From: an uncultured Bacillota bacterium
Lineage (GTDB): Bacteria; Bacillota; Clostridia; Oscillospirales; Oscillospiraceae
DNA: 64,000 nucleotides
Assembly: GCA_947645675.1 (NCBI GenBank)
Contig: CANSDP010000004.1
Location: 1-64,000 of the forward strand
Reading direction: 5' to 3'
Shown here: positions 1 to 64,000 of the stretch, one piece after another
Numbering within the stretch: position 1 is the first letter of the stretch
How the letters are laid out: each line of letters starts with the position of its first letter
Made by a program: the position numbers and the translations under genes
The notes under the pieces: model-generated
The model's database searches: none
Told to the model about the DNA's origin: nothing
What the model saw: the letters and a program-made list of their open reading frames with translations, nothing else

Positions 1-243
1 CAATTTCGCATAGGCTGTTGTGAAAGGCTGGGTGATGTTATTTGCAGACACAGGAGCTATGCAAAAGTATTTTCAAAGACGGAACCACAGAAACCACCCG
101 TGAAAATTTCACGCACAAGCTGACTGAGCTAATCAATCAGCTGGAAAAAAGAAAACAGACCATCGAGCAAAAATAATGTGACAAGCTGTTTCCTCTGTGT
201 TATACTGTAAGCAGGAAACAGCTTGTCCTATCTCTGAGGAGAT

Positions 244-1803
244 ATGACTATGAAAGCAGCAATTTACTGCCGTTTATCCGAGGAAGATAGAAACAAGCAA
301 TTTGAAACCGACGACAGCAACAGCATTCAGAACCAAAAGGCTATGCTGTTGCAATATGCGATGGAACAGGGGTGGGAAGTTTATAACCTTTACAGTGATG
401 ATGATTACACAGGTTCAGACCGCAGACGGCCCGAATTTAACCGCTTGCTGGAGGACGCCAAGGCTCACCGCTTTGACATCGTTCTCTGCAAGACACAATC
501 CCGTTTTACCCGTGAGCTGGAGCTGGTAGAAAAGTACATCCACGGCCTCTTCCCTATTTGGGGCATCCGCTTTGTCAGCATCGTGGACAACGCCGACACC
601 GCCAACAAGGGCAATAAGAAGTCCCGGCAGATCAACGGGCTGGTGAACGAGTGGTATCTGGAGGATATGTCGGAGAACATCCGCAGCGTCCTTACCAACC
701 GGCGGCAAAATGGTTTTCACATTGGGGCCTTTGCCCTTTACGGCTACAAAAAAGACCCCGACCAGAAAGGCCATCTGCTCATTGATGAGGAAGCCGCCGC
801 CGTTGTCCGGGAGGTGTTTACCCTCTTTTCTCAGGGCTACGGTAAGACAGCCATCGCCCGGATGCTCAACGACCGTGGCATCCCCAATCCCACCGAGTAC
901 AAGCGACTCCACGGCCTGCGCTACCAGCAGCCCAAGCGTAAAAACAGCACTCTCTGGAAGTATTTTGCTATCTCCGATATGCTCACCAACGAGATTTATA
1001 TTGGCAACATGGTGCAAGGCAAATATGGCAGCGTGTCCTACAAGACCAAGCAAAACAAGCCCCGCCCCCAAAGTGAGTGGTATCGTGTAGAGGGAACCCA
1101 TGAGGCCATCATCGACCGCCCCCTCTGGAACCGGGTTCAGTCCATGGTTGCGGAACGGGCCAAGCCTTTCGATTGCGGTACTGTGGGGCTATTCGCCCGG
1201 AAAGCGATCTGCGCCAACTGCGGCTACACCATGCGTTCCTCCAAAAATCGCGGGCGGCATTACCTCCAATGCTCCAACCGCCATGTGGCAAAGGACGCCT
1301 GTATCGGCTCCTTCATTTCGGTGGAAAAGCTGGAGCGGATGGTCATTGACGAGCTGAACCGACTGGCGGCGGCATATTTGGACAAGGACGAGCTGGAGCG
1401 GAATATTGAGTTTTGCGAAAATCTGCAAGGGCAGAAAAAGCAGCTTCTGGACACCCTCGCCGCCTATGAGAAACGAATTGCCGAGTACACCAAGGGTCTG
1501 CGGGATTTATATATGGATAAGGTCAAGGGCCTGCTCAATGACAGCGACTTCTCCGCCCTCTCCAAAGAGTTTTCCTCCGAGAAGTCCCGGCTGGAGCGTG
1601 TCCTGCTGGACAGTCAGCGGCAGCTTGCTGAGCTGGAGGACAGAATTGCCGTTGGAGACAACCGAAAGGCCTTAGTGGAGCGGTATGTAAACCTGGAACA
1701 CTTGACACGGGAAATCGTAGAAATCCTCATCGACCACATCACTGTAGGCAAGCGCGTCCCCAAAACGAAGGATGTTCCCATTGAGATACACTGGAACTTT
1801 TAG
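244..1803 (+). CDS. Large serine recombinase (resolvase + recombinase + zinc-ribbon domains)
   Basis: 519 aa; N-term AAIYCRLSEEDR...SIQNQKAML, YSDDDYTGSDRRRPEFNRLLEDA, zinc ribbon CANCGY...C..CxxSFISVEKLE, coiled-coil C-terminus. Confidence 0.93.
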   Translation: MTMKAAIYCRLSEEDRNKQFETDDSNSIQNQKAMLLQYAMEQGWEVYNLYSDDDYTGSDRRRPEFNRLLEDAKAHRFDIVLCKTQSRFTRELELVEKYIHGLFPIWGIRFVSIVDNADTANKGNKKSRQINGLVNEWYLEDMSENIRSVLTNRRQNGFHIGAFALYGYKKDPDQKGHLLIDEEAAAVVREVFTLFSQGYGKTAIARMLNDRGIPNPTEYKRLHGLRYQQPKRKNSTLWKYFAISDMLTNEIYIGNMVQGKYGSVSYKTKQNKPRPQSEWYRVEGTHEAIIDRPLWNRVQSMVAERAKPFDCGTVGLFARKAICANCGYTMRSSKNRGRHYLQCSNRHVAKDACIGSFISVEKLERMVIDELNRLAAAYLDKDELERNIEFCENLQGQKKQLLDTLAAYEKRIAEYTKGLRDLYMDKVKGLLNDSDFSALSKEFSSEKSRLERVLLDSQRQLAELEDRIAVGDNRKALVERYVNLEHLTREIVEILIDHITVGKRVPKTKDVPIEIHWNF

Positions 1804-1823
1804 CCACAGGTTGCACTTTCGTG

Positions 1824-1965
1824 ATTGCACCAGAGCAGAAGGCCCGCCTAACCTATGACAACATCCTGCGCTTGTCTGACGATCCGGATGTGAACAACGT
1901 CATCCGCTTCCTGCGGGAGCGGGAGATCGTCCATTTCCAGCGGTTCGGCGAACCATTACAAACAG
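1824..1965 (+). pseudogene. Fragment of manganese catalase / CotJC-like spore coat protein
   Basis: Translation APEQKARLTYDNILRLSDDPDVNNVIRFLREREIVHFQRFGEPLQ resembles the C-terminal half of CotJC/Mn-catalase; no N-terminus in the window. Confidence 0.65.
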
Positions 1966-1984
1966 AAGCGAATGGATTTGCGAT

Positions 1985-3508
1985 TTATATTTTCCAGTTT
2001 ATTTTGATTTTTTCCTGTGAAGCATAAATACTTTCTATCAGGCTGTCCACAACGGTTAGCTTGTCGCCCATGGAGATTTCTTCCCAATTATCCAGGTATC
2101 CTGTGATTTTCTCCAGACTATATCCTTTACCCTCTGTGAGCCGTACGATTTCAGCATACAGCTCCTTTTTTTCAGCATCCAAGACAGTTACACGGTTGTT
2201 GATGTAATCCATAACAGCTTCGTTAGCCAGCGGAATTTTATCCAGTAATGAGTCGATTTCCTGGTCAATCACTTCTATCCGGGTTTTCAGCTTGATTGTC
2301 TGTAGGTCACAGCTCTCCTGCTTCTGCTTGGTCAGTGTGTTAAACTCGGCCAGTTTCTTCCTCATTTCCTCAAACACGATTTCATCCACAAGATCCGCAT
2401 CCAGAGAACCAAAGTTACAGCCACCGGTATTGTACTTATTATTGCAAAGATAATAGCGGTTGTCAGCCTTTGTTTTGCAGTGATACACCTTTGCGGAGAG
2501 TGCATACCCACAGTGAGCACATTTGACCTTGCCCGCCAGCCATGTCGCTTTGGCCTTGATTGGTTTTGCTGCCCTGGTGTTGCTTAAACATTTACTGCGG
2601 CATTTGATCCAGATATCGGAGGGAATTAACCCCTCATGGGGAGCCAGCACCAGAGTATGTCCCTTTAAGGATACCGTCTTGCGTTTTCCCTCGTTTCCGG
2701 AGTAGAGATAGGCGCCGTTCGTTCCAATAAAGTCCTCTGGCCGGTTTTCGATGATGGTTCCCTGAGCCTTATAGAATTCATAGAGGCGGTAGTCCGCCCG
2801 GACATAGACTGGATTGACAACCAAATCACGGATACGGCTGCGGGAAAACGGCTCCCCATTCCGCTTTTTGACCTGCCGCTCATCCAGCCAGCGCACAATA
2901 TCACCAAATGAGGTCTGAGGCTGAGCGTACATGGAAAAAATCTGTTCTATGATTGCAGTTTCTTTCGGTACTGGCTCATACATTTTGGTTCGTATTCCAT
3001 CTATGACTGTTTCTTTTAAGCGAAACCCATATGGCACCTTACCTCCCATGTAAAAGCCCCGCTTACTGCGAGAACTGTAGGCATCAATGACTCGCTGTTG
3101 GATGGTTTCTCGCTCCAGCTGAGCAAAAATCATCACGATCATCAGCATAGCTTTGCCAATGGGCGTACCTGTGTCGAATTTCTCCATAGTGCTGACAAAA
3201 TCCACTCCATGCTTCTGGAACACGTCGATGACGCTGGCAAAGTCCAAGACAGAACGACTAATCCGATCCAGACGATACACAATCACCCGACGGATTTTTC
3301 CGGCTGTAATGTCAGCCATCATCTCTTGAAACGCTGGCCGGTCTGTATTCTTTCCGCTGTAACCTTTATCTGTATATACCTTGATATCTTCCCCTATCAC
3401 TTCCCTCTTGCAAAATTCGACCTGGCTTTCCACAGATATACTGTCAACCCGGTCCACTGATTGCCTTGTATAGATTGCGTCGATAAGGTCCACTCCCCTT
3501 CTTCGCAA
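1985..3508 (-). CDS. Large serine recombinase (site-specific recombinase)
   Basis: 507 aa; AIYTRQSVDRVDSISVESQVEFCK, YTDKGYSGKNTDRPAFQEMM, VYRLDRISRSVLDFA, zinc ribbon CAHCGYAL. Confidence 0.93.
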   Translation of the reverse strand: MRRRGVDLIDAIYTRQSVDRVDSISVESQVEFCKREVIGEDIKVYTDKGYSGKNTDRPAFQEMMADITAGKIRRVIVYRLDRISRSVLDFASVIDVFQKHGVDFVSTMEKFDTGTPIGKAMLMIVMIFAQLERETIQQRVIDAYSSRSKRGFYMGGKVPYGFRLKETVIDGIRTKMYEPVPKETAIIEQIFSMYAQPQTSFGDIVRWLDERQVKKRNGEPFSRSRIRDLVVNPVYVRADYRLYEFYKAQGTIIENRPEDFIGTNGAYLYSGNEGKRKTVSLKGHTLVLAPHEGLIPSDIWIKCRSKCLSNTRAAKPIKAKATWLAGKVKCAHCGYALSAKVYHCKTKADNRYYLCNNKYNTGGCNFGSLDADLVDEIVFEEMRKKLAEFNTLTKQKQESCDLQTIKLKTRIEVIDQEIDSLLDKIPLANEAVMDYINNRVTVLDAEKKELYAEIVRLTEGKGYSLEKITGYLDNWEEISMGDKLTVVDSLIESIYASQEKIKINWKI

Positions 3509-3561
3509 AAAGAAGCGGAGCTGCTAACCCCTATATTATAAGGGTGCAACTCCGACAACTC

Positions 3562-3759
3562 CTAACTTGACACATATTTACAGAAAATATCATAAAGCCG
3601 TTCTTCGATAGCTTTTTTAACGGCCTCCCGTTCCTCCCGACGATATACCGGTGTCGCGTTCTCCACCAAGATGGTCCGGCTGTGATAACACCGTTCGTGG
3701 GCTTCTGTACAATATGCGGTTGCCATAGGTGCCCACCACCTTCTTTTTGCGATACTCAA
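3562..3759 (-). CDS. Small recombinase-associated hypothetical protein (possibly N-terminally frameshifted)
   Basis: 65-aa ORF ending REEREAVKKAIEERLYDIFCKYVSS, just upstream of the minus-strand recombinase; resembles small ORFs seen next to such recombinases. Confidence 0.45.
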   Translation of the reverse strand: MSIAKRRWWAPMATAYCTEAHERCYHSRTILVENATPVYRREEREAVKKAIEERLYDIFCKYVSS

Positions 3760-3875
3760 GCTGTACTTTCATCATCATCTCTCAGCTTTCTGAATCAAAA
3801 TATTCGTGGCAACTTGTCCACTATTCCAACTCATTGTTCAAATATTTGTTTCATCAAACAGGTATCCCTGAAAAA

Positions 3876-3995
3876 CTATCCCGTCATGGAGCATAAACCG
3901 CTGATCAGGTTAGCATCCGGGCGTTGGGTTGCCAAGATCAAGTGAATGCCGAATACCCGGCCCAATCTGGCTATGGCCGCCAGCCGGCTTTCAAG
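3876..3995 (-). pseudogene. Remnant of FtsK/SpoIIIE-type DNA translocase of a conjugative element
   Basis: RLAAIARLGRVFGIHLILATQRPDANLISG matches the conserved FtsK/SpoIIIE ATPase motif region; truncated on both sides. Confidence 0.55.
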
Positions 3996-4259
3996 CAGGA
4001 GGAAACCGGCGTTTGACAGTTCCAAACCGCATCGGAGAATGTGAGTACAGAAAAATGTGCGTATATTTGTCGCGGCATTGGCCAATTACCGCTGAAACAG
4101 AAAGAGTGCAACATCTCAATGAGTTGCACTCTCTCAAAATCATAGCGTTCTATGCTATACATGTTTTGATTTCTGGAAAAGGGCATAATCCCCCCCATTC
4201 CCCTAAACTTCCTTCGTATCATCATATTTGACTTTGTCGATTTTCGCTTACACAAGATT

Positions 4260-5534
4260 TTACGGAGTGCCAGTCTGAACATTAAGTTGATTGATTATTA
4301 CCTTTTCTGATGAAAAATTGCATAATCCAAAATAATAAATTCCGTCATCTGGCGCTGTATATGAAAAGTTAAAATTATCCCCTTTGCATGATATTGAATG
4401 ATATGCATCACAATATCCATTGCGAATTGGATAAAAGCGAACTTTTACCCCTCCATTTTTTTGATAAAAATCTGAGAGATTATCCATATCTACACTAAAA
4501 GTACAGATTATCTCATCACCTTGTTGCAACTCCCATCCATTTTCGGATAATGTACTTAATAAAGCAAAACAACCATTAGACAAAAAAATGTCGGGATAAA
4601 TAAAATTGAAGCTCTTCTGATCAGTTGCGACAAGCAGCATCGACGTAGTGTCGGAGGACCAAGCGGTATTTTCAAATAATCCGCCATCACGAATGATTTG
4701 ATTTACCAATTCCGGCGTGCCATTCGATATCTCAACATAATTTCCTGATAGCCCTGCTTCTGGCTTGGCTGCTGCTCTATAATTTTCAGTAGTTATCACT
4801 CCAATCCCGACTAAAGGGGTAACAATCAGCAATGACAAGATAAGCAAATGAAGAGGGTAATACACATAAAAAAAGTATTTTAGATGCACTCCTCTTTTTC
4901 CATTATACAAATATATCGGCACAAGCGCCAGATTTGAACAGAGTTGAATAATATGAGTGTTTGCTATCGTTAGACCCAGAATACATATTAGAAATGTGAA
5001 TGATTTCAATTTTGGTTTTTCCCTAAATAAGTAGAACGAGCTAATCATCGCAATTCCAAATATATTATAATCAGCTTGTATAAGATATGATATACCTGCT
5101 ATAAAAGCAACCACGAGAAAAAGGAAAATGCAATACAAGCAGGGAAATCGAAAATATTTTTTTAAGCTGTGAGCAGCGATATCAGCAATTATAAGAAATG
5201 ATAATCCGCAACACAACGTAAAGAAGATATTCTGATTTCCCCAATAGGGAATTTGACGATAGAATGTCCAATCATATATCGGTTCACTTACCACCGCCAT
5301 AATGCTCATTCTTAAAAGATATAATTTTTTGGATTTTGTGTGTTTAAAACCTTCCACAAGGAGAAAACAATACAAGGGAAATGCGATTCTGCCAATACTG
5401 CGGAAAATGATTGACAAATTTCCAGACAAAAGAACAGCGCCAACATGATCAAGGGTCATACAGGTCAGTGCTACACATTTTAAAGTAAAATTCGACATTT
5501 TCTCACATATTCCATTAAGTTGACGGCAGTGCAT
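4260..5534 (-). CDS. TraX family protein with C-terminal extracytoplasmic extension
   Basis: 424 aa; MTLDHVGAVLL, RSIGRIAFPLYCFLLVEGFKHT, SEPIYDWTFY are TraX-like; last ~160 aa are non-membrane. Confidence 0.8.
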   Translation of the reverse strand: MHCRQLNGICEKMSNFTLKCVALTCMTLDHVGAVLLSGNLSIIFRSIGRIAFPLYCFLLVEGFKHTKSKKLYLLRMSIMAVVSEPIYDWTFYRQIPYWGNQNIFFTLCCGLSFLIIADIAAHSLKKYFRFPCLYCIFLFLVVAFIAGISYLIQADYNIFGIAMISSFYLFREKPKLKSFTFLICILGLTIANTHIIQLCSNLALVPIYLYNGKRGVHLKYFFYVYYPLHLLILSLLIVTPLVGIGVITTENYRAAAKPEAGLSGNYVEISNGTPELVNQIIRDGGLFENTAWSSDTTSMLLVATDQKSFNFIYPDIFLSNGCFALLSTLSENGWELQQGDEIICTFSVDMDNLSDFYQKNGGVKVRFYPIRNGYCDAYHSISCKGDNFNFSYTAPDDGIYYFGLCNFSSEKVIINQLNVQTGTP

Positions 5535-5766
5535 AATACTCCTCCAAATTCGGAATTTGTCACTCTGATTTCAACATAGGAAATGCTGCGGTTCAATTCT
5601 CGATTAGTGAAAGTGCCCATGTAAAAATACAGCAACACAAAAGGTAACTATGGGATATGTTAAGGATAACACGTTGCCTATACATTGTCCGGAAAAAACC
5701 TATCAATCAGTCGATATATACTTGTCGTTAAGGGCTATTTTCTGTGGTTTTAATCTAGCTTTCTAG

Positions 5767-8700
5767 TTTTAATTCATACTCCCCACACGGGGCGACCCGC
5801 CACCACTGGCTAGTTAAGTACGCTTTAAAATTTCAATCCACGCCCCCCTCGCGGGGGGCGACTCCAACATATTCCAGCGGAATACTTTGTCGTCTGAAAT
5901 TTCAATCCACGCCCCCCTCGCGGGGGGCGACGTAGCTAGGGGGTGGAGATGTGAATCAGCTTAAATTTCAATCCACGCCCCCCTCGCGGGGGGCGACAGG
6001 CGTAAATATGGAGACTGCCAGCGGCAGGACGGATTTCAATCCACGCCCCCCTCGCGGGGGGCGACTGGGCGTGCTGTCCATAAACGATGCAAAGGCGCTA
6101 TTTCAATCCACGCCCCCCTCGCGGGGGGCGACATTTCCGTTTCGCTTCCCGGCTCGATAATTCATAAATTTCAATCCACGCCCCCCTCGCGGGGGGCGAC
6201 GACCCGGGCCCAGTTGGCCCCGCTGGCCTGGATAATTTCAATCCACGCCCCCCTCGCGGGGGGCGACTAACGAGGGGCTGGCTTACCTTTGGAGTAAAAT
6301 ATTTCAATCCACGCCCCCCTCGCGGGGGGCGACCGGATTCCAGAGCCTGTGGAGGCTATAACAAATACTATTTCAATCCACGCCCCCCTCGCGGGGGGCG
6401 ACTAACGAGGGGCTGGCTTACCTTTGGAGTAAAATATTTCAATCCACGCCCCCCTCGCGGGGGGCGACCGGATTCCAGAGCCTGTGGAGGCTATAACAAA
6501 TACTATTTCAATCCACGCCCCCCTCGCGGGGGGCGACGCTGTCCCGCTCCGCAAGGCGGTTCTAATTCCGTATTTCAATCCACGCCCCCCTCGCGGGGGG
6601 CGACCCGATAGCACAGCATTTCACGCCTAAAATGGTAATTTCAATCCACGCCCCCCTCGCGGGGGGCGACGGGCGGAACTTTACCAGCGCTATTTTGTAG
6701 TTCTGATTTCAATCCACGCCCCCCTCGCGGGGGGCGACCCCACCAAAAGGGGGTGCGATAATGGAGACAGCATTTCAATCCACGCCCCCCTCGCGGGGGG
6801 CGACGTCGATAGACGGTTTCCTGATACCTGGCAGGGTGGATTTCAATCCACGCCCCCCTCGCGGGGGGCGACGGGCGTTATATGGATGATTTTTATATTA
6901 TCCATATTTCAATCCACGCCCCCCTCGCGGGGGGCGACCATGCCGCCCCCTCCAGCTCCTGGTGGAGCTTCAATTTCAATCCACGCCCCCCTCGCGGGGG
7001 GCGACTTGCCGCTTGCGGGACATTGACGCAAAAATCACAGTATTTCAATCCACGCCCCCCTCGCGGGGGGCGACGCAGGGCATGCTGCAAGGCATGAGCC
7101 CCATGCAATTTCAATCCACGCCCCCCTCGCGGGGGGCGACCTCCACCCACCAGGCACAGGTGGAGCCGTCGTCCACATTTCAATCCACGCCCCCCTCGCG
7201 GGGGGCGACTAGCGCCAATCCCGCCCCTGCCTATGACAATACTATTTCAATCCACGCCCCCCTCGCGGGGGGCGACGCGCCTTTCCCTCCGTTGCCACCG
7301 CGACTACCCATTTCAATCCACGCCCCCCTCGCGGGGGGCGACGTTGGAAACATCAGCGTGCAGACCATTTACAGCGACATTTCAATCCACGCCCCCCTCG
7401 CGGGGGGCGACGGGCTACCCTGGCCGAGTGCCACACTTGGCTGCTATTTCAATCCACGCCCCCCTCGCGGGGGGCGACGCGACCTGACCAGTTTGTACCG
7501 TTACAAGGGCAGCGTATTTCAATCCACGCCCCCCTCGCGGGGGGCGACGGAGACTGGCGACGCCGCCAAGAAAGCGGAAAAGATTTCAATCCACGCCCCC
7601 CTCGCGGGGGGCGACGGGCAATGATATCTCCTATGGGCTTATGGGCCTATTTCAATCCACGCCCCCCTCGCGGGGGGCGACTACAATGTCCTTTGTTCGG
7701 ACGCCGGAGGAGGTGTATTTCAATCCACGCCCCCCTCGCGGGGGGCGACTAGAGCAAGCAAGGCTGTTATTACCGATGTGATAGATTTCAATCCACGCCC
7801 CCCTCGCGGGGGGCGACCGTGGGGCAGTAGGCCGTCTTGCCTCCGCCGTAATTTCAATCCACGCCCCCCTCGCGGGGGGCGACAGGGGGTGCGGTGTCTG
7901 GCGGATTGGGACGCCATAATTTCAATCCACGCCCCCCTCGCGGGGGGCGACTGACACTGAGGACGATCATCAGCCCATCCAGTCTATTTCAATCCACGCC
8001 CCCCTCGCGGGGGGCGACCGGCTACTTTGCGGACAATTAAATTTTCTCTTGGATTTCAATCCACGCCCCCCTCGCGGGGGGCGACACTTATAGCACAGTA
8101 TATAGATGGGGAAATGGGAATTTCAATCCACGCCCCCCTCGCGGGGGGCGACTTTTCCCGCAGCTCCCGGATACTCCCTGCCCCGTAATTTCAATCCACG
8201 CCCCCCTCGCGGGGGGCGACCCGGCTTCAACTGCACCGCCGCGCCGTCCCCGGTTATTTCAATCCACGCCCCCCTCGCGGGGGGCGACGGCAGAGGGGTC
8301 TTTCCCATCTACTGCCCTCAGATTTCAATCCACGCCCCCCTCGCGGGGGGCGACGCGGGACATAGCCTTTCCGTTCTTCCCTTCCGTATTTCAATCCACG
8401 CCCCCCTCGCGGGGGGCGACGCGCCGCTTTGGCGTGACTCAGGCTGTCAGTATCATTTCAATCCACGCCCCCCTCGCGGGGGGCGACGTTGAGCATTAGA
8501 ATTCCTCTCCTCTCACGGGGAATTTCAATCCACGCCCCCCTCGCGGGGGGCGACTGATGTACGCTCGGTGTAGTCAAAAATCCGAAGCGATTTCAATCCA
8601 CGCCCCCCTCGCGGGGGGCGACTTGCTTGCTCCTCAGTGCTGACCCGGACATACAAATTTCAATCCACGCCCCCCTCGCGGGGGGCGACCATGACCCTGC

Positions 8701-9091
8701 CCCCAATGTCACGCCGGTGGAAATATTTCAATCCACGCCCCCCTCGCGGGGGGCGACGAACACGCCCTTGATTCCTTCCCAGACGCCGGAATTTCAATCC
8801 ACGCCCCCCTCGCGGGGGGCGACCGGAGAATCGGATGCGGACGATAAATCCGGTGGAATTTCAATCCACGCCCCCCTCGCGGGGGGCGACGGGATACCAA
8901 ATTCCCATGGAAGGAGCGCAAGATATTTCAATCCACGCCCCCCTCGCGGGGGGCGACGGCGCTGGGTCTCGCAGCAGCACTGCTGATTCTGATTTCAATC
9001 CACGCCCCCCTCGCGGGGGGCGACCATGAAGGACGCAAAAGAGCAGTATCTTGAGAGTATTTCAATCCACGCCCCCCTCGCGGGGGGCGAC
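5767..9091 (-). CRISPR. Type I-C CRISPR array, about 49 identical 33-nt repeats plus one degenerate leader-distal repeat
   Basis: Repeat on minus strand GTCGCCCCCCGCGAGGGGGGCGTGGATTGAAAT; spacers 33-37 nt; first intact repeat 5830-5862, last 9059-9091; degenerate copy ~5767-5796; orientation matches the canonical I-C repeat and the adjacent cas operon. Confidence 0.98.
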
Positions 9092-9259
9092 AGCAAAAAT
9101 CGCCAAATAATATGACTGTTTTTGCAAAAAACAAACGGTTTTCACAAATACTGTCCTGAAGTTATTCCTAGCAATGAATTTGCTGTGTATTTTCCTAAAA
9201 ATAACTTAAAAAAATTGGTGCGAAGCTACCGCACTTTTCTGTTTACTTGACCCTCGCAC
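9092..9259 (-). promoter_or_regulatory. CRISPR leader
   Basis: AT-rich ~170 bp between cas2 and the cas-proximal repeat, in contrast to GC-rich flanks. Confidence 0.7.
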
Positions 9260-9550
9260 CTAAAGCATCAGGACATCTTCAGGACTGTAAGATGCCTTCG
9301 CACCAAAATGCTCGATCTTGTTTTCGTAGCGGTTTCCCAAGTAATAAAACCGAAGGCTGTCTTTCTCGGAATCCATGATTTTACACAGCTTTGCCTGCAA
9401 TATGCGGCACTGTGCCGTGTCCAGCAGGCACTCAAAGACAGAGTTTTGCACACGCTGGCCATAGTTGACACACTGCTTTGCGATCTGCCGCAGACGCTTA
9501 CGACCGGCAGCATCTTCCGTATTCACGTCGTAGGTGATTAAAACCAGCAT
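9260..9550 (-). CDS. cas2: CRISPR-associated endonuclease Cas2
   Basis: 96 aa; MLVLITYDVNTEDAAGRKRLRQIAKQCVNYGQRVQNSVFEC. Confidence 0.97.
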   Translation of the reverse strand: MLVLITYDVNTEDAAGRKRLRQIAKQCVNYGQRVQNSVFECLLDTAQCRILQAKLCKIMDSEKDSLRFYYLGNRYENKIEHFGAKASYSPEDVLML

Positions 9551-9554
9551 CTGA

Positions 9555-10586
9555 TCACTTCCATAAAAATGGTGGGTAAGCGTCTAGGTCTCCCCGGAGA
9601 TAACGGGCCAATAGCAGCGCCTGAACATAGGGGATCATCCCCCATGACAGCTTTTCGCCCAGATAGGGGTGGGTCAGCCTCTCTTTCTTCTTTTCCTGCC
9701 AGCCTTTCAAAAACGCTCTCCGGCCTTCATCGGTCAGGGACACCGCGCCGCTCTCCATATACAGAAAGTCCGATGCCTTGACCTGGCGATTGTTAATAAG
9801 GGTCAGCACGAAGCGGTCCGCCATACAGGGGCGAAGCTCCTCCATCAGATCCAGCGCTAAAGAGGTCCGGCCCGGACGGTCCCGGTGCAGGAATCCCACA
9901 TAGGAATCCAGCCCCACGCTCTCCAGTGCGGAGGCACAGTCGTGGGCCAAAAGGCTGTAGGCGAAGGACAGCATGGCGTTGACTGCGTCCAGCGGCGGGC
10001 GGCGGCTGCGGCCGTGGAAGAAGAAGACTTCTTTATCTCCAAGGATCATCTCGTTGAAGGCTCCGAAGTAGGCGGAGGCGCCAACTCCTTCCAGGCCCCG
10101 CAGTTCTTCCAGATCAGCGGTTTCTTTGACCTGAGCCAACAGGCCGTGGATCTGCCGAGAGGCGGCAGTCAGCTTTTCGCCATCCACCCGCAGGCCGTGG
10201 TCCCGGCGGGTGCGCTCGACACTCCAGCGGGCATTGAACAGCTTTCCGAAAATCATGGTGCGGCTGATCTGACAGCACTGGACTGGATCGTCCGCGGTCC
10301 GGTATTGCGTCCGGCGAAGCAGAACGTTTCCGTTCCCCTCCCCACATACCCTCGCCAGGAATTTTCCTCTGGGATTGCAAAACGCAAATCCGATCTGCCG
10401 TTCCGCACAGGCGCCCATTAAGGCGGGCGAGGCCCCGGAGTAGGAAAATGTGATAATATTCTGCAAAGTATGCAGAGGATAGCGGGCTGCTATCTGCTTA
10501 TCCCGGTTGGCCACAACATTTTCTCCATCCAGAGACAAGTAAATGTCCTCCGACATGATGTATAAGGTGTTGAGCAGATGTTTCAT
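9555..10586 (-). CDS. cas1: CRISPR-associated endonuclease Cas1 (type I-C)
   Basis: 343 aa; MKHLLNTLYIMSEDIYLSLDGENVV..., GASAYFGAFNEMI, DAVNAMLSFAYSLL. Confidence 0.97.
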   Translation of the reverse strand: MKHLLNTLYIMSEDIYLSLDGENVVANRDKQIAARYPLHTLQNIITFSYSGASPALMGACAERQIGFAFCNPRGKFLARVCGEGNGNVLLRRTQYRTADDPVQCCQISRTMIFGKLFNARWSVERTRRDHGLRVDGEKLTAASRQIHGLLAQVKETADLEELRGLEGVGASAYFGAFNEMILGDKEVFFFHGRSRRPPLDAVNAMLSFAYSLLAHDCASALESVGLDSYVGFLHRDRPGRTSLALDLMEELRPCMADRFVLTLINNRQVKASDFLYMESGAVSLTDEGRRAFLKGWQEKKKERLTHPYLGEKLSWGMIPYVQALLLARYLRGDLDAYPPFLWK

Positions 10587-11245
10587 TCCAGCCCCTCCAT
10601 AGCGGCGGACAGATAATCCGCAACCTTTTTACGGCTCATCAGCTTCGGCAGGCATAAGTCCTTTAATGAGCAGGCGTTGCAGGCGTTAGAGGGCTTCACT
10701 TTGGGGGTATAGCGCCTTTGGTAGAGCTGGTGCATTTCTGTCAGGCTGTCCCGGACCTGTTGACGCAGTTCTGGAGTAAACAGAACCACGGTCCGGCGGC
10801 GTGGCTCCCCGTAGTAGAGCGCCCCCTCCGGGACGGTACAGCAGAGCATCTCCTCCAGACACATGGCCTGGGCGCAGAGTTGCAGTTCATCCGCATTGTC
10901 CTCCTTAGGCTTGCCCCGCTTGTATTCCACTGGATAGGGCTGCCACAACCCCTCCCGGTCTCGCAATGAAATCCCATCCGGGTCCCGGTGAAATTCCACC
11001 GCGTCGCACTGGCCGGAAATGCCCAGCTGCGCTGAATGGATCGCCAGTCCTCTGACGGTCAGGCGGTCCCCCCGACTCTCCCGGAACTCCTGGTCGTGAA
11101 CGCGCTCATGCATGAGATGGCCGTCCACCGTGCGGAAATTCTCCGCCCACTGGTTTTCTATGTGGATCAGCGCCCATTGGCGGCGGCAGAAGGCGAAGTG
11201 CTGCAGCCCTGAGAGCTGGAGCCAGTCCTCCTCTGGCCGGCTCAT
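10583..11245 (-). CDS. cas4: CRISPR-associated exonuclease Cas4
   Basis: MSRPEEDWLQLSGLQHFAFCRRQWALIH..., PVEYKRGKPK, C-terminal CNACSLKDLC; ATGA overlap with the expected in-frame cas7 stop and with the cas1 start; the longer listed ORF start (11335) lies inside cas7. Confidence 0.93.
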   Translation of the reverse strand: MSRPEEDWLQLSGLQHFAFCRRQWALIHIENQWAENFRTVDGHLMHERVHDQEFRESRGDRLTVRGLAIHSAQLGISGQCDAVEFHRDPDGISLRDREGLWQPYPVEYKRGKPKEDNADELQLCAQAMCLEEMLCCTVPEGALYYGEPRRRTVVLFTPELRQQVRDSLTEMHQLYQRRYTPKVKPSNACNACSLKDLCLPKLMSRKKVADYLSAAMEGLE

Positions 11246-12143
11246 ACCATGCGCCGGCAGGTGACGCCGGCCGGCAGGGCGGACTCGTCCACCGTGACCC
11301 GATAGTCCCCATAGGAACGGGCGGGGCGGCATCATCCTTGTCCGTCCGTTCCACCTTCACCGATTCAAAGAGTTTCCAGGCTGGCGCGCAGCCCAGTTCG
11401 GAGTCGTGCTTGAAAATAATCAGCTCCCGCACCGCCATCTTGCCCCGGGCGGCGGAGTGGTCGTGCTCAAACATATTGAGAATTGCCTGCCACAGCAGCT
11501 CCAGATCCTCCTCGGAAAAGCCGGTGGTCTTGCGGGCCAGATTGGCGGAGACATAGCCCTCACAGCGGTAGAGGCCGTAGGGGATGATATACTTGCGGCC
11601 CATCTCGGTTCCTTTCTTCTCCGCATCGGCTTCGGTTGTAATGGCCACACGGGTGATGGTCACCTCCTGAGGCATCACCGGCTCCACACTGCGGGCAAAG
11701 CCCAGCTGCACCGGCCCTCGGACCTGGCCGCAGTTGAGCGCCGCTTTGACAAAGGTGGTCATGACCGCGCCAAAGGTACGGATGTCATAGAAGCTGGCGC
11801 ACATCCAATCCCGAATTTTCTCATCCAAGTGGGAATCGGCCTTTTTCTTCTCCTTGACCGTCTTGTCTGTTACACCCAGCGCTTCATAGGCCTTGGCGTC
11901 GCTGCGATTGAGGGGCGCTCCGTCCTTGATATAAATGCGGTAGCCGTCGGCGTCCTCCTTGACGGTTTCCACATAGTTACGGATCTTCCGCTTCAGGCAC
12001 ACGTCGGTCACCAGCCCCAGGCCGGTCTCCGGGTCCACCCGGGGCATATTGCCCGCGTCGGGGTCTCCGTTGGGGTTTCCGTTCTCTACATCGAAGAGAA
12101 TTACAAATTCATAGCGGTTTTTGATCGGCTCAGACATGTTCAC
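11242..12143 (-). CDS. cas7c: Type I-C Cas7/Csd2, with a -1 frameshift near its 3' end (~11323-11326)
   Basis: MSEPIKNRYEFVILFDVENGNPNGDPDAGNMPR...; as read the ORF runs on to 11106, but another frame encodes the expected tail ARSYGDYRVTVDESALPAGVTCRRMV* ending at 11242. Confidence 0.9.
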
Positions 12144-13872
12144 GTTCCTCCTTTTTTGTATAGCGGGCCTGGGTCTGGTGGTAGTATCCCAGCTGAAACG
12201 CGCCCTGCTGGGGAAGGCTCAGGCGGTCCGGAAAGGTTTCTCCCAGCTTGGCGGTCAAATCAGTCAGCTGTTTGCTGTATGAGATATCAAAGCCCTTATC
12301 CAGCTTCCGCAGATGCTTCTGCGCCAGGTTAATCAGCGTTGGAAACACCCGGCTGGGTGTGGCGGAAGCAGAGTTAAAATATTTGTCCTTAATGGTAGTG
12401 TTGATGCCCGGATTGGCTGAGGACTGGATGGCTTCCAGTACTGAGAACAGCCGGCCCAAGACGTAAGGGATATTAGTGCTGTCCGGATTCAGGGACACGG
12501 TCAAAACCTCCTTTGGTACATCAGGATGTGGATGTTTCAAGTAATACGCTTTCAAAATGGCCGCCCTGCCCCTGGTGATTTCCCGCTCCGCCCGGATGCG
12601 CAGGGAAACGCCGTTAAGCAGTGTGGCGGGATAAGGAGTATCATTCAGAATGGCGCGGAGGGTTTCTCCGGCCATTCCAGGTACAAGGGACTTGTCGCGG
12701 GAATTCTGGTTCACCGTCTCGTCCAGCAGCTTCCAGAGGGGGAGGATCTCAAACTTGTCAAAGGCGGGGCGGACAATTTCCAGCCGTTCCTGGTGGGCCT
12801 GAATGTTTCGTACGAACTCACCGAACGAATTTTTGAGGAAGAACCGCACCGAAAGCCGGGCGGCATTTGGCGACAGACCCAGGATATAAAATGTAGTATT
12901 AGGGTCCAGTTGTGTCTCCTCAAACAGGACCGACCTGCCCTGGCACAGGTCAAGGGCTATTTTTTGCAGGTCAGAGACCGCATAGGTACTGGGAGCGCCA
13001 AACAGGCTTGCCATTGAGAAACTCTGGTAGGCCCGCTGGCCGCCCGATGCCCAAAACAAAACCGTGGTATCTCCGATCCGTCCCACATACTCCCGATCTG
13101 CCAGCAGGTGATTCAGTGCGCTGGTATAGGCAAAGGCCGCGTATTTGCTGGTGGGGGCGTTGAAGCTCTGCTCCTTTCCATAGGAGCAGAAGGCGCCACC
13201 ATTAAAGGACACCAGTGCCGCGCCGCTGGACTGAGCCCCAGCCAATCCTTTGATGGAGGGGTGGACCGCCTCCACGGTCCCCTTTTTCCCGGTAACCAGA
13301 CACACCAGTTCTGGGCCATCTCCGGCTGCGTCATAATAACGTTGCCATGCCGACCGGACCAGGGCATCGTCCTGAAGAAACCCTCCCTGATAGTGAAATA
13401 CCAGATTGGCCCCCGCAAGAATATCCTCCAGCTTGTCCGCCAATACGGGATGTTCCCTGGCTTTTGCCGGGTCCCAGCAGTCAAAGAAGGCCAGCACTGC
13501 CCGGGCCGGCGGGCTGTCCACACCATCTAAAATCTGATGATGGAGCGTTTTACAGGCGGCGAAACACTCCAGGCTCCGCTGCGGCTTGCCTTTTTCGTCT
13601 GTACCCAGAATGTAGCTGGAATTGTCCCACAAAAAATTGGAGGCCACTCCGCTGGATCTTTTGACCGGAGCGGGGAGAGACATGGTTCTGGGAGCCAATA
13701 CCTTCTTCTTTCCTCGCTCCACTTCATTTTTCAGGGAAGCTACCTGTTCTAACTCTCCGGCATCGTTGATGTACAGTGCGTAGGAAATATTGGCGTTGCT
13801 CCAGCCGGGGCGGGCCAGCTTCCCCTGGGCGGCCAGGTCGTCATAGTGCTCCACAAGTGCCTGCAAGATCAT
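12130..13872 (-). CDS. cas8c: Type I-C Cas8c/Csd1
   Basis: 580 aa; MILQALVEHYDDLAAQGKLARPGWSNANISYALYIND..., KRSSGVASNFLWDNSSYILG. Confidence 0.96.
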   Translation of the reverse strand: MILQALVEHYDDLAAQGKLARPGWSNANISYALYINDAGELEQVASLKNEVERGKKKVLAPRTMSLPAPVKRSSGVASNFLWDNSSYILGTDEKGKPQRSLECFAACKTLHHQILDGVDSPPARAVLAFFDCWDPAKAREHPVLADKLEDILAGANLVFHYQGGFLQDDALVRSAWQRYYDAAGDGPELVCLVTGKKGTVEAVHPSIKGLAGAQSSGAALVSFNGGAFCSYGKEQSFNAPTSKYAAFAYTSALNHLLADREYVGRIGDTTVLFWASGGQRAYQSFSMASLFGAPSTYAVSDLQKIALDLCQGRSVLFEETQLDPNTTFYILGLSPNAARLSVRFFLKNSFGEFVRNIQAHQERLEIVRPAFDKFEILPLWKLLDETVNQNSRDKSLVPGMAGETLRAILNDTPYPATLLNGVSLRIRAEREITRGRAAILKAYYLKHPHPDVPKEVLTVSLNPDSTNIPYVLGRLFSVLEAIQSSANPGINTTIKDKYFNSASATPSRVFPTLINLAQKHLRKLDKGFDISYSKQLTDLTAKLGETFPDRLSLPQQGAFQLGYYHQTQARYTKKEEREHV

Positions 13873-14540
13873 CCAATCACCTCCCCGCTGTTTCTGTCCG
13901 GAATCTCCAGCACGCCGTCCCGGAGCGCCGCCCGAAAGAAGAGCGGGGTAATATTCTTCGGGTCGGAGTAGTCCAAGTCCCAGAGCATATACCCCAGGTC
14001 CCGTACTCCCTTCAGCTCCTCCGGACAGGACGGCGGGGCTTCACACGCTTTAAACTGCGCGGGAAATTCCCGGCAGCCAAAATAGGGCTGACTGTAAAAC
14101 TGTCCCCGCTTGATCCTCCGTTTGACAATATCCTGAAACTTTCCGGCGTTGTCGCTGTCCGCAGCCTGGTCCGTGATGTCAAAGTGGGCGTCGATAACAT
14201 AGCGCACATCCCGCAGCAGCATGGCGGCCCGCTGCTGGATATCCTGAGAGGTGGCAAGATACAGCTCTCCCCTCCCCCGCTCCATCACTGTTCGGGCTAA
14301 CCGGGCGCTGATGGTAGATTTCACCTCGTTGCGCCGCAGGTTGGTAAAGCGGATGGGGGCGCAGACGTGGATGCGGTCAATAACCCAGTGCATTCCGGGG
14401 TGCCAGTAGATACTCTCCAACAGCCCCCGGGCGGCGGAGGGCGTCATGATATCGTAGCTGACCCGTTCCGTCTTCATTTCCGGGCGGGTGAAACAGGCAT
14501 AGTCTCCCCAGACCTCCAATGAAATTGGCATGGCGTTCAC
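13869..14540 (-). CDS. cas5c: Type I-C Cas5 (Cas5c/d, crRNA-processing)
   Basis: 223 aa; SLEVWGDYACFTRPEMKTERVSYDIMTPSAARGLLESIYWHP. Confidence 0.96.
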   Translation of the reverse strand: MNAMPISLEVWGDYACFTRPEMKTERVSYDIMTPSAARGLLESIYWHPGMHWVIDRIHVCAPIRFTNLRRNEVKSTISARLARTVMERGRGELYLATSQDIQQRAAMLLRDVRYVIDAHFDITDQAADSDNAGKFQDIVKRRIKRGQFYSQPYFGCREFPAQFKACEAPPSCPEELKGVRDLGYMLWDLDYSDPKNITPLFFRAALRDGVLEIPDRNSGEVIG

Positions 14541-14607
14541 TCCTTTCTGTTTTTGTCACTGAAAAACACGTTCTGTCCTACTGGCAGGACCATGATCAAA
14601 GCGCAAA

Positions 14608-16761
14608 CTAAATTGCGAGAAATTTCCCTTCGTCCGCTGTCGTTGACAGTCCCGTTGTACTGTCGTACAGCGCCAGGTTGGTCAGAACCGCGCTTCCATC
14701 CTCCAGCACTTCCAGGTCACCTGCCATGTCCAGAGCCTTGAAGTGTTGTGGGTAGACGGATACGCCGTACTGGCCCAGCGTCCGGAACAGCTCCCTGCTG
14801 CGCTCGCCGGAACGGAGCCGCCGGACCAGCTCCTCCCCTTCTTCCAGGGGGATATATACGATTTTGGTTTCACTGTCAATCAGGTGAAACCGCTCCGCAA
14901 TCCTCCGGAAGGGCATAAATTCCCGCTCCATAACTGTGAGGATGTTCTTTTGGTCCAGGGCTTCCGGGCCTTTCAGGTCCAGCAGTTCCTGGAAATAGCA
15001 CCGGATGGCCTCCTGGCTGTCCGGTTGGTCATAGCGGCGCAGTGCCTGACGCCCCGCGGCCACGGGCAGTTCAAATAGAGACGGCGGAGGGGTTTCGCTC
15101 TGAAATATGGTGACGATGCTCTCCCCGGCAGGACGTTTCCCCTCCCGGTTGCACCGGCCCGCCGCCTGAAGAATGGAATCCAGTCCCGCCTCCTCCCGGA
15201 ACACTGCGGGAAAGTCCACATCCACTCCGGCCTCGATCAAGGAGGTGGATACCACCCGGCAGGGCAGGCCGTCCTTTAGCCGGCTCCGGATCTCCTTCAG
15301 CATGGCCTTCCGGTGGGCGGGGTACATCAGGGTGGACAGATGGAAGGCTCCCTCTTTGTCCAGCAGGCCGTAGACCGTCTGTGCGCTTTTACGGCTGTTG
15401 ACAATGCACAGAGCCTGTTTTTGACCGCCGATCCGCTCCGCCACAGTCTCCCAGGACAGCTTTCCTTCCCTCCGGAAGGTGACACGCTGGAATATCTCCT
15501 GATGGAACATCTCTCGAGGGCACAGCTCGACCGCAGGCCGGTCCGGCAGAAATTCCCGGAATATTCCGTCCAGCGCAGGTTGAGTGGCGGTACACAGCAC
15601 AGCGGAAGCGCCATAATCCTTGACCAGCTGGGCAATGGCATAGACGCAGGGACGGAGATAAGGGACGGGCAGCATCTGCGCCTCGTCAAAAATAATGACG
15701 CTTTGGGCCAGATTGTGTAGCTTGCGGCACTGGGAGGAGCGGTTGGCAAAGAGGGACTCAAAAAACTGTACCGCCGTGGTCACCACCACTGGCATGTCCC
15801 AGTTTTCGGTCGCCCTGACCCGTCTGGCATTCTCCGGCTTGGCTTCGTCCTCAATATCGTACAGAACACCGGAATGATGCTCCAACACATTCTCATCTCC
15901 CAGGATATCCCGAAAAACCTGGGCGTTCTGCTCAATGATGGAGGTATAGGGAATCACATAAATCAACCGGCGCAGTCCATGCGTGCGGGCGTGACGCAGT
16001 GCAAAGGCCAGCGACGCCACCGTCTTGCCTCCGCCTGTAGGGATGGTCAGGGTAAACAGTCCCGGACTTTGGACCTCCCCCTGTTCCATGCAGCGCTCCA
16101 AAATCCCACACCGTTCCCGGTTCAGATCGCTCTGAGGCGGGAACCAGTTGGAGATATGAGCCTGGAGCTTGTCCTCCAGCATCTCCATCGGGTCTCCCCC
16201 GCCCCGCTCCTTCTCTCCTCCCGCCATAAAGGTCTCTGTATCCAGAAAGTCCCCATCCACCAGACAGGAATAGAGCATCCTGGTAAAAAACATCTCCTCC
16301 AGCGGACTGGAGAACCTCTGTTTGGGGACGGCGGGCAGCTTGAACTCCTTCTCCCAGGCCCCGTAGGGCTCCAGTTTTCCCAGGGCGGCTCTTCTCATGC
16401 GTCCCCAGAAGGTCCCCTCTTCCCAGTGATCCCCCTGTCCACCCCCATCGGGCAGGCCGCCGTGGTGCCCCGCTACGGCGAAAGCGGAGCAGATCTGTTC
16501 CAGCTTGCAGCATTCCGCCGCGCCGGCAGTGGCGTGATCCACATGCTCTGTACTCCCCTGGAGCCGGCGCTGGAAGGCTGCGGAATATTTCCCCAGGTCA
16601 TGGGCCAGTCCGGCAAGCCGTCCCTGGTCCTCCGCTCTAAAGGCGGCAGCAAATCCAGCACACAACTCCGCCGTTCCATCCAGGTGCTCTAACACGGTCT
16701 GCCTGCGTCCATCCTGGGAAACATGGGCAAGATGTACCATTTTATCCCACTTCCTTTCCAC
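14608..16761 (-). CDS. cas3: CRISPR-associated helicase/nuclease Cas3 (HD + DExD/H)
   Basis: 717 aa; HD motif LAGLAHDLGKYSAAFQRRL, Walker A LTIPTGGGKTVASLAFAL, IIFDEAQMLP, LIEAGVDVDFP, QAAGRCNREG. Confidence 0.97.
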   Translation of the reverse strand: MERKWDKMVHLAHVSQDGRRQTVLEHLDGTAELCAGFAAAFRAEDQGRLAGLAHDLGKYSAAFQRRLQGSTEHVDHATAGAAECCKLEQICSAFAVAGHHGGLPDGGGQGDHWEEGTFWGRMRRAALGKLEPYGAWEKEFKLPAVPKQRFSSPLEEMFFTRMLYSCLVDGDFLDTETFMAGGEKERGGGDPMEMLEDKLQAHISNWFPPQSDLNRERCGILERCMEQGEVQSPGLFTLTIPTGGGKTVASLAFALRHARTHGLRRLIYVIPYTSIIEQNAQVFRDILGDENVLEHHSGVLYDIEDEAKPENARRVRATENWDMPVVVTTAVQFFESLFANRSSQCRKLHNLAQSVIIFDEAQMLPVPYLRPCVYAIAQLVKDYGASAVLCTATQPALDGIFREFLPDRPAVELCPREMFHQEIFQRVTFRREGKLSWETVAERIGGQKQALCIVNSRKSAQTVYGLLDKEGAFHLSTLMYPAHRKAMLKEIRSRLKDGLPCRVVSTSLIEAGVDVDFPAVFREEAGLDSILQAAGRCNREGKRPAGESIVTIFQSETPPPSLFELPVAAGRQALRRYDQPDSQEAIRCYFQELLDLKGPEALDQKNILTVMEREFMPFRRIAERFHLIDSETKIVYIPLEEGEELVRRLRSGERSRELFRTLGQYGVSVYPQHFKALDMAGDLEVLEDGSAVLTNLALYDSTTGLSTTADEGKFLAI

Positions 16762-16954
16762 TATATCTGTATCATTTTACCATTCTTGGAAGCAAATGTA
16801 AAGCATTCATTTGCGGCTGCCAGCAGCTCCGCTCCCCCATTCTACCCTGTCGGTACTGGCGAATGCCTGCGCCTGTGCAAAGATCGGATGGACGCCAGAA
16901 ACGTTTATCTCACCAATCCGGCCTTTGACAAGGTTCAGCCCAGAAATTGAACAA

Positions 16955-17001
16955 GAGGGGCGGGGATCGGACTGTAATGTCCGATCCCCGCCCGATAATT
17001 T
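16955..17001 (-). terminator. Rho-independent terminator downstream of the 17.0-19.3 kb minus-strand genes
   Basis: gggcggggatcggactgtaatgtccgatccccgccc hairpin, followed by a U-tract on the minus-strand transcript. Confidence 0.7.
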
Positions 17002-17178
17002 TTATTTTTTGAGCTTCTTGCCGCTCAAGTGAATCTCAGGGACCGCTACATTGTCATAGCGGATCTCCTCCTGACCGTCCTCCAACTCGTCCGTCTCGGA
17101 CGCCGTGCCGGTCAGGACCTCGGGGACAGCCAAGTCCTCGATGCGTACGTGAAGCTTGGGGTCCTTCTCATTGCTCAC
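17002..17178 (-). CDS. Small hypothetical protein, 58 aa, GTG start (absent from ORF track)
   Basis: VSNEKDPKLHVRIEDLAVPEVLTGTASETDELEDGQEEIRYDNVAVPEIHLSGKKLKK*; between the TAXI-GltS stop and a terminator. Confidence 0.55.
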   Translation of the reverse strand: MSNEKDPKLHVRIEDLAVPEVLTGTASETDELEDGQEEIRYDNVAVPEIHLSGKKLKK

Positions 17179-17193
17179 AGAAAACCCTCCCTG

Positions 17194-19338
17194 TTACAGA
17201 AGATTGATGAAAAACGTGATAGTCAGGCTGTTAATAAAATCGGCGAACATACTGCCCACGATTGGAACCAGAATATAGGCCTTGACCGACGGTACAAAGC
17301 GGTCGGTCAGCGCCTGCATATTGGCCATAGCGTTGGGCGTAGCGCCCATGCCGAAGCCGCAGGTGCCGGCGGCCAGGACGGCGGCGTCATAATTCCGGCC
17401 CATGACATTGTAGACCACGAAATAGGAGAAGAGGAACATCAGCACTACCTGCACCACCAGCAGGATGATCAGCGGCACGGCCAGGGCAGCCAGCTGCCAC
17501 AGCTTCAGGGTAATCATGGCGATGCCCAGGAAGAGGGACAGGCAGATGCCGCCGATATCGTTAATCTCCCCCATGGGGACCTCAAATTTTCCTGTAAATT
17601 CGCTGAAATTACGCATCATAGCGGCGATAATCATAGCGCCGATGTACACAGGGAAATTCATACCCGTTTTGGACAGCAGCCAGGAGACCACCGTGCCCAC
17701 GCCCATAGCGATGGCAATCTGATAAGCCGCGGGGGCGTAGCCGCGGACGGAGCGGTGATGCTTTTGCTCATCCTCTACCAGGGGGCCGTCGTCTACAGGG
17801 ACGGCGGTTTTCAGCAGATCATGCTTCAGAATCAGCCTGCGTCCCAGAGGGCCGCCCATGAGTGAGCCGCCAATGAGTCCGAAGGTAGCCGCCGCGGTAC
17901 ACAGGGTACTGGCGCCCTCCAGACCCAAGTCCTCCAGCACCGGACCGAAAGCGCCCGCTGTACCGTGTCCGCCCACCATAGGGATGGAGCCGGTACACAT
18001 GCCGATGGCCGCATCCACCCCCATCACCTGGGAGAAGCCCATAGCCGCCGCATTTTGGAGGACGATCAGCGCCGTGACGCAGACCAGGAAGATCAGCAGG
18101 CTGACGCCGCCGCTTTTCAGCACCTTCAGGTTGGCCTGGAAGCCCACAGAGGTGAAAAACATCACCATACACACCGTTTTCAGCGTCTCGTCAAAGGACA
18201 TCTCCATGACGCCAGCGACGTAGAGGACGCAGGACAGGATGGCGAAGATCAGTCCGCCCACCACGGGGGACGGGATACAGAAGGTCTCCAGGACCTTGAC
18301 CCGCTTTTTCAGCCAAGCACCCAGATAGAGGACCACCACGGCGATGGCCAGGGTCTGATACATATCCAGGGACAGCTGGATGGGGAACATAGGCCCGCTC
18401 TCCTTCGGGGCCCAGACCTCTACCGTGATTCCTTGTTCCTGATAGTACTCCGCCGCCCCCGGGTGGAAGGGGATGGGGACGGACAGAATGCCCCCGGCGG
18501 GGTCCAGACCCCCGCCGGGCAGAGCGCCGCCATTTTGATACAGTGTGGCGGTAATCCGCTTCACCACAGCGGCGTCCAGATCATTTCCAGCCACCAGAAC
18601 AGCCTGAACGCCCAGGGTTGTGACGTCCTCCCCCTGTCCCTGGTAGGTTCCCGCAGGGACGGTACAGGGGGCATACCAGGGATAGAGGCTGGTCAGCTGG
18701 TCCACCGACCGCTGGTCGATGGACAGCAGCTGGATATCCAGCTTTCCGGCCAGATCGGCCACCGCATTTGTGGGCGCGCCCGCCGTGCAGAAGAAGGCGT
18801 CGATCTCCCCGCGCTCCATGGCGGCGGCGGAGTCAGAGAAGGACAGGCGGCTGGCCTGGAGCATATCGGTGGTCAGTCCGCTGGCCATCAAAATTTGCTC
18901 CGCGTTCCGGGTCACGCCCGACTCCAGCTCACCAATGGAAACCCGTTTTCCGGCCAGCTCGGCCACCGAGGTGATGCCGGAATCCTTGGTCACCACGATC
19001 TGACAGGCCTCGGTATACAGGCCGGCCACCGCGCTGTAATTGGCTCCGTCCTCCTTCGAGGCGTATTGCAGGGCGTCGCTCTGAACAATGGCCAGGTCCA
19101 CCATACCTGTTTGCAGCAGGCGCAGGTTGGCCTCCGAGCCGGTGGTCACCTTCACCTCTACCGCACTGCCAGTGTCGTTCTGGAGCTGTGGGGCCAGCGC
19201 GCTGCCGAAGGCATAGTAGGTGCCCCCGGTCCCCCCTGTGCCGAAGCGCAGCTCGTCCGTCTTGCTGCCGCACCCGCTCAGGCAGGACAGCAGCAGTCCG
19301 GACAGCAGCAGCGCTGTACACATACGCCGTAATTTCAT
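17194..19338 (-). CDS. Fusion: TAXI-family solute-binding lipoprotein + GltS-type sodium/glutamate symporter
   Basis: 714 aa; lipobox LSCLSGC; LRFGTGGTGGTYYAFGSALA (TAXI); from ~aa 330 a GltS-like membrane domain (IPSPVVGGLIFA, GSIPMVGGHGTAGAFG, MGRNYDAAVLAAGTCGFGMGATPNAMANMQALTDRF). Confidence 0.9.
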   Translation of the reverse strand: MKLRRMCTALLLSGLLLSCLSGCGSKTDELRFGTGGTGGTYYAFGSALAPQLQNDTGSAVEVKVTTGSEANLRLLQTGMVDLAIVQSDALQYASKEDGANYSAVAGLYTEACQIVVTKDSGITSVAELAGKRVSIGELESGVTRNAEQILMASGLTTDMLQASRLSFSDSAAAMERGEIDAFFCTAGAPTNAVADLAGKLDIQLLSIDQRSVDQLTSLYPWYAPCTVPAGTYQGQGEDVTTLGVQAVLVAGNDLDAAVVKRITATLYQNGGALPGGGLDPAGGILSVPIPFHPGAAEYYQEQGITVEVWAPKESGPMFPIQLSLDMYQTLAIAVVVLYLGAWLKKRVKVLETFCIPSPVVGGLIFAILSCVLYVAGVMEMSFDETLKTVCMVMFFTSVGFQANLKVLKSGGVSLLIFLVCVTALIVLQNAAAMGFSQVMGVDAAIGMCTGSIPMVGGHGTAGAFGPVLEDLGLEGASTLCTAAATFGLIGGSLMGGPLGRRLILKHDLLKTAVPVDDGPLVEDEQKHHRSVRGYAPAAYQIAIAMGVGTVVSWLLSKTGMNFPVYIGAMIIAAMMRNFSEFTGKFEVPMGEINDIGGICLSLFLGIAMITLKLWQLAALAVPLIILLVVQVVLMFLFSYFVVYNVMGRNYDAAVLAAGTCGFGMGATPNAMANMQALTDRFVPSVKAYILVPIVGSMFADFINSLTITFFINLL

Positions 19339-19443
19339 TTCCGTTTCTCTCCTTTTTTCACATATTCCCCTCCCTCTCCTCGGGGGCGGTTAGGGATAGT
19401 ATACAGAGACAGCCGGTGTTTGTCAATTTGAAAAATGGAAAAA

Positions 19444-20460
19444 TTATAGCCGGTCACGCCGGGTCAAAATACCCCAGAAGGAGACCACCCCGATCCAGCC
19501 CAGGCCGGTTGCCAGAGCCACGGCGGGCAGTCCCATCCCGGGGGCCAGCAGGAAGGACAGCGCCGCCCGCAGGGAGATATGACCTGTGGCGCCGATCACC
19601 GGGATGTTGACCCAGTCCCGGCCCCGAAAATATCCCGCCTGTCCGCTGCCCAGGAAATTGAACAGGTAGAAGCAGGCCACCAGCCTCAGATAGCCCACAG
19701 CCGGTCCCAGCGCTGCCGCATCCCCGGCGGGCAGGACCAGCCTCAGACAGGGCTCCGCCCCCCCGAGCATTACCAGAGACATGAACAGGCCAAAGCCCGC
19801 CAGCAGTCTCTGTCCGGCGCGGAAGCCCTCCTTCACCCGCGCGCTCTCCCCCGCTCCGGTATTTTGCGCCACAAAGACGGCCACAGCCGCCGAGCCGCTG
19901 TCTCCAAAGGAATTGGCAAACCCCTCCACCCTGGTGGCCGCGGTAAAGGCGTTGATGGCATCCTCCCCCAGGGTGTTTACCGTCCCCTGAACCAGCAGCT
20001 TCCCGATGTACAGACTGCACATATGCAGCGCGGATACGAAGCTGAAATGGGCGGTCTGCCGGAGCAGAGGCCGGTCCAGCACCATGTCCGCCCGGTGGAA
20101 CATCAACTGGGGAAACCGGTCACGCAGGAAGCCCGCACACAGCACAGCGGCCAGGGCCTGAGCCAGGGTGGTGGCCAAAGCCGCCCCCGCCACGCCCATG
20201 GACAGGCCGGCCACAAAGACCAGGTCCAGAATGAGGTTTACGCCCATGGACAGGGACAGGAAAAAGAGCGCGGCCCTGGTATTTCCCACCGCCCGGAGTA
20301 CGCCGGACACCAGATTGTACGCAAAGGCGGCGGGAAAGCCCAGAAAAATAATCCTCAGATATTCGGCGGCATAGACGGCCACGCGGTCCGGAGTCCGAAG
20401 GAGGACAAGCAGAGGCTCCAGAACCAGCAGCCCCAGGAGGGTCAGCGGCGGCGCGCGCAC
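19444..20460 (-). pseudogene. MATE family efflux transporter, 5'-truncated
   Basis: 338 aa, begins mid-protein (LTLLGLLVLEPLLVLLRTPDRVAVYAAEYLRI...VLRAVGNTRAALFF); roughly 100 N-terminal residues expected for MATE are absent. Confidence 0.75.
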
Positions 20461-21296
20461 TGTACATCACCCAGCCGGCGGTGAGCCGTCATCTGCGTGC
20501 CCTGGAGGAGAATCTGGGCTGTGCCCTGGTGGTCCGGGGGCGGGACCAGCGGCGGACAGAACTCACCAGCCAGGGCCGGGACTTTGTTCAAGTGGCGGAG
20601 AAGTGGCTTCTCCTGTGGCAGGAGGCCCGGGAGGTATCCGGGCGGGACAGAACGCGAACCCTCCGGGCGGCCTCGGTGGGCAGTCTGGCCTCCTACCTCC
20701 TGCCCCCGGTGTTCCGCGCCTTTCTGGAGGAGGCCCCGGGCCGGACCCTCACCTTTCACAACTATCACTCCCGGGAAGCCTATGACTATGTGGCCCAGGG
20801 GCTGGCGGACATCGCCCTTATTTCCGACCATATGTATCACACTCAGGTGGAGACCATCCCCGCCTTCCGCTCCCGAATGGTTCTGCTCACCGGGCCCGGG
20901 CTGGATTGGGCGGAGACGGTCCACCCCTCCGCCCTGGACCCCTCCCGGGAGCTGCGCCTGCCCTGGAATCCGGAGTATGATCTGTGGCACTCCTTCTGGT
21001 TCAGCTCCGCCGCCGCCCCTCGGGCGGTACTGGACCAGATGTCCCTGTTGGAGGAGTTTTTTTCCTGGCAGGACAGCTGGTGGGACAGCTGGGCTGTCGC
21101 TCCGGCGGTTGCAGCCGTCCCTCTGGCAAAAAAGCTGGGGCTCACCGTCCGAACACTGGACAGCGGCCCCGCCGATGAAATCATCTATTATCTCCAGGGC
21201 CCCCGACGAAAGGAGACGCTTGTCCGGCATTTCCTCGCCTGCCTGGACCGGGAGTTAGCTCGAAGGCCGGAAATACAGTCGTTGCTTAACCTGTAA
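20445..21296 (+). pseudogene. LysR family transcriptional regulator, 5'-truncated inside the HTH
   Basis: Open frame reads AAARALYITQPAVSRHLRALEENLGC...; roughly the first 25 residues of a LysR HTH are missing; substrate-binding domain follows. Confidence 0.75.
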
Positions 21297-21333
21297 AGTG
21301 AAATACCTTCCCGATACTTGGAAGGTATTCTTA

Positions 21334-22179
21334 TCAAGAAAACCGCCTTGCGAAGCCGCACCGGCGGCACAGCTCCTCCACAGCCCGGCTCTGGGAGAAG
21401 CCGTCATAGATCGCTCGGGCCCTGGGACTGTTCAGGATGTCGTCCAGCTCCTGGGTGTACAGGTTCCCCAGAGGGACGTCCCCCTCATGGTCCAGACAGC
21501 AGGGCACCACCGTCCCGTCCCACAGGACCCCGATCTGGTCCCGCAGGCCATGGCAGAAGCTTGGAGGCGCGCCGTCGGAGGCGGACAGGTCGGGCCAGTC
21601 AAACCGCTCCCCCCACTCCAGAAAGATGTTGGGGGCCAGGGTGGTCCCCTGCCACCCCTCCCTCCAGGGCTTGGGGAAGGCCTGCTCCAGCTGGAACAGA
21701 ATAGCGCCGTTGAGGGCGTTGGCTCCCCGGGTGTCCGCCCCATCCAGGTTCCACAGGCGCAGGGCGCACCGCTTCCCGGCAGAGGCGGCGGCTCGGGCAA
21801 AGGCGGCGCAGGAGGCGGCGTAAGCCTCCGGCCTCTCTCCCCCGCTGCCCTCGAAGGACTGGAGGGAAACGCTCACCCGTTCCACCGCCGGACTGTCCAG
21901 CAGCAGGCCGCCCCGTTCCTCCAGCAGGGTCCCGTTGGTAGTGACCATCCCCCGAAAGCCCAACGCCTCAGCTCGAGCCAGGATCTCCCTAAGCCGAGGG
22001 TGCAGCAGAGGCTCTCCCATCAGGTGGAGGTAGAGGTATTCGGTGTGGGGCCGCAGCTTCCCGGCCAGGAGACCGAAGTCCTCCGGGGAGAGAAATCCTT
22101 TTTCCCGCCGGGTACCAGGACAGAAGGCACAGGACAGATTACACACGTTGGTGATCTCCAGATACGCCTTTTTCAGCAC
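21334..22179 (-). CDS. Radical SAM/SPASM domain protein
   Basis: 281 aa; LEITNVCNLSCAFCPGTRREKG (CxxxCxxC), C-terminal cysteines VPCCLDHEGD, CRRCGFA. Confidence 0.88.
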   Translation of the reverse strand: MLKKAYLEITNVCNLSCAFCPGTRREKGFLSPEDFGLLAGKLRPHTEYLYLHLMGEPLLHPRLREILARAEALGFRGMVTTNGTLLEERGGLLLDSPAVERVSVSLQSFEGSGGERPEAYAASCAAFARAAASAGKRCALRLWNLDGADTRGANALNGAILFQLEQAFPKPWREGWQGTTLAPNIFLEWGERFDWPDLSASDGAPPSFCHGLRDQIGVLWDGTVVPCCLDHEGDVPLGNLYTQELDDILNSPRARAIYDGFSQSRAVEELCRRCGFARRFS

Positions 22180-22227
22180 AGCCTCTCCTCCTTTTTTCGC
22201 TATCTTACCACAGCCCGGCGGCGGCGG

Positions 22228-22725
22228 TCAACTGTACACCCCCAGGATATGGAGAAACCGGACCGCCTGGGCGGGGTAGCTGCTCAGCGGGCGGCAGTCG
22301 GCGTCCTGCGTGTGAGCGGCCACCAGAATATTGTCCAGGCAGGGCGGACCGCCCACCGCCACGATCACCGGGTTGTGGCTGAACGCCCCCTCGGTAAAGC
22401 TGAGCTGGGCGAAGTCCCCAGGCTGGACCTGGTCCGCTGGCACCTCCCTCCCGACGGGGCCAAGGCTCTCCTTGCTCCGGGTGAGGAAGTCGTAAAAAAA
22501 ACGCACCCCCGTCCAGGCTGGAGCCCGGTTATTCACGTTTACGTAGTACCACCCAAAGGTGGGGGTAAAATTCATCACCCCCGCCCCGGCATAAAGACAC
22601 TGGGAGGCAAAGTTGGTGCAGTCGCCCCCCAGCTCATCGAAGTTATAGTAGTTTGGATTTCGAAAATAGGCCCAGCGGTGGGCGTACTCCACCGCCGCCT
22701 GCCTGTCATAGGGCCGCAGCGTCAT
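22228..22725 (-). CDS. Amidase domain-containing protein
   Basis: 165 aa; AVEYAHRWAYFRNPNYYNFDELGGDCTNFASQCLYAG, GWYYVN, VQPGDFAQL. Confidence 0.85.
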   Translation of the reverse strand: MTLRPYDRQAAVEYAHRWAYFRNPNYYNFDELGGDCTNFASQCLYAGAGVMNFTPTFGWYYVNVNNRAPAWTGVRFFYDFLTRSKESLGPVGREVPADQVQPGDFAQLSFTEGAFSHNPVIVAVGGPPCLDNILVAAHTQDADCRPLSSYPAQAVRFLHILGVYS

Positions 22726-22778
22726 AGGGAAAACCTCCTTTCCCCTATGCTATGCGGACTGACAAGCTATTGTGCCTG

Positions 22779-23573
22779 TCACATTGCCACCATCCACAGG
22801 ATCACGTTTTTGACCCAATCCCACATGTGGGGGAACTCTCTCTTGATGAGGGGCCAGAGCTCCGTTCCGCTCACCGTTCCGCCCAGGTCCCGGACAAAGG
22901 TGTAGGTCCCCAACGCCGACTCCCGGGCCACCGCGATATGCCCCTGAGCGGAGCCGCCGATTGCCAGTCCCTTTGAAATAGCTCCCCCGCCGATGGCTAA
23001 GTAGTTGGACAAGGCTCCGCCGCCAACGGCGAGCCACTGCCCCACAGCGCACCCGCCCACGGCGAAGCCGCCCACAGCCAGTCCCCCCAGCGCGGCCAGT
23101 CCAAAGCTGACCCCGCCCAGGGCCAGGAGCAGTCCCAGACAGACCCCGCCCAAAGAGATCACCCCCAAGGCGCAGCCCCCAATGGCCACCACACCTACAG
23201 CACAGTTCCCGATGGCAATAATGCCTTTCGCCAACCGAGGGCCAAAGCCCCACCGGATATGGATCAGTGGCAGGTTAAATACCTTTACAGGACTGATGTA
23301 CTCATAAAAAACACCGCAGTTCCGCCTGCCTGGCACTTTCTCTAGGGCACTCTGGGCCAGGGATGCGCCCTCCCCTTCCTCCAGTCCTACCAGCCGGTCG
23401 ATGGACAGACCGAAGAGCCGGGACAGCTCAACCAGCTTCTCCAGCTCCGGGGTGCTCTGCCCCACCTCCCATTTGGACACTGTCTGACGGGTCACACCAA
23501 TCTGACTGCCCAGCTCCTCCTGTGACCAGCCCCGCTGCTTGCGCAGGGCCATCAAATTTTGCGCGAAGCTCAT
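22779..23573 (-). CDS. XRE-family HTH protein with glycine-rich ~10-residue repeats
   Basis: MSFAQNLMALRKQRGWSQEELGSQIGVTRQTVSKWEVGQSTPELEKL then (G-hydrophobic-xx-[AS][IVL]GG) repeats. Confidence 0.85.
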   Translation of the reverse strand: MSFAQNLMALRKQRGWSQEELGSQIGVTRQTVSKWEVGQSTPELEKLVELSRLFGLSIDRLVGLEEGEGASLAQSALEKVPGRRNCGVFYEYISPVKVFNLPLIHIRWGFGPRLAKGIIAIGNCAVGVVAIGGCALGVISLGGVCLGLLLALGGVSFGLAALGGLAVGGFAVGGCAVGQWLAVGGGALSNYLAIGGGAISKGLAIGGSAQGHIAVARESALGTYTFVRDLGGTVSGTELWPLIKREFPHMWDWVKNVILWMVAM

Positions 23574-23875
23574 AAAGAAAACCTCCTTTTCTGCCCTCAA
23601 CATAGCAGACATACCCCTGCGCAGTCAACCAAAAAGCCCTGGAAATCTGTCAACCAAAGTTAACATGGGCCCAAACTGCCGCTTTCCGGGAGGATACGGT
23701 CAACAAAAGTTTTGTTTTCTTGACCTGAACTCCTCGGATACCACTCTGCCCCTGGACATCCAATTACAATTATTTTTTTCATACTTCCGCCTTCCGTGCG
23801 TCAAAACATGTTGAATAACACCGTAAAAATAGGCAAACGGAGATGGAGTTTCCCCATCTCCGTTTACGCACAGCT

Positions 23876-25099
23876 TTACATATGGGCTTTGTGATACACC
23901 TTTTTGCCCTTCTTTATCATCAGGCCGTCGCCGGACAGGTCGCCGGCGGTGTAGCTCACAGTGGCGGAGGCCACCTTCTCGCCGTTGACCTCCACCCCGC
24001 CCTGTTCCACCAGGCGGCGGGCCTCCTTCTTGGAGGGGGCCAGCTTGCACTTGACCATCAGGTCCAGTACGCCGATAGCTCCGTCGGTGAGGTCGGCCTC
24101 GGTGAGCTGGGTGGCGGGCACGTTGGACATATCGCCGCCCCCCACGAACAGGGCCTTTGCGGCCTCCTGAGCCTTGACGGCTTCCTCCTCCCCGTGGACC
24201 AGCTTGGTCAGCTCAAAGGCCAGGACCTCCTTGGCTGTGTTCAGCTGACTGCCCTCCCACTTGTCCATCTCGTCGATCTGCTCCAAAGGCAGAAAGGTGA
24301 GCATCCTCAGGCACTTGAGCACGTCGCTGTCGCCCACATTGCGCCAGTACTGGTAGAACTCATAGGGGCTGGTCTTATTGGGGTCCAGCCAAACCGCGCC
24401 CTTGGCGGTTTTGCCCATCTTCTTGCCCTCGGAGTTGAGCAGCAGGGTGATGGTCATCGCGTGGGCGTCCTTGCCCAGCTTCCGGCGGATGAGCTCGGTG
24501 CCCCCCAGCATGTTGGACCACTGGTCGTCGCCGCCGAACTGCATATTGCAGCCGTAATTCTGGAAGAGGTAGTAGAAGTCGTAGGACTGCATAATCATAT
24601 AGTTGAACTCCAGGAAGGACAGCCCCTTCTCCATCCGCTGCTTGTAGCACTCGGCCCGGAGCATGTTATTCACCGAGAAGCAGGCACCCACCTCCCGCAG
24701 GAGCTCCACGTAGTTCAGCTTCAGCAGCCAGTCGGCGTTGTTGATCATCCTGGCCTTACCCTCGCCGAACTCAATGAAGCGCTCCATCTGCTTCTTGAAG
24801 CAGTCGCAGTTGTGCTGGATGGTCTCGGTGGTCATCATAGAGCGCATGTCGGTGCGGCCGGAGGGGTCGCCGATCATGCCGGTGCCCCCGCCGATAAGGG
24901 CGATGGGCCGGTTGCCGGCCATTTGCAGGCGCTTCATCAGGCACAGGGCCATGAAGTGGCCCACATGGAGGGAGTCGGCGGTGGGGTCGAAGCCGATGTA
25001 GAACACCGCCTTCCCCTCGTTCACCATTTTGGAAATTTCCTCTTCGTTGGTCACCTGGGCAATGAGCCCCCGGGCCTTCAATTCTTCATAACAGGTCAT
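23876..25099 (-). CDS. tyrS: Tyrosyl-tRNA synthetase
   Basis: 407 aa; [36 protein letters not shown]-terminal S4 domain. Confidence 0.97.
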
Positions 25100-25114
25100 A
25101 GCTTTCTCTCCTTT

Positions 25115-25963
25115 TTATTGACAGTCCGCCACAGGCTGGCGGGCCAAGATCACATTATAGATGACGACGCTGACGACGACAATGGCCGCGCCGGTCAGGG
25201 CCATCAGGCTAACCCGCTCGCCGTAGAAGAGGGCCACCAGAATGGGGCTGAGCACCGGCTCAATGCCGGAAACCAAGCTGGCCGTGACGGGCGGGGTGGT
25301 TTTCAGACCCTCGGTCATCAGGATGTAGGCAATCGCCACCTGAAACACGCCTAAAATCACCAGGCTGAACACCGCGGTCTGGGTAAATTCCGTCTCCAGG
25401 GCCAGAAAGGGCAGGCCCACCGCCGCGCTGAGGACATCCCCCCAGAACACGGATGAGATGGCGTCGCTGTCAGGCATCTCCCGCAGGAGAAACACACCGG
25501 CATAGGCCACTCCGGAGAGCAGCGCGATGATATTGCCCATCATCTCCCCCGCGGATATTTTGTCCACAAAGAAGAACAGGATACCCCCCATCACCGCCGC
25601 GCAGGCGGTCAGGTCCAGCCGGCTGGGCCGTTTGTGAAAGCAGAGGATGGAAAACAGGATTACAAACACCGGCGCGGTAAACTGGAGCACAATCGCGTTG
25701 GTAGCGGTGGTCATCTTGTTGGCGATGGCGAAGAGGGTGTGGGCGAAAAAGACGCACAACGCCCCTAGAAATATCCAGCGGTTCAGCCGGGGCCGGTGGC
25801 GTGTGATGACGAGATACAGCCCCACCACCGCCGCCGCGATGGCGGTTCGTCCGCCGTTGATGGCCAGTCCGCTCCAGGGGATAAATTTGATGCACAGTCC
25901 CCCGATGCTGTACAGGACAGCGGCAATGAAGACGAAAAGCGTCCCCCTCCTGCGCGCTGACAT
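25115..25963 (-). CDS. EamA/DMT family transporter
   Basis: MSARRRGTLFVFIAAVLYSIGGLCIKFIPWSGLAINGGRTAIAA...; two EamA-like halves; start chosen downstream of the T-box. Confidence 0.9.
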   Translation of the reverse strand: MSARRRGTLFVFIAAVLYSIGGLCIKFIPWSGLAINGGRTAIAAAVVGLYLVITRHRPRLNRWIFLGALCVFFAHTLFAIANKMTTATNAIVLQFTAPVFVILFSILCFHKRPSRLDLTACAAVMGGILFFFVDKISAGEMMGNIIALLSGVAYAGVFLLREMPDSDAISSVFWGDVLSAAVGLPFLALETEFTQTAVFSLVILGVFQVAIAYILMTEGLKTTPPVTASLVSGIEPVLSPILVALFYGERVSLMALTGAAIVVVSVVIYNVILARQPVADCQ

Positions 25964-25982
25964 AACAATCACTTCCTTGCAA

Positions 25983-26265
25983 AAAGCCCTCCGCCCGAAG
26001 CTCGGACAGAGGGCGTCATAACGCGGTACCACCTCTGGTTCGTCCGTCCCTCGCGGAACGGACCTCGTGGAGCGTGAAGCTCCGGCGCGGTAACGGGCGC
26101 GGCCCGGCCTGTCCCCTACTGCGCTCACGCGGTTCGGGCGGCTGCTCCAAGGGGTATTCACAGGGCGCTCCCCTCCCCTGTTCCACCAAATCAGGGGCTC
26201 TCTGTGCGGGAAATCGCCGCGCTACTTGTCCTTTTCGTCACAGTGTTCACACTCTACCACAGTTT
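25983..26265 (-). promoter_or_regulatory. T-box leader (probable tyrosine specifier UAC)
   Basis: Minus strand: AGAGAG, GGTGGAACAG, GAATACCCC specifier region, antiterminator AGGTGGTACCGCG, then terminator GCCCTCTGTCCGAGCTTCGGGCGGAGGGCTTTTT. Confidence 0.9.
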
Positions 26266-26397
26266 TTATCTATTGTCAATGTTTATATTGACACTTTTTG
26301 CTTATAGCGATATAATGACAAAATAGAACGGTATCGTTCTATCCTTTGGCTCTGCCAAAGGATAATCGGTGCTCAGACCATCAAAGGGGGATATTCC

Positions 26398-27126
26398 ATG
26401 AACAAAAAGAAAAAACTGATTCAAGCACTCATCCTCTCCCTGGTACTCCTGTGCGGCATCTGCATCGGCGCAGGCGCGGCCGAAACGGCGCAGAAAATCA
26501 CCGCGTCTTTGGAGCCCGATGTCACCGTCACCGTTGACGGCGTGCCCCAGCAGTTCGTCGATACCAACGGCAACCAAGTCTATCCCATCCTCTATAACGG
26601 GTACACCTACCTACCCATGCGTGCGGTGTGTGAACAGCTGGCGGGCTTTAAGGTCGGCTGGGATCAGAGCACCCGCACCGCGTCCATCGCCACTAAGGAC
26701 GTTGACGGCACAGATTTGCTGGATATGCAGAAAGCCTACTATCTGACCGACGGCGGAAACGACCTTTGGGCAAGACAAACCATGACATCCGACAAAAAAA
26801 CAACAGAGGTCAATGGCTATACCCTGACACATTGGCTGGAGTTCTATAGTTGGACGTTCAAAAAAACCGGCGTGTCTTCCATGGCGTCTTTCAACATTGA
26901 GGGCAAATATGACACCGTGACCTTCCGGTACTACGGTGCGCACGACGCCAAACTGGAAGTAATCGGCGATAACGACTCTGTATTGTGGACAAAAGATATC
27001 AAAGGCTCTCAGCTGTACCAGGAAGTCACTGTGGATTTGATGAATACCAACCAGCTTACCTTTAAATCTACGAACGAGGACGCTGGCACAATGAGCAGCT
27101 TTATCTACGACGTGCGGCTGAAGTAA
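26398..27126 (+). CDS. Secreted copper-amine-oxidase N-terminal (stalk) domain protein
   Basis: Signal peptide; VTVDGVPQQFVDTNGNQVYPILYNGYTYLPMRAVCEQLAGFKVGWDQSTRTASI. Confidence 0.85.
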   Translation: MNKKKKLIQALILSLVLLCGICIGAGAAETAQKITASLEPDVTVTVDGVPQQFVDTNGNQVYPILYNGYTYLPMRAVCEQLAGFKVGWDQSTRTASIATKDVDGTDLLDMQKAYYLTDGGNDLWARQTMTSDKKTTEVNGYTLTHWLEFYSWTFKKTGVSSMASFNIEGKYDTVTFRYYGAHDAKLEVIGDNDSVLWTKDIKGSQLYQEVTVDLMNTNQLTFKSTNEDAGTMSSFIYDVRLK

Positions 27127-27136
27127 GGATACCATG

Positions 27137-27171
27137 AAAAGAGCGTACCGTAAAGGCGGTACGCTCTTTTC
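27137..27171. terminator. Bidirectional terminator
   Basis: aagagcgtaccgtaaaggcggtacgctctttt between convergent genes. Confidence 0.8.
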
Positions 27172-27681
27172 TTATCGGCTGTAAATCAGCTCTGCAAACT
27201 GCCCGTACTGCCGCACCTCGTCCAGGCGGAACCGCATCTGTCCCTCCTTCTGGGTGAACAGAAGAATGCCCTCCCCCAGCAGGACGGGGGCGACCTGGAC
27301 AATCAGGTGGTCCACCATATCCCGCTCCAGGAGCGGGGCCAGGATGGTATTTCCGCCGATGATCCAGATGTTCTTGTCCGGCCCCAGCCCCGCCACAAAC
27401 TCCGCCGGGTCTCCGCTCACCGGGATAAACCCCTTTTGAGGCAGGCTGCCGGCGTGGGTGAACACATAGTTCTCCGTAGTGGGGTAAAAACTGGCGGCGT
27501 CCTCCAGCCGGGCGATCTCGTCGAAGGTCCGCCGGCCCATCACGGTGATGTCCATCGCCGCGTAGAAGTTGTCGCAGTCCGTCTCCTCAGGACTGCCCGT
27601 CTCATGGAGCCAGGTCAATCCGTGGTTTTTGTCGGCCAGATAGCCGTCCAGTGTGATGCAGCCGTAGAAAAATACGCTCAT
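27172..27681 (-). CDS. Dihydrofolate reductase family protein
   Basis: 169 aa; SVFFYGCITLDGYLADKN, VMGRRTFDEI, IWIIGGNTILAPLL. Confidence 0.88.
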   Translation of the reverse strand: MSVFFYGCITLDGYLADKNHGLTWLHETGSPEETDCDNFYAAMDITVMGRRTFDEIARLEDAASFYPTTENYVFTHAGSLPQKGFIPVSGDPAEFVAGLGPDKNIWIIGGNTILAPLLERDMVDHLIVQVAPVLLGEGILLFTQKEGQMRFRLDEVRQYGQFAELIYSR

Positions 27682-27946
27682 GTCCTCTCCTTCCGTGCGC
27701 GCGGTGCGGCATCCTCTCCAATATCATTGGGAACACTATGGTTCCACTGGACCCATTATACTAAACTCTGGAAAAAGCGCAATAGGTGACCTTAATTTTT
27801 TGCCTGTTTCTCGGCTTTTTTCTCACACATTATGGCTTTTTCTATCCGATTTTATCGGTTTCACCGTTGACTGGCACGGCTGTTTCTGGTAAAATGACAT
27901 TTAACTGACATTTCAGTGTGAATAAATTGTAAACAGGAGGAAAATT

Positions 27947-29377
27947 ATGGAACAACATCACAGAGGAGAATGGGGCAGTAACCTGGGCTTCCTGATGGCG
28001 GCTGTGGGCTCCGCCGTGGGCCTGGGCAACATCTGGGGATTTCCCTATAAGATGGGTGACAACGGAGGCTTCGCCTTCCTGATTGTCTATCTGATTCTGG
28101 CCGCCACCGTGGGCTTCAGCATCATGCTGTGCGAGCTGGCAATTGGCCGGCGGGCGGGCCGGAGCGTACTGGTGAGCTATCAGCAGCTGGGCGGCAAAAT
28201 GGGCACCTTCCTGGGCTTCCTGGCGATGCTCTCCCCCTTCCTGATTCTGAGCTTCTACACCGTGCTGGGCGCTTACTGCGTGGAGTATATGTCCCTGAAC
28301 CTGGCCGACCTGGCCTTCAGCGTGTCCGCTCTGGCGGGCCTGTCCGGCGGCGACTCCTTCGAGGCGGTGCGGGTCAACCAGTTTGGCGCGGTGGCTTTCA
28401 CCTTTATTTTCATCTTCATCTGCTTCCTCATCATCCGTGGCGGCATCAAGGACGGCATCGAGAAGTTCAACAAAATCGGTATGCCCGCCCTGTTCATTAT
28501 GCTGCTGGTGGTCATTATCCGGGCCGTCACCCTGCCCGGGGCTGGCGAGGGGCTGGCATTCATGTTCACCCCCAACTTTGCCCCCTTTAAAGAGAATTTC
28601 CTGAAAGTGCTCTCCGCCGCGGGCGGACAGATGTTCTTCTCCCTCTCCCTGGCTATGGGCATCACCGTCACTTACGGCTCCTACCTGAGCAAGAAGGAGA
28701 GCCTGGTCAAGAACTCCCTGATTATCATTGTTTCCGACACCATCGTGGCCATTCTGGCCGGTATGGCCGTCCTGCCCGCCGCCTTCGCCCTGGGCGGAGA
28801 GGGCGCCGGAAAGCAGGGTCCCGCCCTGCTGTTCATCACCCTTCAGGACGTGTTCAACGCCATGGGCACCGCCGGCCCCCTGTTCGGCGTGATCTTCTAC
28901 CTGCTGGTCATTCTGGCCGCTATCACCTCCTCGATCGCTCTGCTGGAGGTGCTGGTCACCTTCCTGTCCGACCGCATCGCCCTCAAGGGTAAGATTCCCA
29001 ACCGGGCAAAGCTGGTCACCATCGTCTGTGTCGTGATCTTTATCGAGGCCGCTCTTGTGGCCGCCGACGGTCTGGGCAAAAACGGCCTATGGATTCCCTT
29101 CCAGGAGACCGGCCTGCCTTTCTCCAGCACCTGGCTGGACTTCATGGACTCCGTCTCCGAGGGCATCGCTATGCCTCTGGGCGCTCTGCTCATGTCCATC
29201 TGGCTGGGCTGGTTCGTGGGCCCCAAGATAATCCGGGACGAGGTAAACATGGAGGGCCACAAAATGAACGGCAGTTTGTACGCCTTCTTCAATTTCTGCA
29301 TCAAGTTTATCGCTCCCCTGGGAATGGCCTTTATCCTCTATGGGCAGATTGTCCAGTTCTTTACAGTCAGTCAGTAA
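27947..29377 (+). CDS. Sodium-dependent (NSS/SNF) transporter
   Basis: 476 aa; WGSNLGFLMAAVGSAVGLGNIWGFPYKMGDNGGFAFLIVYL. Confidence 0.93.
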   Translation: MEQHHRGEWGSNLGFLMAAVGSAVGLGNIWGFPYKMGDNGGFAFLIVYLILAATVGFSIMLCELAIGRRAGRSVLVSYQQLGGKMGTFLGFLAMLSPFLILSFYTVLGAYCVEYMSLNLADLAFSVSALAGLSGGDSFEAVRVNQFGAVAFTFIFIFICFLIIRGGIKDGIEKFNKIGMPALFIMLLVVIIRAVTLPGAGEGLAFMFTPNFAPFKENFLKVLSAAGGQMFFSLSLAMGITVTYGSYLSKKESLVKNSLIIIVSDTIVAILAGMAVLPAAFALGGEGAGKQGPALLFITLQDVFNAMGTAGPLFGVIFYLLVILAAITSSIALLEVLVTFLSDRIALKGKIPNRAKLVTIVCVVIFIEAALVAADGLGKNGLWIPFQETGLPFSSTWLDFMDSVSEGIAMPLGALLMSIWLGWFVGPKIIRDEVNMEGHKMNGSLYAFFNFCIKFIAPLGMAFILYGQIVQFFTVSQ

Positions 29378-29395
29378 GCTGTCAAAAATACAGCG

Positions 29396-29427
29396 GGCGC
29401 ACAGCAATTAAGCTGTGCGCCCCTTTT
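29396..29427. terminator. Bidirectional terminator
   Basis: gggcgcacagcaattaagctgtgcgcccctttttt. Confidence 0.75.
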
Positions 29428-31114
29428 TTGACTGTTTATGATAGGCGTCTGCCTGCTCCAAAAGCTCCGAGGCACTCTGACGCAGGACGTCGGTGACGTT
29501 GGCCCCGCCGATGAGGCGGGCCAGCTCGTCCACCCTGCCCTGCCGGTCCAGACGCTCCACATTGGTGAAGGTGCGGCCCCTTTTCTCCCCCTTCTCCACC
29601 GAGAAGTGGGTGTCAGCCATAGCGGCAATCTGAGGCAGATGGGTGACGCACAGCACCTGCTTGCGCCGGGCCACGTCGGCCATCTTCTCCGCCACCTTCT
29701 GGGCCGCCCGGCCTGATACGCCGGTATCCACCTCGTCAAAGACCAGACTGCCGATGCCGTCGTCCTCGGCCAGCACATTTTTCAGAGCCAGCATAATCCG
29801 GGCCAGCTCACCGCCGGAGGCCACCTTCTGAATGGGCTTGAGGGCCTCCCCCAGGTTGGCGGACATGAGGAACTGTACCTGATCCATCCCCGTATCGTCC
29901 ATGCCGTCCTGGCCGGGACTGGGGGCGAAGTCGGTGACGAACTGCACCTTGGGCATATCCAGCTGGCGCAGCTCCTCCTGCACCCGCTTCTGGAGGCTCA
30001 CCGCCGCCTTCTTCCGGGCCTTGGTCAGGGCCTCACCCCGCTTGACCGCCTCCGTTTTCGCCTTCTCCAGCTCCTTCTCCAGCCGCTGGATGGTGTCGTC
30101 AGCGTCCTGAATTTGCTCCAGCTCCCCCTTGCACCTCTCCAGATACTCCAGCATGTCGGCCACGGTGGGGCCATATTTCTTTTTCAGGCGGTAGATTACA
30201 TCCAGGCGGCTCTCCAGCTGGTCCAGCTCATCGGGAGAGAAATCGAACTCGTCGGCAAAGTCCCGCAGGACCTCCGCCGCGTCGTCGGCGGCACAGCGCA
30301 GGCCGGTCAGCTTCTCCCCCAGCTCCTCCAGCTGAGGCCCCAGCCGGGTAACGGAGCGGACAGCCCCCTCCGCCTCGCTGATTAAATCGCAGGCCCCCCG
30401 GCTGTCCTCTCCGCCGGACAGGGCAAACTGAGCCTCCTGAAGGGCCTCCATCAGCTTGCCGGAGCTGCGCAGAAGGGTCTTTCGGGCGTCCAGCTCCTCG
30501 TCCTCCCCAGGGCGCAGCTCGGCCCGCTCCAGCTCCTTGATCTGGTACTCCAGGGTGTCCACCCGGCGGGAGCGCTCCGCCTCGTCCATCTCCAGGGCAG
30601 CGATCCGCCTGCGCAGGTCGGACAGAGAGCGGTAGGCGGACTGATAGTTCTCCAAAAGAGGGGCCGTCTTGCCGAAGCTGTCCAGATAGCCCAGGTGGCA
30701 GTCCGGGTCCAGAAGCTGCTGCCCGTCGTGCTGGCCATGGATGTTAAGAAGCTGACGCCCCAGCTCCCGGAGCTGAGCCACCGTCAAGGGCCGGCCGTTG
30801 ACCCGACAGGCGTTGCGGCCATCCCCCTGGATCTCCCGCTGGAGCATCAGCTCCTCCCCGTCCAGGGAAAAGCCGTTGTCCTCCAGCCACTTCAGGGGCA
30901 GAGAGCCGGTAAACACCGCGTTGACCAGCGCCGATTTGGCCCCGGTGCGGATCAGCTCCCGGCTGGTCCGCTCCCCCAGGACGGCGCTGATGGCGTCGAT
31001 GACGATGGATTTACCCGCCCCCGTCTCGCCGGTCAGGACGTTAAATCCCCGGTCAAAGCTGATGTCCGCCGATTCGATGATGGCGATATTTTCGATGTGA
31101 AGCAGTGAGAGCAT
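29408..31114 (-). CDS. recN: DNA repair protein RecN
   Basis: 568 aa; MLSLLHIENIAIIESADISFDRGFNVLTGETGAGKSIVIDAI, QHDGQQLLDP. Confidence 0.96.
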   Translation of the reverse strand: MLSLLHIENIAIIESADISFDRGFNVLTGETGAGKSIVIDAISAVLGERTSRELIRTGAKSALVNAVFTGSLPLKWLEDNGFSLDGEELMLQREIQGDGRNACRVNGRPLTVAQLRELGRQLLNIHGQHDGQQLLDPDCHLGYLDSFGKTAPLLENYQSAYRSLSDLRRRIAALEMDEAERSRRVDTLEYQIKELERAELRPGEDEELDARKTLLRSSGKLMEALQEAQFALSGGEDSRGACDLISEAEGAVRSVTRLGPQLEELGEKLTGLRCAADDAAEVLRDFADEFDFSPDELDQLESRLDVIYRLKKKYGPTVADMLEYLERCKGELEQIQDADDTIQRLEKELEKAKTEAVKRGEALTKARKKAAVSLQKRVQEELRQLDMPKVQFVTDFAPSPGQDGMDDTGMDQVQFLMSANLGEALKPIQKVASGGELARIMLALKNVLAEDDGIGSLVFDEVDTGVSGRAAQKVAEKMADVARRKQVLCVTHLPQIAAMADTHFSVEKGEKRGRTFTNVERLDRQGRVDELARLIGGANVTDVLRQSASELLEQADAYHKQSKKGRTA

Positions 31115-31132
31115 AGCCGTATTCTCCTCCCG

Positions 31133-31585
31133 TCAACGCAGAAGCTTGTGTACCTCGCCGTTGAACTGCTGGGCGGAGGCGTTGTCCCGCATAATCAAAA
31201 TACCGGTGTCGTCCCCGGCCAGCGTGCCCACCACGCCGTCGATCTCCATATTGTCCAGGGCGGAACAGGCGGCGGAGGCCAGTCCGGGCATGGTGCGGAC
31301 CACCACAATGTTTTGGGCCACGTCCACCGAGACCACTCCCTCCTTAAAGATGTTCCGCAGGCGGGTGTCCGAGGCGGCGGAGGACTTCCGGTCGGACAGG
31401 GCGTAGCGGTAGCTGCCCGTGCCGGTGAGCTCCTTCACCAGGCGCAGATCCTTGATGTCCCGGGAAATGGTGGCCTGCGTGGTGGTGAAGCCCTGGGCCC
31501 GCAGCTCCTCCAGAAGCTGCTCCTGAGTGTCGATATCCCTGGACTGGATAATGTCTAAAATCGCTCTCTGTCGTACACTCTTCAT
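31133..31585 (-). CDS. argR: Arginine repressor ArgR
   Basis: 150 aa; QRAILDIIQSRDIDTQEQLLEELRAQGFTTTQATISRDIKDLRLVK. Confidence 0.95.
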   Translation of the reverse strand: MKSVRQRAILDIIQSRDIDTQEQLLEELRAQGFTTTQATISRDIKDLRLVKELTGTGSYRYALSDRKSSAASDTRLRNIFKEGVVSVDVAQNIVVVRTMPGLASAACSALDNMEIDGVVGTLAGDDTGILIMRDNASAQQFNGEVHKLLR

Positions 31586-32454
31586 TGCGTCAGCCCTCCC
31601 AATTTTTGGTTTATAACCTGATAAAAGCTGCGGTCGGCCAGCCGGACCAGCTGGGTAGGCCGGCCGCTGCGGCGGATCTCCACCCGGTCTCCCCCGGTCA
31701 GCCGGACGGCTTTCCCTCCGTCAATTGACAAGTATAAATACTTGCGGTTCCCTCTGGGGAGCCGGACTGTGACGATACGCTCCGGAGCCAGCACCATAGC
31801 CCGGGCCGTCAGCTGATGGGCGCAGACCGGGGTGATCAGGATGCAGCTGGAGGTGGGCTCCACAATGGGCCCTCCCGCCGACATGGAGTAGGCGGTGGAG
31901 CCGGTTGGGGTAGCTACAATGACGCCGTCTCCTGTAATGGTAGTTACCTTTACACAATCTGCCAACACCTCCATCTCCGCCACCCGGGCCATAGAGCCCT
32001 TGGAGATCACGGCGTCGTTCAGGGCGGAGTCCTCATGGATCACTTTGTTTCCCCGGAGCACCTGGATATCCAGCATCATCCGGTCCTCCACGGTGTACAT
32101 CCCCTGGGCCAGTGGGGCCAGCAGAGGCAGCTCACCCCGCTCCAGCTCGGCCATAAAGCCCACACTGCCCATGTTCACGCCCAGGATGGGCACCCCGCAG
32201 CGGGTAGCATCCCGGGCGGCATGGAGAATGGTACCGTCCCCCCCAAAGCAGACCAGCAGGTCCGCCCCGGGCAGTTCCTCCTCCATGGTGGACAGCGTAA
32301 CGTGCCGGGGCAGGTCCAGCCTGTCCCCCTTTTTGGGCTGGAAGGGTAGACACAGGGCAGTTTGGGCCCCGGCGTGCTCCAGAATGCGTCTGGCCTCCAG
32401 GGCCGCCCGCATCCCCTTGTCCCGGTAGGGGTTGGCGCTGAGCACGATCTTCAT
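31582..32454 (-). CDS. nadK: NAD(+)/NADH kinase
   Basis: LLVCFGGDGTILHAAR, GVNMGSVGFMAEL, VATPTGSTAYSMSAGGPI. Confidence 0.95.
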   Translation of the reverse strand: MKIVLSANPYRDKGMRAALEARRILEHAGAQTALCLPFQPKKGDRLDLPRHVTLSTMEEELPGADLLVCFGGDGTILHAARDATRCGVPILGVNMGSVGFMAELERGELPLLAPLAQGMYTVEDRMMLDIQVLRGNKVIHEDSALNDAVISKGSMARVAEMEVLADCVKVTTITGDGVIVATPTGSTAYSMSAGGPIVEPTSSCILITPVCAHQLTARAMVLAPERIVTVRLPRGNRKYLYLSIDGGKAVRLTGGDRVEIRRSGRPTQLVRLADRSFYQVINQKLGGLTQ

Positions 32455-33263
32455 GGCTGTTCCTCCTTCCAGGCGCTGTGTGACTGCTCCACCAGAGCAC
32501 TCAGGTCTCCCCCGTAGGCGGGACCCTCCTCCGCCTGGAGGCATCCCAGATATTCAATGTTCCCCTCCGGGCCCTTAATAGGTGAAAATGTAAGGTCCCG
32601 CACTGTGTAACCGGCCTGGGGGGCGTATTCCAGAAAGCGCTTCAGCACCTCCAGATGGACCGCCGGGTCCCGGACGACCCCCTTTTTGCCCACCTTATCC
32701 TTCCCGGCCTCAAACTGGGGTTTGATGAGGCAGACCGCCTGACCGTTCTCCCTCATCAGCGGCCGCAGGGCGGGCAGGATCAGGCTGAGGGAAATGAAGG
32801 ACACATCCACCGAAAAGAAATCCAAAGGTTCAGGGATGTGCTCCTGGGTCAAATACCGGGCGTTGGTCCGCTCCATGCACACCACCTGCGGGTGGGTGCG
32901 CAGCCGCCAGTCCAGCTGGTTGTAGCCCACATCTACCGCGTACACCAGCTTCGCCCCGTTTTGAAGCATACAGTCGGTGAATCCGCCGGTGGAGGCGCCG
33001 ATATCGGCGCAGATCTTCCCGTTCAGGTCGATGGGCCACAGTCCCATGGCTTTCTCCAGCTTTAAGCCTCCCCGGCTCACATAGCGCAGGGGCTTCTTTT
33101 CCCGGACCTCGATGGCGTCGTCCTCCGCCACCGCCGCCCCGGCCTTCAGCTGCTTCTGCCCGTTGACATAGACCTCGCCGGTCATAATCAGGGCCTGAGC
33201 CTTTTGGCGGCTCTCCACTAAGCCCAGCCCGACCAGGGCAACATCAAGGCGCTGTTTCGCCAC
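32451..33263 (-). CDS. tlyA: TlyA family rRNA methyltransferase/hemolysin
   Basis: VAKQRLDVALVGLGLVESRQKAQALIMTGEVYVNGQ (S4), DIGASTGGFTDCMLQNGA. Confidence 0.93.
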   Translation of the reverse strand: MAKQRLDVALVGLGLVESRQKAQALIMTGEVYVNGQKQLKAGAAVAEDDAIEVREKKPLRYVSRGGLKLEKAMGLWPIDLNGKICADIGASTGGFTDCMLQNGAKLVYAVDVGYNQLDWRLRTHPQVVCMERTNARYLTQEHIPEPLDFFSVDVSFISLSLILPALRPLMRENGQAVCLIKPQFEAGKDKVGKKGVVRDPAVHLEVLKRFLEYAPQAGYTVRDLTFSPIKGPEGNIEYLGCLQAEEGPAYGGDLSALVEQSHSAWKEEQP

Positions 33264-35103
33264 GTCCCAACACCTCCAGCGCTTTTTTAAAAATTCCTTC
33301 CCCATCCAGGGACAGGTCCCGTTTCAGCAGGTTGGCGGCTCCATGGGGCACAAAACCCGTCCCACAGTTGAGCAGAACCGTTTTGGCCGGAAGACCGGCC
33401 TGCTCCAGCCTAGAGGCCAGCCGCTGGCCGACACAGCCCTGGGCAGACTGCTCCTCCGCTGCCAGCAGGACCCCCGTCTTACGTACAGACAGTTCAACCA
33501 GCTCTGGAGCAAGAGGTGTAAGCTGATTCAGCTTTACAACCTCTGCCTGGATGCCGCGGCCCTCCAGCAGCTGGGCGGCCTCCAGCACGTCATTGATGGA
33601 CATGCCGTAGCTCACCAGTGTGATGTCGCTCCCCCACCGCAGGATTTCCGCCGGCCCGTCGCCGCCGGTGCCCAGGTATTTGCCCTCGCCCCCTCTGGGG
33701 TATCGGACGGCTACCGGACCCTGAATCTGGAAAAGGGCCCGCTCCAGCATGACCTCCAGCTCGGCGAAGCTGGACGGAGCCAGCACCGTCATGTTGGGGA
33801 CGCTATCCAAAAAAGCGGCGTCAAACAGGCCGTGGTGGGTCTCGCCGTCGTCCCCCACCAGCCCGGCCCGATCCACCCCCAGCACAACGTGAAGATTATC
33901 AATGGCCGCGTCGTGAATGAGCATGTCGTAGGCCCGCTGGAGGAAGGTGGAGTACACCGCGAAGACGGGGATTGCCCGCTGCTTTGCCATCCCCGCGGCC
34001 ATAGCGGCGGCACAGCCCTCCGCAATTCCCACGTCGAAAAAGCGATCGGGGAAGGTTTTGGCAAAGCGCTCCAGTCCCGTCCCTCCTGTCATAGCGGCGG
34101 TGATGGCGCACACCCGTCCGTCCTGCTTGGCCAGCCGGGTCAGCGTCCGGCCAAAAACGGCGGAGAAGTTGTCCGATGGCTCCTTTTTAGGCTTTCCCGT
34201 CAGGGGATCAAAGGGGGAAACTCCGTGAAAGGCGTCTGGATTTTCCTCCGCAGGAAGAAAGCCCTTTCCCTTTACAGTCTTGATGTGGAGCAGGACTGGT
34301 TCATCCATGTCCTTGGCGTACTGCAAAATTTTAGTCAGCATGGGCAGATCGTGGCCGTTCACCGGCCCCAGGTAGCGAAAGCCCATGTTCTCGAACATAC
34401 TGCACGGAAGCAGAGACTGCTTCAAGGCCTGCTTGATCCGGTGCGTCACCCCATAGACCGCCCGGCCGGGCCTGGTTTTGTTCATGATCCGGCGGTAGTG
34501 CTTTTTGAATGTGAGATATTGAGGCTTGAGACGCTGTTTGGCCAGGTGGTCGGCCACACCGCCTACATTGGGTGTGATGGACATACCGTTGTCGTTGAGA
34601 ATCACCAAAATCTGCTGGCCGCACTTCCCCGCGTTGGACAGCCCCTCATAGGCCAGACCGCCGGTGAGGGCGCCGTCGCCGATGAGGGCGATTACCTTGT
34701 AATCCTCCTCCAGCATTGTCCTGGCCCGGGCCATCCCCAGAGCTACCGCCACCGAGTTGGAGGCGTGCCCGGCGATAAAGGCGTCGTGGACGCTCTCGTT
34801 GGGCTTGGGGAAGCCGGCGATGCCTCCGTACTGCCGCAGGGTGGACATGGCCTCCCGCCGCCCGGTGAGCATCTTGTGGGGGTAGCACTGGTGGCCCACG
34901 TCAAAGACCAGCCGGTCCACCGAGGTGTCGAAAACCCGGTGCAGGGCCACTGTCAGCTCCACCGCCCCCAGATTGGAGCCCAGATGCCCGCCTGTTTTGG
35001 ACACATCCTCCACCAGCTCCCGGCGCAATTGGGCACACAGAGCCTCCCCCTCCTGATCGCTCAGGCGGGCGAGGACGGGCTTGTATTGTTTGGGTGTGGT
35101 CAA
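33244..35103 (-). CDS. dxs: 1-deoxy-D-xylulose-5-phosphate synthase (TTG start)
   Basis: GHLGSNLGAVELTVALHRVFD, GDGALTGGLAYEGLSNAG, HDAAIDNLHVVLGVDRAGLVGDDGETHHGLFD. Confidence 0.95.
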   Translation of the reverse strand: MTTPKQYKPVLARLSDQEGEALCAQLRRELVEDVSKTGGHLGSNLGAVELTVALHRVFDTSVDRLVFDVGHQCYPHKMLTGRREAMSTLRQYGGIAGFPKPNESVHDAFIAGHASNSVAVALGMARARTMLEEDYKVIALIGDGALTGGLAYEGLSNAGKCGQQILVILNDNGMSITPNVGGVADHLAKQRLKPQYLTFKKHYRRIMNKTRPGRAVYGVTHRIKQALKQSLLPCSMFENMGFRYLGPVNGHDLPMLTKILQYAKDMDEPVLLHIKTVKGKGFLPAEENPDAFHGVSPFDPLTGKPKKEPSDNFSAVFGRTLTRLAKQDGRVCAITAAMTGGTGLERFAKTFPDRFFDVGIAEGCAAAMAAGMAKQRAIPVFAVYSTFLQRAYDMLIHDAAIDNLHVVLGVDRAGLVGDDGETHHGLFDAAFLDSVPNMTVLAPSSFAELEVMLERALFQIQGPVAVRYPRGGEGKYLGTGGDGPAEILRWGSDITLVSYGMSINDVLEAAQLLEGRGIQAEVVKLNQLTPLAPELVELSVRKTGVLLAAEEQSAQGCVGQRLASRLEQAGLPAKTVLLNCGTGFVPHGAANLLKRDLSLDGEGIFKKALEVLGRGETAP

Positions 35104-35122
35104 GGTAATTCCCCCATCCCGC

Positions 35123-36001
35123 TCATTTGTCCCGGCGGGCCAGCTGGTTGGCCAGCCAGATATGGAATTCAGGTGTTTGGAAGGACTCCAGCGCCTCGAT
35201 CCCCTGCTGGGTGAGCCGGTCCACCAGTCTGGCGCAGCCGTCCAGCCCCAGGGCGGTGACAAAGGTGCTCTTCTCATTAACCTGGTCGGAGCCCACCGGC
35301 TTGCCCAAGGCGGCCTCCGAGCTGGTGACGTCCAGCATATCATCCCGGACCTGGAATGCCCGGCCCAGAGCCTGAGCATAGATGCGGACCTGCTTGCGCT
35401 GCTCTCCGCTCCCTCCGGCGGCGATACAGCCCAGCTCGGCGGCGGCGCAGATCAGCGCCCCCGTCTTCAAGCTCTGGAGCAGCTCCAGCTCCTCCCGGTC
35501 CAGCGCGCGGCCCTCCCCGGCCATATCCAGGGCCTGTCCGCCCACCATTCCGGCGGAGCCCGCGGCCTGGGCCAGACAGGCTACCGCCGCCGCTATCTGT
35601 CCGGCGGTAAGCTGAGCCCGGGTCAGGTGACAAAAGGCGGCGGTGAGCAGGGCGTCCCCGGCCAAAATGGCGGTGGCCTCCCCGTAGACCACATGATTTG
35701 TGGGCCGGCCCCGGCGCAGCTCGTCGTCGTCCATGGCGGGCAGGTCGTCGTGGATCAGGGAATAGGTGTGGACCATCTCCACGGCGCAGGCGAAGGGCAG
35801 AGCTGTCATCGGGTCCCCGCCGCACAGGCGGCAGGTCTCCAGCGTGAGCACTGGCCTGACCCGCTTGCCTCCGGCCAGCAGGGAGTACTCCATGGCCTCC
35901 TGCAGGTCGGCGTACCGGGGCTCCGAGGCGAAAGCCTTGGAAAGATAATCCTCGATCAGGGCCAGGTCCTGTTCCACTCTCTCTGTAAAGTCTTTTTCCA
36001 T
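35123..36001 (-). CDS. ispA: Polyprenyl (farnesyl) diphosphate synthase
   Basis: GGKRVRPVLTLETCRLCGG, SLIHDDLPAMDDDELRRGRPTNH, FQVRDDMLDVT. Confidence 0.94.
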   Translation of the reverse strand: MEKDFTERVEQDLALIEDYLSKAFASEPRYADLQEAMEYSLLAGGKRVRPVLTLETCRLCGGDPMTALPFACAVEMVHTYSLIHDDLPAMDDDELRRGRPTNHVVYGEATAILAGDALLTAAFCHLTRAQLTAGQIAAAVACLAQAAGSAGMVGGQALDMAGEGRALDREELELLQSLKTGALICAAAELGCIAAGGSGEQRKQVRIYAQALGRAFQVRDDMLDVTSSEAALGKPVGSDQVNEKSTFVTALGLDGCARLVDRLTQQGIEALESFQTPEFHIWLANQLARRDK

Positions 36002-36002
36002 G

Positions 36003-36245
36003 TCATCCACTGCCCGCAAAGGGCTCCTCCACAATTTCTCCGTCTTTTCCCGCGGTCAGCAGGGTAACCCTCTGCTCCGCCTCGTCCAGCTGCCTGGTAC
36101 ATTCCCGAAGCAGCTTGGCCCCCTCCTCAAAGAGGGCCATTGCCTGGTCCAGGGGGGCGTCCCCCCGCTCCAGCAGGGATACGATCTCCTCCAGCCGGGC
36201 CATGGAGCCCTCAAAATTCAGCTTTTTTTTCGTGGCCATCGTCAA
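36003..36245 (-). CDS. xseB: Exodeoxyribonuclease VII small subunit
   Basis: 80 aa; LNFEGSMARLEEIVSLLERGDAPLDQAMALFEEGAKLL. Confidence 0.94.
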   Translation of the reverse strand: MTMATKKKLNFEGSMARLEEIVSLLERGDAPLDQAMALFEEGAKLLRECTRQLDEAEQRVTLLTAGKDGEIVEEPFAGSG

Positions 36246-37513
36246 TCTCCTTTATCCAGCACCCGGCAATCAATATTGCCGTCTGACAGTGTAAGCTTTA
36301 GCGTATCCCCAGCGCTCACGTCCCTCACGGAGGTAAGCGCCCTCCCGTCCTCCCGCTGGACGATGGAGTAGCCCCGGCCCAGAACCTTTAGGGGGCTCAA
36401 GGCGTCCAGAGAGGCGGCCAGGGCATTGAGACGCTCCCTTCGCTTGGCCATCGTTCGGGCAGCGCTGTTCGGAAGGGACTGGGTCAGCCGGCCCAGCCTC
36501 TCCCGCTGAGCGGCGGCGCTCCGCTGGAGGCCGTGGGCCAGACGGCTGCTCTGATAGTCCAGCAGCAGACGCTTCTCCCTAAAAAAGGCGGCTGGCTCAG
36601 TCATGGGGCGGCTGTTAGCCAGCCGGTCCAACGCCTGACGGTACCGGGCCAGCCGGGCGGCGGCACTCCCCTCCAGCCGCTCCCCCGCCCCCAGAAGGGC
36701 GGCGTAGATCTCGTTCTGGTCGGGCACTGCCAGCTCGGCGGCGTTGGAGGGGGTAGACGCCCGCAGGTCGGCCGCAAAGTCGGCAATGGTCACATCGGGC
36801 TCGTGGCCCACGGCGGAGATCACAGGGATCTCCGAATGGTAGATGGCCCGGGCCACCGCCTCCTCGTTGAAGGCCCACAGGTCCTCTATGGAGCCGCCCC
36901 CCCGTCCGGTGATGATCAGGTCGGCCAGACCGTGCCAGTTGACCCACTGAATCGCGGCGGCGATCTCCTGGGGAGCCTCCGCCCCCTGGACCCGGACAGG
37001 AATCACCTTGACCTCCGACAGGGGCCAGCGGGCCCCTAAAATACGGATCATGTCCCGCACCGCCGCACCGGCGGGCGAGGTAATAAGGGCAATTTTCCCG
37101 GGAAAGGCCGGGATTTCCTTCTTGTGCCCCAGGTCGAACAGGCCCTCCCGGGCCAGCTTCTCCTTCAGCTGCTCAAAGGCCAGGGCCAGATCCCCTACCC
37201 CCTCGGGGGTGAGGCGGGCGCAGTACATCTGATACTGTCCGTCCCGGGGAAAGACGGTCACCCGTCCGGCGGCAATGACCTGCATCCCGTTTTCCGGGCG
37301 GAACCGCAGGGAAACGGCGTCACTGCGGAACATGACGCACCGCAGGGCCCCCTCCCCGTCCTTGAGGGTAAAATAGTGGTGCCCCGAGGGGTACATTTTG
37401 TAGTTGGACAGCTCCCCCCGCACCAGCAGCCGGGACAGGAGATGGTCCCGGTCCATCATAGTTTTCAAATATTGGCCCACCTGGCTGGGGCTCAGAATGG
37501 CATCCTCTCTCAC
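36242..37513 (-). CDS. xseA: Exodeoxyribonuclease VII large subunit
   Basis: 423 aa; LLVRGELSNYKMYPSGHHYFTLKDGEGALRCVMF, DLIITGRGGGSIEDLWAFNEE. Confidence 0.95.
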   Translation of the reverse strand: MREDAILSPSQVGQYLKTMMDRDHLLSRLLVRGELSNYKMYPSGHHYFTLKDGEGALRCVMFRSDAVSLRFRPENGMQVIAAGRVTVFPRDGQYQMYCARLTPEGVGDLALAFEQLKEKLAREGLFDLGHKKEIPAFPGKIALITSPAGAAVRDMIRILGARWPLSEVKVIPVRVQGAEAPQEIAAAIQWVNWHGLADLIITGRGGGSIEDLWAFNEEAVARAIYHSEIPVISAVGHEPDVTIADFAADLRASTPSNAAELAVPDQNEIYAALLGAGERLEGSAAARLARYRQALDRLANSRPMTEPAAFFREKRLLLDYQSSRLAHGLQRSAAAQRERLGRLTQSLPNSAARTMAKRRERLNALAASLDALSPLKVLGRGYSIVQREDGRALTSVRDVSAGDTLKLTLSDGNIDCRVLDKGD

Positions 37514-38442
37514 AGCTTCACCCCCGCGTTCAGCGCCCGCCAGGTGAGGATGGCCGTCCCCATAGCGTTGTCGGTAGAATATCGGGGCTCAGCGAAGAGA
37601 ACGTCGTCCATCGCTGTCAGCTCCGCCCGCAGGCGGCTATTGGAGGCCACTCCGCCGGAGCACAGCACCGGCAGGCCGGGGTACCGCGCCCGGGCCTCCT
37701 CTGTGGCCCGGAGGACCACACTGCCCACAGCGTCGATGGTAAAGCGGGCAATGCTGGCTTTTTCCTCGCCCCGCTCCGCCAAGGCCTTGATCTGATTCTC
37801 CATCCCAGACAGGGAAAATGTAAGGTCTTTCAGCTTTACCCTCGGCTTATGGCAGGCATCCGACTGGTGATACAGCTCGTCCAGCGCTTTCCCCGCCGGG
37901 AATTGCAGTCCCAGGAGCACGCCAGCGCGGTCAATGAGCTGACCGGCGGACAGGTCGCTGGTGCCGCCGATGATCTCGGCTGTGACCGTAAAGCCTTCTG
38001 GCTTTACAAGGAGCAGTTCGGTAGTCCCCCCTGACAGGTGCCAGGCCAGGAACGGAGCGTCCAGCACATCCAGCCGTCCGGCGGACCAGGCGGCGGCGGC
38101 TAAGTGTCCCTGTTGGTGGGAGTGGGCGTAAAAGGGGACACCCAGGGCGGCGGCAATCCCCCGGCCCTGGCCCTCTCCAGCCAAGAAGCAGGGCATATAG
38201 GAGCCCTCCACCGCTCTGGGGCGGGTGGAGGCCCCCACAGCCTGGAGGGCCTGCCCCTCCCCCAGCAGCTCCTCCAGAAGCGGAGGCAGACGCTTCACAT
38301 GCTGAAACAGGGCGTCGCTCTGCCGCAGGCCAAGCTCGCCGGGGCGCACATCCAGCAGACGGCCAGCGTTTTCCCCTGACCGTCCGTCAAATATGGCGGC
38401 GGAGGTGGTGTAGTTGCTGGTATCCAGACCCAGAACGGACAT
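37510..38442 (-). CDS. TsaD-family (M22/O-sialoglycoprotein endopeptidase-like) paralog
   Basis: 310 aa; LGLDTSNYTTSAAIFDG, HSHQQGHLAAA, SGGTTELLLV, CSGGVASNSRLR. Confidence 0.85.
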   Translation of the reverse strand: MSVLGLDTSNYTTSAAIFDGRSGENAGRLLDVRPGELGLRQSDALFQHVKRLPPLLEELLGEGQALQAVGASTRPRAVEGSYMPCFLAGEGQGRGIAAALGVPFYAHSHQQGHLAAAAWSAGRLDVLDAPFLAWHLSGGTTELLLVKPEGFTVTAEIIGGTSDLSAGQLIDRAGVLLGLQFPAGKALDELYHQSDACHKPRVKLKDLTFSLSGMENQIKALAERGEEKASIARFTIDAVGSVVLRATEEARARYPGLPVLCSGGVASNSRLRAELTAMDDVLFAEPRYSTDNAMGTAILTWRALNAGVKL

Positions 38443-38945
38443 CAGGTCTCCTCCTTCGGACTCTCCTCCGGCGCCTTCTTCTCCGGCTTAGGCGGGGCGT
38501 CCTCGCACTCCGTCCGAACGAAGGTGCCCAAAATTCCGTTGAGGAAGGACACCACCTCCGCCGGCTCATACTTTTTGGCGATCTCCACCGCCTCGTTGAT
38601 GGCGGCGGCGTTGGGGATATCGGACATATAGAGCACCTCATACATGGCGGTACGCATCACCGCCGCCGCCATACGGGGGATGCGCGCAAAGGACCAGCCC
38701 ACCGAATAGCGGCTGATGCAGTCGTCCAGCTCCGGCCCGTGGGCGAAGACCCCCTGAACCAGTTCCCGTATGTAGCGCTCCTGCTTCTCGTTGGGGAACT
38801 GCTCATACAGGGGCAGTTCCTCCGCCAGCTCCAGGAACCGCTCCCGGGTGAGCTCGGCATCTAAAATCTCTTGGGCGCTTCGAGTGTCGAAGCCCAGGGT
38901 AAAAATGATATGCACGGCGATCTCTCTCGCGTTGCTTCTTGTCAT
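38442..38945 (-). CDS. nusB: Transcription antitermination factor NusB
   Basis: 167 aa; TRSNAREIAVHIIFTLGFD, RMAAAVMRTAMYEVLYMSDIPNAAAINEAVEIAKKY. Confidence 0.92.
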   Translation of the reverse strand: MTRSNAREIAVHIIFTLGFDTRSAQEILDAELTRERFLELAEELPLYEQFPNEKQERYIRELVQGVFAHGPELDDCISRYSVGWSFARIPRMAAAVMRTAMYEVLYMSDIPNAAAINEAVEIAKKYEPAEVVSFLNGILGTFVRTECEDAPPKPEKKAPEESPKEET

Positions 38946-39193
38946 AGGTGCAGCCTCCTAATGTCGGTCCATAAACTTCCTATAGTATTATATACATGAA
39001 TATACAAAAAGAAAAGACCCAATTTGAAATTCTTTCGGAAAACCGCAGGCCGCTTGCGAAATGACCTTTTCTTCGGTATAATCAAGTAAAACACCCCTGC
39101 GCAACCGCCGGTTGCCCTCGATTTTTTACAATGCAACGGGGCTGCGGTTTACTTTTTGACCCTCCCCTCTTAGACTTGACGAGGTGAACACAG

Positions 39194-39742
39194 ATGGAAT
39201 TGAAGGAAAAGCTGTCCCGGCTGCGGAAGGAAAAGGGACTGACTCAGCTGGAGCTGGCGGAGGCGCTGAACGTCTCCCGCCAGGCGGTATCAAGATGGGA
39301 GGTGGGAACGGCGGTCCCCGCGCTGGACAATCTGGTGAGCCTGAGCGGACTGTACGGCGTCCCGCTGGACTACCTGGTCCGCGACGAGATGGAACAGCCT
39401 CCGGCTGAAGTGGAGAAGGCCGCGCCTCAAAAAGTGAAGCCCCGGAGTCTCGTCAGACGGGCGGTGCTGGCACTGTGCCTCATCGCTGTGGGCGCTCTCA
39501 CCGCTACGGCCGCCCTCAAGCTGTACGACTTTCATCAGGTGCGGAAGGCTGTGGACCGCTTGGAGATTGTATATTTTGACGATTTACCCAGTCCGAGCTT
39601 CATCATCACGGACAACCCCGAAAAATTCCAGCAAAGCCCGGACGGGCCCCGCTCCTACAGATTAAACCCAGATGGGACCTATGAGGAATACTCTCTGCTG
39701 GACGAATTTCGTTCCATGCTGGATCAATCAAATAGCGGATGA
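39194..39742 (+). CDS. XRE-family HTH protein with C-terminal TM segment (module A)
   Basis: MELKEKLSRLRKEKGLTQLELAEALNVSRQAVSRWEVGTAVPALDNLVSLSGLYGVPLDYLV; TM at AVLALCLIAVGALTATAAL. Confidence 0.9.
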   Translation: MELKEKLSRLRKEKGLTQLELAEALNVSRQAVSRWEVGTAVPALDNLVSLSGLYGVPLDYLVRDEMEQPPAEVEKAAPQKVKPRSLVRRAVLALCLIAVGALTATAALKLYDFHQVRKAVDRLEIVYFDDLPSPSFIITDNPEKFQQSPDGPRSYRLNPDGTYEEYSLLDEFRSMLDQSNSG

Positions 39743-39783
39743 ACAACAACTGCAAGCCTCAATTCGAAAAGGAGTATCAAATA

Positions 39784-40347
39784 ATGGACATTACATTGAA
39801 GGCCGTGGCCTTTCAGGGCGGCGTGCCGGTGCAGACAGAGCTGAATCTGACCCAGCGGCCCGACGGGAGCTGGCACGCGAAAAATTTCGACGACATTCTG
39901 AAGGATACCCGCGATGCCAGCAAGAGCGGCGCGGCTCAGTCCCCAAACCGCGACACGTTTGAACGGGAGCAGCCCTGCCGGACCAAGCTGTCCGACCAGG
40001 AGGTCGCCGCCCTGGCCGGCAAGTACGACCCCAAAAATATGACCAGGGAGCAGTACGACGCGCTGCTGGACGACCTGATCGACGCGGGGGCGCTGTCCCG
40101 GTTCGACGCCATGCGGCTGGGCCACCACGGGTGGCGTATCCTGGATGTCAGCCCGGGAGCGTTCGCCTCCGGCGGCGGGTGCGGCTCGGCCCGGGTCACC
40201 AGCGGCGGCAGTCAGCCGCCCCAATCGCTGGAGGACGCGGACGGCGACCTGGTCCGCTGGCTGGAGAGTATGCTGGCCCAAAAGGGCCAGGATGATGAGT
40301 CACTGGACATCCTGTCCGATATCGTCAGACGGATACAGGCGGTCTGA
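39784..40347 (+). CDS. Hypothetical protein (module A)
   Basis: RBS aaggag upstream of ATG; MDITLKAVAFQGGVPVQTELNLTQRPDGSW...; upstream in-frame ATG at 39739 overlaps the HTH stop. Confidence 0.7.
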   Translation: MDITLKAVAFQGGVPVQTELNLTQRPDGSWHAKNFDDILKDTRDASKSGAAQSPNRDTFEREQPCRTKLSDQEVAALAGKYDPKNMTREQYDALLDDLIDAGALSRFDAMRLGHHGWRILDVSPGAFASGGGCGSARVTSGGSQPPQSLEDADGDLVRWLESMLAQKGQDDESLDILSDIVRRIQAV

Positions 40348-40349
40348 GA

Positions 40350-40386
40350 GAAAACAGCGGGGACGCTTCATGCGTCCCCGTTCTTA
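40350..40386 (+). terminator. Terminator after module A
   Basis: cggggacgcttcatgcgtccccgttctt. Confidence 0.7.
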
Positions 40387-40519
40387 TTGTTGCCCAGCCA
40401 TGATTTTACTTGTATAATAGAATAAAATACCCCCGAGCAACCATAGGTTTCCCCAAAAGCAACAGGGAAGCGGTTTACTTTTCATGCGGTTTCTCTTAGA
40501 CTGGACGAGGTGAAGATAA

Positions 40520-41026
40520 GTGGAATTGAAGGAAAAGCTGTCCCAGCTGCGGAAGGAAAAGGGACTGACTCAACTGGAGCTGGCCGAGATGCTGAATATC
40601 TCACGCCAGGCCGTATCGAGATGGGAGGTGGGAACCGCAATCCCAGCGCTGGACAATCTGGTCATTCTCAGCGAGCTGTACGGCGTCCCGCTGGACGATC
40701 TGGTCCAAAAGGAAGTCCCCACCCTGCCGGTCCCGGAGGAGCAGCCGCCGGACGCGCCTCCTCCTCCCCCGCCGCCAAAGGCCGGCGCGCTCCACACCCC
40801 GCTGGTCTCTCTGCTTCTGGCAGTCCTGCTTCTGGGGGTGGGGATTTTCATCGGGTTCAACCTCCCAAGAGAGCGGGAGGTATCCAACATTGACCCAGGC
40901 GAGCGAGTTATCGTAACCGGCCCCCGGGCCTGGCTGGAGCGGTCGCCCACAGATATTGAGGATGAATTAGACTGGTTGGAAGAAAAGATAAAAGAACTGT
41001 TAGAAAAAGAAGACCCTTCATCCTGA
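40520..41026 (+). CDS. XRE-family HTH protein with C-terminal TM segment (module B), GTG start
   Basis: MELKEKLSQLRKEKGLTQLELAEMLNISRQAVSRWEVGTAIPALDNLVILSELYGVPLDDLV; TM LVSLLLAVLLLGVGIFIGFNL. Confidence 0.9.
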   Translation: MELKEKLSQLRKEKGLTQLELAEMLNISRQAVSRWEVGTAIPALDNLVILSELYGVPLDDLVQKEVPTLPVPEEQPPDAPPPPPPPKAGALHTPLVSLLLAVLLLGVGIFIGFNLPREREVSNIDPGERVIVTGPRAWLERSPTDIEDELDWLEEKIKELLEKEDPSS

Positions 41027-41040
41027 AAGGAGCATTGCAA

Positions 41041-41475
41041 ATGAGCAGTATTTCTGGAACAACAGGAGCAGTCTATCGCTCCTGTTACTACATTGATACC
41101 TCGACTGGAACGATGAGCCTCGGCAAATACAATTACACTGAAATGATGGAAAAAATGATGTCCGCGCCGGCGAAGGAAGGAATTACCTACTGGGAGCCAG
41201 ACGAGTACGGCCGTATATACATAGACCCAAGGCATCCAATGAAGGCCACTCTTGAATATGAGGACGCCTCCAACATCCCGCTCCCTGACCCCGGCTCCGC
41301 CGGTCTGCCCGCTGGCGGTGAGGCTGACGAAAAGCAGAAGGCCGGAAAAAAGGAGGAACGGAAAACTCAGGAGGAACGCCTGCAAATATTCCGGGAGGAG
41401 CGGGAGCGGGCAGCCCGCCAGGAAGAGCTGCTTTACCGCTTGGCCCAGACCGTTTTATTTGCGGAGCGCGGCTGA
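41041..41475 (+). CDS. Hypothetical protein (module B)
   Basis: MSSISGTTGAVYRSCYYIDTSTGTMSLGKYNYTEMMEKMM...; RBS aaaggag. Confidence 0.65.
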   Translation: MSSISGTTGAVYRSCYYIDTSTGTMSLGKYNYTEMMEKMMSAPAKEGITYWEPDEYGRIYIDPRHPMKATLEYEDASNIPLPDPGSAGLPAGGEADEKQKAGKKEERKTQEERLQIFREERERAARQEELLYRLAQTVLFAERG

Positions 41476-41500
41476 GAAGTCTTACAATAAGGAGTAAACT

Positions 41501-41797
41501 ATGGTAAACACAGTAACAGACCATCCGTGTGTATACAATTCGGCAACCGGAACATTGACCATTCGAGGTCTTGGAACAATTGATTTCGCCGCATTGGTCG
41601 AAGAGTTCAAAAGCACAGGCGGCGTACTGGATCCCGGAGAGCGCATCGTACTGAGGCCAGGGCAGCTTCGCTCGGGCGGCATCGCTTCGGAGTTCCCCTC
41701 CGTCTTTGACCGCCAGAAGGCCGAACAGAATATGGCCTTTGGCCGAGTTCTTTATGAGCGCATCATGTCGCAGTTTTCCTCCGAAAATTGCATCTAA
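41501..41797 (+). CDS. Hypothetical protein (module B)
   Basis: 98 aa; MVNTVTDHPCVYNSATGTLTIRGLGTIDFAALVEEF; RBS aaggag. Confidence 0.65.
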   Translation: MVNTVTDHPCVYNSATGTLTIRGLGTIDFAALVEEFKSTGGVLDPGERIVLRPGQLRSGGIASEFPSVFDRQKAEQNMAFGRVLYERIMSQFSSENCI

Positions 41798-41842
41798 TAG
41801 AGAGAAGCAGGGACGTTTTCACGCGTCCCTGCTTTTTCTCTA
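41798..41842. terminator. Terminator after module B
   Basis: agagagaagcagggacgttttcacgcgtccctgctttttctc. Confidence 0.75.
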
Positions 41843-42622
41843 ACTTTTTTTCTTTGACGCCGCCCGGCGGTACAGCCATCCAGTCACATTGCCCGCCAGG
41901 GCGGGGACGGCCACCATAAAGCAGTGAAACATGGCGGTATAGTTGAACAGCAAAAACACCATGGGCAGGTAGCACACAAAGCAGGCCGCCGGGTACAGGG
42001 GGCACACCCCCTGCCGCTTGCCCAGGGACATCCCGGAGGAGAAGCCCGCCACAGGTAGGAGGAGGTAAGGCAGGAGCAGCCCGGACAGCACGGGCACATC
42101 CGCCGACACGGCGTGGTCGGCCCAAAACAGCAACATGGGCAGCACATCGCAGAGCAGCAGCGCGAAGGCCAGATAGGGCAGGGTCTCCCTCCATTTCAGA
42201 GGGGACGGCCCGGGTGCCAGCCCCAGCATGGTCCGCAGCTGCATCACCTCCACATACCAGCCAATCCACCGGCCCAGCCAGACCACAGCGTAGAGCAGAA
42301 ACAGGATGGCCTCCCAGGCCAGCAGCTCCGCCCCTCTGGCCCCGAGCTGGGCCATCAGCAGGCCGAACAGGAGGGCCGTGGCCTCAAAATGGACCGCGGA
42401 GTGAAGCAGCAGGGACCTCCCGTCGTCGGCGAAGGGCAGGGTAGCGGCGCTCAGCACGCCGCCCAGGCCGGCGCACAGCAGGCTGACCGCCAGCGTCGGC
42501 CCCCGGCTCTCCGCCAGATAAGAGGCCAGCACCACGCTGGACAGCACGCCCAGCGCCGCGCCAAGGATAACCCGGGCAATCCACCCTCCTTTACTTGTTT
42601 TCATATCCATTCCTCCTTCCAA
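41840..42622 (-). CDS. Multipass membrane protein paired with a LytTR regulator
   Basis: 260 aa, many hydrophobic segments; overlaps the LytTR gene end. Confidence 0.7.
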   Translation of the reverse strand: MEGGMDMKTSKGGWIARVILGAALGVLSSVVLASYLAESRGPTLAVSLLCAGLGGVLSAATLPFADDGRSLLLHSAVHFEATALLFGLLMAQLGARGAELLAWEAILFLLYAVVWLGRWIGWYVEVMQLRTMLGLAPGPSPLKWRETLPYLAFALLLCDVLPMLLFWADHAVSADVPVLSGLLLPYLLLPVAGFSSGMSLGKRQGVCPLYPAACFVCYLPMVFLLFNYTAMFHCFMVAVPALAGNVTGWLYRRAASKKKS

Positions 42623-43058
42623 GATTCAACGTTTCCCTGATTTTTTTCATATACCGCCGGGACACATAGGCGTGTACCGTCCCGTCCAAAGTCATGCGGA
42701 TGGTCCCCGACAGGGACAGGTCCACGGCGGTGACCCGGTCCAGATTGACGATCTCCCCGTTGGAGATGCGGACGAAGCGGGCGGCGTCCAGCCGCTCCTC
42801 CAGCTCATACAGCCGCAGAGGGACCCCGTAGGTACCCGACCTCGTCTGGGCGGACACCCCCTTGCCGTCGGTATAGAACCGCAGAAATTCCTCCTGGGGC
42901 AGGAGGAGCTTCTCCCCCCCTCCGCTCACCGGGACGGGGCCCAGGGACAGCCGGGACAGGCTTTCCGCCAGACGGCGCAGCTCTCCGCTGTCCTCCCCTG
43001 CCAGTATGACAACCTTCGGCTCCTTTCGCCCGGACTCCAGCCTGATCTCCACCTCCAA
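42591..43058 (-). CDS. LytTR DNA-binding domain transcriptional regulator
   Basis: 155 aa; YELEERLDAARFVRISNGEIVNLDRVTAVDLSLSGTIRMTLDGTVHAYVSRRYMKKIRETL is a LytTR signature. Confidence 0.92.
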   Translation of the reverse strand: MEVEIRLESGRKEPKVVILAGEDSGELRRLAESLSRLSLGPVPVSGGGEKLLLPQEEFLRFYTDGKGVSAQTRSGTYGVPLRLYELEERLDAARFVRISNGEIVNLDRVTAVDLSLSGTIRMTLDGTVHAYVSRRYMKKIRETLNLGRRNGYENK

Positions 43059-43120
43059 AGCCGTTCCCCCCTCTCACGCTTCCAGTATAGCTCCTTCCCC
43101 CCGTTCTGTCTACCGGTTTG

Positions 43121-43153
43121 GGATAGTCGGTCGTTTTTCACAGATAATCGGTC
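43121..43153. promoter_or_regulatory. Candidate LytTR direct-repeat operator
   Basis: Minus strand GACCGATTATCTGTGAAAAACGACCGACTATCC: two GACCGAYTATC half-sites with 21-bp periodicity. Confidence 0.6.
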
Positions 43154-43244
43154 AAAACCCATTTTTTCTCTTCTTTTTCATTGACGCAGGCGCTGGTGAA
43201 ATGTTATAATATGCCGTTACTTTCAAAGACGCGGAGGGACCGCC

Positions 43245-44093
43245 ATGTCCACCATTATTCAAATCAACGACCTGCGCTTCGCCTACCCCGCCGTTGAGGG
43301 CTCCACCCCCGTGGTGCTGGACGGGGTCTCCCTGGAAATTGAGGAGGGCTCCTTTGTGGCCGTGCTGGGCCACAACGGCTGCGGCAAGTCCACCCTGGCC
43401 AAACACATGAACGCCATCCTCCTGCCCTCCGGGGGGACGGTCTATGTGGACGGCATCGACACCGCCGACGAAAACCGGCTTTTGGACATCCGCCGGGCGG
43501 TGGGGATGGTCTTTCAGAACCCGGACAACCAGATCGTAGCCAACGTGGTGGAGGAGGACGTGGCCTTTGCCCCGGAGAACCTGGGGGTCCCCCCCGACGA
43601 GATCCGCCAGCGGGTGGACGACGCCCTGAAGGCGGTGGGGATGTACCAATACCGGGAGCACGCCCCCCACCTTCTGTCCGGCGGACAGAAGCAGCGGGTA
43701 GCCATCGCCGGCGTTATCGCCATGCGGCCCCGGTGCATCGTCCTGGACGAGCCCACCGCCATGCTGGACCCCATTGGGCGGAAGGACGTTCTGCGCACCA
43801 TTAAGGAGCTGAATCAGAAGCGGGGAGTTACGGTGGTCCTCATCACCCACCACATGGACGAGGCCGCCCAGGCCGGACGGCTCATCGTTATGGCAAAAGG
43901 CAGGGTGGTGGCCGACGGCGCGCCGAAGGAGGTTTTCTCCCAAGTGGAGGAGCTGCAAAGGGTGGGGCTCACTGTCCCCCAGACGACCCAGCTCCTCTGG
44001 GAGCTGCGCCAGGCGGGCTGTGACGTCCCCCTGGACGCCCTCAGCGATGAGGAGTGCGCCCAGGCGCTGTATCAGCTGCTGCAAACTGTGTAG
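43245..44093 (+). CDS. ecfA1: ECF transporter ATPase EcfA1
   Basis: 282 aa; [60 protein letters not shown]. Confidence 0.94.
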
Positions 44094-44211
44094 GGGCGGA
44101 TATCATCCGCCCGTCCCAATTCCCGATTGATGTTTCGGGCGGCCACAGGCCGCTCCTACGGACACGACCTATTCAATAGGCGTGTACCACTACAAATAAG
44201 GATGTATCTCT

Positions 44212-45075
44212 ATGCAGCCTATCATCGAAACAAAACAGCTGACCCACACCTATTCCGCCGGGACGCCCTTTGAGCACACGGCGCTGGACAGCGTGGATTT
44301 TTGCGCTTATCCCGGGGAGTACCTGGGCATCATTGGACACACCGGCTCAGGCAAGTCCACCCTGATTCAGCATCTGAACGCCCTGCTCAAGCCCACGTCC
44401 GGGACGGTGCTGTTTCAGGACGCCGACATCTGGTCCGACCCCAAGATCACCAAGCGGACCCGGTTCCAGGTGGGGCTGGTGTTTCAGTACCCGGAGTACC
44501 AGCTCTTTGAGGAGACCGTATATAAAGACATCTCCTTCGGCCCCAAGAATATGGGGCTGGATGAGAAAGAAATCGACCGCCGGGTGCGGTCGGCGGCCTA
44601 CTTTGTGGGACTGCGGGACGATCAACTGGAAAAATCTCCCTTTGAGCTGTCGGGCGGGCAGAAGCGCCGGGTGGCGATTGCGGGGGTAATCGCCATGGAG
44701 CCCAAGGTGCTCATTCTGGACGAGCCCACCGCTGGCCTGGACCCGGAGGGGGTGGAGTCCATTCTGGGCAACATCCGGGAGTATCATCAGGCCCACAACG
44801 CTACCATCATTCTGGTCTCCCACTCCATGGAGGAGGTGGCCCGGTCGGTGGACAGGCTGGTGGCCGTCAACGACGGAAAAATCCCCTTCCAGGGCACCCC
44901 CCGGGAGGTCTTTCGCCACGGGGACGAGCTGGAGAAAATGGGCCTGGGCGTTCCTCAGCTCACTCGGGTGTTCCACCGGCTGAACGCCATGGGGGTCGAT
45001 GTTGATCCCTCGGTCTACACTCTGGACCAGGCCAAGGCCGCGATCCTGGAAAAATTGGGAAAGGGGGCGGTGTAA
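44212..45075 (+). CDS. ecfA2: ECF transporter ATPase EcfA2
   Basis: 287 aa; [60 protein letters not shown]. Confidence 0.94.
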   Translation: MQPIIETKQLTHTYSAGTPFEHTALDSVDFCAYPGEYLGIIGHTGSGKSTLIQHLNALLKPTSGTVLFQDADIWSDPKITKRTRFQVGLVFQYPEYQLFEETVYKDISFGPKNMGLDEKEIDRRVRSAAYFVGLRDDQLEKSPFELSGGQKRRVAIAGVIAMEPKVLILDEPTAGLDPEGVESILGNIREYHQAHNATIILVSHSMEEVARSVDRLVAVNDGKIPFQGTPREVFRHGDELEKMGLGVPQLTRVFHRLNAMGVDVDPSVYTLDQAKAAILEKLGKGAV

Positions 45076-45885
45076 TTGGCGTTGAAGGACATTACCCTGG
45101 GCCAGTTTTTCCCCGGGAACTCCGTCGTCCACCGCCTGGACTCCCGGACCAAGCTGATCTGCGTGGTCCTCTATATTGTGGCCCTGTTTCTGGCCAACTG
45201 GTTTTTCACCTATGCCATCATGCTCCTGGTGCTGGCCGGGTCCATCCATCTGTCCAAGGTCCCGCCCAAATCCGTCTTTCGGGGCTTGAAGCCGGTGCTG
45301 TTTATTGTGGTGGTTACCGCCGTACTGAATGTATTCTACACCCCGGGGACCCATGTGCTGGCTCAGTTCTGGATCTTCACCGTCACCCTGGAGGGCGTTG
45401 AGCGGGCCTTCTTCATGGTCGTCCGGATTATGATGCTTATTTCCGGAACCTTTTTGCTCACCTACACCACCTCCCCCATCCTGCTCACCGACGGGCTGGA
45501 ATCCCTGCTGGGGCCGCTGAAAAAGGTGCGGGTGCCCGTCCATGAGCTGGCGATGACAATGTCTATTGCCCTGCGGTTTATCCCCACCCTCATCGAGGAA
45601 ACTGACAAGATCATGTCCGCCCAGCGGGCCCGGGGAGCCGACTTCGAAAGCGGCAGCCTCATCCAGCGGGCCAAGGCCCTCCTGCCCTTGCTGGTCCCCC
45701 TGTTTGTCTCCGCTTTCCGCCGGGCCGACGAGCTGGCTACCGCCATGGAATGCCGCTGCTACCACGGCGGCGAGGGCCGTACCCGCCTGCGCCAGCTGAA
45801 ATACAAAACCGCCGACTATGCCGCCCTGTTCCTCTTCCTCGCCGTCACCGTGGGCGTGGGCGTGTTAGGACACCTTGGGCTGTAA
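45076..45885 (+). CDS. ecfT: ECF transporter transmembrane protein EcfT
   Basis: 269 aa; GQFFPGNSVVHRLDSRTKLICVVLYIVALF, AQRARGADFESGSLIQRAKALLPLLVPLFVSAFRRADELATAMECRCYHGGEGRT. Confidence 0.94.
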   Translation: MALKDITLGQFFPGNSVVHRLDSRTKLICVVLYIVALFLANWFFTYAIMLLVLAGSIHLSKVPPKSVFRGLKPVLFIVVVTAVLNVFYTPGTHVLAQFWIFTVTLEGVERAFFMVVRIMMLISGTFLLTYTTSPILLTDGLESLLGPLKKVRVPVHELAMTMSIALRFIPTLIEETDKIMSAQRARGADFESGSLIQRAKALLPLLVPLFVSAFRRADELATAMECRCYHGGEGRTRLRQLKYKTADYAALFLFLAVTVGVGVLGHLGL

Positions 45886-46137
45886 GGCGGATATTATCTC
45901 TTGACGTAATCCCAATCCGAAGAGATAATAGGCGTTGACCAGCTTTGCCATGTACCAGGACTGGGCGGCTTCAAAATCCAGATACAACTCCTGACCCAGT
46001 TTTTCCGCGATTTGTTCGCTGATGGCATTAAATTCCCGCTCCGTTTCCTGAAACTCCGGCAGTGCGTCGCAAAAGGCGCAAACCTGCTCCGCAATGTAGG
46101 GGTTGTCTACAAAAAGCACTTTCAAGTTTTTATTCAT
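45865..46137 (-). CDS. Small hypothetical protein
   Basis: 90 aa; MNKNLKVLFVDNPYIAEQVCAFCDALPEFQETEREFNAISEQIAEKLG; RBS upstream. Confidence 0.65.
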   Translation of the reverse strand: MNKNLKVLFVDNPYIAEQVCAFCDALPEFQETEREFNAISEQIAEKLGQELYLDFEAAQSWYMAKLVNAYYLFGLGLRQEIISALQPKVS

Positions 46138-46219
46138 GGTAACAGCTCCTTTTGTATCTTTTAGTTACGCCTCCATTTTATACCGCTTTAAGTTGCGTGT
46201 CAATAGCTCAGGGGGAAAT

Positions 46220-46441
46220 ATGCAAATTTTTTCTGAACGAATGAAAGAACTCCGAAAAGAACGCGGCTTGAAACAGCGGGAAATGGCCGAAATCTGCGGA
46301 ATTAAGCTGCGCAGTTATCAGGGCTATGAGTACGGGAGACACTATCCCGAAGTCCCCGGCCTAATTCAAATCGCCAAGTTCTTCGACGTCAGCACCGACT
46401 ACCTGCTGGGACTGACGGATAAACGGGAAGTCAACAGATAG
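46220..46441 (+). CDS. XRE-family HTH transcriptional regulator
   Basis: MQIFSERMKELRKERGLKQREMAEICGIKLRSYQGYEYGRHYPEVPGLIQIAKFFDVSTDYLLGL. Confidence 0.9.
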   Translation: MQIFSERMKELRKERGLKQREMAEICGIKLRSYQGYEYGRHYPEVPGLIQIAKFFDVSTDYLLGLTDKREVNR

Positions 46442-46650
46442 CACCCAAAAGGCCCCTTTTGAAAGGGGCTGTCAGCCGAAGGCTGACTGAGGATTGCGTT
46501 CGCGAAGCGAACATACGAAGTAAACCAAGTCTGTGCAAGTCTCGATTGCTTCGCATATTTTGGCTTCGCCAAAATGCAATCCTCCGCCCCAGTTTGCGAA
46601 CTGGGGCACCTCCTTTCAAAAGGAGGCTTATCGCCTGCGGGCGGGACGAA
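46441..46650. repeat. Palindrome-rich intergenic repeat element (MITE/REP-like)
   Basis: Nested inverted repeats (gaggattgcg/tgcaatcctc, gtcagccgaaggctgac, ccccagtttgcgaactgggg); shares cttatcgcctgcgggcgggacg with the 60.29 kb element. Confidence 0.65.
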
Positions 46651-46661
46651 AGGTTTTTGTG

Positions 46662-47414
46662 ATGGAACGAAACGTAGCTTTAAAGCTGATGTACAACGGC
46701 ACGGCCTACCACGGGTGGCAAGTGCAGAAAAACGCTGTGACCGTGGCGGAGACACTGGAAAAGGCGCTGGCGGCCACGGTGGGCCATCCGGTAAAATGCA
46801 CCGGGGCGGGCCGAACGGACGCCGGGGTCCACGCCGAGGTCTACGTGGCCAACTTCCACACCACCTCCCGGATTCCTCTGGATAAGCTTCCCCTGGCGGT
46901 AAACACCCGCCTCCCGGAGGACATTGTGGTGGTCAAGGCCACCCGTGTTTCGGAGGGATTCAACGCCATCGGGTCCTGTCAGCGGAAGGAATATACCTAC
47001 CGCATCTACAACTCCCGGCTGGGCAATCCGTTTTATGTCAACCGGGCCTGGTTCTACCCCAAGCACCTGGACGAGAATATCATGTCCCGGGCGGCGGCGC
47101 AGTTTGTGGGCACCCATGATTTTCGGGCGGTGCGCTCGGTGGGGACGGAGACCAAAACCACCGTGCGGACGGTCTATTACTTTGATGTGGAGCGCCGGGG
47201 CGACCTGATCGAGTGCCGGGTGTGCGCCAACGGCTTCCTGTACAATATGGTCCGGGCCATGGCAGGCACCGTGGTCTACGCCGCCGAGGGCAAGCTGGCT
47301 CCGGAGGACATCCCGGCCATTTTGGATTCGGGCAACCGGACCCTGGCCGGTCCCACCGTGCCGCCGGGGGGACTGTATATGACAAAGCTGTGGTATGAAG
47401 AGGATATTTTATAA
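46662..47414 (+). CDS. truA: tRNA pseudouridine(38-40) synthase TruA
   Basis: MERNVALKLMYNGTAYHGWQVQKNAVTVAETLEKAL, GAGRTDAGVHAEVYVANF. Confidence 0.95.
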   Translation: MERNVALKLMYNGTAYHGWQVQKNAVTVAETLEKALAATVGHPVKCTGAGRTDAGVHAEVYVANFHTTSRIPLDKLPLAVNTRLPEDIVVVKATRVSEGFNAIGSCQRKEYTYRIYNSRLGNPFYVNRAWFYPKHLDENIMSRAAAQFVGTHDFRAVRSVGTETKTTVRTVYYFDVERRGDLIECRVCANGFLYNMVRAMAGTVVYAAEGKLAPEDIPAILDSGNRTLAGPTVPPGGLYMTKLWYEEDIL

Positions 47415-47420
47415 ATCAGT

Positions 47421-48593
47421 ATGAAAGAAAACGCACAGGAGCCCAAACGGCTGAAAAAACCGAATATTTTTGCCCGCATTCTGGCTCTGCTCGTCACCAC
47501 GGTCCTGGTTCTGGGGGCACTGGCCGCGGTGGTCTATCGGGACCAGCTCACGCCGGGGGCGGTGCGCCGGTGGGCGGCCTATCGGAACATGACCACCAGC
47601 GAAACCGGCGAGTCCGCCCCCTTCACCCACGCCGGAGGTGACAAGCTGTCCATCGCCTATCTGGACAGCGGCGTGGTCACCGCCTCCGCCGCCGGGGCCC
47701 ACTACTACGGTCTGGACGGCGCGCCGTTTGTTAACCGAGTGCTGAGCATGGATAACCCGGTGCTGTCCACCTCCGGAACCACGGCGGTGGCCTACGACGC
47801 GGGCAGTCAGGCCCTGTTCGCCTTCCGGGGCGGGGAGGAGTACTTCTCCCTCTCCTTGGACAGCGGCGCGGACCTGCTCTCCGCCCGGGCAAACGACAGC
47901 GGCGCGTTGGCCGTCACCGCCCAGCAGAGCGGCTATAAGGGGGCGGTCACCGTCTATAACAGCCACGGGAAGGAGATCATTCAGATCAGCCTGTCCTCCG
48001 TATTCGCGGTGGACGCCGCCCTCTCCCCCGACGGCAGAACGGTGTCGGTGGTCACCATGGGACAGGAGAACGGTTCCTTTTTCAGCCGCCTGCTCTTCTT
48101 CCCCGTCACCCAGGAGGAGCCCTCCGCCCAGGTGGATCTGGGCAGCATCAACGTGCTGGACATGGATTATGAGGATGGGCTTCTGTGGGTGCTGTGCGAG
48201 GACCGGCTGCTCACTGTTACCCCGGACGGGGAAACGGTTCAGACCTATCACATCAGCCCCAGCTATCTCAAGGGCTGCTCCCTGGAGGGGGACGGCTTCG
48301 CCCTCCTGCTCACCGGGCGTTACCGCTCGGGCGGCGCCACCCAGGCGCTCATCATCGGTAAGGACGGGCAGGTCCTCCAGTCTCTGCCCCTGTCCAATCA
48401 GGTTTTGGATTACGCCGCCGATGGGAAATATTTCGGCCTTCTGTCCGGGAGCCGGCTGCTCCTCTACGACCTGAACCTGGAGGTATACGCTACCCTGGAT
48501 AATTCCCAGGGGGCCCGGAGACTGGACCTCTCCCCCAACGGCTCCGCCCTCCTGGCCAATGACCAGAAAGCATGGCTGTATATCCCGCAGTAA
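47421..48593 (+). CDS. DUF5711-like membrane-anchored beta-propeller protein
   Basis: 390 aa; N-terminal TM, repeated beta-propeller-like segments, followed by cvpA. Confidence 0.6.
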   Translation: MKENAQEPKRLKKPNIFARILALLVTTVLVLGALAAVVYRDQLTPGAVRRWAAYRNMTTSETGESAPFTHAGGDKLSIAYLDSGVVTASAAGAHYYGLDGAPFVNRVLSMDNPVLSTSGTTAVAYDAGSQALFAFRGGEEYFSLSLDSGADLLSARANDSGALAVTAQQSGYKGAVTVYNSHGKEIIQISLSSVFAVDAALSPDGRTVSVVTMGQENGSFFSRLLFFPVTQEEPSAQVDLGSINVLDMDYEDGLLWVLCEDRLLTVTPDGETVQTYHISPSYLKGCSLEGDGFALLLTGRYRSGGATQALIIGKDGQVLQSLPLSNQVLDYAADGKYFGLLSGSRLLLYDLNLEVYATLDNSQGARRLDLSPNGSALLANDQKAWLYIPQ

Positions 48594-48609
48594 AATTTTG
48601 GAGGTGCCC

Positions 48610-49308
48610 ATGAATTACATTTTTTATGACATGATAATCGCCGCTGTCCTGCTCTTTTTTCTCTGGCGGGGCTATGCCAAGGGCTTTGTGCTGACGCTGT
48701 GCTCTCTGCTTGCCGTCTTTGTGGCCCTCATCGGGGCCTCTATCCTGTCCAACGTCCTGGCCGAGCCCGTGGCAAAGGCCATTGAGCCAGTGGTGTCCAG
48801 CAGTATCCACGACATGGTAATCAGCTACTACCAGCAGTCCCCGGAGTCGGGAACAGGCTCTCAGGAGGCCGCCGACTGGCTGGCCCAGCTCCCCCTGGAG
48901 GAGCTGCTGGAGCCGCTGAGGGACTCCAAATTCTTCCAAGGCTTCGCGGAAACCTTCCAAAAGGCGGTGGACGACAAGGCGGCTGACATCGTCACCCATG
49001 CCGCCCAGGCGCTGGCCCACTTTGTGGCTGTGCAGATCGCCCGGACCGTCATCTTCGTCATCGCCTTCTTCGCGGTGCTCATCGCCTGGTTCTTTCTCAG
49101 CCACACTCTGGATCTGGTGGCAAAGCTGCCCGTGCTCAGCACAGTCAACGCCTGGGGCGGCGGCGCGGTGGGCCTGATAAAGGGCGCGCTGATCGTCTTT
49201 ATTGCCGTCTGGCTCCTTCGGGACAGCTATATCCCCCAGGAGGCGGTGGAGCAGAGCCGGCTTCTGAACTTCTTTTCCACCGTCAGCCCCCTGTCTTTTT
49301 TCCTGTAA
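48610..49308 (+). CDS. CvpA family protein
   Basis: MNYIFYDMIIAAVLLFFLWRGYAKGFVLTLCSLLAVFVALIGA. Confidence 0.8.
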   Translation: MNYIFYDMIIAAVLLFFLWRGYAKGFVLTLCSLLAVFVALIGASILSNVLAEPVAKAIEPVVSSSIHDMVISYYQQSPESGTGSQEAADWLAQLPLEELLEPLRDSKFFQGFAETFQKAVDDKAADIVTHAAQALAHFVAVQIARTVIFVIAFFAVLIAWFFLSHTLDLVAKLPVLSTVNAWGGGAVGLIKGALIVFIAVWLLRDSYIPQEAVEQSRLLNFFSTVSPLSFFL

Positions 49309-49405
49309 ACCCTGTATTTCTCACCCGAAAATTCATACCTAGTTCATAATTTTGGTGTACCATCTCCCCAAAACATGAACGTTTCCAAAAAGGAGTGCTT
49401 CAACT

Positions 49406-51718
49406 ATGCAGCCTACCATGTGCAGCCGCTGCGGCAAGAATGTGGCGGTGATCTTCATTACCAAGCTGGAGGGCGGCTCCTCAAAAAATGAGGGACTGTG
49501 CCTCAAGTGCGCCCGGGAGATCGGCATTAAGCCCATCGACGACATGATGAAGAAAATGGGCATCAGCGACGAGGACCTGGACAATCTGACCTCCGAAATG
49601 ATGTCCGCCTTCGGCGGCGCGGAGGGCCTGGAGGGCATGATGTCCCCCGCCAAGGACGAGGACGACGAGGAGGACGACGGCCGCACCGCCACCTTCCCCT
49701 TCCTCAGCCAGCTCTTTGGCGGCGGGTCCGCCTCTCCGGAGAAGCCCGCCTCCGGCGAGGGCTCCACCCCCCCGCCTCGCAGCGAAAAGGGGCAGGCCAA
49801 GCCCGCCAAGCGGAAATTTTTGGACAGCTACTGCATTTCCCTCACCCAGCGGGCCCAGGAGGGCAAGCTGGATAAGCTCATTGGCCGGGAGCGGGAGCTG
49901 GAGCGGGTGATCCAGATCCTGAACCGCCGGCAGAAGAACAACCCCTGTCTCATCGGCGAGCCCGGCGTGGGCAAGACAGCCATCGCCGAGGGGCTGGCCC
50001 AGCGCATCGCCAACAAGGATGTACCCTACAAGCTGCTGGAGAAGGAGGTCTATCTGCTGGACCTCACCGCCCTGGTGGCGGGCACCCAGTTCCGGGGCCA
50101 GTTCGAGAGCCGGATGAAGGGTCTCATTGAGGAGATCCGCAAGCTGGGCAATATCATCCTGGTGATCGACGAGGTCCACACCATCGTGGGGGCCGGCGAT
50201 GCCGAGGGCTCCATGAACGCCGCCAACATCCTCAAGCCCGCCCTCTCCCGGGGAGAGGTCCAGGTCATTGGGGCCACCACCCTCAACGAGTACCGCAAGC
50301 ATATTGAGAAGGACACCGCCCTGGAGCGGCGGTTCCAGCCCATCATTGTGGAGGAGCCCTCCATTGAGGAGAGCGTGAAGGTTATCGAGGGCATCGTCCC
50401 CTACTATGAGTCCTTCCACCAGGTGGAGGTCTCCCCCGCCATGTGCCGCCTGGCTGTCACCATGAGCGAGCGGTATATCACCGACCGCTACCTCCCCGAC
50501 AAGGCCATCGACCTCATCGACGAGGCCTGCTCCAACGTAAACCTCCACAACAAGGCCCTGGCCCGCCTCAACGCGGTGAATAAGGAGCTGGCCGACCTGT
50601 CCAAGGAAAAGGAGATCATGATGGCCGCCGGGACGGAGGAGTCCTATGAGCGGCTGGCCGCCATCAAGAGCATGGAGCTGCGTCTGGAGGAGGAAAAATC
50701 CGGCCTGGAAAACGAGGCTCACCCCTCCCTCACCCAGGAGCATCTGGCTAACGTCATCGAGCTGTGGACCAATATCCCCGCCAGCCGCATTCAGGAGCAG
50801 GAGTTCCAGCGCCTGGCTAAGCTGGAGGAGCGGCTGGAGGAGCGCGTCATCGGCCAGGACGAGGCGGTGAAGGCTGTCTCCGCCGCCATCCGCCGGGGCC
50901 GGGTGGGCATCTCCCCCAAGCGCAAGCCGGTGTCCTTCATCTTTGTGGGCTCCACCGGCGTGGGCAAGACTGAGCTGGTCAAGCAGCTGGCAGCCGACCT
51001 CTTCGACTCCCCCGAGTCCCTGATCCGGCTGGATATGTCCGAATTTATGGAAAAGCACGCCGTCTCCCGGATTATCGGCTCTCCCCCGGGCTATGTGGGC
51101 TACGACGAGGCTGGCCAGCTGACGGAGAAAATCAGGCGGAAGCCCTACTCCGTCGTCCTCTTTGACGAGATTGAGAAGGCCCACCCCGACGTTCTGAACA
51201 TCCTCCTGCAAATCCTGGACGACGGCCGGGTCACCGACGCCCATGGCCGGACGGTCAACTTTGAAAACACCGTTATCGTCATGACCACCAACGCCGGGAG
51301 CAACACCAAGGTGGGCTCCGTTGGCTTTGGCCGCACTGCCAACGAGCAGGGCAAGGATCGGGCCATGAAGGCGCTGAACGATTTCCTCCGCCCCGAATTT
51401 ATCAACCGGGTGGACGAGATTGTCTACTTCAACCAGCTGTCCGAGGATAACTTCAAGGGCATCGCCGTGCTCATGCTCAAGGAGCTGGTGGGCACCCTGA
51501 AGGAGAAGGAGATCAACTTCACCTGGGACGAGACGCTCCTCAATTACCTGGTGAAAAAATCCTATTCCGCCACCTACGGCGCTCGGAACCTGCGCCGCCT
51601 CATCCAGAAGGAGTTGGAGGACGCCATCGCCGTCCGGCTCATTGAGGGCTGGCGGGAGCCGGTCTCCCAGCTGAAGGCCGTCTCCAACGGCGACGAGCTG
51701 GAGCTTTTGGCTATGTAA
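49406..51718 (+). CDS. ClpE-like AAA+ Clp ATPase with N-terminal zinc-finger domain
   Basis: 770 aa; [16 protein letters not shown]...LCLKCA; two AAA+ domains [15 protein letters not shown] and [15 protein letters not shown]; lacks Clp-N repeats. Confidence 0.9.
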
Positions 51719-51721
51719 AAA

Positions 51722-51762
51722 AATCGGACGGTACGACCTTTGGTCGTACCGTCCAGTCTTTT
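51722..51762. terminator. Bidirectional terminator
   Basis: cggacggtacgacctttggtcgtaccgtccagtctttt. Confidence 0.8.
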
Positions 51763-53431
51763 ATACCTGGTAGCAGCCCCCGCCGATGAACTCCCGCATA
51801 AGGGAGGTCTTGGGAACATCGTCCGCCGGGATGGGCAGGAAGTAGTTCAGGAATTTCAACAGCCGCTTGGCCTCGATATACTCCTCGCTGTCCCGTGGGA
51901 CACCAAAGAGCAGCGGCTGAATATAGGGCTTTAACAGGGCCGTCTCATAGATCAGAGCCGAGTTGAAAATTACGTCCGCGCTGTCCTGGAAGGGGAAAAT
52001 GTTGTTCTCCTCCCCCCTGCGGACAGAGGGCCACATCTTGATGGTGGCCTGAGCGCTGTAGCCCCGGGTGCGGGCGTCCCGCTCAATCCGCCGGAGCAGA
52101 CGGGCGTCAGTGGTGGGAATGCGGTTGTGGTCGTCAATATTCAAGGTGGTAAGACAGCTGATATAGATGCGGTACTTGCTCTCCTTGGGCAGGGAGTGGG
52201 TAAACTGGTCGTTGAGGCAGTGGATGCCCTCAATAACCAGCACGTCCCCCTCCCCCAGGGTGAGGAAATTGCCGTTGTATTCCCGCTGGCCCTTCTTGAA
52301 GTTGAAGGAGGGAATTTCCACCGTCTCCCCGTTCAGCAGCCGCATCATGTCCGTGTTGAACTGCTCCACATCCATAGCCCCCAGGCCCTCGAAGTCGGGG
52401 TTCCCGTCCTCATCCAGGGGGGTTTTGTCCCGGTTGACGAAATAGTTGTCGGTGGCGATGGCGTGGGGCCGCAGGCCGCAGGCCCGCAGCTGGGTGGACA
52501 GCCGGTGGGAGAAGGTGGTCTTGCCGGAGGAGGACGGCCCCGCGATCATGACGAAGCGGACCTGCTTCCGGCTGGCGATCTCGGCGGCAATGTCGCCGAT
52601 CTTCTTCTCCATCATGGCCTCATGGGCCAGGATCAGAGACGTGGCCCCGCCCTGGGAGATGGTGGTGTTCAGCTCGGCCACATTGCCGGCGTGCAGGGCC
52701 TCGGAGCGGAGATTGGACTCATACAGCTCCCGGAATACCTTGACGGAGGGCCGGAACTCACCCAGGCGTCCCGGGTCCTTCTGGGTGGGCAGTCGGAGCA
52801 CAAAGCCATTTTCAAACAGCTCCAGGCCAAAACATTTCAGATAGCTGGTGTCCGGGACCATATAGCCGTAGAAATAGTCAACAAAGCCATCCAAGGAGTA
52901 GACATTGACATGGGAGTTGATCCGGAAGCTGAGGAGATTGGCCTTGTGGATCAGCTTAGCCCGCTGGAACAGCTCCACCGCGTCGTCTGTGCTGATGGAC
53001 CGCTTCTCAATGGGCAGGGCCTGGGCAGACAGCTCCCTCATTCGAGCCTCCACCCGGTCCAGCAGAGGCTGGTCCAAGGTAAAGCCGCCCTTGGCCAGAA
53101 TGAAGAGCGCACTGCTCAGAGAGTACTCCACGGTGATCTGCTCCACATTGTCCTGCCCCACCGTGCCGTAGAAGGCCTTCAGCATCAGAAAGACCGCGCT
53201 GCGCTCATAGGTCTGAATACCCGGCTTATCCTGAGCGGTAATCATCCGCAGGGTACAGTCCCGGTCCAGGACCTTGTGAAGCTCACACAGCTTTCCGTCC
53301 CGATTGACCAACAGGATGTCATTGGGAAAGCGCTCTTGAAAATCCGCCGCAATGGTGCGGTAGGACGTTCCGTGGGGGTAGGAATAGGTGATCCCGTCCA
53401 CGGTTACATTCAGCATTCTCTTCTCTTCCAT
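51761..53431 (-). CDS. Nucleoside kinase (TGS + uridine kinase-like)
   Basis: 556 aa; VMIAGPSSSGKTTFSHRLSTQLRACGLRPHAIATDNYFVNRDKTPLDEDG. Confidence 0.9.
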   Translation of the reverse strand: MEEKRMLNVTVDGITYSYPHGTSYRTIAADFQERFPNDILLVNRDGKLCELHKVLDRDCTLRMITAQDKPGIQTYERSAVFLMLKAFYGTVGQDNVEQITVEYSLSSALFILAKGGFTLDQPLLDRVEARMRELSAQALPIEKRSISTDDAVELFQRAKLIHKANLLSFRINSHVNVYSLDGFVDYFYGYMVPDTSYLKCFGLELFENGFVLRLPTQKDPGRLGEFRPSVKVFRELYESNLRSEALHAGNVAELNTTISQGGATSLILAHEAMMEKKIGDIAAEIASRKQVRFVMIAGPSSSGKTTFSHRLSTQLRACGLRPHAIATDNYFVNRDKTPLDEDGNPDFEGLGAMDVEQFNTDMMRLLNGETVEIPSFNFKKGQREYNGNFLTLGEGDVLVIEGIHCLNDQFTHSLPKESKYRIYISCLTTLNIDDHNRIPTTDARLLRRIERDARTRGYSAQATIKMWPSVRRGEENNIFPFQDSADVIFNSALIYETALLKPYIQPLLFGVPRDSEEYIEAKRLLKFLNYFLPIPADDVPKTSLMREFIGGGCYQV

Positions 53432-53462
53432 CAGACTGCCTCCTTCTTACAGTTGTTTGTAC

Positions 53463-55502
53463 TCACTGCCCCCGCAGACGGAACTTTGCCACCAGCTCCC
53501 GCAGCATGGAGGCCTGACCGGACAGCTCTTCGCTGGCCGCCGCGCTCTCCTCCGCAGTGGCGACGTTGACCTGGACCACGGTGGAGATCTGGTCGATGCC
53601 CCGGGTGATCTCCTCCGCGTTGGCGTCCTGCTGCTGGGTGGAGTCCGCGATGCCGTTAATCAGCTTGCTCATCTCGTCGGCCTGGGCCACCACCTTGAGC
53701 ATGGAGTCCGCCGTATCCTTGGCCGCCTGAACGCCCTCGTCCATGGAGTCCACCGTCTGGCGCAGCAGCACCGTGGTCTCCTGGGCGGCGGCGGAGGACT
53801 TCCCGGCCAGGGCTCGGACCTCGTCGGCCACCACGGCGAAGCCCTTGCCGGCGGCTCCGGCCCGGGCCGCCTCCACAGCGGCGTTCAGGGCCAAAATGTT
53901 GGTTTGAAAGGCGATGTCTTCAATGGTCTTGACGATTTTATGAATCTCGGTGGACTTGTCACTGATGCGCTGGATGACCACCGTCATATTCTGCATCTTG
54001 TCGTTGCTGGTCAGAAGGCCGTTTTTGACCTCATGGGAGATACGGCTGGCCTCCTGGGCCCCGGCGGCCACCTTATGGACGCTCTCGGACACGGCGTTGA
54101 TGTGTCCGGCCAGCGCCTCTACCTCAGCGGCCTGCTCGGTGGAGCCCTGAGACAGGGTGGTAGCGCCGTTGGCAACCTGCTCCGCCCCGGCGGCCACGTC
54201 CCGTGACGCCGCCCACATCTGGCCCATGGTATTGTTCAGGGCGTAGGATATCTCATCCAGAGCGACCTTAATCTTTTCAAATTCGCCGGTATAGTCATTT
54301 TTCAGGGTGAAGGTCAGGTCTCCCGCCGCAATCTTCCGCAGAGTCTCGGAGATCTCGTTGATATAAATGACATACTCCCGCAGACGGAGGGTGACCTGGT
54401 TGAAGTCGTTGGCCAGAACACCCAGCTCGTCCCTGGAGCGGTAGTTGATCTCCTGGTCCAGCTCTCCCTCGGCGATCCGGGTAGCCACCAGGCTCAGCTC
54501 CTTCACCGGCCGGCCGATCACCCGCCGGACCTGAATCACCACCAGGGCAATCAGAAGCAGCACAGCCAGAACCGCCACCACCAGCATGCTGATGGTCAGC
54601 TGGCTCAGCTCATGGAGGACCTCCCCCCGAGAGACATAGGCCACCGCCATCCAGTCGCTGCCTGGTACCTTCGCCACCTGGATGTAAGTATTCTCATAGA
54701 GGGACAGCCCCATTCTTCCGCTCTTGATCTGCTGATTGGCGTAGGCGTACATCCCCTCTGTCATTTGACTCAGGGTCCTCCCGGTGACAGAGGTGTCCCG
54801 GTGGCCAATAATGGTGTCTGTCCGGGTATCTACCAGGAAAATCCCGCCGGTGTCCTCGATGGTCACCTGGCTGACAATCTTGGATATGGAGTCCAGATAG
54901 ACATCTGCCGCGGCAACGCCCCGCACCGCGCCCCCCCGGGTCCGGAGCACGCCGGAGGCGCCCACCACGTAGGAGTTGGTATTTTCGTCCACATAGGCGT
55001 CTCCTAAAATGAAGGAGTCAGAGTTCAAGCCGTCCTGATACCAGCTCTTGACGGTGGGGTCATAGTCCGGCCCGGCCACGAAGGTGGCGTGGCACAGGGA
55101 GCCGTCGGTGAGACCCACATACAGTCCGTCGGGATACGCGTCGTTCTGCCCCACTGTATGCTTGATATAGGCCTTCATCTCCTCGTCATTCATGTCCTGA
55201 TATTCAATGGTGTCCCGCTGGGTCTCCAGCATGGTCAGCGTGCGGTTCATCCAGGCCTTTGTTTCCTGAACCGTGCGGTCGGTGGTGGTTTGGAGCAGGG
55301 CCTCGCTCTTTTCCAGAAGCGTCTGGGACATCTGCATATAGACCACCACCAGCAGGACCGCCACCGCGACAATTACGCTGGTCACAATGGACAGCGCAAG
55401 CTTTCCCGTAATGCCCCAGCCCTTTCGAGTCGAAGCGGACCGCGCGGTTTCTTCTCTCTTTTTCTTCATAGCCCTTACCTCTTTTGTCTTGATTTGATCC
55501 AC
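53463..55502 (-). CDS. Methyl-accepting chemotaxis protein (cache sensor, HAMP, MCP signal)
   Basis: [48 protein letters not shown]. Confidence 0.95.
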
Positions 55503-55642
55503 GTGGGCTTACCGTCCGCCTGGACCACGATTGGACAATCAGTACAACACCTCATAATTATAACAAAAAAGGCTTTGGAATGCAAGGGGATTCCTGACAG
55601 AATATACGAAGGCATTCTTTAAAGCCTTCGTGAACAGCCGCG

Positions 55643-57097
55643 CTAGCGTCCCGGGCCTTGAGGGGTCTGCTCCGGATGCCGCCCCTCGGCGGCCAGATAG
55701 GCGGGGCCATCCTGTCTGACCTTGGCAAACGCTCTCTTACGTACCACTGCCAGGAGGAACAGCAGATGGAATAATCCTGTAACTGTCCAGGTGATGGGAT
55801 AGGAGAGATAGAGGCTGGCGGGGGTACGGTAGACAGGAAACACCACAGCCACCCACAGCAGACGCAGGCCGCAGGCCCCGATGATGGACACCACCATAGG
55901 AATCACCGAGCTGCCCAGCCCCCGCAGGACACCCACCAGGGTGTCCATCACACCGCAGATGAAGTAGGGGCAGCAGATGTAGAGCATTCGGACCAGGGCC
56001 TGTTGGATTACCTCTGGCTCCCCCGGGGCGTAGATACCCGCCAGCGGCGCGCCAAAGAGGTAGGCCAGGTTTCCCAGCACCAGTCCGAACACCACCGCGA
56101 AGCCCACGCACTGGCAGGCCGCCTTGTCCACCCGGTCGCACTTGGCCGCGCCGTAGTTCTGCCCCACAAAGGTGATGGCCGCCTGATAAAAGGCGTTCAT
56201 GGAGACATAGACGAAGCCCTCAATGTTGGCGCTGGCGGAGGAGCCGGCCACCAGTACCGCGTCGTCGAAGGAATTTAAGGCGGACTGGATTACCACGTTG
56301 GACAGGGAGAACACCACCCCCTGGAACCCGGCGGGCAGGCCCACTTGGATAATCTGACCCACCACCCGCCGACTCAATCCCAGCCTCTTCAGGTCCAGAT
56401 GGAGGGGGCCCTGCTCCCGAATCATGCACCGGACTACCAGGGCCGCGGAGATATACTGGGCTATAATGGTAGCCAAGGCCACTCCGGCCACGCTCATTTG
56501 CAGAGGGATGACAAACAGCAGGTTGAGCCCTACATTGACCACACCGGCAAAGGTAAGGAAATACAGCGGTCTCTGGGTGTCCCCCTGGGCCCGTAAGATG
56601 GCCGCGCCAAAGTTATACACAAAGTTGGCTGGCAGGCCCAGAAAATAGATCCGCAGATACACACTGGCCAGGTCGATGACATCGGTGGGCGAGGAGGTCC
56701 ACTCCAGCAGCTGCCGTGCCAGCGCCACGCCCAGCAGGGCCATCACCGCGCCGCTGGCTAAAGCCAGCGTCATGGCGGTGTGGACGCTCTCCCCCACCCT
56801 GTCGTGCCGGCCCGCCCCCAGGTCCCGAGCCACCACCACGTTGGTGCCCACCGACAGGCCCACAAACAGATTGATCAGCAGATTGATCAGCGAGGTGTTG
56901 GACCCCACCGCCGCCAGCGCCTCCTTCCCGGCGAACCGGCCCACCACCACAACGTCCGCCGCGTTGAACAGCAGCTGCAGTAAACTGGAGGCCATCAGCG
57001 GCAAGGCGAACAGCAGGAGCTTATCCGCTATCGACCCGCTGCACATGTCTATACTATGTTGCTTTTTCACGCTCACAATTCCCCTTCCAAGCGTCAT
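55643..57097 (-). CDS. MATE family efflux transporter
   Basis: 484 aa; LLFALPLMASSLLQLLFNAADVVVVGRFAGKEALAAVGSNTSLINLLINLFVGLSVG. Confidence 0.94.
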   Translation of the reverse strand: MTLGRGIVSVKKQHSIDMCSGSIADKLLLFALPLMASSLLQLLFNAADVVVVGRFAGKEALAAVGSNTSLINLLINLFVGLSVGTNVVVARDLGAGRHDRVGESVHTAMTLALASGAVMALLGVALARQLLEWTSSPTDVIDLASVYLRIYFLGLPANFVYNFGAAILRAQGDTQRPLYFLTFAGVVNVGLNLLFVIPLQMSVAGVALATIIAQYISAALVVRCMIREQGPLHLDLKRLGLSRRVVGQIIQVGLPAGFQGVVFSLSNVVIQSALNSFDDAVLVAGSSASANIEGFVYVSMNAFYQAAITFVGQNYGAAKCDRVDKAACQCVGFAVVFGLVLGNLAYLFGAPLAGIYAPGEPEVIQQALVRMLYICCPYFICGVMDTLVGVLRGLGSSVIPMVVSIIGACGLRLLWVAVVFPVYRTPASLYLSYPITWTVTGLFHLLFLLAVVRKRAFAKVRQDGPAYLAAEGRHPEQTPQGPGR

Positions 57098-57208
57098 GCT
57101 TCAAGCTATCTTACTACAACAGACCCCGGCGGTCCAGTGCCAAAATAAACAAAAACCGGCGGACAGCGCGTTACAGCGCCGTCCGCCGGACGGTTATGTA
57201 TTCTTTGC

Positions 57209-58366
57209 TCAGCCCGCAAGACGGCGGGCGCCAACGAAGCCGGTGGCGTAGTAGGAGGAGTCCATGCTGGAGATGATGACGCCAGTCTTGCTGGTAGAGG
57301 CATGGACAAACTGGTTGCCGCCGATGTAGATGCCCACATGGGAAGCCCGCTTGCTGGAGCCGCCCTTCTTGAACATCACCAGGTCGCCGGGCTGAAGCTG
57401 GCTCCGGGAGACGGAGCTGCCGTTGTCCAGCTGGCCGGAGGCTGTGCGGCTGATGCCATAGCCGAACTGCTTGTAAACATAGCTGGTGAAGCCGGAGCAG
57501 TCAAAGCCCTTGGGGGAGCTGCCGCCGTAGACATAGGGGTAGCCCACAAACTGGAGGGCGTAGTTGGCAATATCCTGACCCGCGCCGGAGCCCTGGGGGG
57601 CGGGCACGGAGGAGGTGGTGCTCTTATTGCTCTGGCTGTCGGAGGAGGAGCTGCCCTGAGACTTGGACCCAGAGTCCTTCTTCTCCTGGGCCTTGGCCTC
57701 GTCGGCGCTGGACTGGACCACATAGTCGGCGGAGATATAGCCCTCGCCGATCTTGTACCAGCCGTCCGTCATGCCGTTGACCTCGATGATTTTGCCGGCG
57801 GCGACGGTGCCCACCTTCTCGCTCTTGGTGTCGGGCTCGGAGCGGATGTTCAGGGGGCCCTCCTCCACCTTGACATAGGCGGCGGAGCCCTTCCGGTCGG
57901 GGTCGTCACAGGGGACGACATACTCCGCAGCGATGTAGCCATCCTCAGTCTGATACCACGCGATCTCGCCGTCGCTCTTGGCCTCAATCAGCTTCAGGAT
58001 CTTGACCACCTTGCCGTTGCCCAGAGAGCCGATCTTCTTGCTGTCAGTAGTGGGCTTCTCCCGGATGTTCAAGGGGCCGTCGGCGACCTGAACATAGGTG
58101 CTGTCATCCTTGATGGTGACGTAATCGCTGGCAATAAAGCCCGTCTTCCCGTTATAGCTCACCTTGTACCAGTCAGTCAGCGTGTCCATAATCTCCACAT
58201 TGGTCCCGTTGGACAGGCTTTTCAGGACGGTGCTGCTGGTGCTGGCCTCCTCGCGCAGGCGCACGCCGTTGTCATTGACGGTTCCGGTGAGCGCGAACGC
58301 GGGGGTGGTAATCATAGTGCCGGCCAAAAGAACGGCGGCGGTCAGACGGGCTGCGGTATGTTTCAT
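57209..58366 (-). CDS. SH3-domain (x3) NlpC/P60 (C40) peptidase
   Basis: 385 aa; three SH3b repeats; YVYGGSSPKGFDCSGFTSYVYKQFGYGISRTASGQ, HVGIYIGGNQFVHAS. Confidence 0.93.
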   Translation of the reverse strand: MKHTAARLTAAVLLAGTMITTPAFALTGTVNDNGVRLREEASTSSTVLKSLSNGTNVEIMDTLTDWYKVSYNGKTGFIASDYVTIKDDSTYVQVADGPLNIREKPTTDSKKIGSLGNGKVVKILKLIEAKSDGEIAWYQTEDGYIAAEYVVPCDDPDRKGSAAYVKVEEGPLNIRSEPDTKSEKVGTVAAGKIIEVNGMTDGWYKIGEGYISADYVVQSSADEAKAQEKKDSGSKSQGSSSSDSQSNKSTTSSVPAPQGSGAGQDIANYALQFVGYPYVYGGSSPKGFDCSGFTSYVYKQFGYGISRTASGQLDNGSSVSRSQLQPGDLVMFKKGGSSKRASHVGIYIGGNQFVHASTSKTGVIISSMDSSYYATGFVGARRLAG

Positions 58367-58411
58367 GAGTACGTCCTCCTTATCTCTGTATCCTTTTGTG
58401 TACGGTTTGAC

Positions 58412-58702
58412 TTACTTGCTGGACAGCGCCCGGTCCAGCCAGACGGAGGCCACGTCCATTGCGGCGTAAAGACTGTCCTTCTCGCTCTTCTTCACCACCC
58501 GGTCCCGGCTTTTCAGGTCGGGGTCGGTAAGCTGAAGCTGAACAGACACCTTATCCGCCACGGGCATGTCGCCCACAGTCTTGGTGGAGAGGACCTGAAG
58601 CATAATGATATACTTCTCAGCCATGGTACCGTAGTAGATCAGGCTGTCCTTCCGGCGGAGGGGATGTCCCTTATAGGTAAGCGGTAATTTCTCATTGGCC
58701 AT
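58412..58702 (-). CDS. Hypothetical protein
   Basis: MANEKLPLTYKGHPLRRKDSLIYYGTMAEKYIIMLQVL; start ATG 58702. Confidence 0.7.
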   Translation of the reverse strand: MANEKLPLTYKGHPLRRKDSLIYYGTMAEKYIIMLQVLSTKTVGDMPVADKVSVQLQLTDPDLKSRDRVVKKSEKDSLYAAMDVASVWLDRALSSK

Positions 58703-59037
58703 AGCTGTGTCTCCTAAACGCAAATTGATTTTCAAACTGTAACCGAATTGTAACACATTTGTTACCTCTTGTCAAACCTTTTCCGCATTTTTCTCTAAGA
58801 AATTTTTTCCTGCCCAAATCTTTGCGAAAAATAGCTTTTTTTAAGGAAACTGAACAAGGATTCGGCGGTCAAAATCCCGCTCTTTATCAAGGCAAAGCAC
58901 ATCCCCCTCTTTTCCTCAGCGAAAAAAGGTTACAGGTTGTAACAAAATCTCGCCGGCCTCCCCTCCCCCTCTCACCGCTTGCCAGGGCGGGCGGGAGCTG
59001 TTATAATAAGGAGTATTAACAGAAAAGGAGTCGCGTC

Positions 59038-60207
59038 ATGCGGGATTTTGTTTTTGAGAACAGCACAAAGGTATTTTTCGGCCGGGGCTGTGTGGAGCGG
59101 TACCTGGGCGCTCTGCTGAAGGAGTACGGCGAGACGGTGCTGCTGGTCTACGGCGGCGGGTCCATCAAGATCAATGGCATCTATGACCAGGTTATGTCCA
59201 TCCTGGCCTCGGCGGGCAAGCGGGTGGTGGAGTTCTCCGGCGTCATGCCCAACCCCACCTATGCCAAGGTGCTGGAGGGCGTGGACCTGGCCCGGAGGGA
59301 GCGTGTCAGTCTGGTGCTGGCGGTGGGCGGCGGCAGTGTGATGGACTGCGGCAAGGCTATCGCCCTGGCCGTCCCCTATGACGGTGATGTCTGGGAGGGC
59401 TTTTGGGCCAAAAAGGGGGAGGTACGGCACCAGCCCCTTCCCCTGGGGGTCATCGTGACCATGTGCGGCACCGGCAGCGAGTGCAACGGCGGAGCGGTGG
59501 TCACCAACGAGGCGGTGAAGATCAAGACCGACCGTGACTACCCCCAGTGCAATCCCCGGTTCGCCCTGATGGACCCGGCCTATACCCTCAGCGTCCCCAG
59601 AAACCAGATGCTCTACGGCGGCTTCGACGCCCTGTCCCACATCATGGAGACCTATTTCAGCGGCCCAGACGAGGAGAATGTCTCCGACGACATCGCCGAA
59701 GCCCTGATGCGGGGGGTGATCCGGGACCTGAGGGCCGCGGCCCAGGACCCGTCGGACTACAACGCCCGGAGCAACCTGATGTGGGAATCCACCATGGCGG
59801 AGAACCGGATCATCAAGCTGAACAAGCGGACCGACTTCATGGCCCATATGATGGAGCACCAGCTGGGGGCCTATACCGATTGCAGCCACGGCGCTGGCCT
59901 GGCGGTGATTCACCCGGTTTACTACCGGAGGATCTGCCAGAAGGGGGCGGTGAAGTTCGCGCGGTTCGCCGTCCGAGTCTGGGGCATCCCCCAGGAGGGT
60001 CGCGGCCAGGAGGAGCTGGCCCTGGCCGGCGTGGAGGCTCTGGCCAGCTTCATCCGGGAGCTGGGCCTGCCTACCACCCTCCGGGAGTTGGGTGTCACTG
60101 AGGACACCCCTCTGGAGGAGATTGCCAATTCCGTCCCCCTCACCGGCGGCGGCTACGGAAACCTGACCCGCGAGGACGTGCTGGAAATTTTCCAGGTCTG
60201 CTATTGA
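59038..60207 (+). CDS. Iron-containing alcohol dehydrogenase
   Basis: 389 aa; FVFENSTKVFFGRGCVE, VLAVGGGSVMDCGKAIA, HMMEHQLGAYTDCSHGAGLAVIHP. Confidence 0.94.
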   Translation: MRDFVFENSTKVFFGRGCVERYLGALLKEYGETVLLVYGGGSIKINGIYDQVMSILASAGKRVVEFSGVMPNPTYAKVLEGVDLARRERVSLVLAVGGGSVMDCGKAIALAVPYDGDVWEGFWAKKGEVRHQPLPLGVIVTMCGTGSECNGGAVVTNEAVKIKTDRDYPQCNPRFALMDPAYTLSVPRNQMLYGGFDALSHIMETYFSGPDEENVSDDIAEALMRGVIRDLRAAAQDPSDYNARSNLMWESTMAENRIIKLNKRTDFMAHMMEHQLGAYTDCSHGAGLAVIHPVYYRRICQKGAVKFARFAVRVWGIPQEGRGQEELALAGVEALASFIRELGLPTTLRELGVTEDTPLEEIANSVPLTGGGYGNLTREDVLEIFQVCY

Positions 60208-60291
60208 CCGTAGGGCAGGGGTCCCGCTTCCTTGCGGGGCCCCTGAAAAGGGTAATTGAATGAGCAAATAAATTGTGAACGACCGGGGTCC

Positions 60292-60442
60292 AAAAGCCTC
60301 CCTCTCCGAGGGAGGTGGCACGGCGAAGCCGTGACAGAGGGAGTCCTCCGGAGGCCTGCGGGGCCCTTGGGGACTCCCTCAGTCAGCCTGCGGCTGACAG
60401 CTCCCTCGGGGAGGGAGCCTTATCGCCTGCGGGCGGGACGGG
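60292..60442. repeat. Palindrome-rich intergenic repeat element
   Basis: agcctccctctccgagggaggtggcacggcgaagccgtgacagagggag...ctccctcagtcagcctgcggctgacagctccctcggggagggagccttatcgcctgcgggcggga. Confidence 0.75.
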
Positions 60443-60449
60443 GGTCCCT

Positions 60450-60534
60450 TGTAGGGCGGGACGACCTCGACCCGCCGTCCACGGAGGGCGGGCGCCCTCG
60501 GGAAGCGGCGCGCCGGGGTCGTCGCGCCCTACAG
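60450..60534. repeat. Short inverted-repeat element
   Basis: tgtagggcgggacgacctcgacccgccg ... cggcgcgccggggtcgtcgcgccctacag: ~28-bp imperfect terminal inverted repeats. Confidence 0.65.
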
Positions 60535-60623
60535 ACGCAAAATTGATTGCCACGCCCCTGAAAATTGGGGGTTGCATTTTTCCCCCGGCTGTCGTATAAT
60601 GCTGACAGACAACTGAATACGAT

Positions 60624-60742
60624 GTCTTCAGGGCGGGGTGAAATTCCCCACTGGCGGTACAGTCCGCGACCGGACACAGCAATGTGTCCGCTGACCCGGT
60701 GAAACTCCGGGACCAACGGTTACAGTCCGGATGGAAGAAGAT
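60624..60742 (+). promoter_or_regulatory. FMN riboswitch (RFN element)
   Basis: cttcagggcggggtgaaattccccactggcggtacagtccgcgac...gacccggtgaaactccgggaccaacggttacagtccggatggaag. Confidence 0.96.
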
Positions 60743-60856
60743 GTGTGTAAAACAACACGCGCCGCTTCGGCGTGGGTGAAGCGCACCTCCTTGTTTGTTT
60801 TGACACCTGGAAGGCATAGTCTTTCAGCGGTCAAAATCAAAAAAGGAGTGTTTTTT

Positions 60857-61486
60857 ATGTCCGCACCCACTGTAACCGCCGCCAAACGCAAAAGCTCTGT
60901 TTCCGCCCGGGCTATCACCATTACCGCCATGCTCTCGGCGGTGGCCTGCGTCCTCAACATGTTCGATTTCCCCATCCCCTTTCTCATTCCCACCTTTGTC
61001 AAAATGGACATCTCCGACCTGCCTGAGCTGCTGGCCGCTTTCTCCTTGGGTCCCTGGTACGGTGTGGCCGTCACCTTCTTGAAGAATCTGCTCAAGGTGA
61101 TTATCAAAGGCACATCCACCGCCTATGCCGGAGAGCTGTGCAATTTCATCCTGGGGGCCGCCTTCTCCTTCACCGCCGGCGTGATCTATCACTACAAGAA
61201 GTCCCGGAAAAGCGCCCTCATCGGCGCCCTGGCTGGCGCATTGATGATGGCCCTGCTCTCCATCCCCTGCAATTATTACATCTCCTACCCTGTCTACACC
61301 AAGTTTATGGCTGTCGATAAGATCATCGCCATGTATCAGGCCATTCGCCCCGGCGTCAACGGACTGATGGAATGCCTGATAATCTTCAACGCCCCCTTCA
61401 CCCTGCTGAAAGGACTTTTGACCACCGTTCTCTGCTTCCTGGTCTACAAGCCCCTCTCCCCCATTCTCCACGGCTCCGTCAAGTAA
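60857..61486 (+). CDS. ribU: Riboflavin ECF transporter S component RibU
   Basis: SARAITITAMLSAVACVLNMFDFPIPFLIPTFVKMDISDLPELLAAFSLGPWYGV; directly after the FMN riboswitch. Confidence 0.94.
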   Translation: MSAPTVTAAKRKSSVSARAITITAMLSAVACVLNMFDFPIPFLIPTFVKMDISDLPELLAAFSLGPWYGVAVTFLKNLLKVIIKGTSTAYAGELCNFILGAAFSFTAGVIYHYKKSRKSALIGALAGALMMALLSIPCNYYISYPVYTKFMAVDKIIAMYQAIRPGVNGLMECLIIFNAPFTLLKGLLTTVLCFLVYKPLSPILHGSVK

Positions 61487-61510
61487 GTCTCACGCAGTCC
61501 TCCCTTAACC

Positions 61511-61548
61511 AAAAGCGGGACAGGTAACGCCTGTCCCGCTTTTTTGCG
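61511..61548 (+). terminator. Terminator after ribU
   Basis: aaaagcgggacaggtaacgcctgtcccgcttttttg. Confidence 0.8.
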
Positions 61549-61580
61549 GATAAGTGGTCGTTTTTCTGGGATAGTCGGTC
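61548..61580. promoter_or_regulatory. Candidate LytTR direct-repeat site (near copy of 43121-43153)
   Basis: ggataagtggtcgtttttctgggatagtcggtc; same 21-bp periodicity and central GGTCGTTTTTC. Confidence 0.55.
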
Positions 61581-61638
61581 AGCTCCTACAGGGCAAAGCA
61601 TGGTACAATAGCATCAGAACTATGGAGGAGGTTATCAT

Positions 61639-62208
61639 ATGCGAATTTTCAAACAGAAAAGCGCCGGGGGCAGGGCGCGCGCCTGCGGGATGGCCTATCT
61701 GTCCGTCTGGACCCTGTGCGTGCTGTGGTTCTGGCTGGGCAGGAGCGGCGGCGGGTGGATTATGTCGTACACCATACTGGCCTTTTGGTTTCTTCTCCCT
61801 GTCACGACGCTGATTACCTCCTTCCTGCTGGAGCGGGGGCAGGACCTGGGGCTGCGGCGCTGGGCCGCGATGGGGCTGTTCGGGCTGATGTATACGGCGG
61901 CCATTTGGGCCACCTTTTCCCTCAGCACGCTTCTGTCACATGCAAGGCTGGAGTTCCCTTCTCCCTATTACCTTTTGGCGGGGCTCTGCCCCAGCGCTAT
62001 CGGCATTGCTCTGGGCTGGGCCGCGCGGAAATGGAATGTAAGCCCGCGCGTCCCCGCCATCGGTCTGTTCCTACTGCTGTGTGTCTGTTATGTACAGCTC
62101 AAGACCTTTGGCGGGCCTCTGCTCCGCCCGGTTCCCATTTTGGACGTGCCCGCCCTGCTCCTGCTCCTGGGGACGGCGGGCTGGCTCCTGTTCCGGAGGA
62201 AGAAATAG
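61639..62208 (+). CDS. Multipass membrane protein, uncharacterised
   Basis: 189 aa, several hydrophobic segments; RBS ggagg. Confidence 0.75.
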   Translation: MRIFKQKSAGGRARACGMAYLSVWTLCVLWFWLGRSGGGWIMSYTILAFWFLLPVTTLITSFLLERGQDLGLRRWAAMGLFGLMYTAAIWATFSLSTLLSHARLEFPSPYYLLAGLCPSAIGIALGWAARKWNVSPRVPAIGLFLLLCVCYVQLKTFGGPLLRPVPILDVPALLLLLGTAGWLLFRRKK

Positions 62209-62276
62209 GACATACCCTCCCCCCGGCCCGCATAGGATGGAAGCGACACAGGATAAGACAAGGAGTTGTTGCTTCC

Positions 62277-62882
62277 ATGCAGACCAATACCAACCGAATT
62301 TTTCTCCGGGGGCGGATGGCCGCCCGTCCCGCTCTCTCCCACGCCAACCACGGCGTGGACTATTTCACCTTTCCCCTGGCGGTGCGCCGGCTGTCCGGGG
62401 CGGAGGACCGGCTGAACATCGTCGCCTCCCGGGAACAGCTGGAGCGGCTCTCCCTCTGCGGAGACGGCCCTGTCTCCGTCTATGGGGAGGTGCGGACCTT
62501 CAACAACCGCAGCGGGGTGGGCAGCCGGCTGGTGGTCAGCGTCTTTGCCCGGACGCTCGCCCAGGACGAGGGGGAGGACGAAAACCGGCTGGAGCTGTCC
62601 GGGACCTTATGTAAGCCGCCCATCCTCCGGGCCACCCCGCTGGGCCGCACCATCTGCGACATGATCCTGGCGGTCAACCGCCGGTATGGCCGGGCGGACT
62701 ATCTCCCCTGCATCGCCTGGGGCAGTCTGGCCTACCGCTGCGGGGCCATGGAGGTGGGAGACCGCCTGTCCCTGGAGGGCCGGCTCCAGAGCCGGACCTA
62801 CACCAAGGAGATCGACGGTCAGCCCCAGGAACGCACCGCCTTTGAGGTGTCGGTCATGTCCCTGGCCGCGGACGATACATAG
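62277..62882 (+). CDS. Single-stranded DNA-binding (OB-fold) protein
   Basis: MQTNTNRIFLRGRMAARPALSHANHGVDYFTFPLAVRRLSG...; SSB-like OB folds; the listed longer ORF start (61716) overlaps the upstream gene. Confidence 0.75.
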   Translation: MQTNTNRIFLRGRMAARPALSHANHGVDYFTFPLAVRRLSGAEDRLNIVASREQLERLSLCGDGPVSVYGEVRTFNNRSGVGSRLVVSVFARTLAQDEGEDENRLELSGTLCKPPILRATPLGRTICDMILAVNRRYGRADYLPCIAWGSLAYRCGAMEVGDRLSLEGRLQSRTYTKEIDGQPQERTAFEVSVMSLAADDT

Positions 62883-62883
62883 C

Positions 62884-63639
62884 TCACTCCTCCGCGCCCA
62901 GCTCCTCCTCCAGCTCCCGGAGCAGCTTCTGGTCCTCCTTGGAGGACAGGTCCAGCCGTTCATACAGGTCGGGCCGGCGCCGGCGGGTGCGGAGGATGGA
63001 CTGCTTCCGCCGCCACTGCTCCACCTTGGCGTGGTTGCCCGACAGGAGGACGGGGGGCACCGCCCGGCCGTGCCACACCTCAGGCCGGGAGTACTGGGGG
63101 GCCTCCAGCGCGCCGTTCCAGTGGCTCTCGTTCTCATAGCAGGAGGGGTCGGACAGCACCCCGGGCACCAGGCGGCACACCGCATCGGCCACCGCCATAG
63201 CGGGGATCTCGCCGCCGGTCATCACGAAATCACCGATGGAAATTTCCTCGTCCACGCACTCCTCGATAAAGCGCTCGTCGATGCCCTCGTAGTGGCCGCA
63301 GACCAGGATAAGCCGCTGGTAATCGTCCTTTAAGCGCCGGGCGTCGGACTGGGTGAAGGTCCTGCCCGCCGGGGACATGTAGATGGTGTGGACCCGCTCC
63401 CCCGCCTCCTGACAGATGTGCTCCCAGCACCTGTAAAGGGGATCGGCCTGCATCACCGCCCCCCGGCCTCCGCCGTAGGGGTAGTTGTCCACCTGCTTCT
63501 GCTTGTTGACGGTGTAATCCCGGATCTGGTGGCACTCCACCCGGATATACCCCCGCTCCTGCCCCCGGCCCAGCACGGATTCACACAGCATATCTCCCAC
63601 CACATCGGGGAATAATGTCATAATGTCGATACGGTACAT
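62884..63639 (-). CDS. trmD: tRNA (guanine(37)-N1)-methyltransferase TrmD
   Basis: 251 aa; MYRIDIMTLFPDVVGDMLCESVLGRGQERGYI, YGGGRGAVMQADPLYRCWE, LVCGHYEGIDERF. Confidence 0.96.
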   Translation of the reverse strand: MYRIDIMTLFPDVVGDMLCESVLGRGQERGYIRVECHQIRDYTVNKQKQVDNYPYGGGRGAVMQADPLYRCWEHICQEAGERVHTIYMSPAGRTFTQSDARRLKDDYQRLILVCGHYEGIDERFIEECVDEEISIGDFVMTGGEIPAMAVADAVCRLVPGVLSDPSCYENESHWNGALEAPQYSRPEVWHGRAVPPVLLSGNHAKVEQWRRKQSILRTRRRRPDLYERLDLSSKEDQKLLRELEEELGAEE

Positions 63640-63858
63640 GATTTCAAATCTCCTTTTGCGGGGCGTAACTGCTGGGCACGCCCTATCCCTTGAAACGGCG
63701 CGCCGGGTCGTCGCGCCCTACAGCAGTTTGAAGAAATATTATACGGGATTTATTTTCCTTTTGCAACAGATTCCAGACAAAAATACTATCGCACATTCAA
63801 TCAAATTGTGCTATAATATCTAATGACAAATTTTCTGAACGAAAGAGAGGTTTTCCTC

Positions 63859-64000
63859 ATGTATTGTACCCGTAAAATTACCGACGACCTTATCTGGATC
63901 GGCTCCAACGACCGTCAGCACCCCATCTTCGAGGCGGCCCACCCCGTCCCCCGGGGGATGTCCTACAACTCCTATCTGCTGCTGGACGAAAAGACAGTCC
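63859..64000 (+). CDS. FprA-like A-type flavoprotein / MBL-fold protein, 5' end only (runs off window)
   Basis: MYCTRKITDDLIWIGSNDRQHPIFEAAHPVPRGMSYNSYLLLDEKTV. Confidence 0.75.
   Translation, partial: MYCTRKITDDLIWIGSNDRQHPIFEAAHPVPRGMSYNSYLLLDEKTV

Follow-up and report, generated by a model that had tools for sequence, protein, structure and literature searches.

A TAXI–GltS fusion protein and its motif-bearing downstream gene in an uncultured member of the Oscillospiraceae

The 64,000-nucleotide stretch analyzed here (the window; positions 1 to 64,000 of contig CANSDP010000004.1, assembly GCA_947645675.1, an uncultured gut bacterium of the family Oscillospiraceae) carries on its minus strand an open reading frame (ORF) of 714 aa that joins a TAXI solute-binding domain to a GltS-type symporter (19338..17194, stop included). 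The frame begins with ATG and is uninterrupted, as a previous sequence-only reading of this DNA had described it; all peptides quoted there were found in the ORF, and the frame at 17194–19338 stands, with the strand, which had not been given, corrected to minus. Along the minus strand, the encoded protein comprises a lipoprotein signal peptide (residues 1–23, 19270..19338; LSGC lipobox with Cys23), the TAXI domain (residues 29–305, 18424..19254), a linker (residues 306–319, 18382..18423) and the GltS domain of the ESS family (residues 320–714, 17197..18381). The same strand continues with a small conserved gene of 58 aa (17178..17002), passed over by the sequence-only reading and recognized by ORF search, alignment, and profile searches, which starts with GTG behind a GGGAGGG sequence resembling a ribosome-binding site and encodes two LAVPE(V/I) motifs. 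Directly after it lies a computed terminator-like hairpin with a 15-bp stem (16958..16993, minus strand), whose symmetrical stem scores on the opposite strand too. Sixty bp upstream of the fusion, a sigma-70-like promoter (19398..19426, minus strand; TTGACA, 17 nt, TATACT) matches the consensus in 11 of 12 positions, in a region that holds three such sites versus 1.0 ± 1.1 in shuffles. Judged by these consensus sites, the fusion and the 58-aa gene form one putative promoter-to-terminator unit. Type I-C CRISPR cas genes (Cas7c, Cas8c, Cas5c, and Cas3) occupy 11106–16761 on the same strand, downstream of the unit. On the other side, at 20440–20490, a MatE-type gene (minus strand, 19444–20460) meets a LysR-type gene (plus strand, from 20481) head to head. 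Both seem to lack their N-terminal parts, the LysR helix-turn-helix matching only profile positions 31–60, and the site looks like a breakpoint, either a contig chimera or a rearrangement.

Domain searches bore out the TAXI and GltS assignments that had been made by eye, as both curated models scored above their cut-offs. Pfam placed NMT1_3 at residues 32–303 (E = 6.6e-63) and Glt_symporter at residues 323–682 (E = 4.9e-110). Among NCBIfam models, TRAP_TAXI (TIGR02122) matched residues 9–303 with 246 bits (cut-off 84; profile positions 9–320 of 320) and the gltS equivalog (TIGR00210) residues 323–713 with 353 bits (cut-off 311; profile positions 2–396 of 398), which divides the protein at about residue 310. 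The TAXI domain starts at residue 29–32 and, in Pfam and NCBIfam, shows neither extra N-terminal nor helical dimerization domains; the GltS domain contains the GGHGTAG and CGFGMGATPNAMANM motifs. The LSGC signal, with Cys23 invariant in 15 aligned fused homologues, predicts that the TAXI part is lipid-anchored outside the membrane. The linker differs in sequence and length among the fused homologues. In an AlphaFold2 model built from 46 homologous rows (mean pLDDT 86, below 50 at linker residues 313–317), pTM was 0.55; the two domains are thus well modeled individually, and the placement of receptor relative to symporter is not informative. The modeled TAXI domain superposed on two TAXI structures with bound glutamate, 8u79 and 1us4 (TM-score 0.87 to the target, rmsd 2.1 Å, 32% identity). 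In VcGluP, residues Q93, Y45, and S75 have the largest effect on glutamate affinity, and E125, Y200, and M201 have minor effects (PMC11574862). These six align to Q86, Y41, S68, E110, C184, and T185 of the fusion; four of the six contacts are kept, and the two minor positions Y200 and M201 are Cys and Thr. Across the 15 aligned fused proteins, Y41, Q86, and E110 never vary and S68 hardly does. From this conservation, the ligand is likely L-glutamate or a close analogue, and the Cys and Thr substitutions could shift ligand preference.

To place the locus among its relatives, we surveyed the best 80 homologous loci on contigs from one genome per species, of which 26 were fused and 54 carried TAXI and then gltS as adjacent genes on the same strand. 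A search of all downstream ORFs recovered a relative of the 58-aa protein directly after gltS in 59 of the 78 loci with enough sequence, in fused and split loci alike. The pattern used, x(E/D)NLAxPE(I/V)H, occurred twice in 37 of these proteins, once in 21, and three times in one; the window's protein has two copies of NLAxPE(I/V)H. Paired copies are usually 27–38 residues apart, and among the aligned proteins with two copies, the A, P, and E do not vary in either copy. In Selenomonadaceae, the protein has about 80 aa and a single copy near its C-terminus. The core [LV]A[VILMFY]PE[IVFY] had 87 matches in the 700 nt that follow gltS, spread over 57 loci; elsewhere on either strand of the 947 kb of fetched sequence it was not detected, except for the window's own copies in L001 and L003. 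Nine of ten pairs gave dN/dS values of about 0.07–0.39 (the remaining pair, the window versus L006, was saturated at silent sites), so the small gene is, by this measure, under purifying selection. No family matching the 58-aa protein was detected in Pfam or NCBIfam and no match in the PDB, and a search of the open-access literature (subscription papers mostly lay outside its scope) found no paper containing the motif letters; the protein apparently represents an undescribed partner of this GltS subfamily. AlphaFold predicted no secondary structure or fold for it and higher confidence at the two motifs, a pattern as would be expected of linear motifs.

Profile searches in three overlapping sets of genomes (399 sampled from the phylum, 247 from the order, and 301 from the family) detected the small protein only in G000, G722, G747 (coordinates identical to the genome of L013), G861, G110, and G231. 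All six encode a GltS with 66% identity or more, that of G861 being a decayed remnant. This TAXI-GltS remnant (L104, G861:C18) has a truncated GltS followed by one surviving motif copy. A divergent copy of the small protein was found in G820, whose GltS has 65% identity, and GltS proteins of 43–52% identity (L088–L094 and L107–L112) lack it. In G231, the motif protein lies beside a GltS of 66% identity in a genome with no TAXI match, indicating that the small protein follows GltS rather than TAXI. Each of 16 positive genomes had one small-gene locus, except for one weak extra match in G941, where the region contained no motif. In other species, the position directly after gltS is taken by a larger protein with NLAxPE(I/V)H at its N-terminus. 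Four unrelated types carry this tag: M20 amidohydrolases (L047, L072), nitroreductases (L030, L034, L038), isochorismatase-family hydrolases (L037, L053, L062, L076), and a TSCPD protein (L064).

The presence of the small gene tends to go with a motif in GltS itself. Where the gene is present, the central loop that joins the two five-helix halves of GltS has the sequence LVE(D/E)ExKHxR or a near match; in the window, this is LVEDEQKHHRSVRGYAP (residues 520–536, 17731..17781, minus strand), a candidate docking site by loop and gene co-occurrence. Loop motif and gene were both present in 61 cases and both absent in 20, with seven loop-only and two gene-only cases (Fisher p = 3e-12, which overstates the evidence because the rows are related); in the two gene-only cases, KKHR is one step out of register. 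Both are lacking in the Pseudoflavonifractor group (L009–L011, L070, and L008, whose contig ends early), in Fibrobacter, and in some singletons. With clades of the 80 loci taken as the unit, about five losses fit this joint pattern and two go against it, those in Lachnoanaerobaculum and L045, where the loop motif is kept and the small gene absent; L023 could not be cleanly judged. The small gene thus tends to be lost together with the GltS central loop motif, a tendency confounded by shared ancestry. With the receptor outside, the helix order of the model would put the central loop inside the cell. The central loop of E. coli GltS is known to be cytoplasmic, its topology having been the subject of papers from 2007, and, going by the title of a 2011 study by Krupnik and colleagues, reportedly modulates turnover.

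Its position in those 59 of 78 loci, the restriction of the motif, purifying selection, the single locus per genome, and co-variation with the loop together tie the 58-aa protein to this GltS, and we consider it reasonably likely that the two work together, the small protein acting as a second, cytoplasmic component of the transporter system. That the ORF is instead an unrelated gene or a leader peptide, kept beside gltS with no physical or functional contact to the transporter, is unlikely, even though the missing predicted fold and the absence of the gene from Lachnoanaerobaculum, the Pseudoflavonifractor group, and Fibrobacter would agree with it. Such a bystander is at odds with a motif restricted to the position after gltS across several families, with selection on the gene, with four protein types tagged at the same position, and with its tendency to vanish along with the loop motif. 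How a cooperating 58-aa protein would act is a more tentative matter. It may dock on the GltS central loop, although we would not put this above a minority chance; the two NLAxPE(I/V)H peptides would then bind the loop, one per protomer of the dimer, and modulate turnover, and an enzyme with the N-terminal motif tag would be brought to the transporter. The broader proposal, which we advance with the same caution, is that NLAxPE(I/V)H could be the loop-docking motif of this GltS subfamily, with the bivalent 58-aa peptide regulating the dimer and the grafted tag recruiting hydrolase, nitroreductase, isochorismatase-type, and TSCPD proteins.

The receptor half of the system has a published precedent. 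Jaques et al. (Commun Biol 2025; PMC12344293) described TAXI-GltS proteins and reported fused proteins in Lachnospiraceae, 14 InterPro entries for the fusions, gltS-linked TAXI proteins of conventional size, and nanomolar L-glutamate binding by a Bordetella TAXI protein coupled to gltS. The same source presents binding-protein-dependent elevator transporters as a known pattern and states that functional TAXI-GltS coupling still needs experimental proof. Neither the architecture nor a receptor that feeds the symporter is therefore new, which answers the question of prior description that the sequence-only reading had left open; its premise, GltS working without any binding protein, is no longer true of every GltS, given the TAXI-coupled gltS of that report. 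Bordetella pertussis BP0403/BP0402 and the Lachnoanaerobaculum saburreum fusion also couple a TAXI receptor lipoprotein to GltS, and the latter (L060 in our alignment) has the same order of N-terminal TAXI and C-terminal GltS. BP0403 has additional N-terminal and helical domains, whereas the TAXI domain of the window's fusion is of conventional size and lacks them. The window's clade, made up of Lawsonibacter and Colidextribacter relatives, is a different one, and its fused forms fall separately from that of L. saburreum; the 58-aa motif gene that follows the fusion here is missing from Lachnoanaerobaculum, and we found no mention of it in the parts of PMC12344293 that were searched. The receptor of TAXI TRAP transporters (VcGluP-QM, TtGluBP, TAXI Pm-PQM) is homologous and shares the main residues of the glutamate site, but their membrane partner is a DctQM/TRAP protein instead of GltS (ESS). 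Only one TAXI gene was found in the assembly (82% complete), and its four DctM-type genes all lie on other contigs, so the TAXI domain is paired here with GltS and not with TRAP. Stand-alone GltS proteins such as that of E. coli (ESS, TC 2.A.27; PF03616) share the full gltS equivalog match and the GGHGTAG and CGFGMGATPNAMANM motifs; the window's protein adds the N-terminal receptor and belongs to the subfamily with the LVE(D/E)ExKHxR central loop and the companion gene.

On these grounds, the product of the ORF is probably a TAXI-GltS transporter, a membrane-tethered Na+/glutamate symporter that depends on its binding protein. Its TAXI domain, held by a lipid anchor, would close on L-glutamate outside the cell and present it to the GltS elevator, to which it is covalently joined at the likewise external GltS N-terminus; glutamate would then be handed over and taken up with Na+. 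Fusion would keep one receptor per symporter and may raise affinity or uptake rate. The earlier suggestion that the tethered receptor feeds GltS is well supported by the conserved glutamate site and the published relative (PMC12344293). That the TAXI domain instead serves as a sensor or allosteric cap, gating GltS and not feeding it, appears distinctly improbable: GltS is known to work alone and the same genome encodes GltS relatives without any binding protein, so delivery is not strictly needed, yet the receptor has a conserved glutamate site, which fits the substrate of GltS, and elevator transporters that depend on binding proteins have been described (PMC12344293).

The fusion is genuine, neither a missed stop nor a private assembly error. 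An assembly or frameshift artefact joining two genes, for which a possible contig join might speak (near window position 20455, some 1.1 kb upstream, where two genes are truncated head to head), has a negligible probability, and independent genomes refute it as far as the architecture is concerned: the same fused ORF recurs in isolates and MAGs at 52–82% identity. The junction is open in 26 of the best 80 loci, including the isolates Colidextribacter sp. OB.20 and Lachnoanaerobaculum spp., and the two-gene arrangement with a missed stop that the sequence-only reading had named as a fatal outcome did not appear. On the GltS tree, the fused state requires at least three label changes, and grouping all fused forms in one clade is rejected (p-AU 0.003). 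The count fell from four to three when L040 was relabeled from split: its frame is fused but for a stop codon, which falls in the C-terminal part of the TAXI domain (gltS open frame 6934–8193). Nonsense mutation, sequencing error, and recoding are all possible origins of this stop. L013, a split locus in which TAXI and gltS share a frame and are separated by one TAG codon plus nine bases, is sister to the fused clade that includes the window's protein (Lawsonibacter, Colidextribacter, and relatives). A second fused set, from rumen and horse-gut Clostridia together with L041 (labeled Desulfovibrio), has a TAXI domain without the last ~30 residues. The segment IPFHPGAAEYY, with which the TAXI domain of the window's protein continues toward its C-terminus, is absent from the fused proteins of L030, L036, L041, L051, L061, and L067. 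Fusion is rare, with one case among 301 sampled genomes of the window's family and none in five congeners. A GltS of 79% identity in G722, a genome of another class, suggests horizontal transfer.

Three further ideas did not hold or were weakened. Stop read-through in the split loci was rejected: TAXI and gltS are in frame there, but ranking loci by a single alignment favors such spacing; we read these loci as coupled genes, since an unbiased case (G110) is out of frame and the stops often overlap or precede a Shine-Dalgarno-like sequence. Replacement of a missing periplasm as the sole reason for fusion is weakened, not refuted, by L041, whose genome encodes two Omp85 proteins but no LpxC and may be misbinned; the genomes of the other fused loci tested lack Omp85. 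Glutamate dehydrogenase was dropped as a general neighbor, being seen only in L041 (9947–11326) and L006 (9335–12112, two copies).

The fusion is thus genuine and of a published kind, and the companion motif protein, undescribed so far as our searches reached, is the part worth following. The survey extends TAXI-GltS fusions beyond the 14 InterPro entries given in the 2025 report and indicates that the fused state has changed more than once. The companion gene offers a lead, its motif being limited to one transporter subfamily; it could explain how the central loop sets GltS turnover, the regulation of which becomes testable with a short peptide. Should the docking and recruitment proposal be true, uptake would be connected to bacterial metabolism through a system of short linear motifs.
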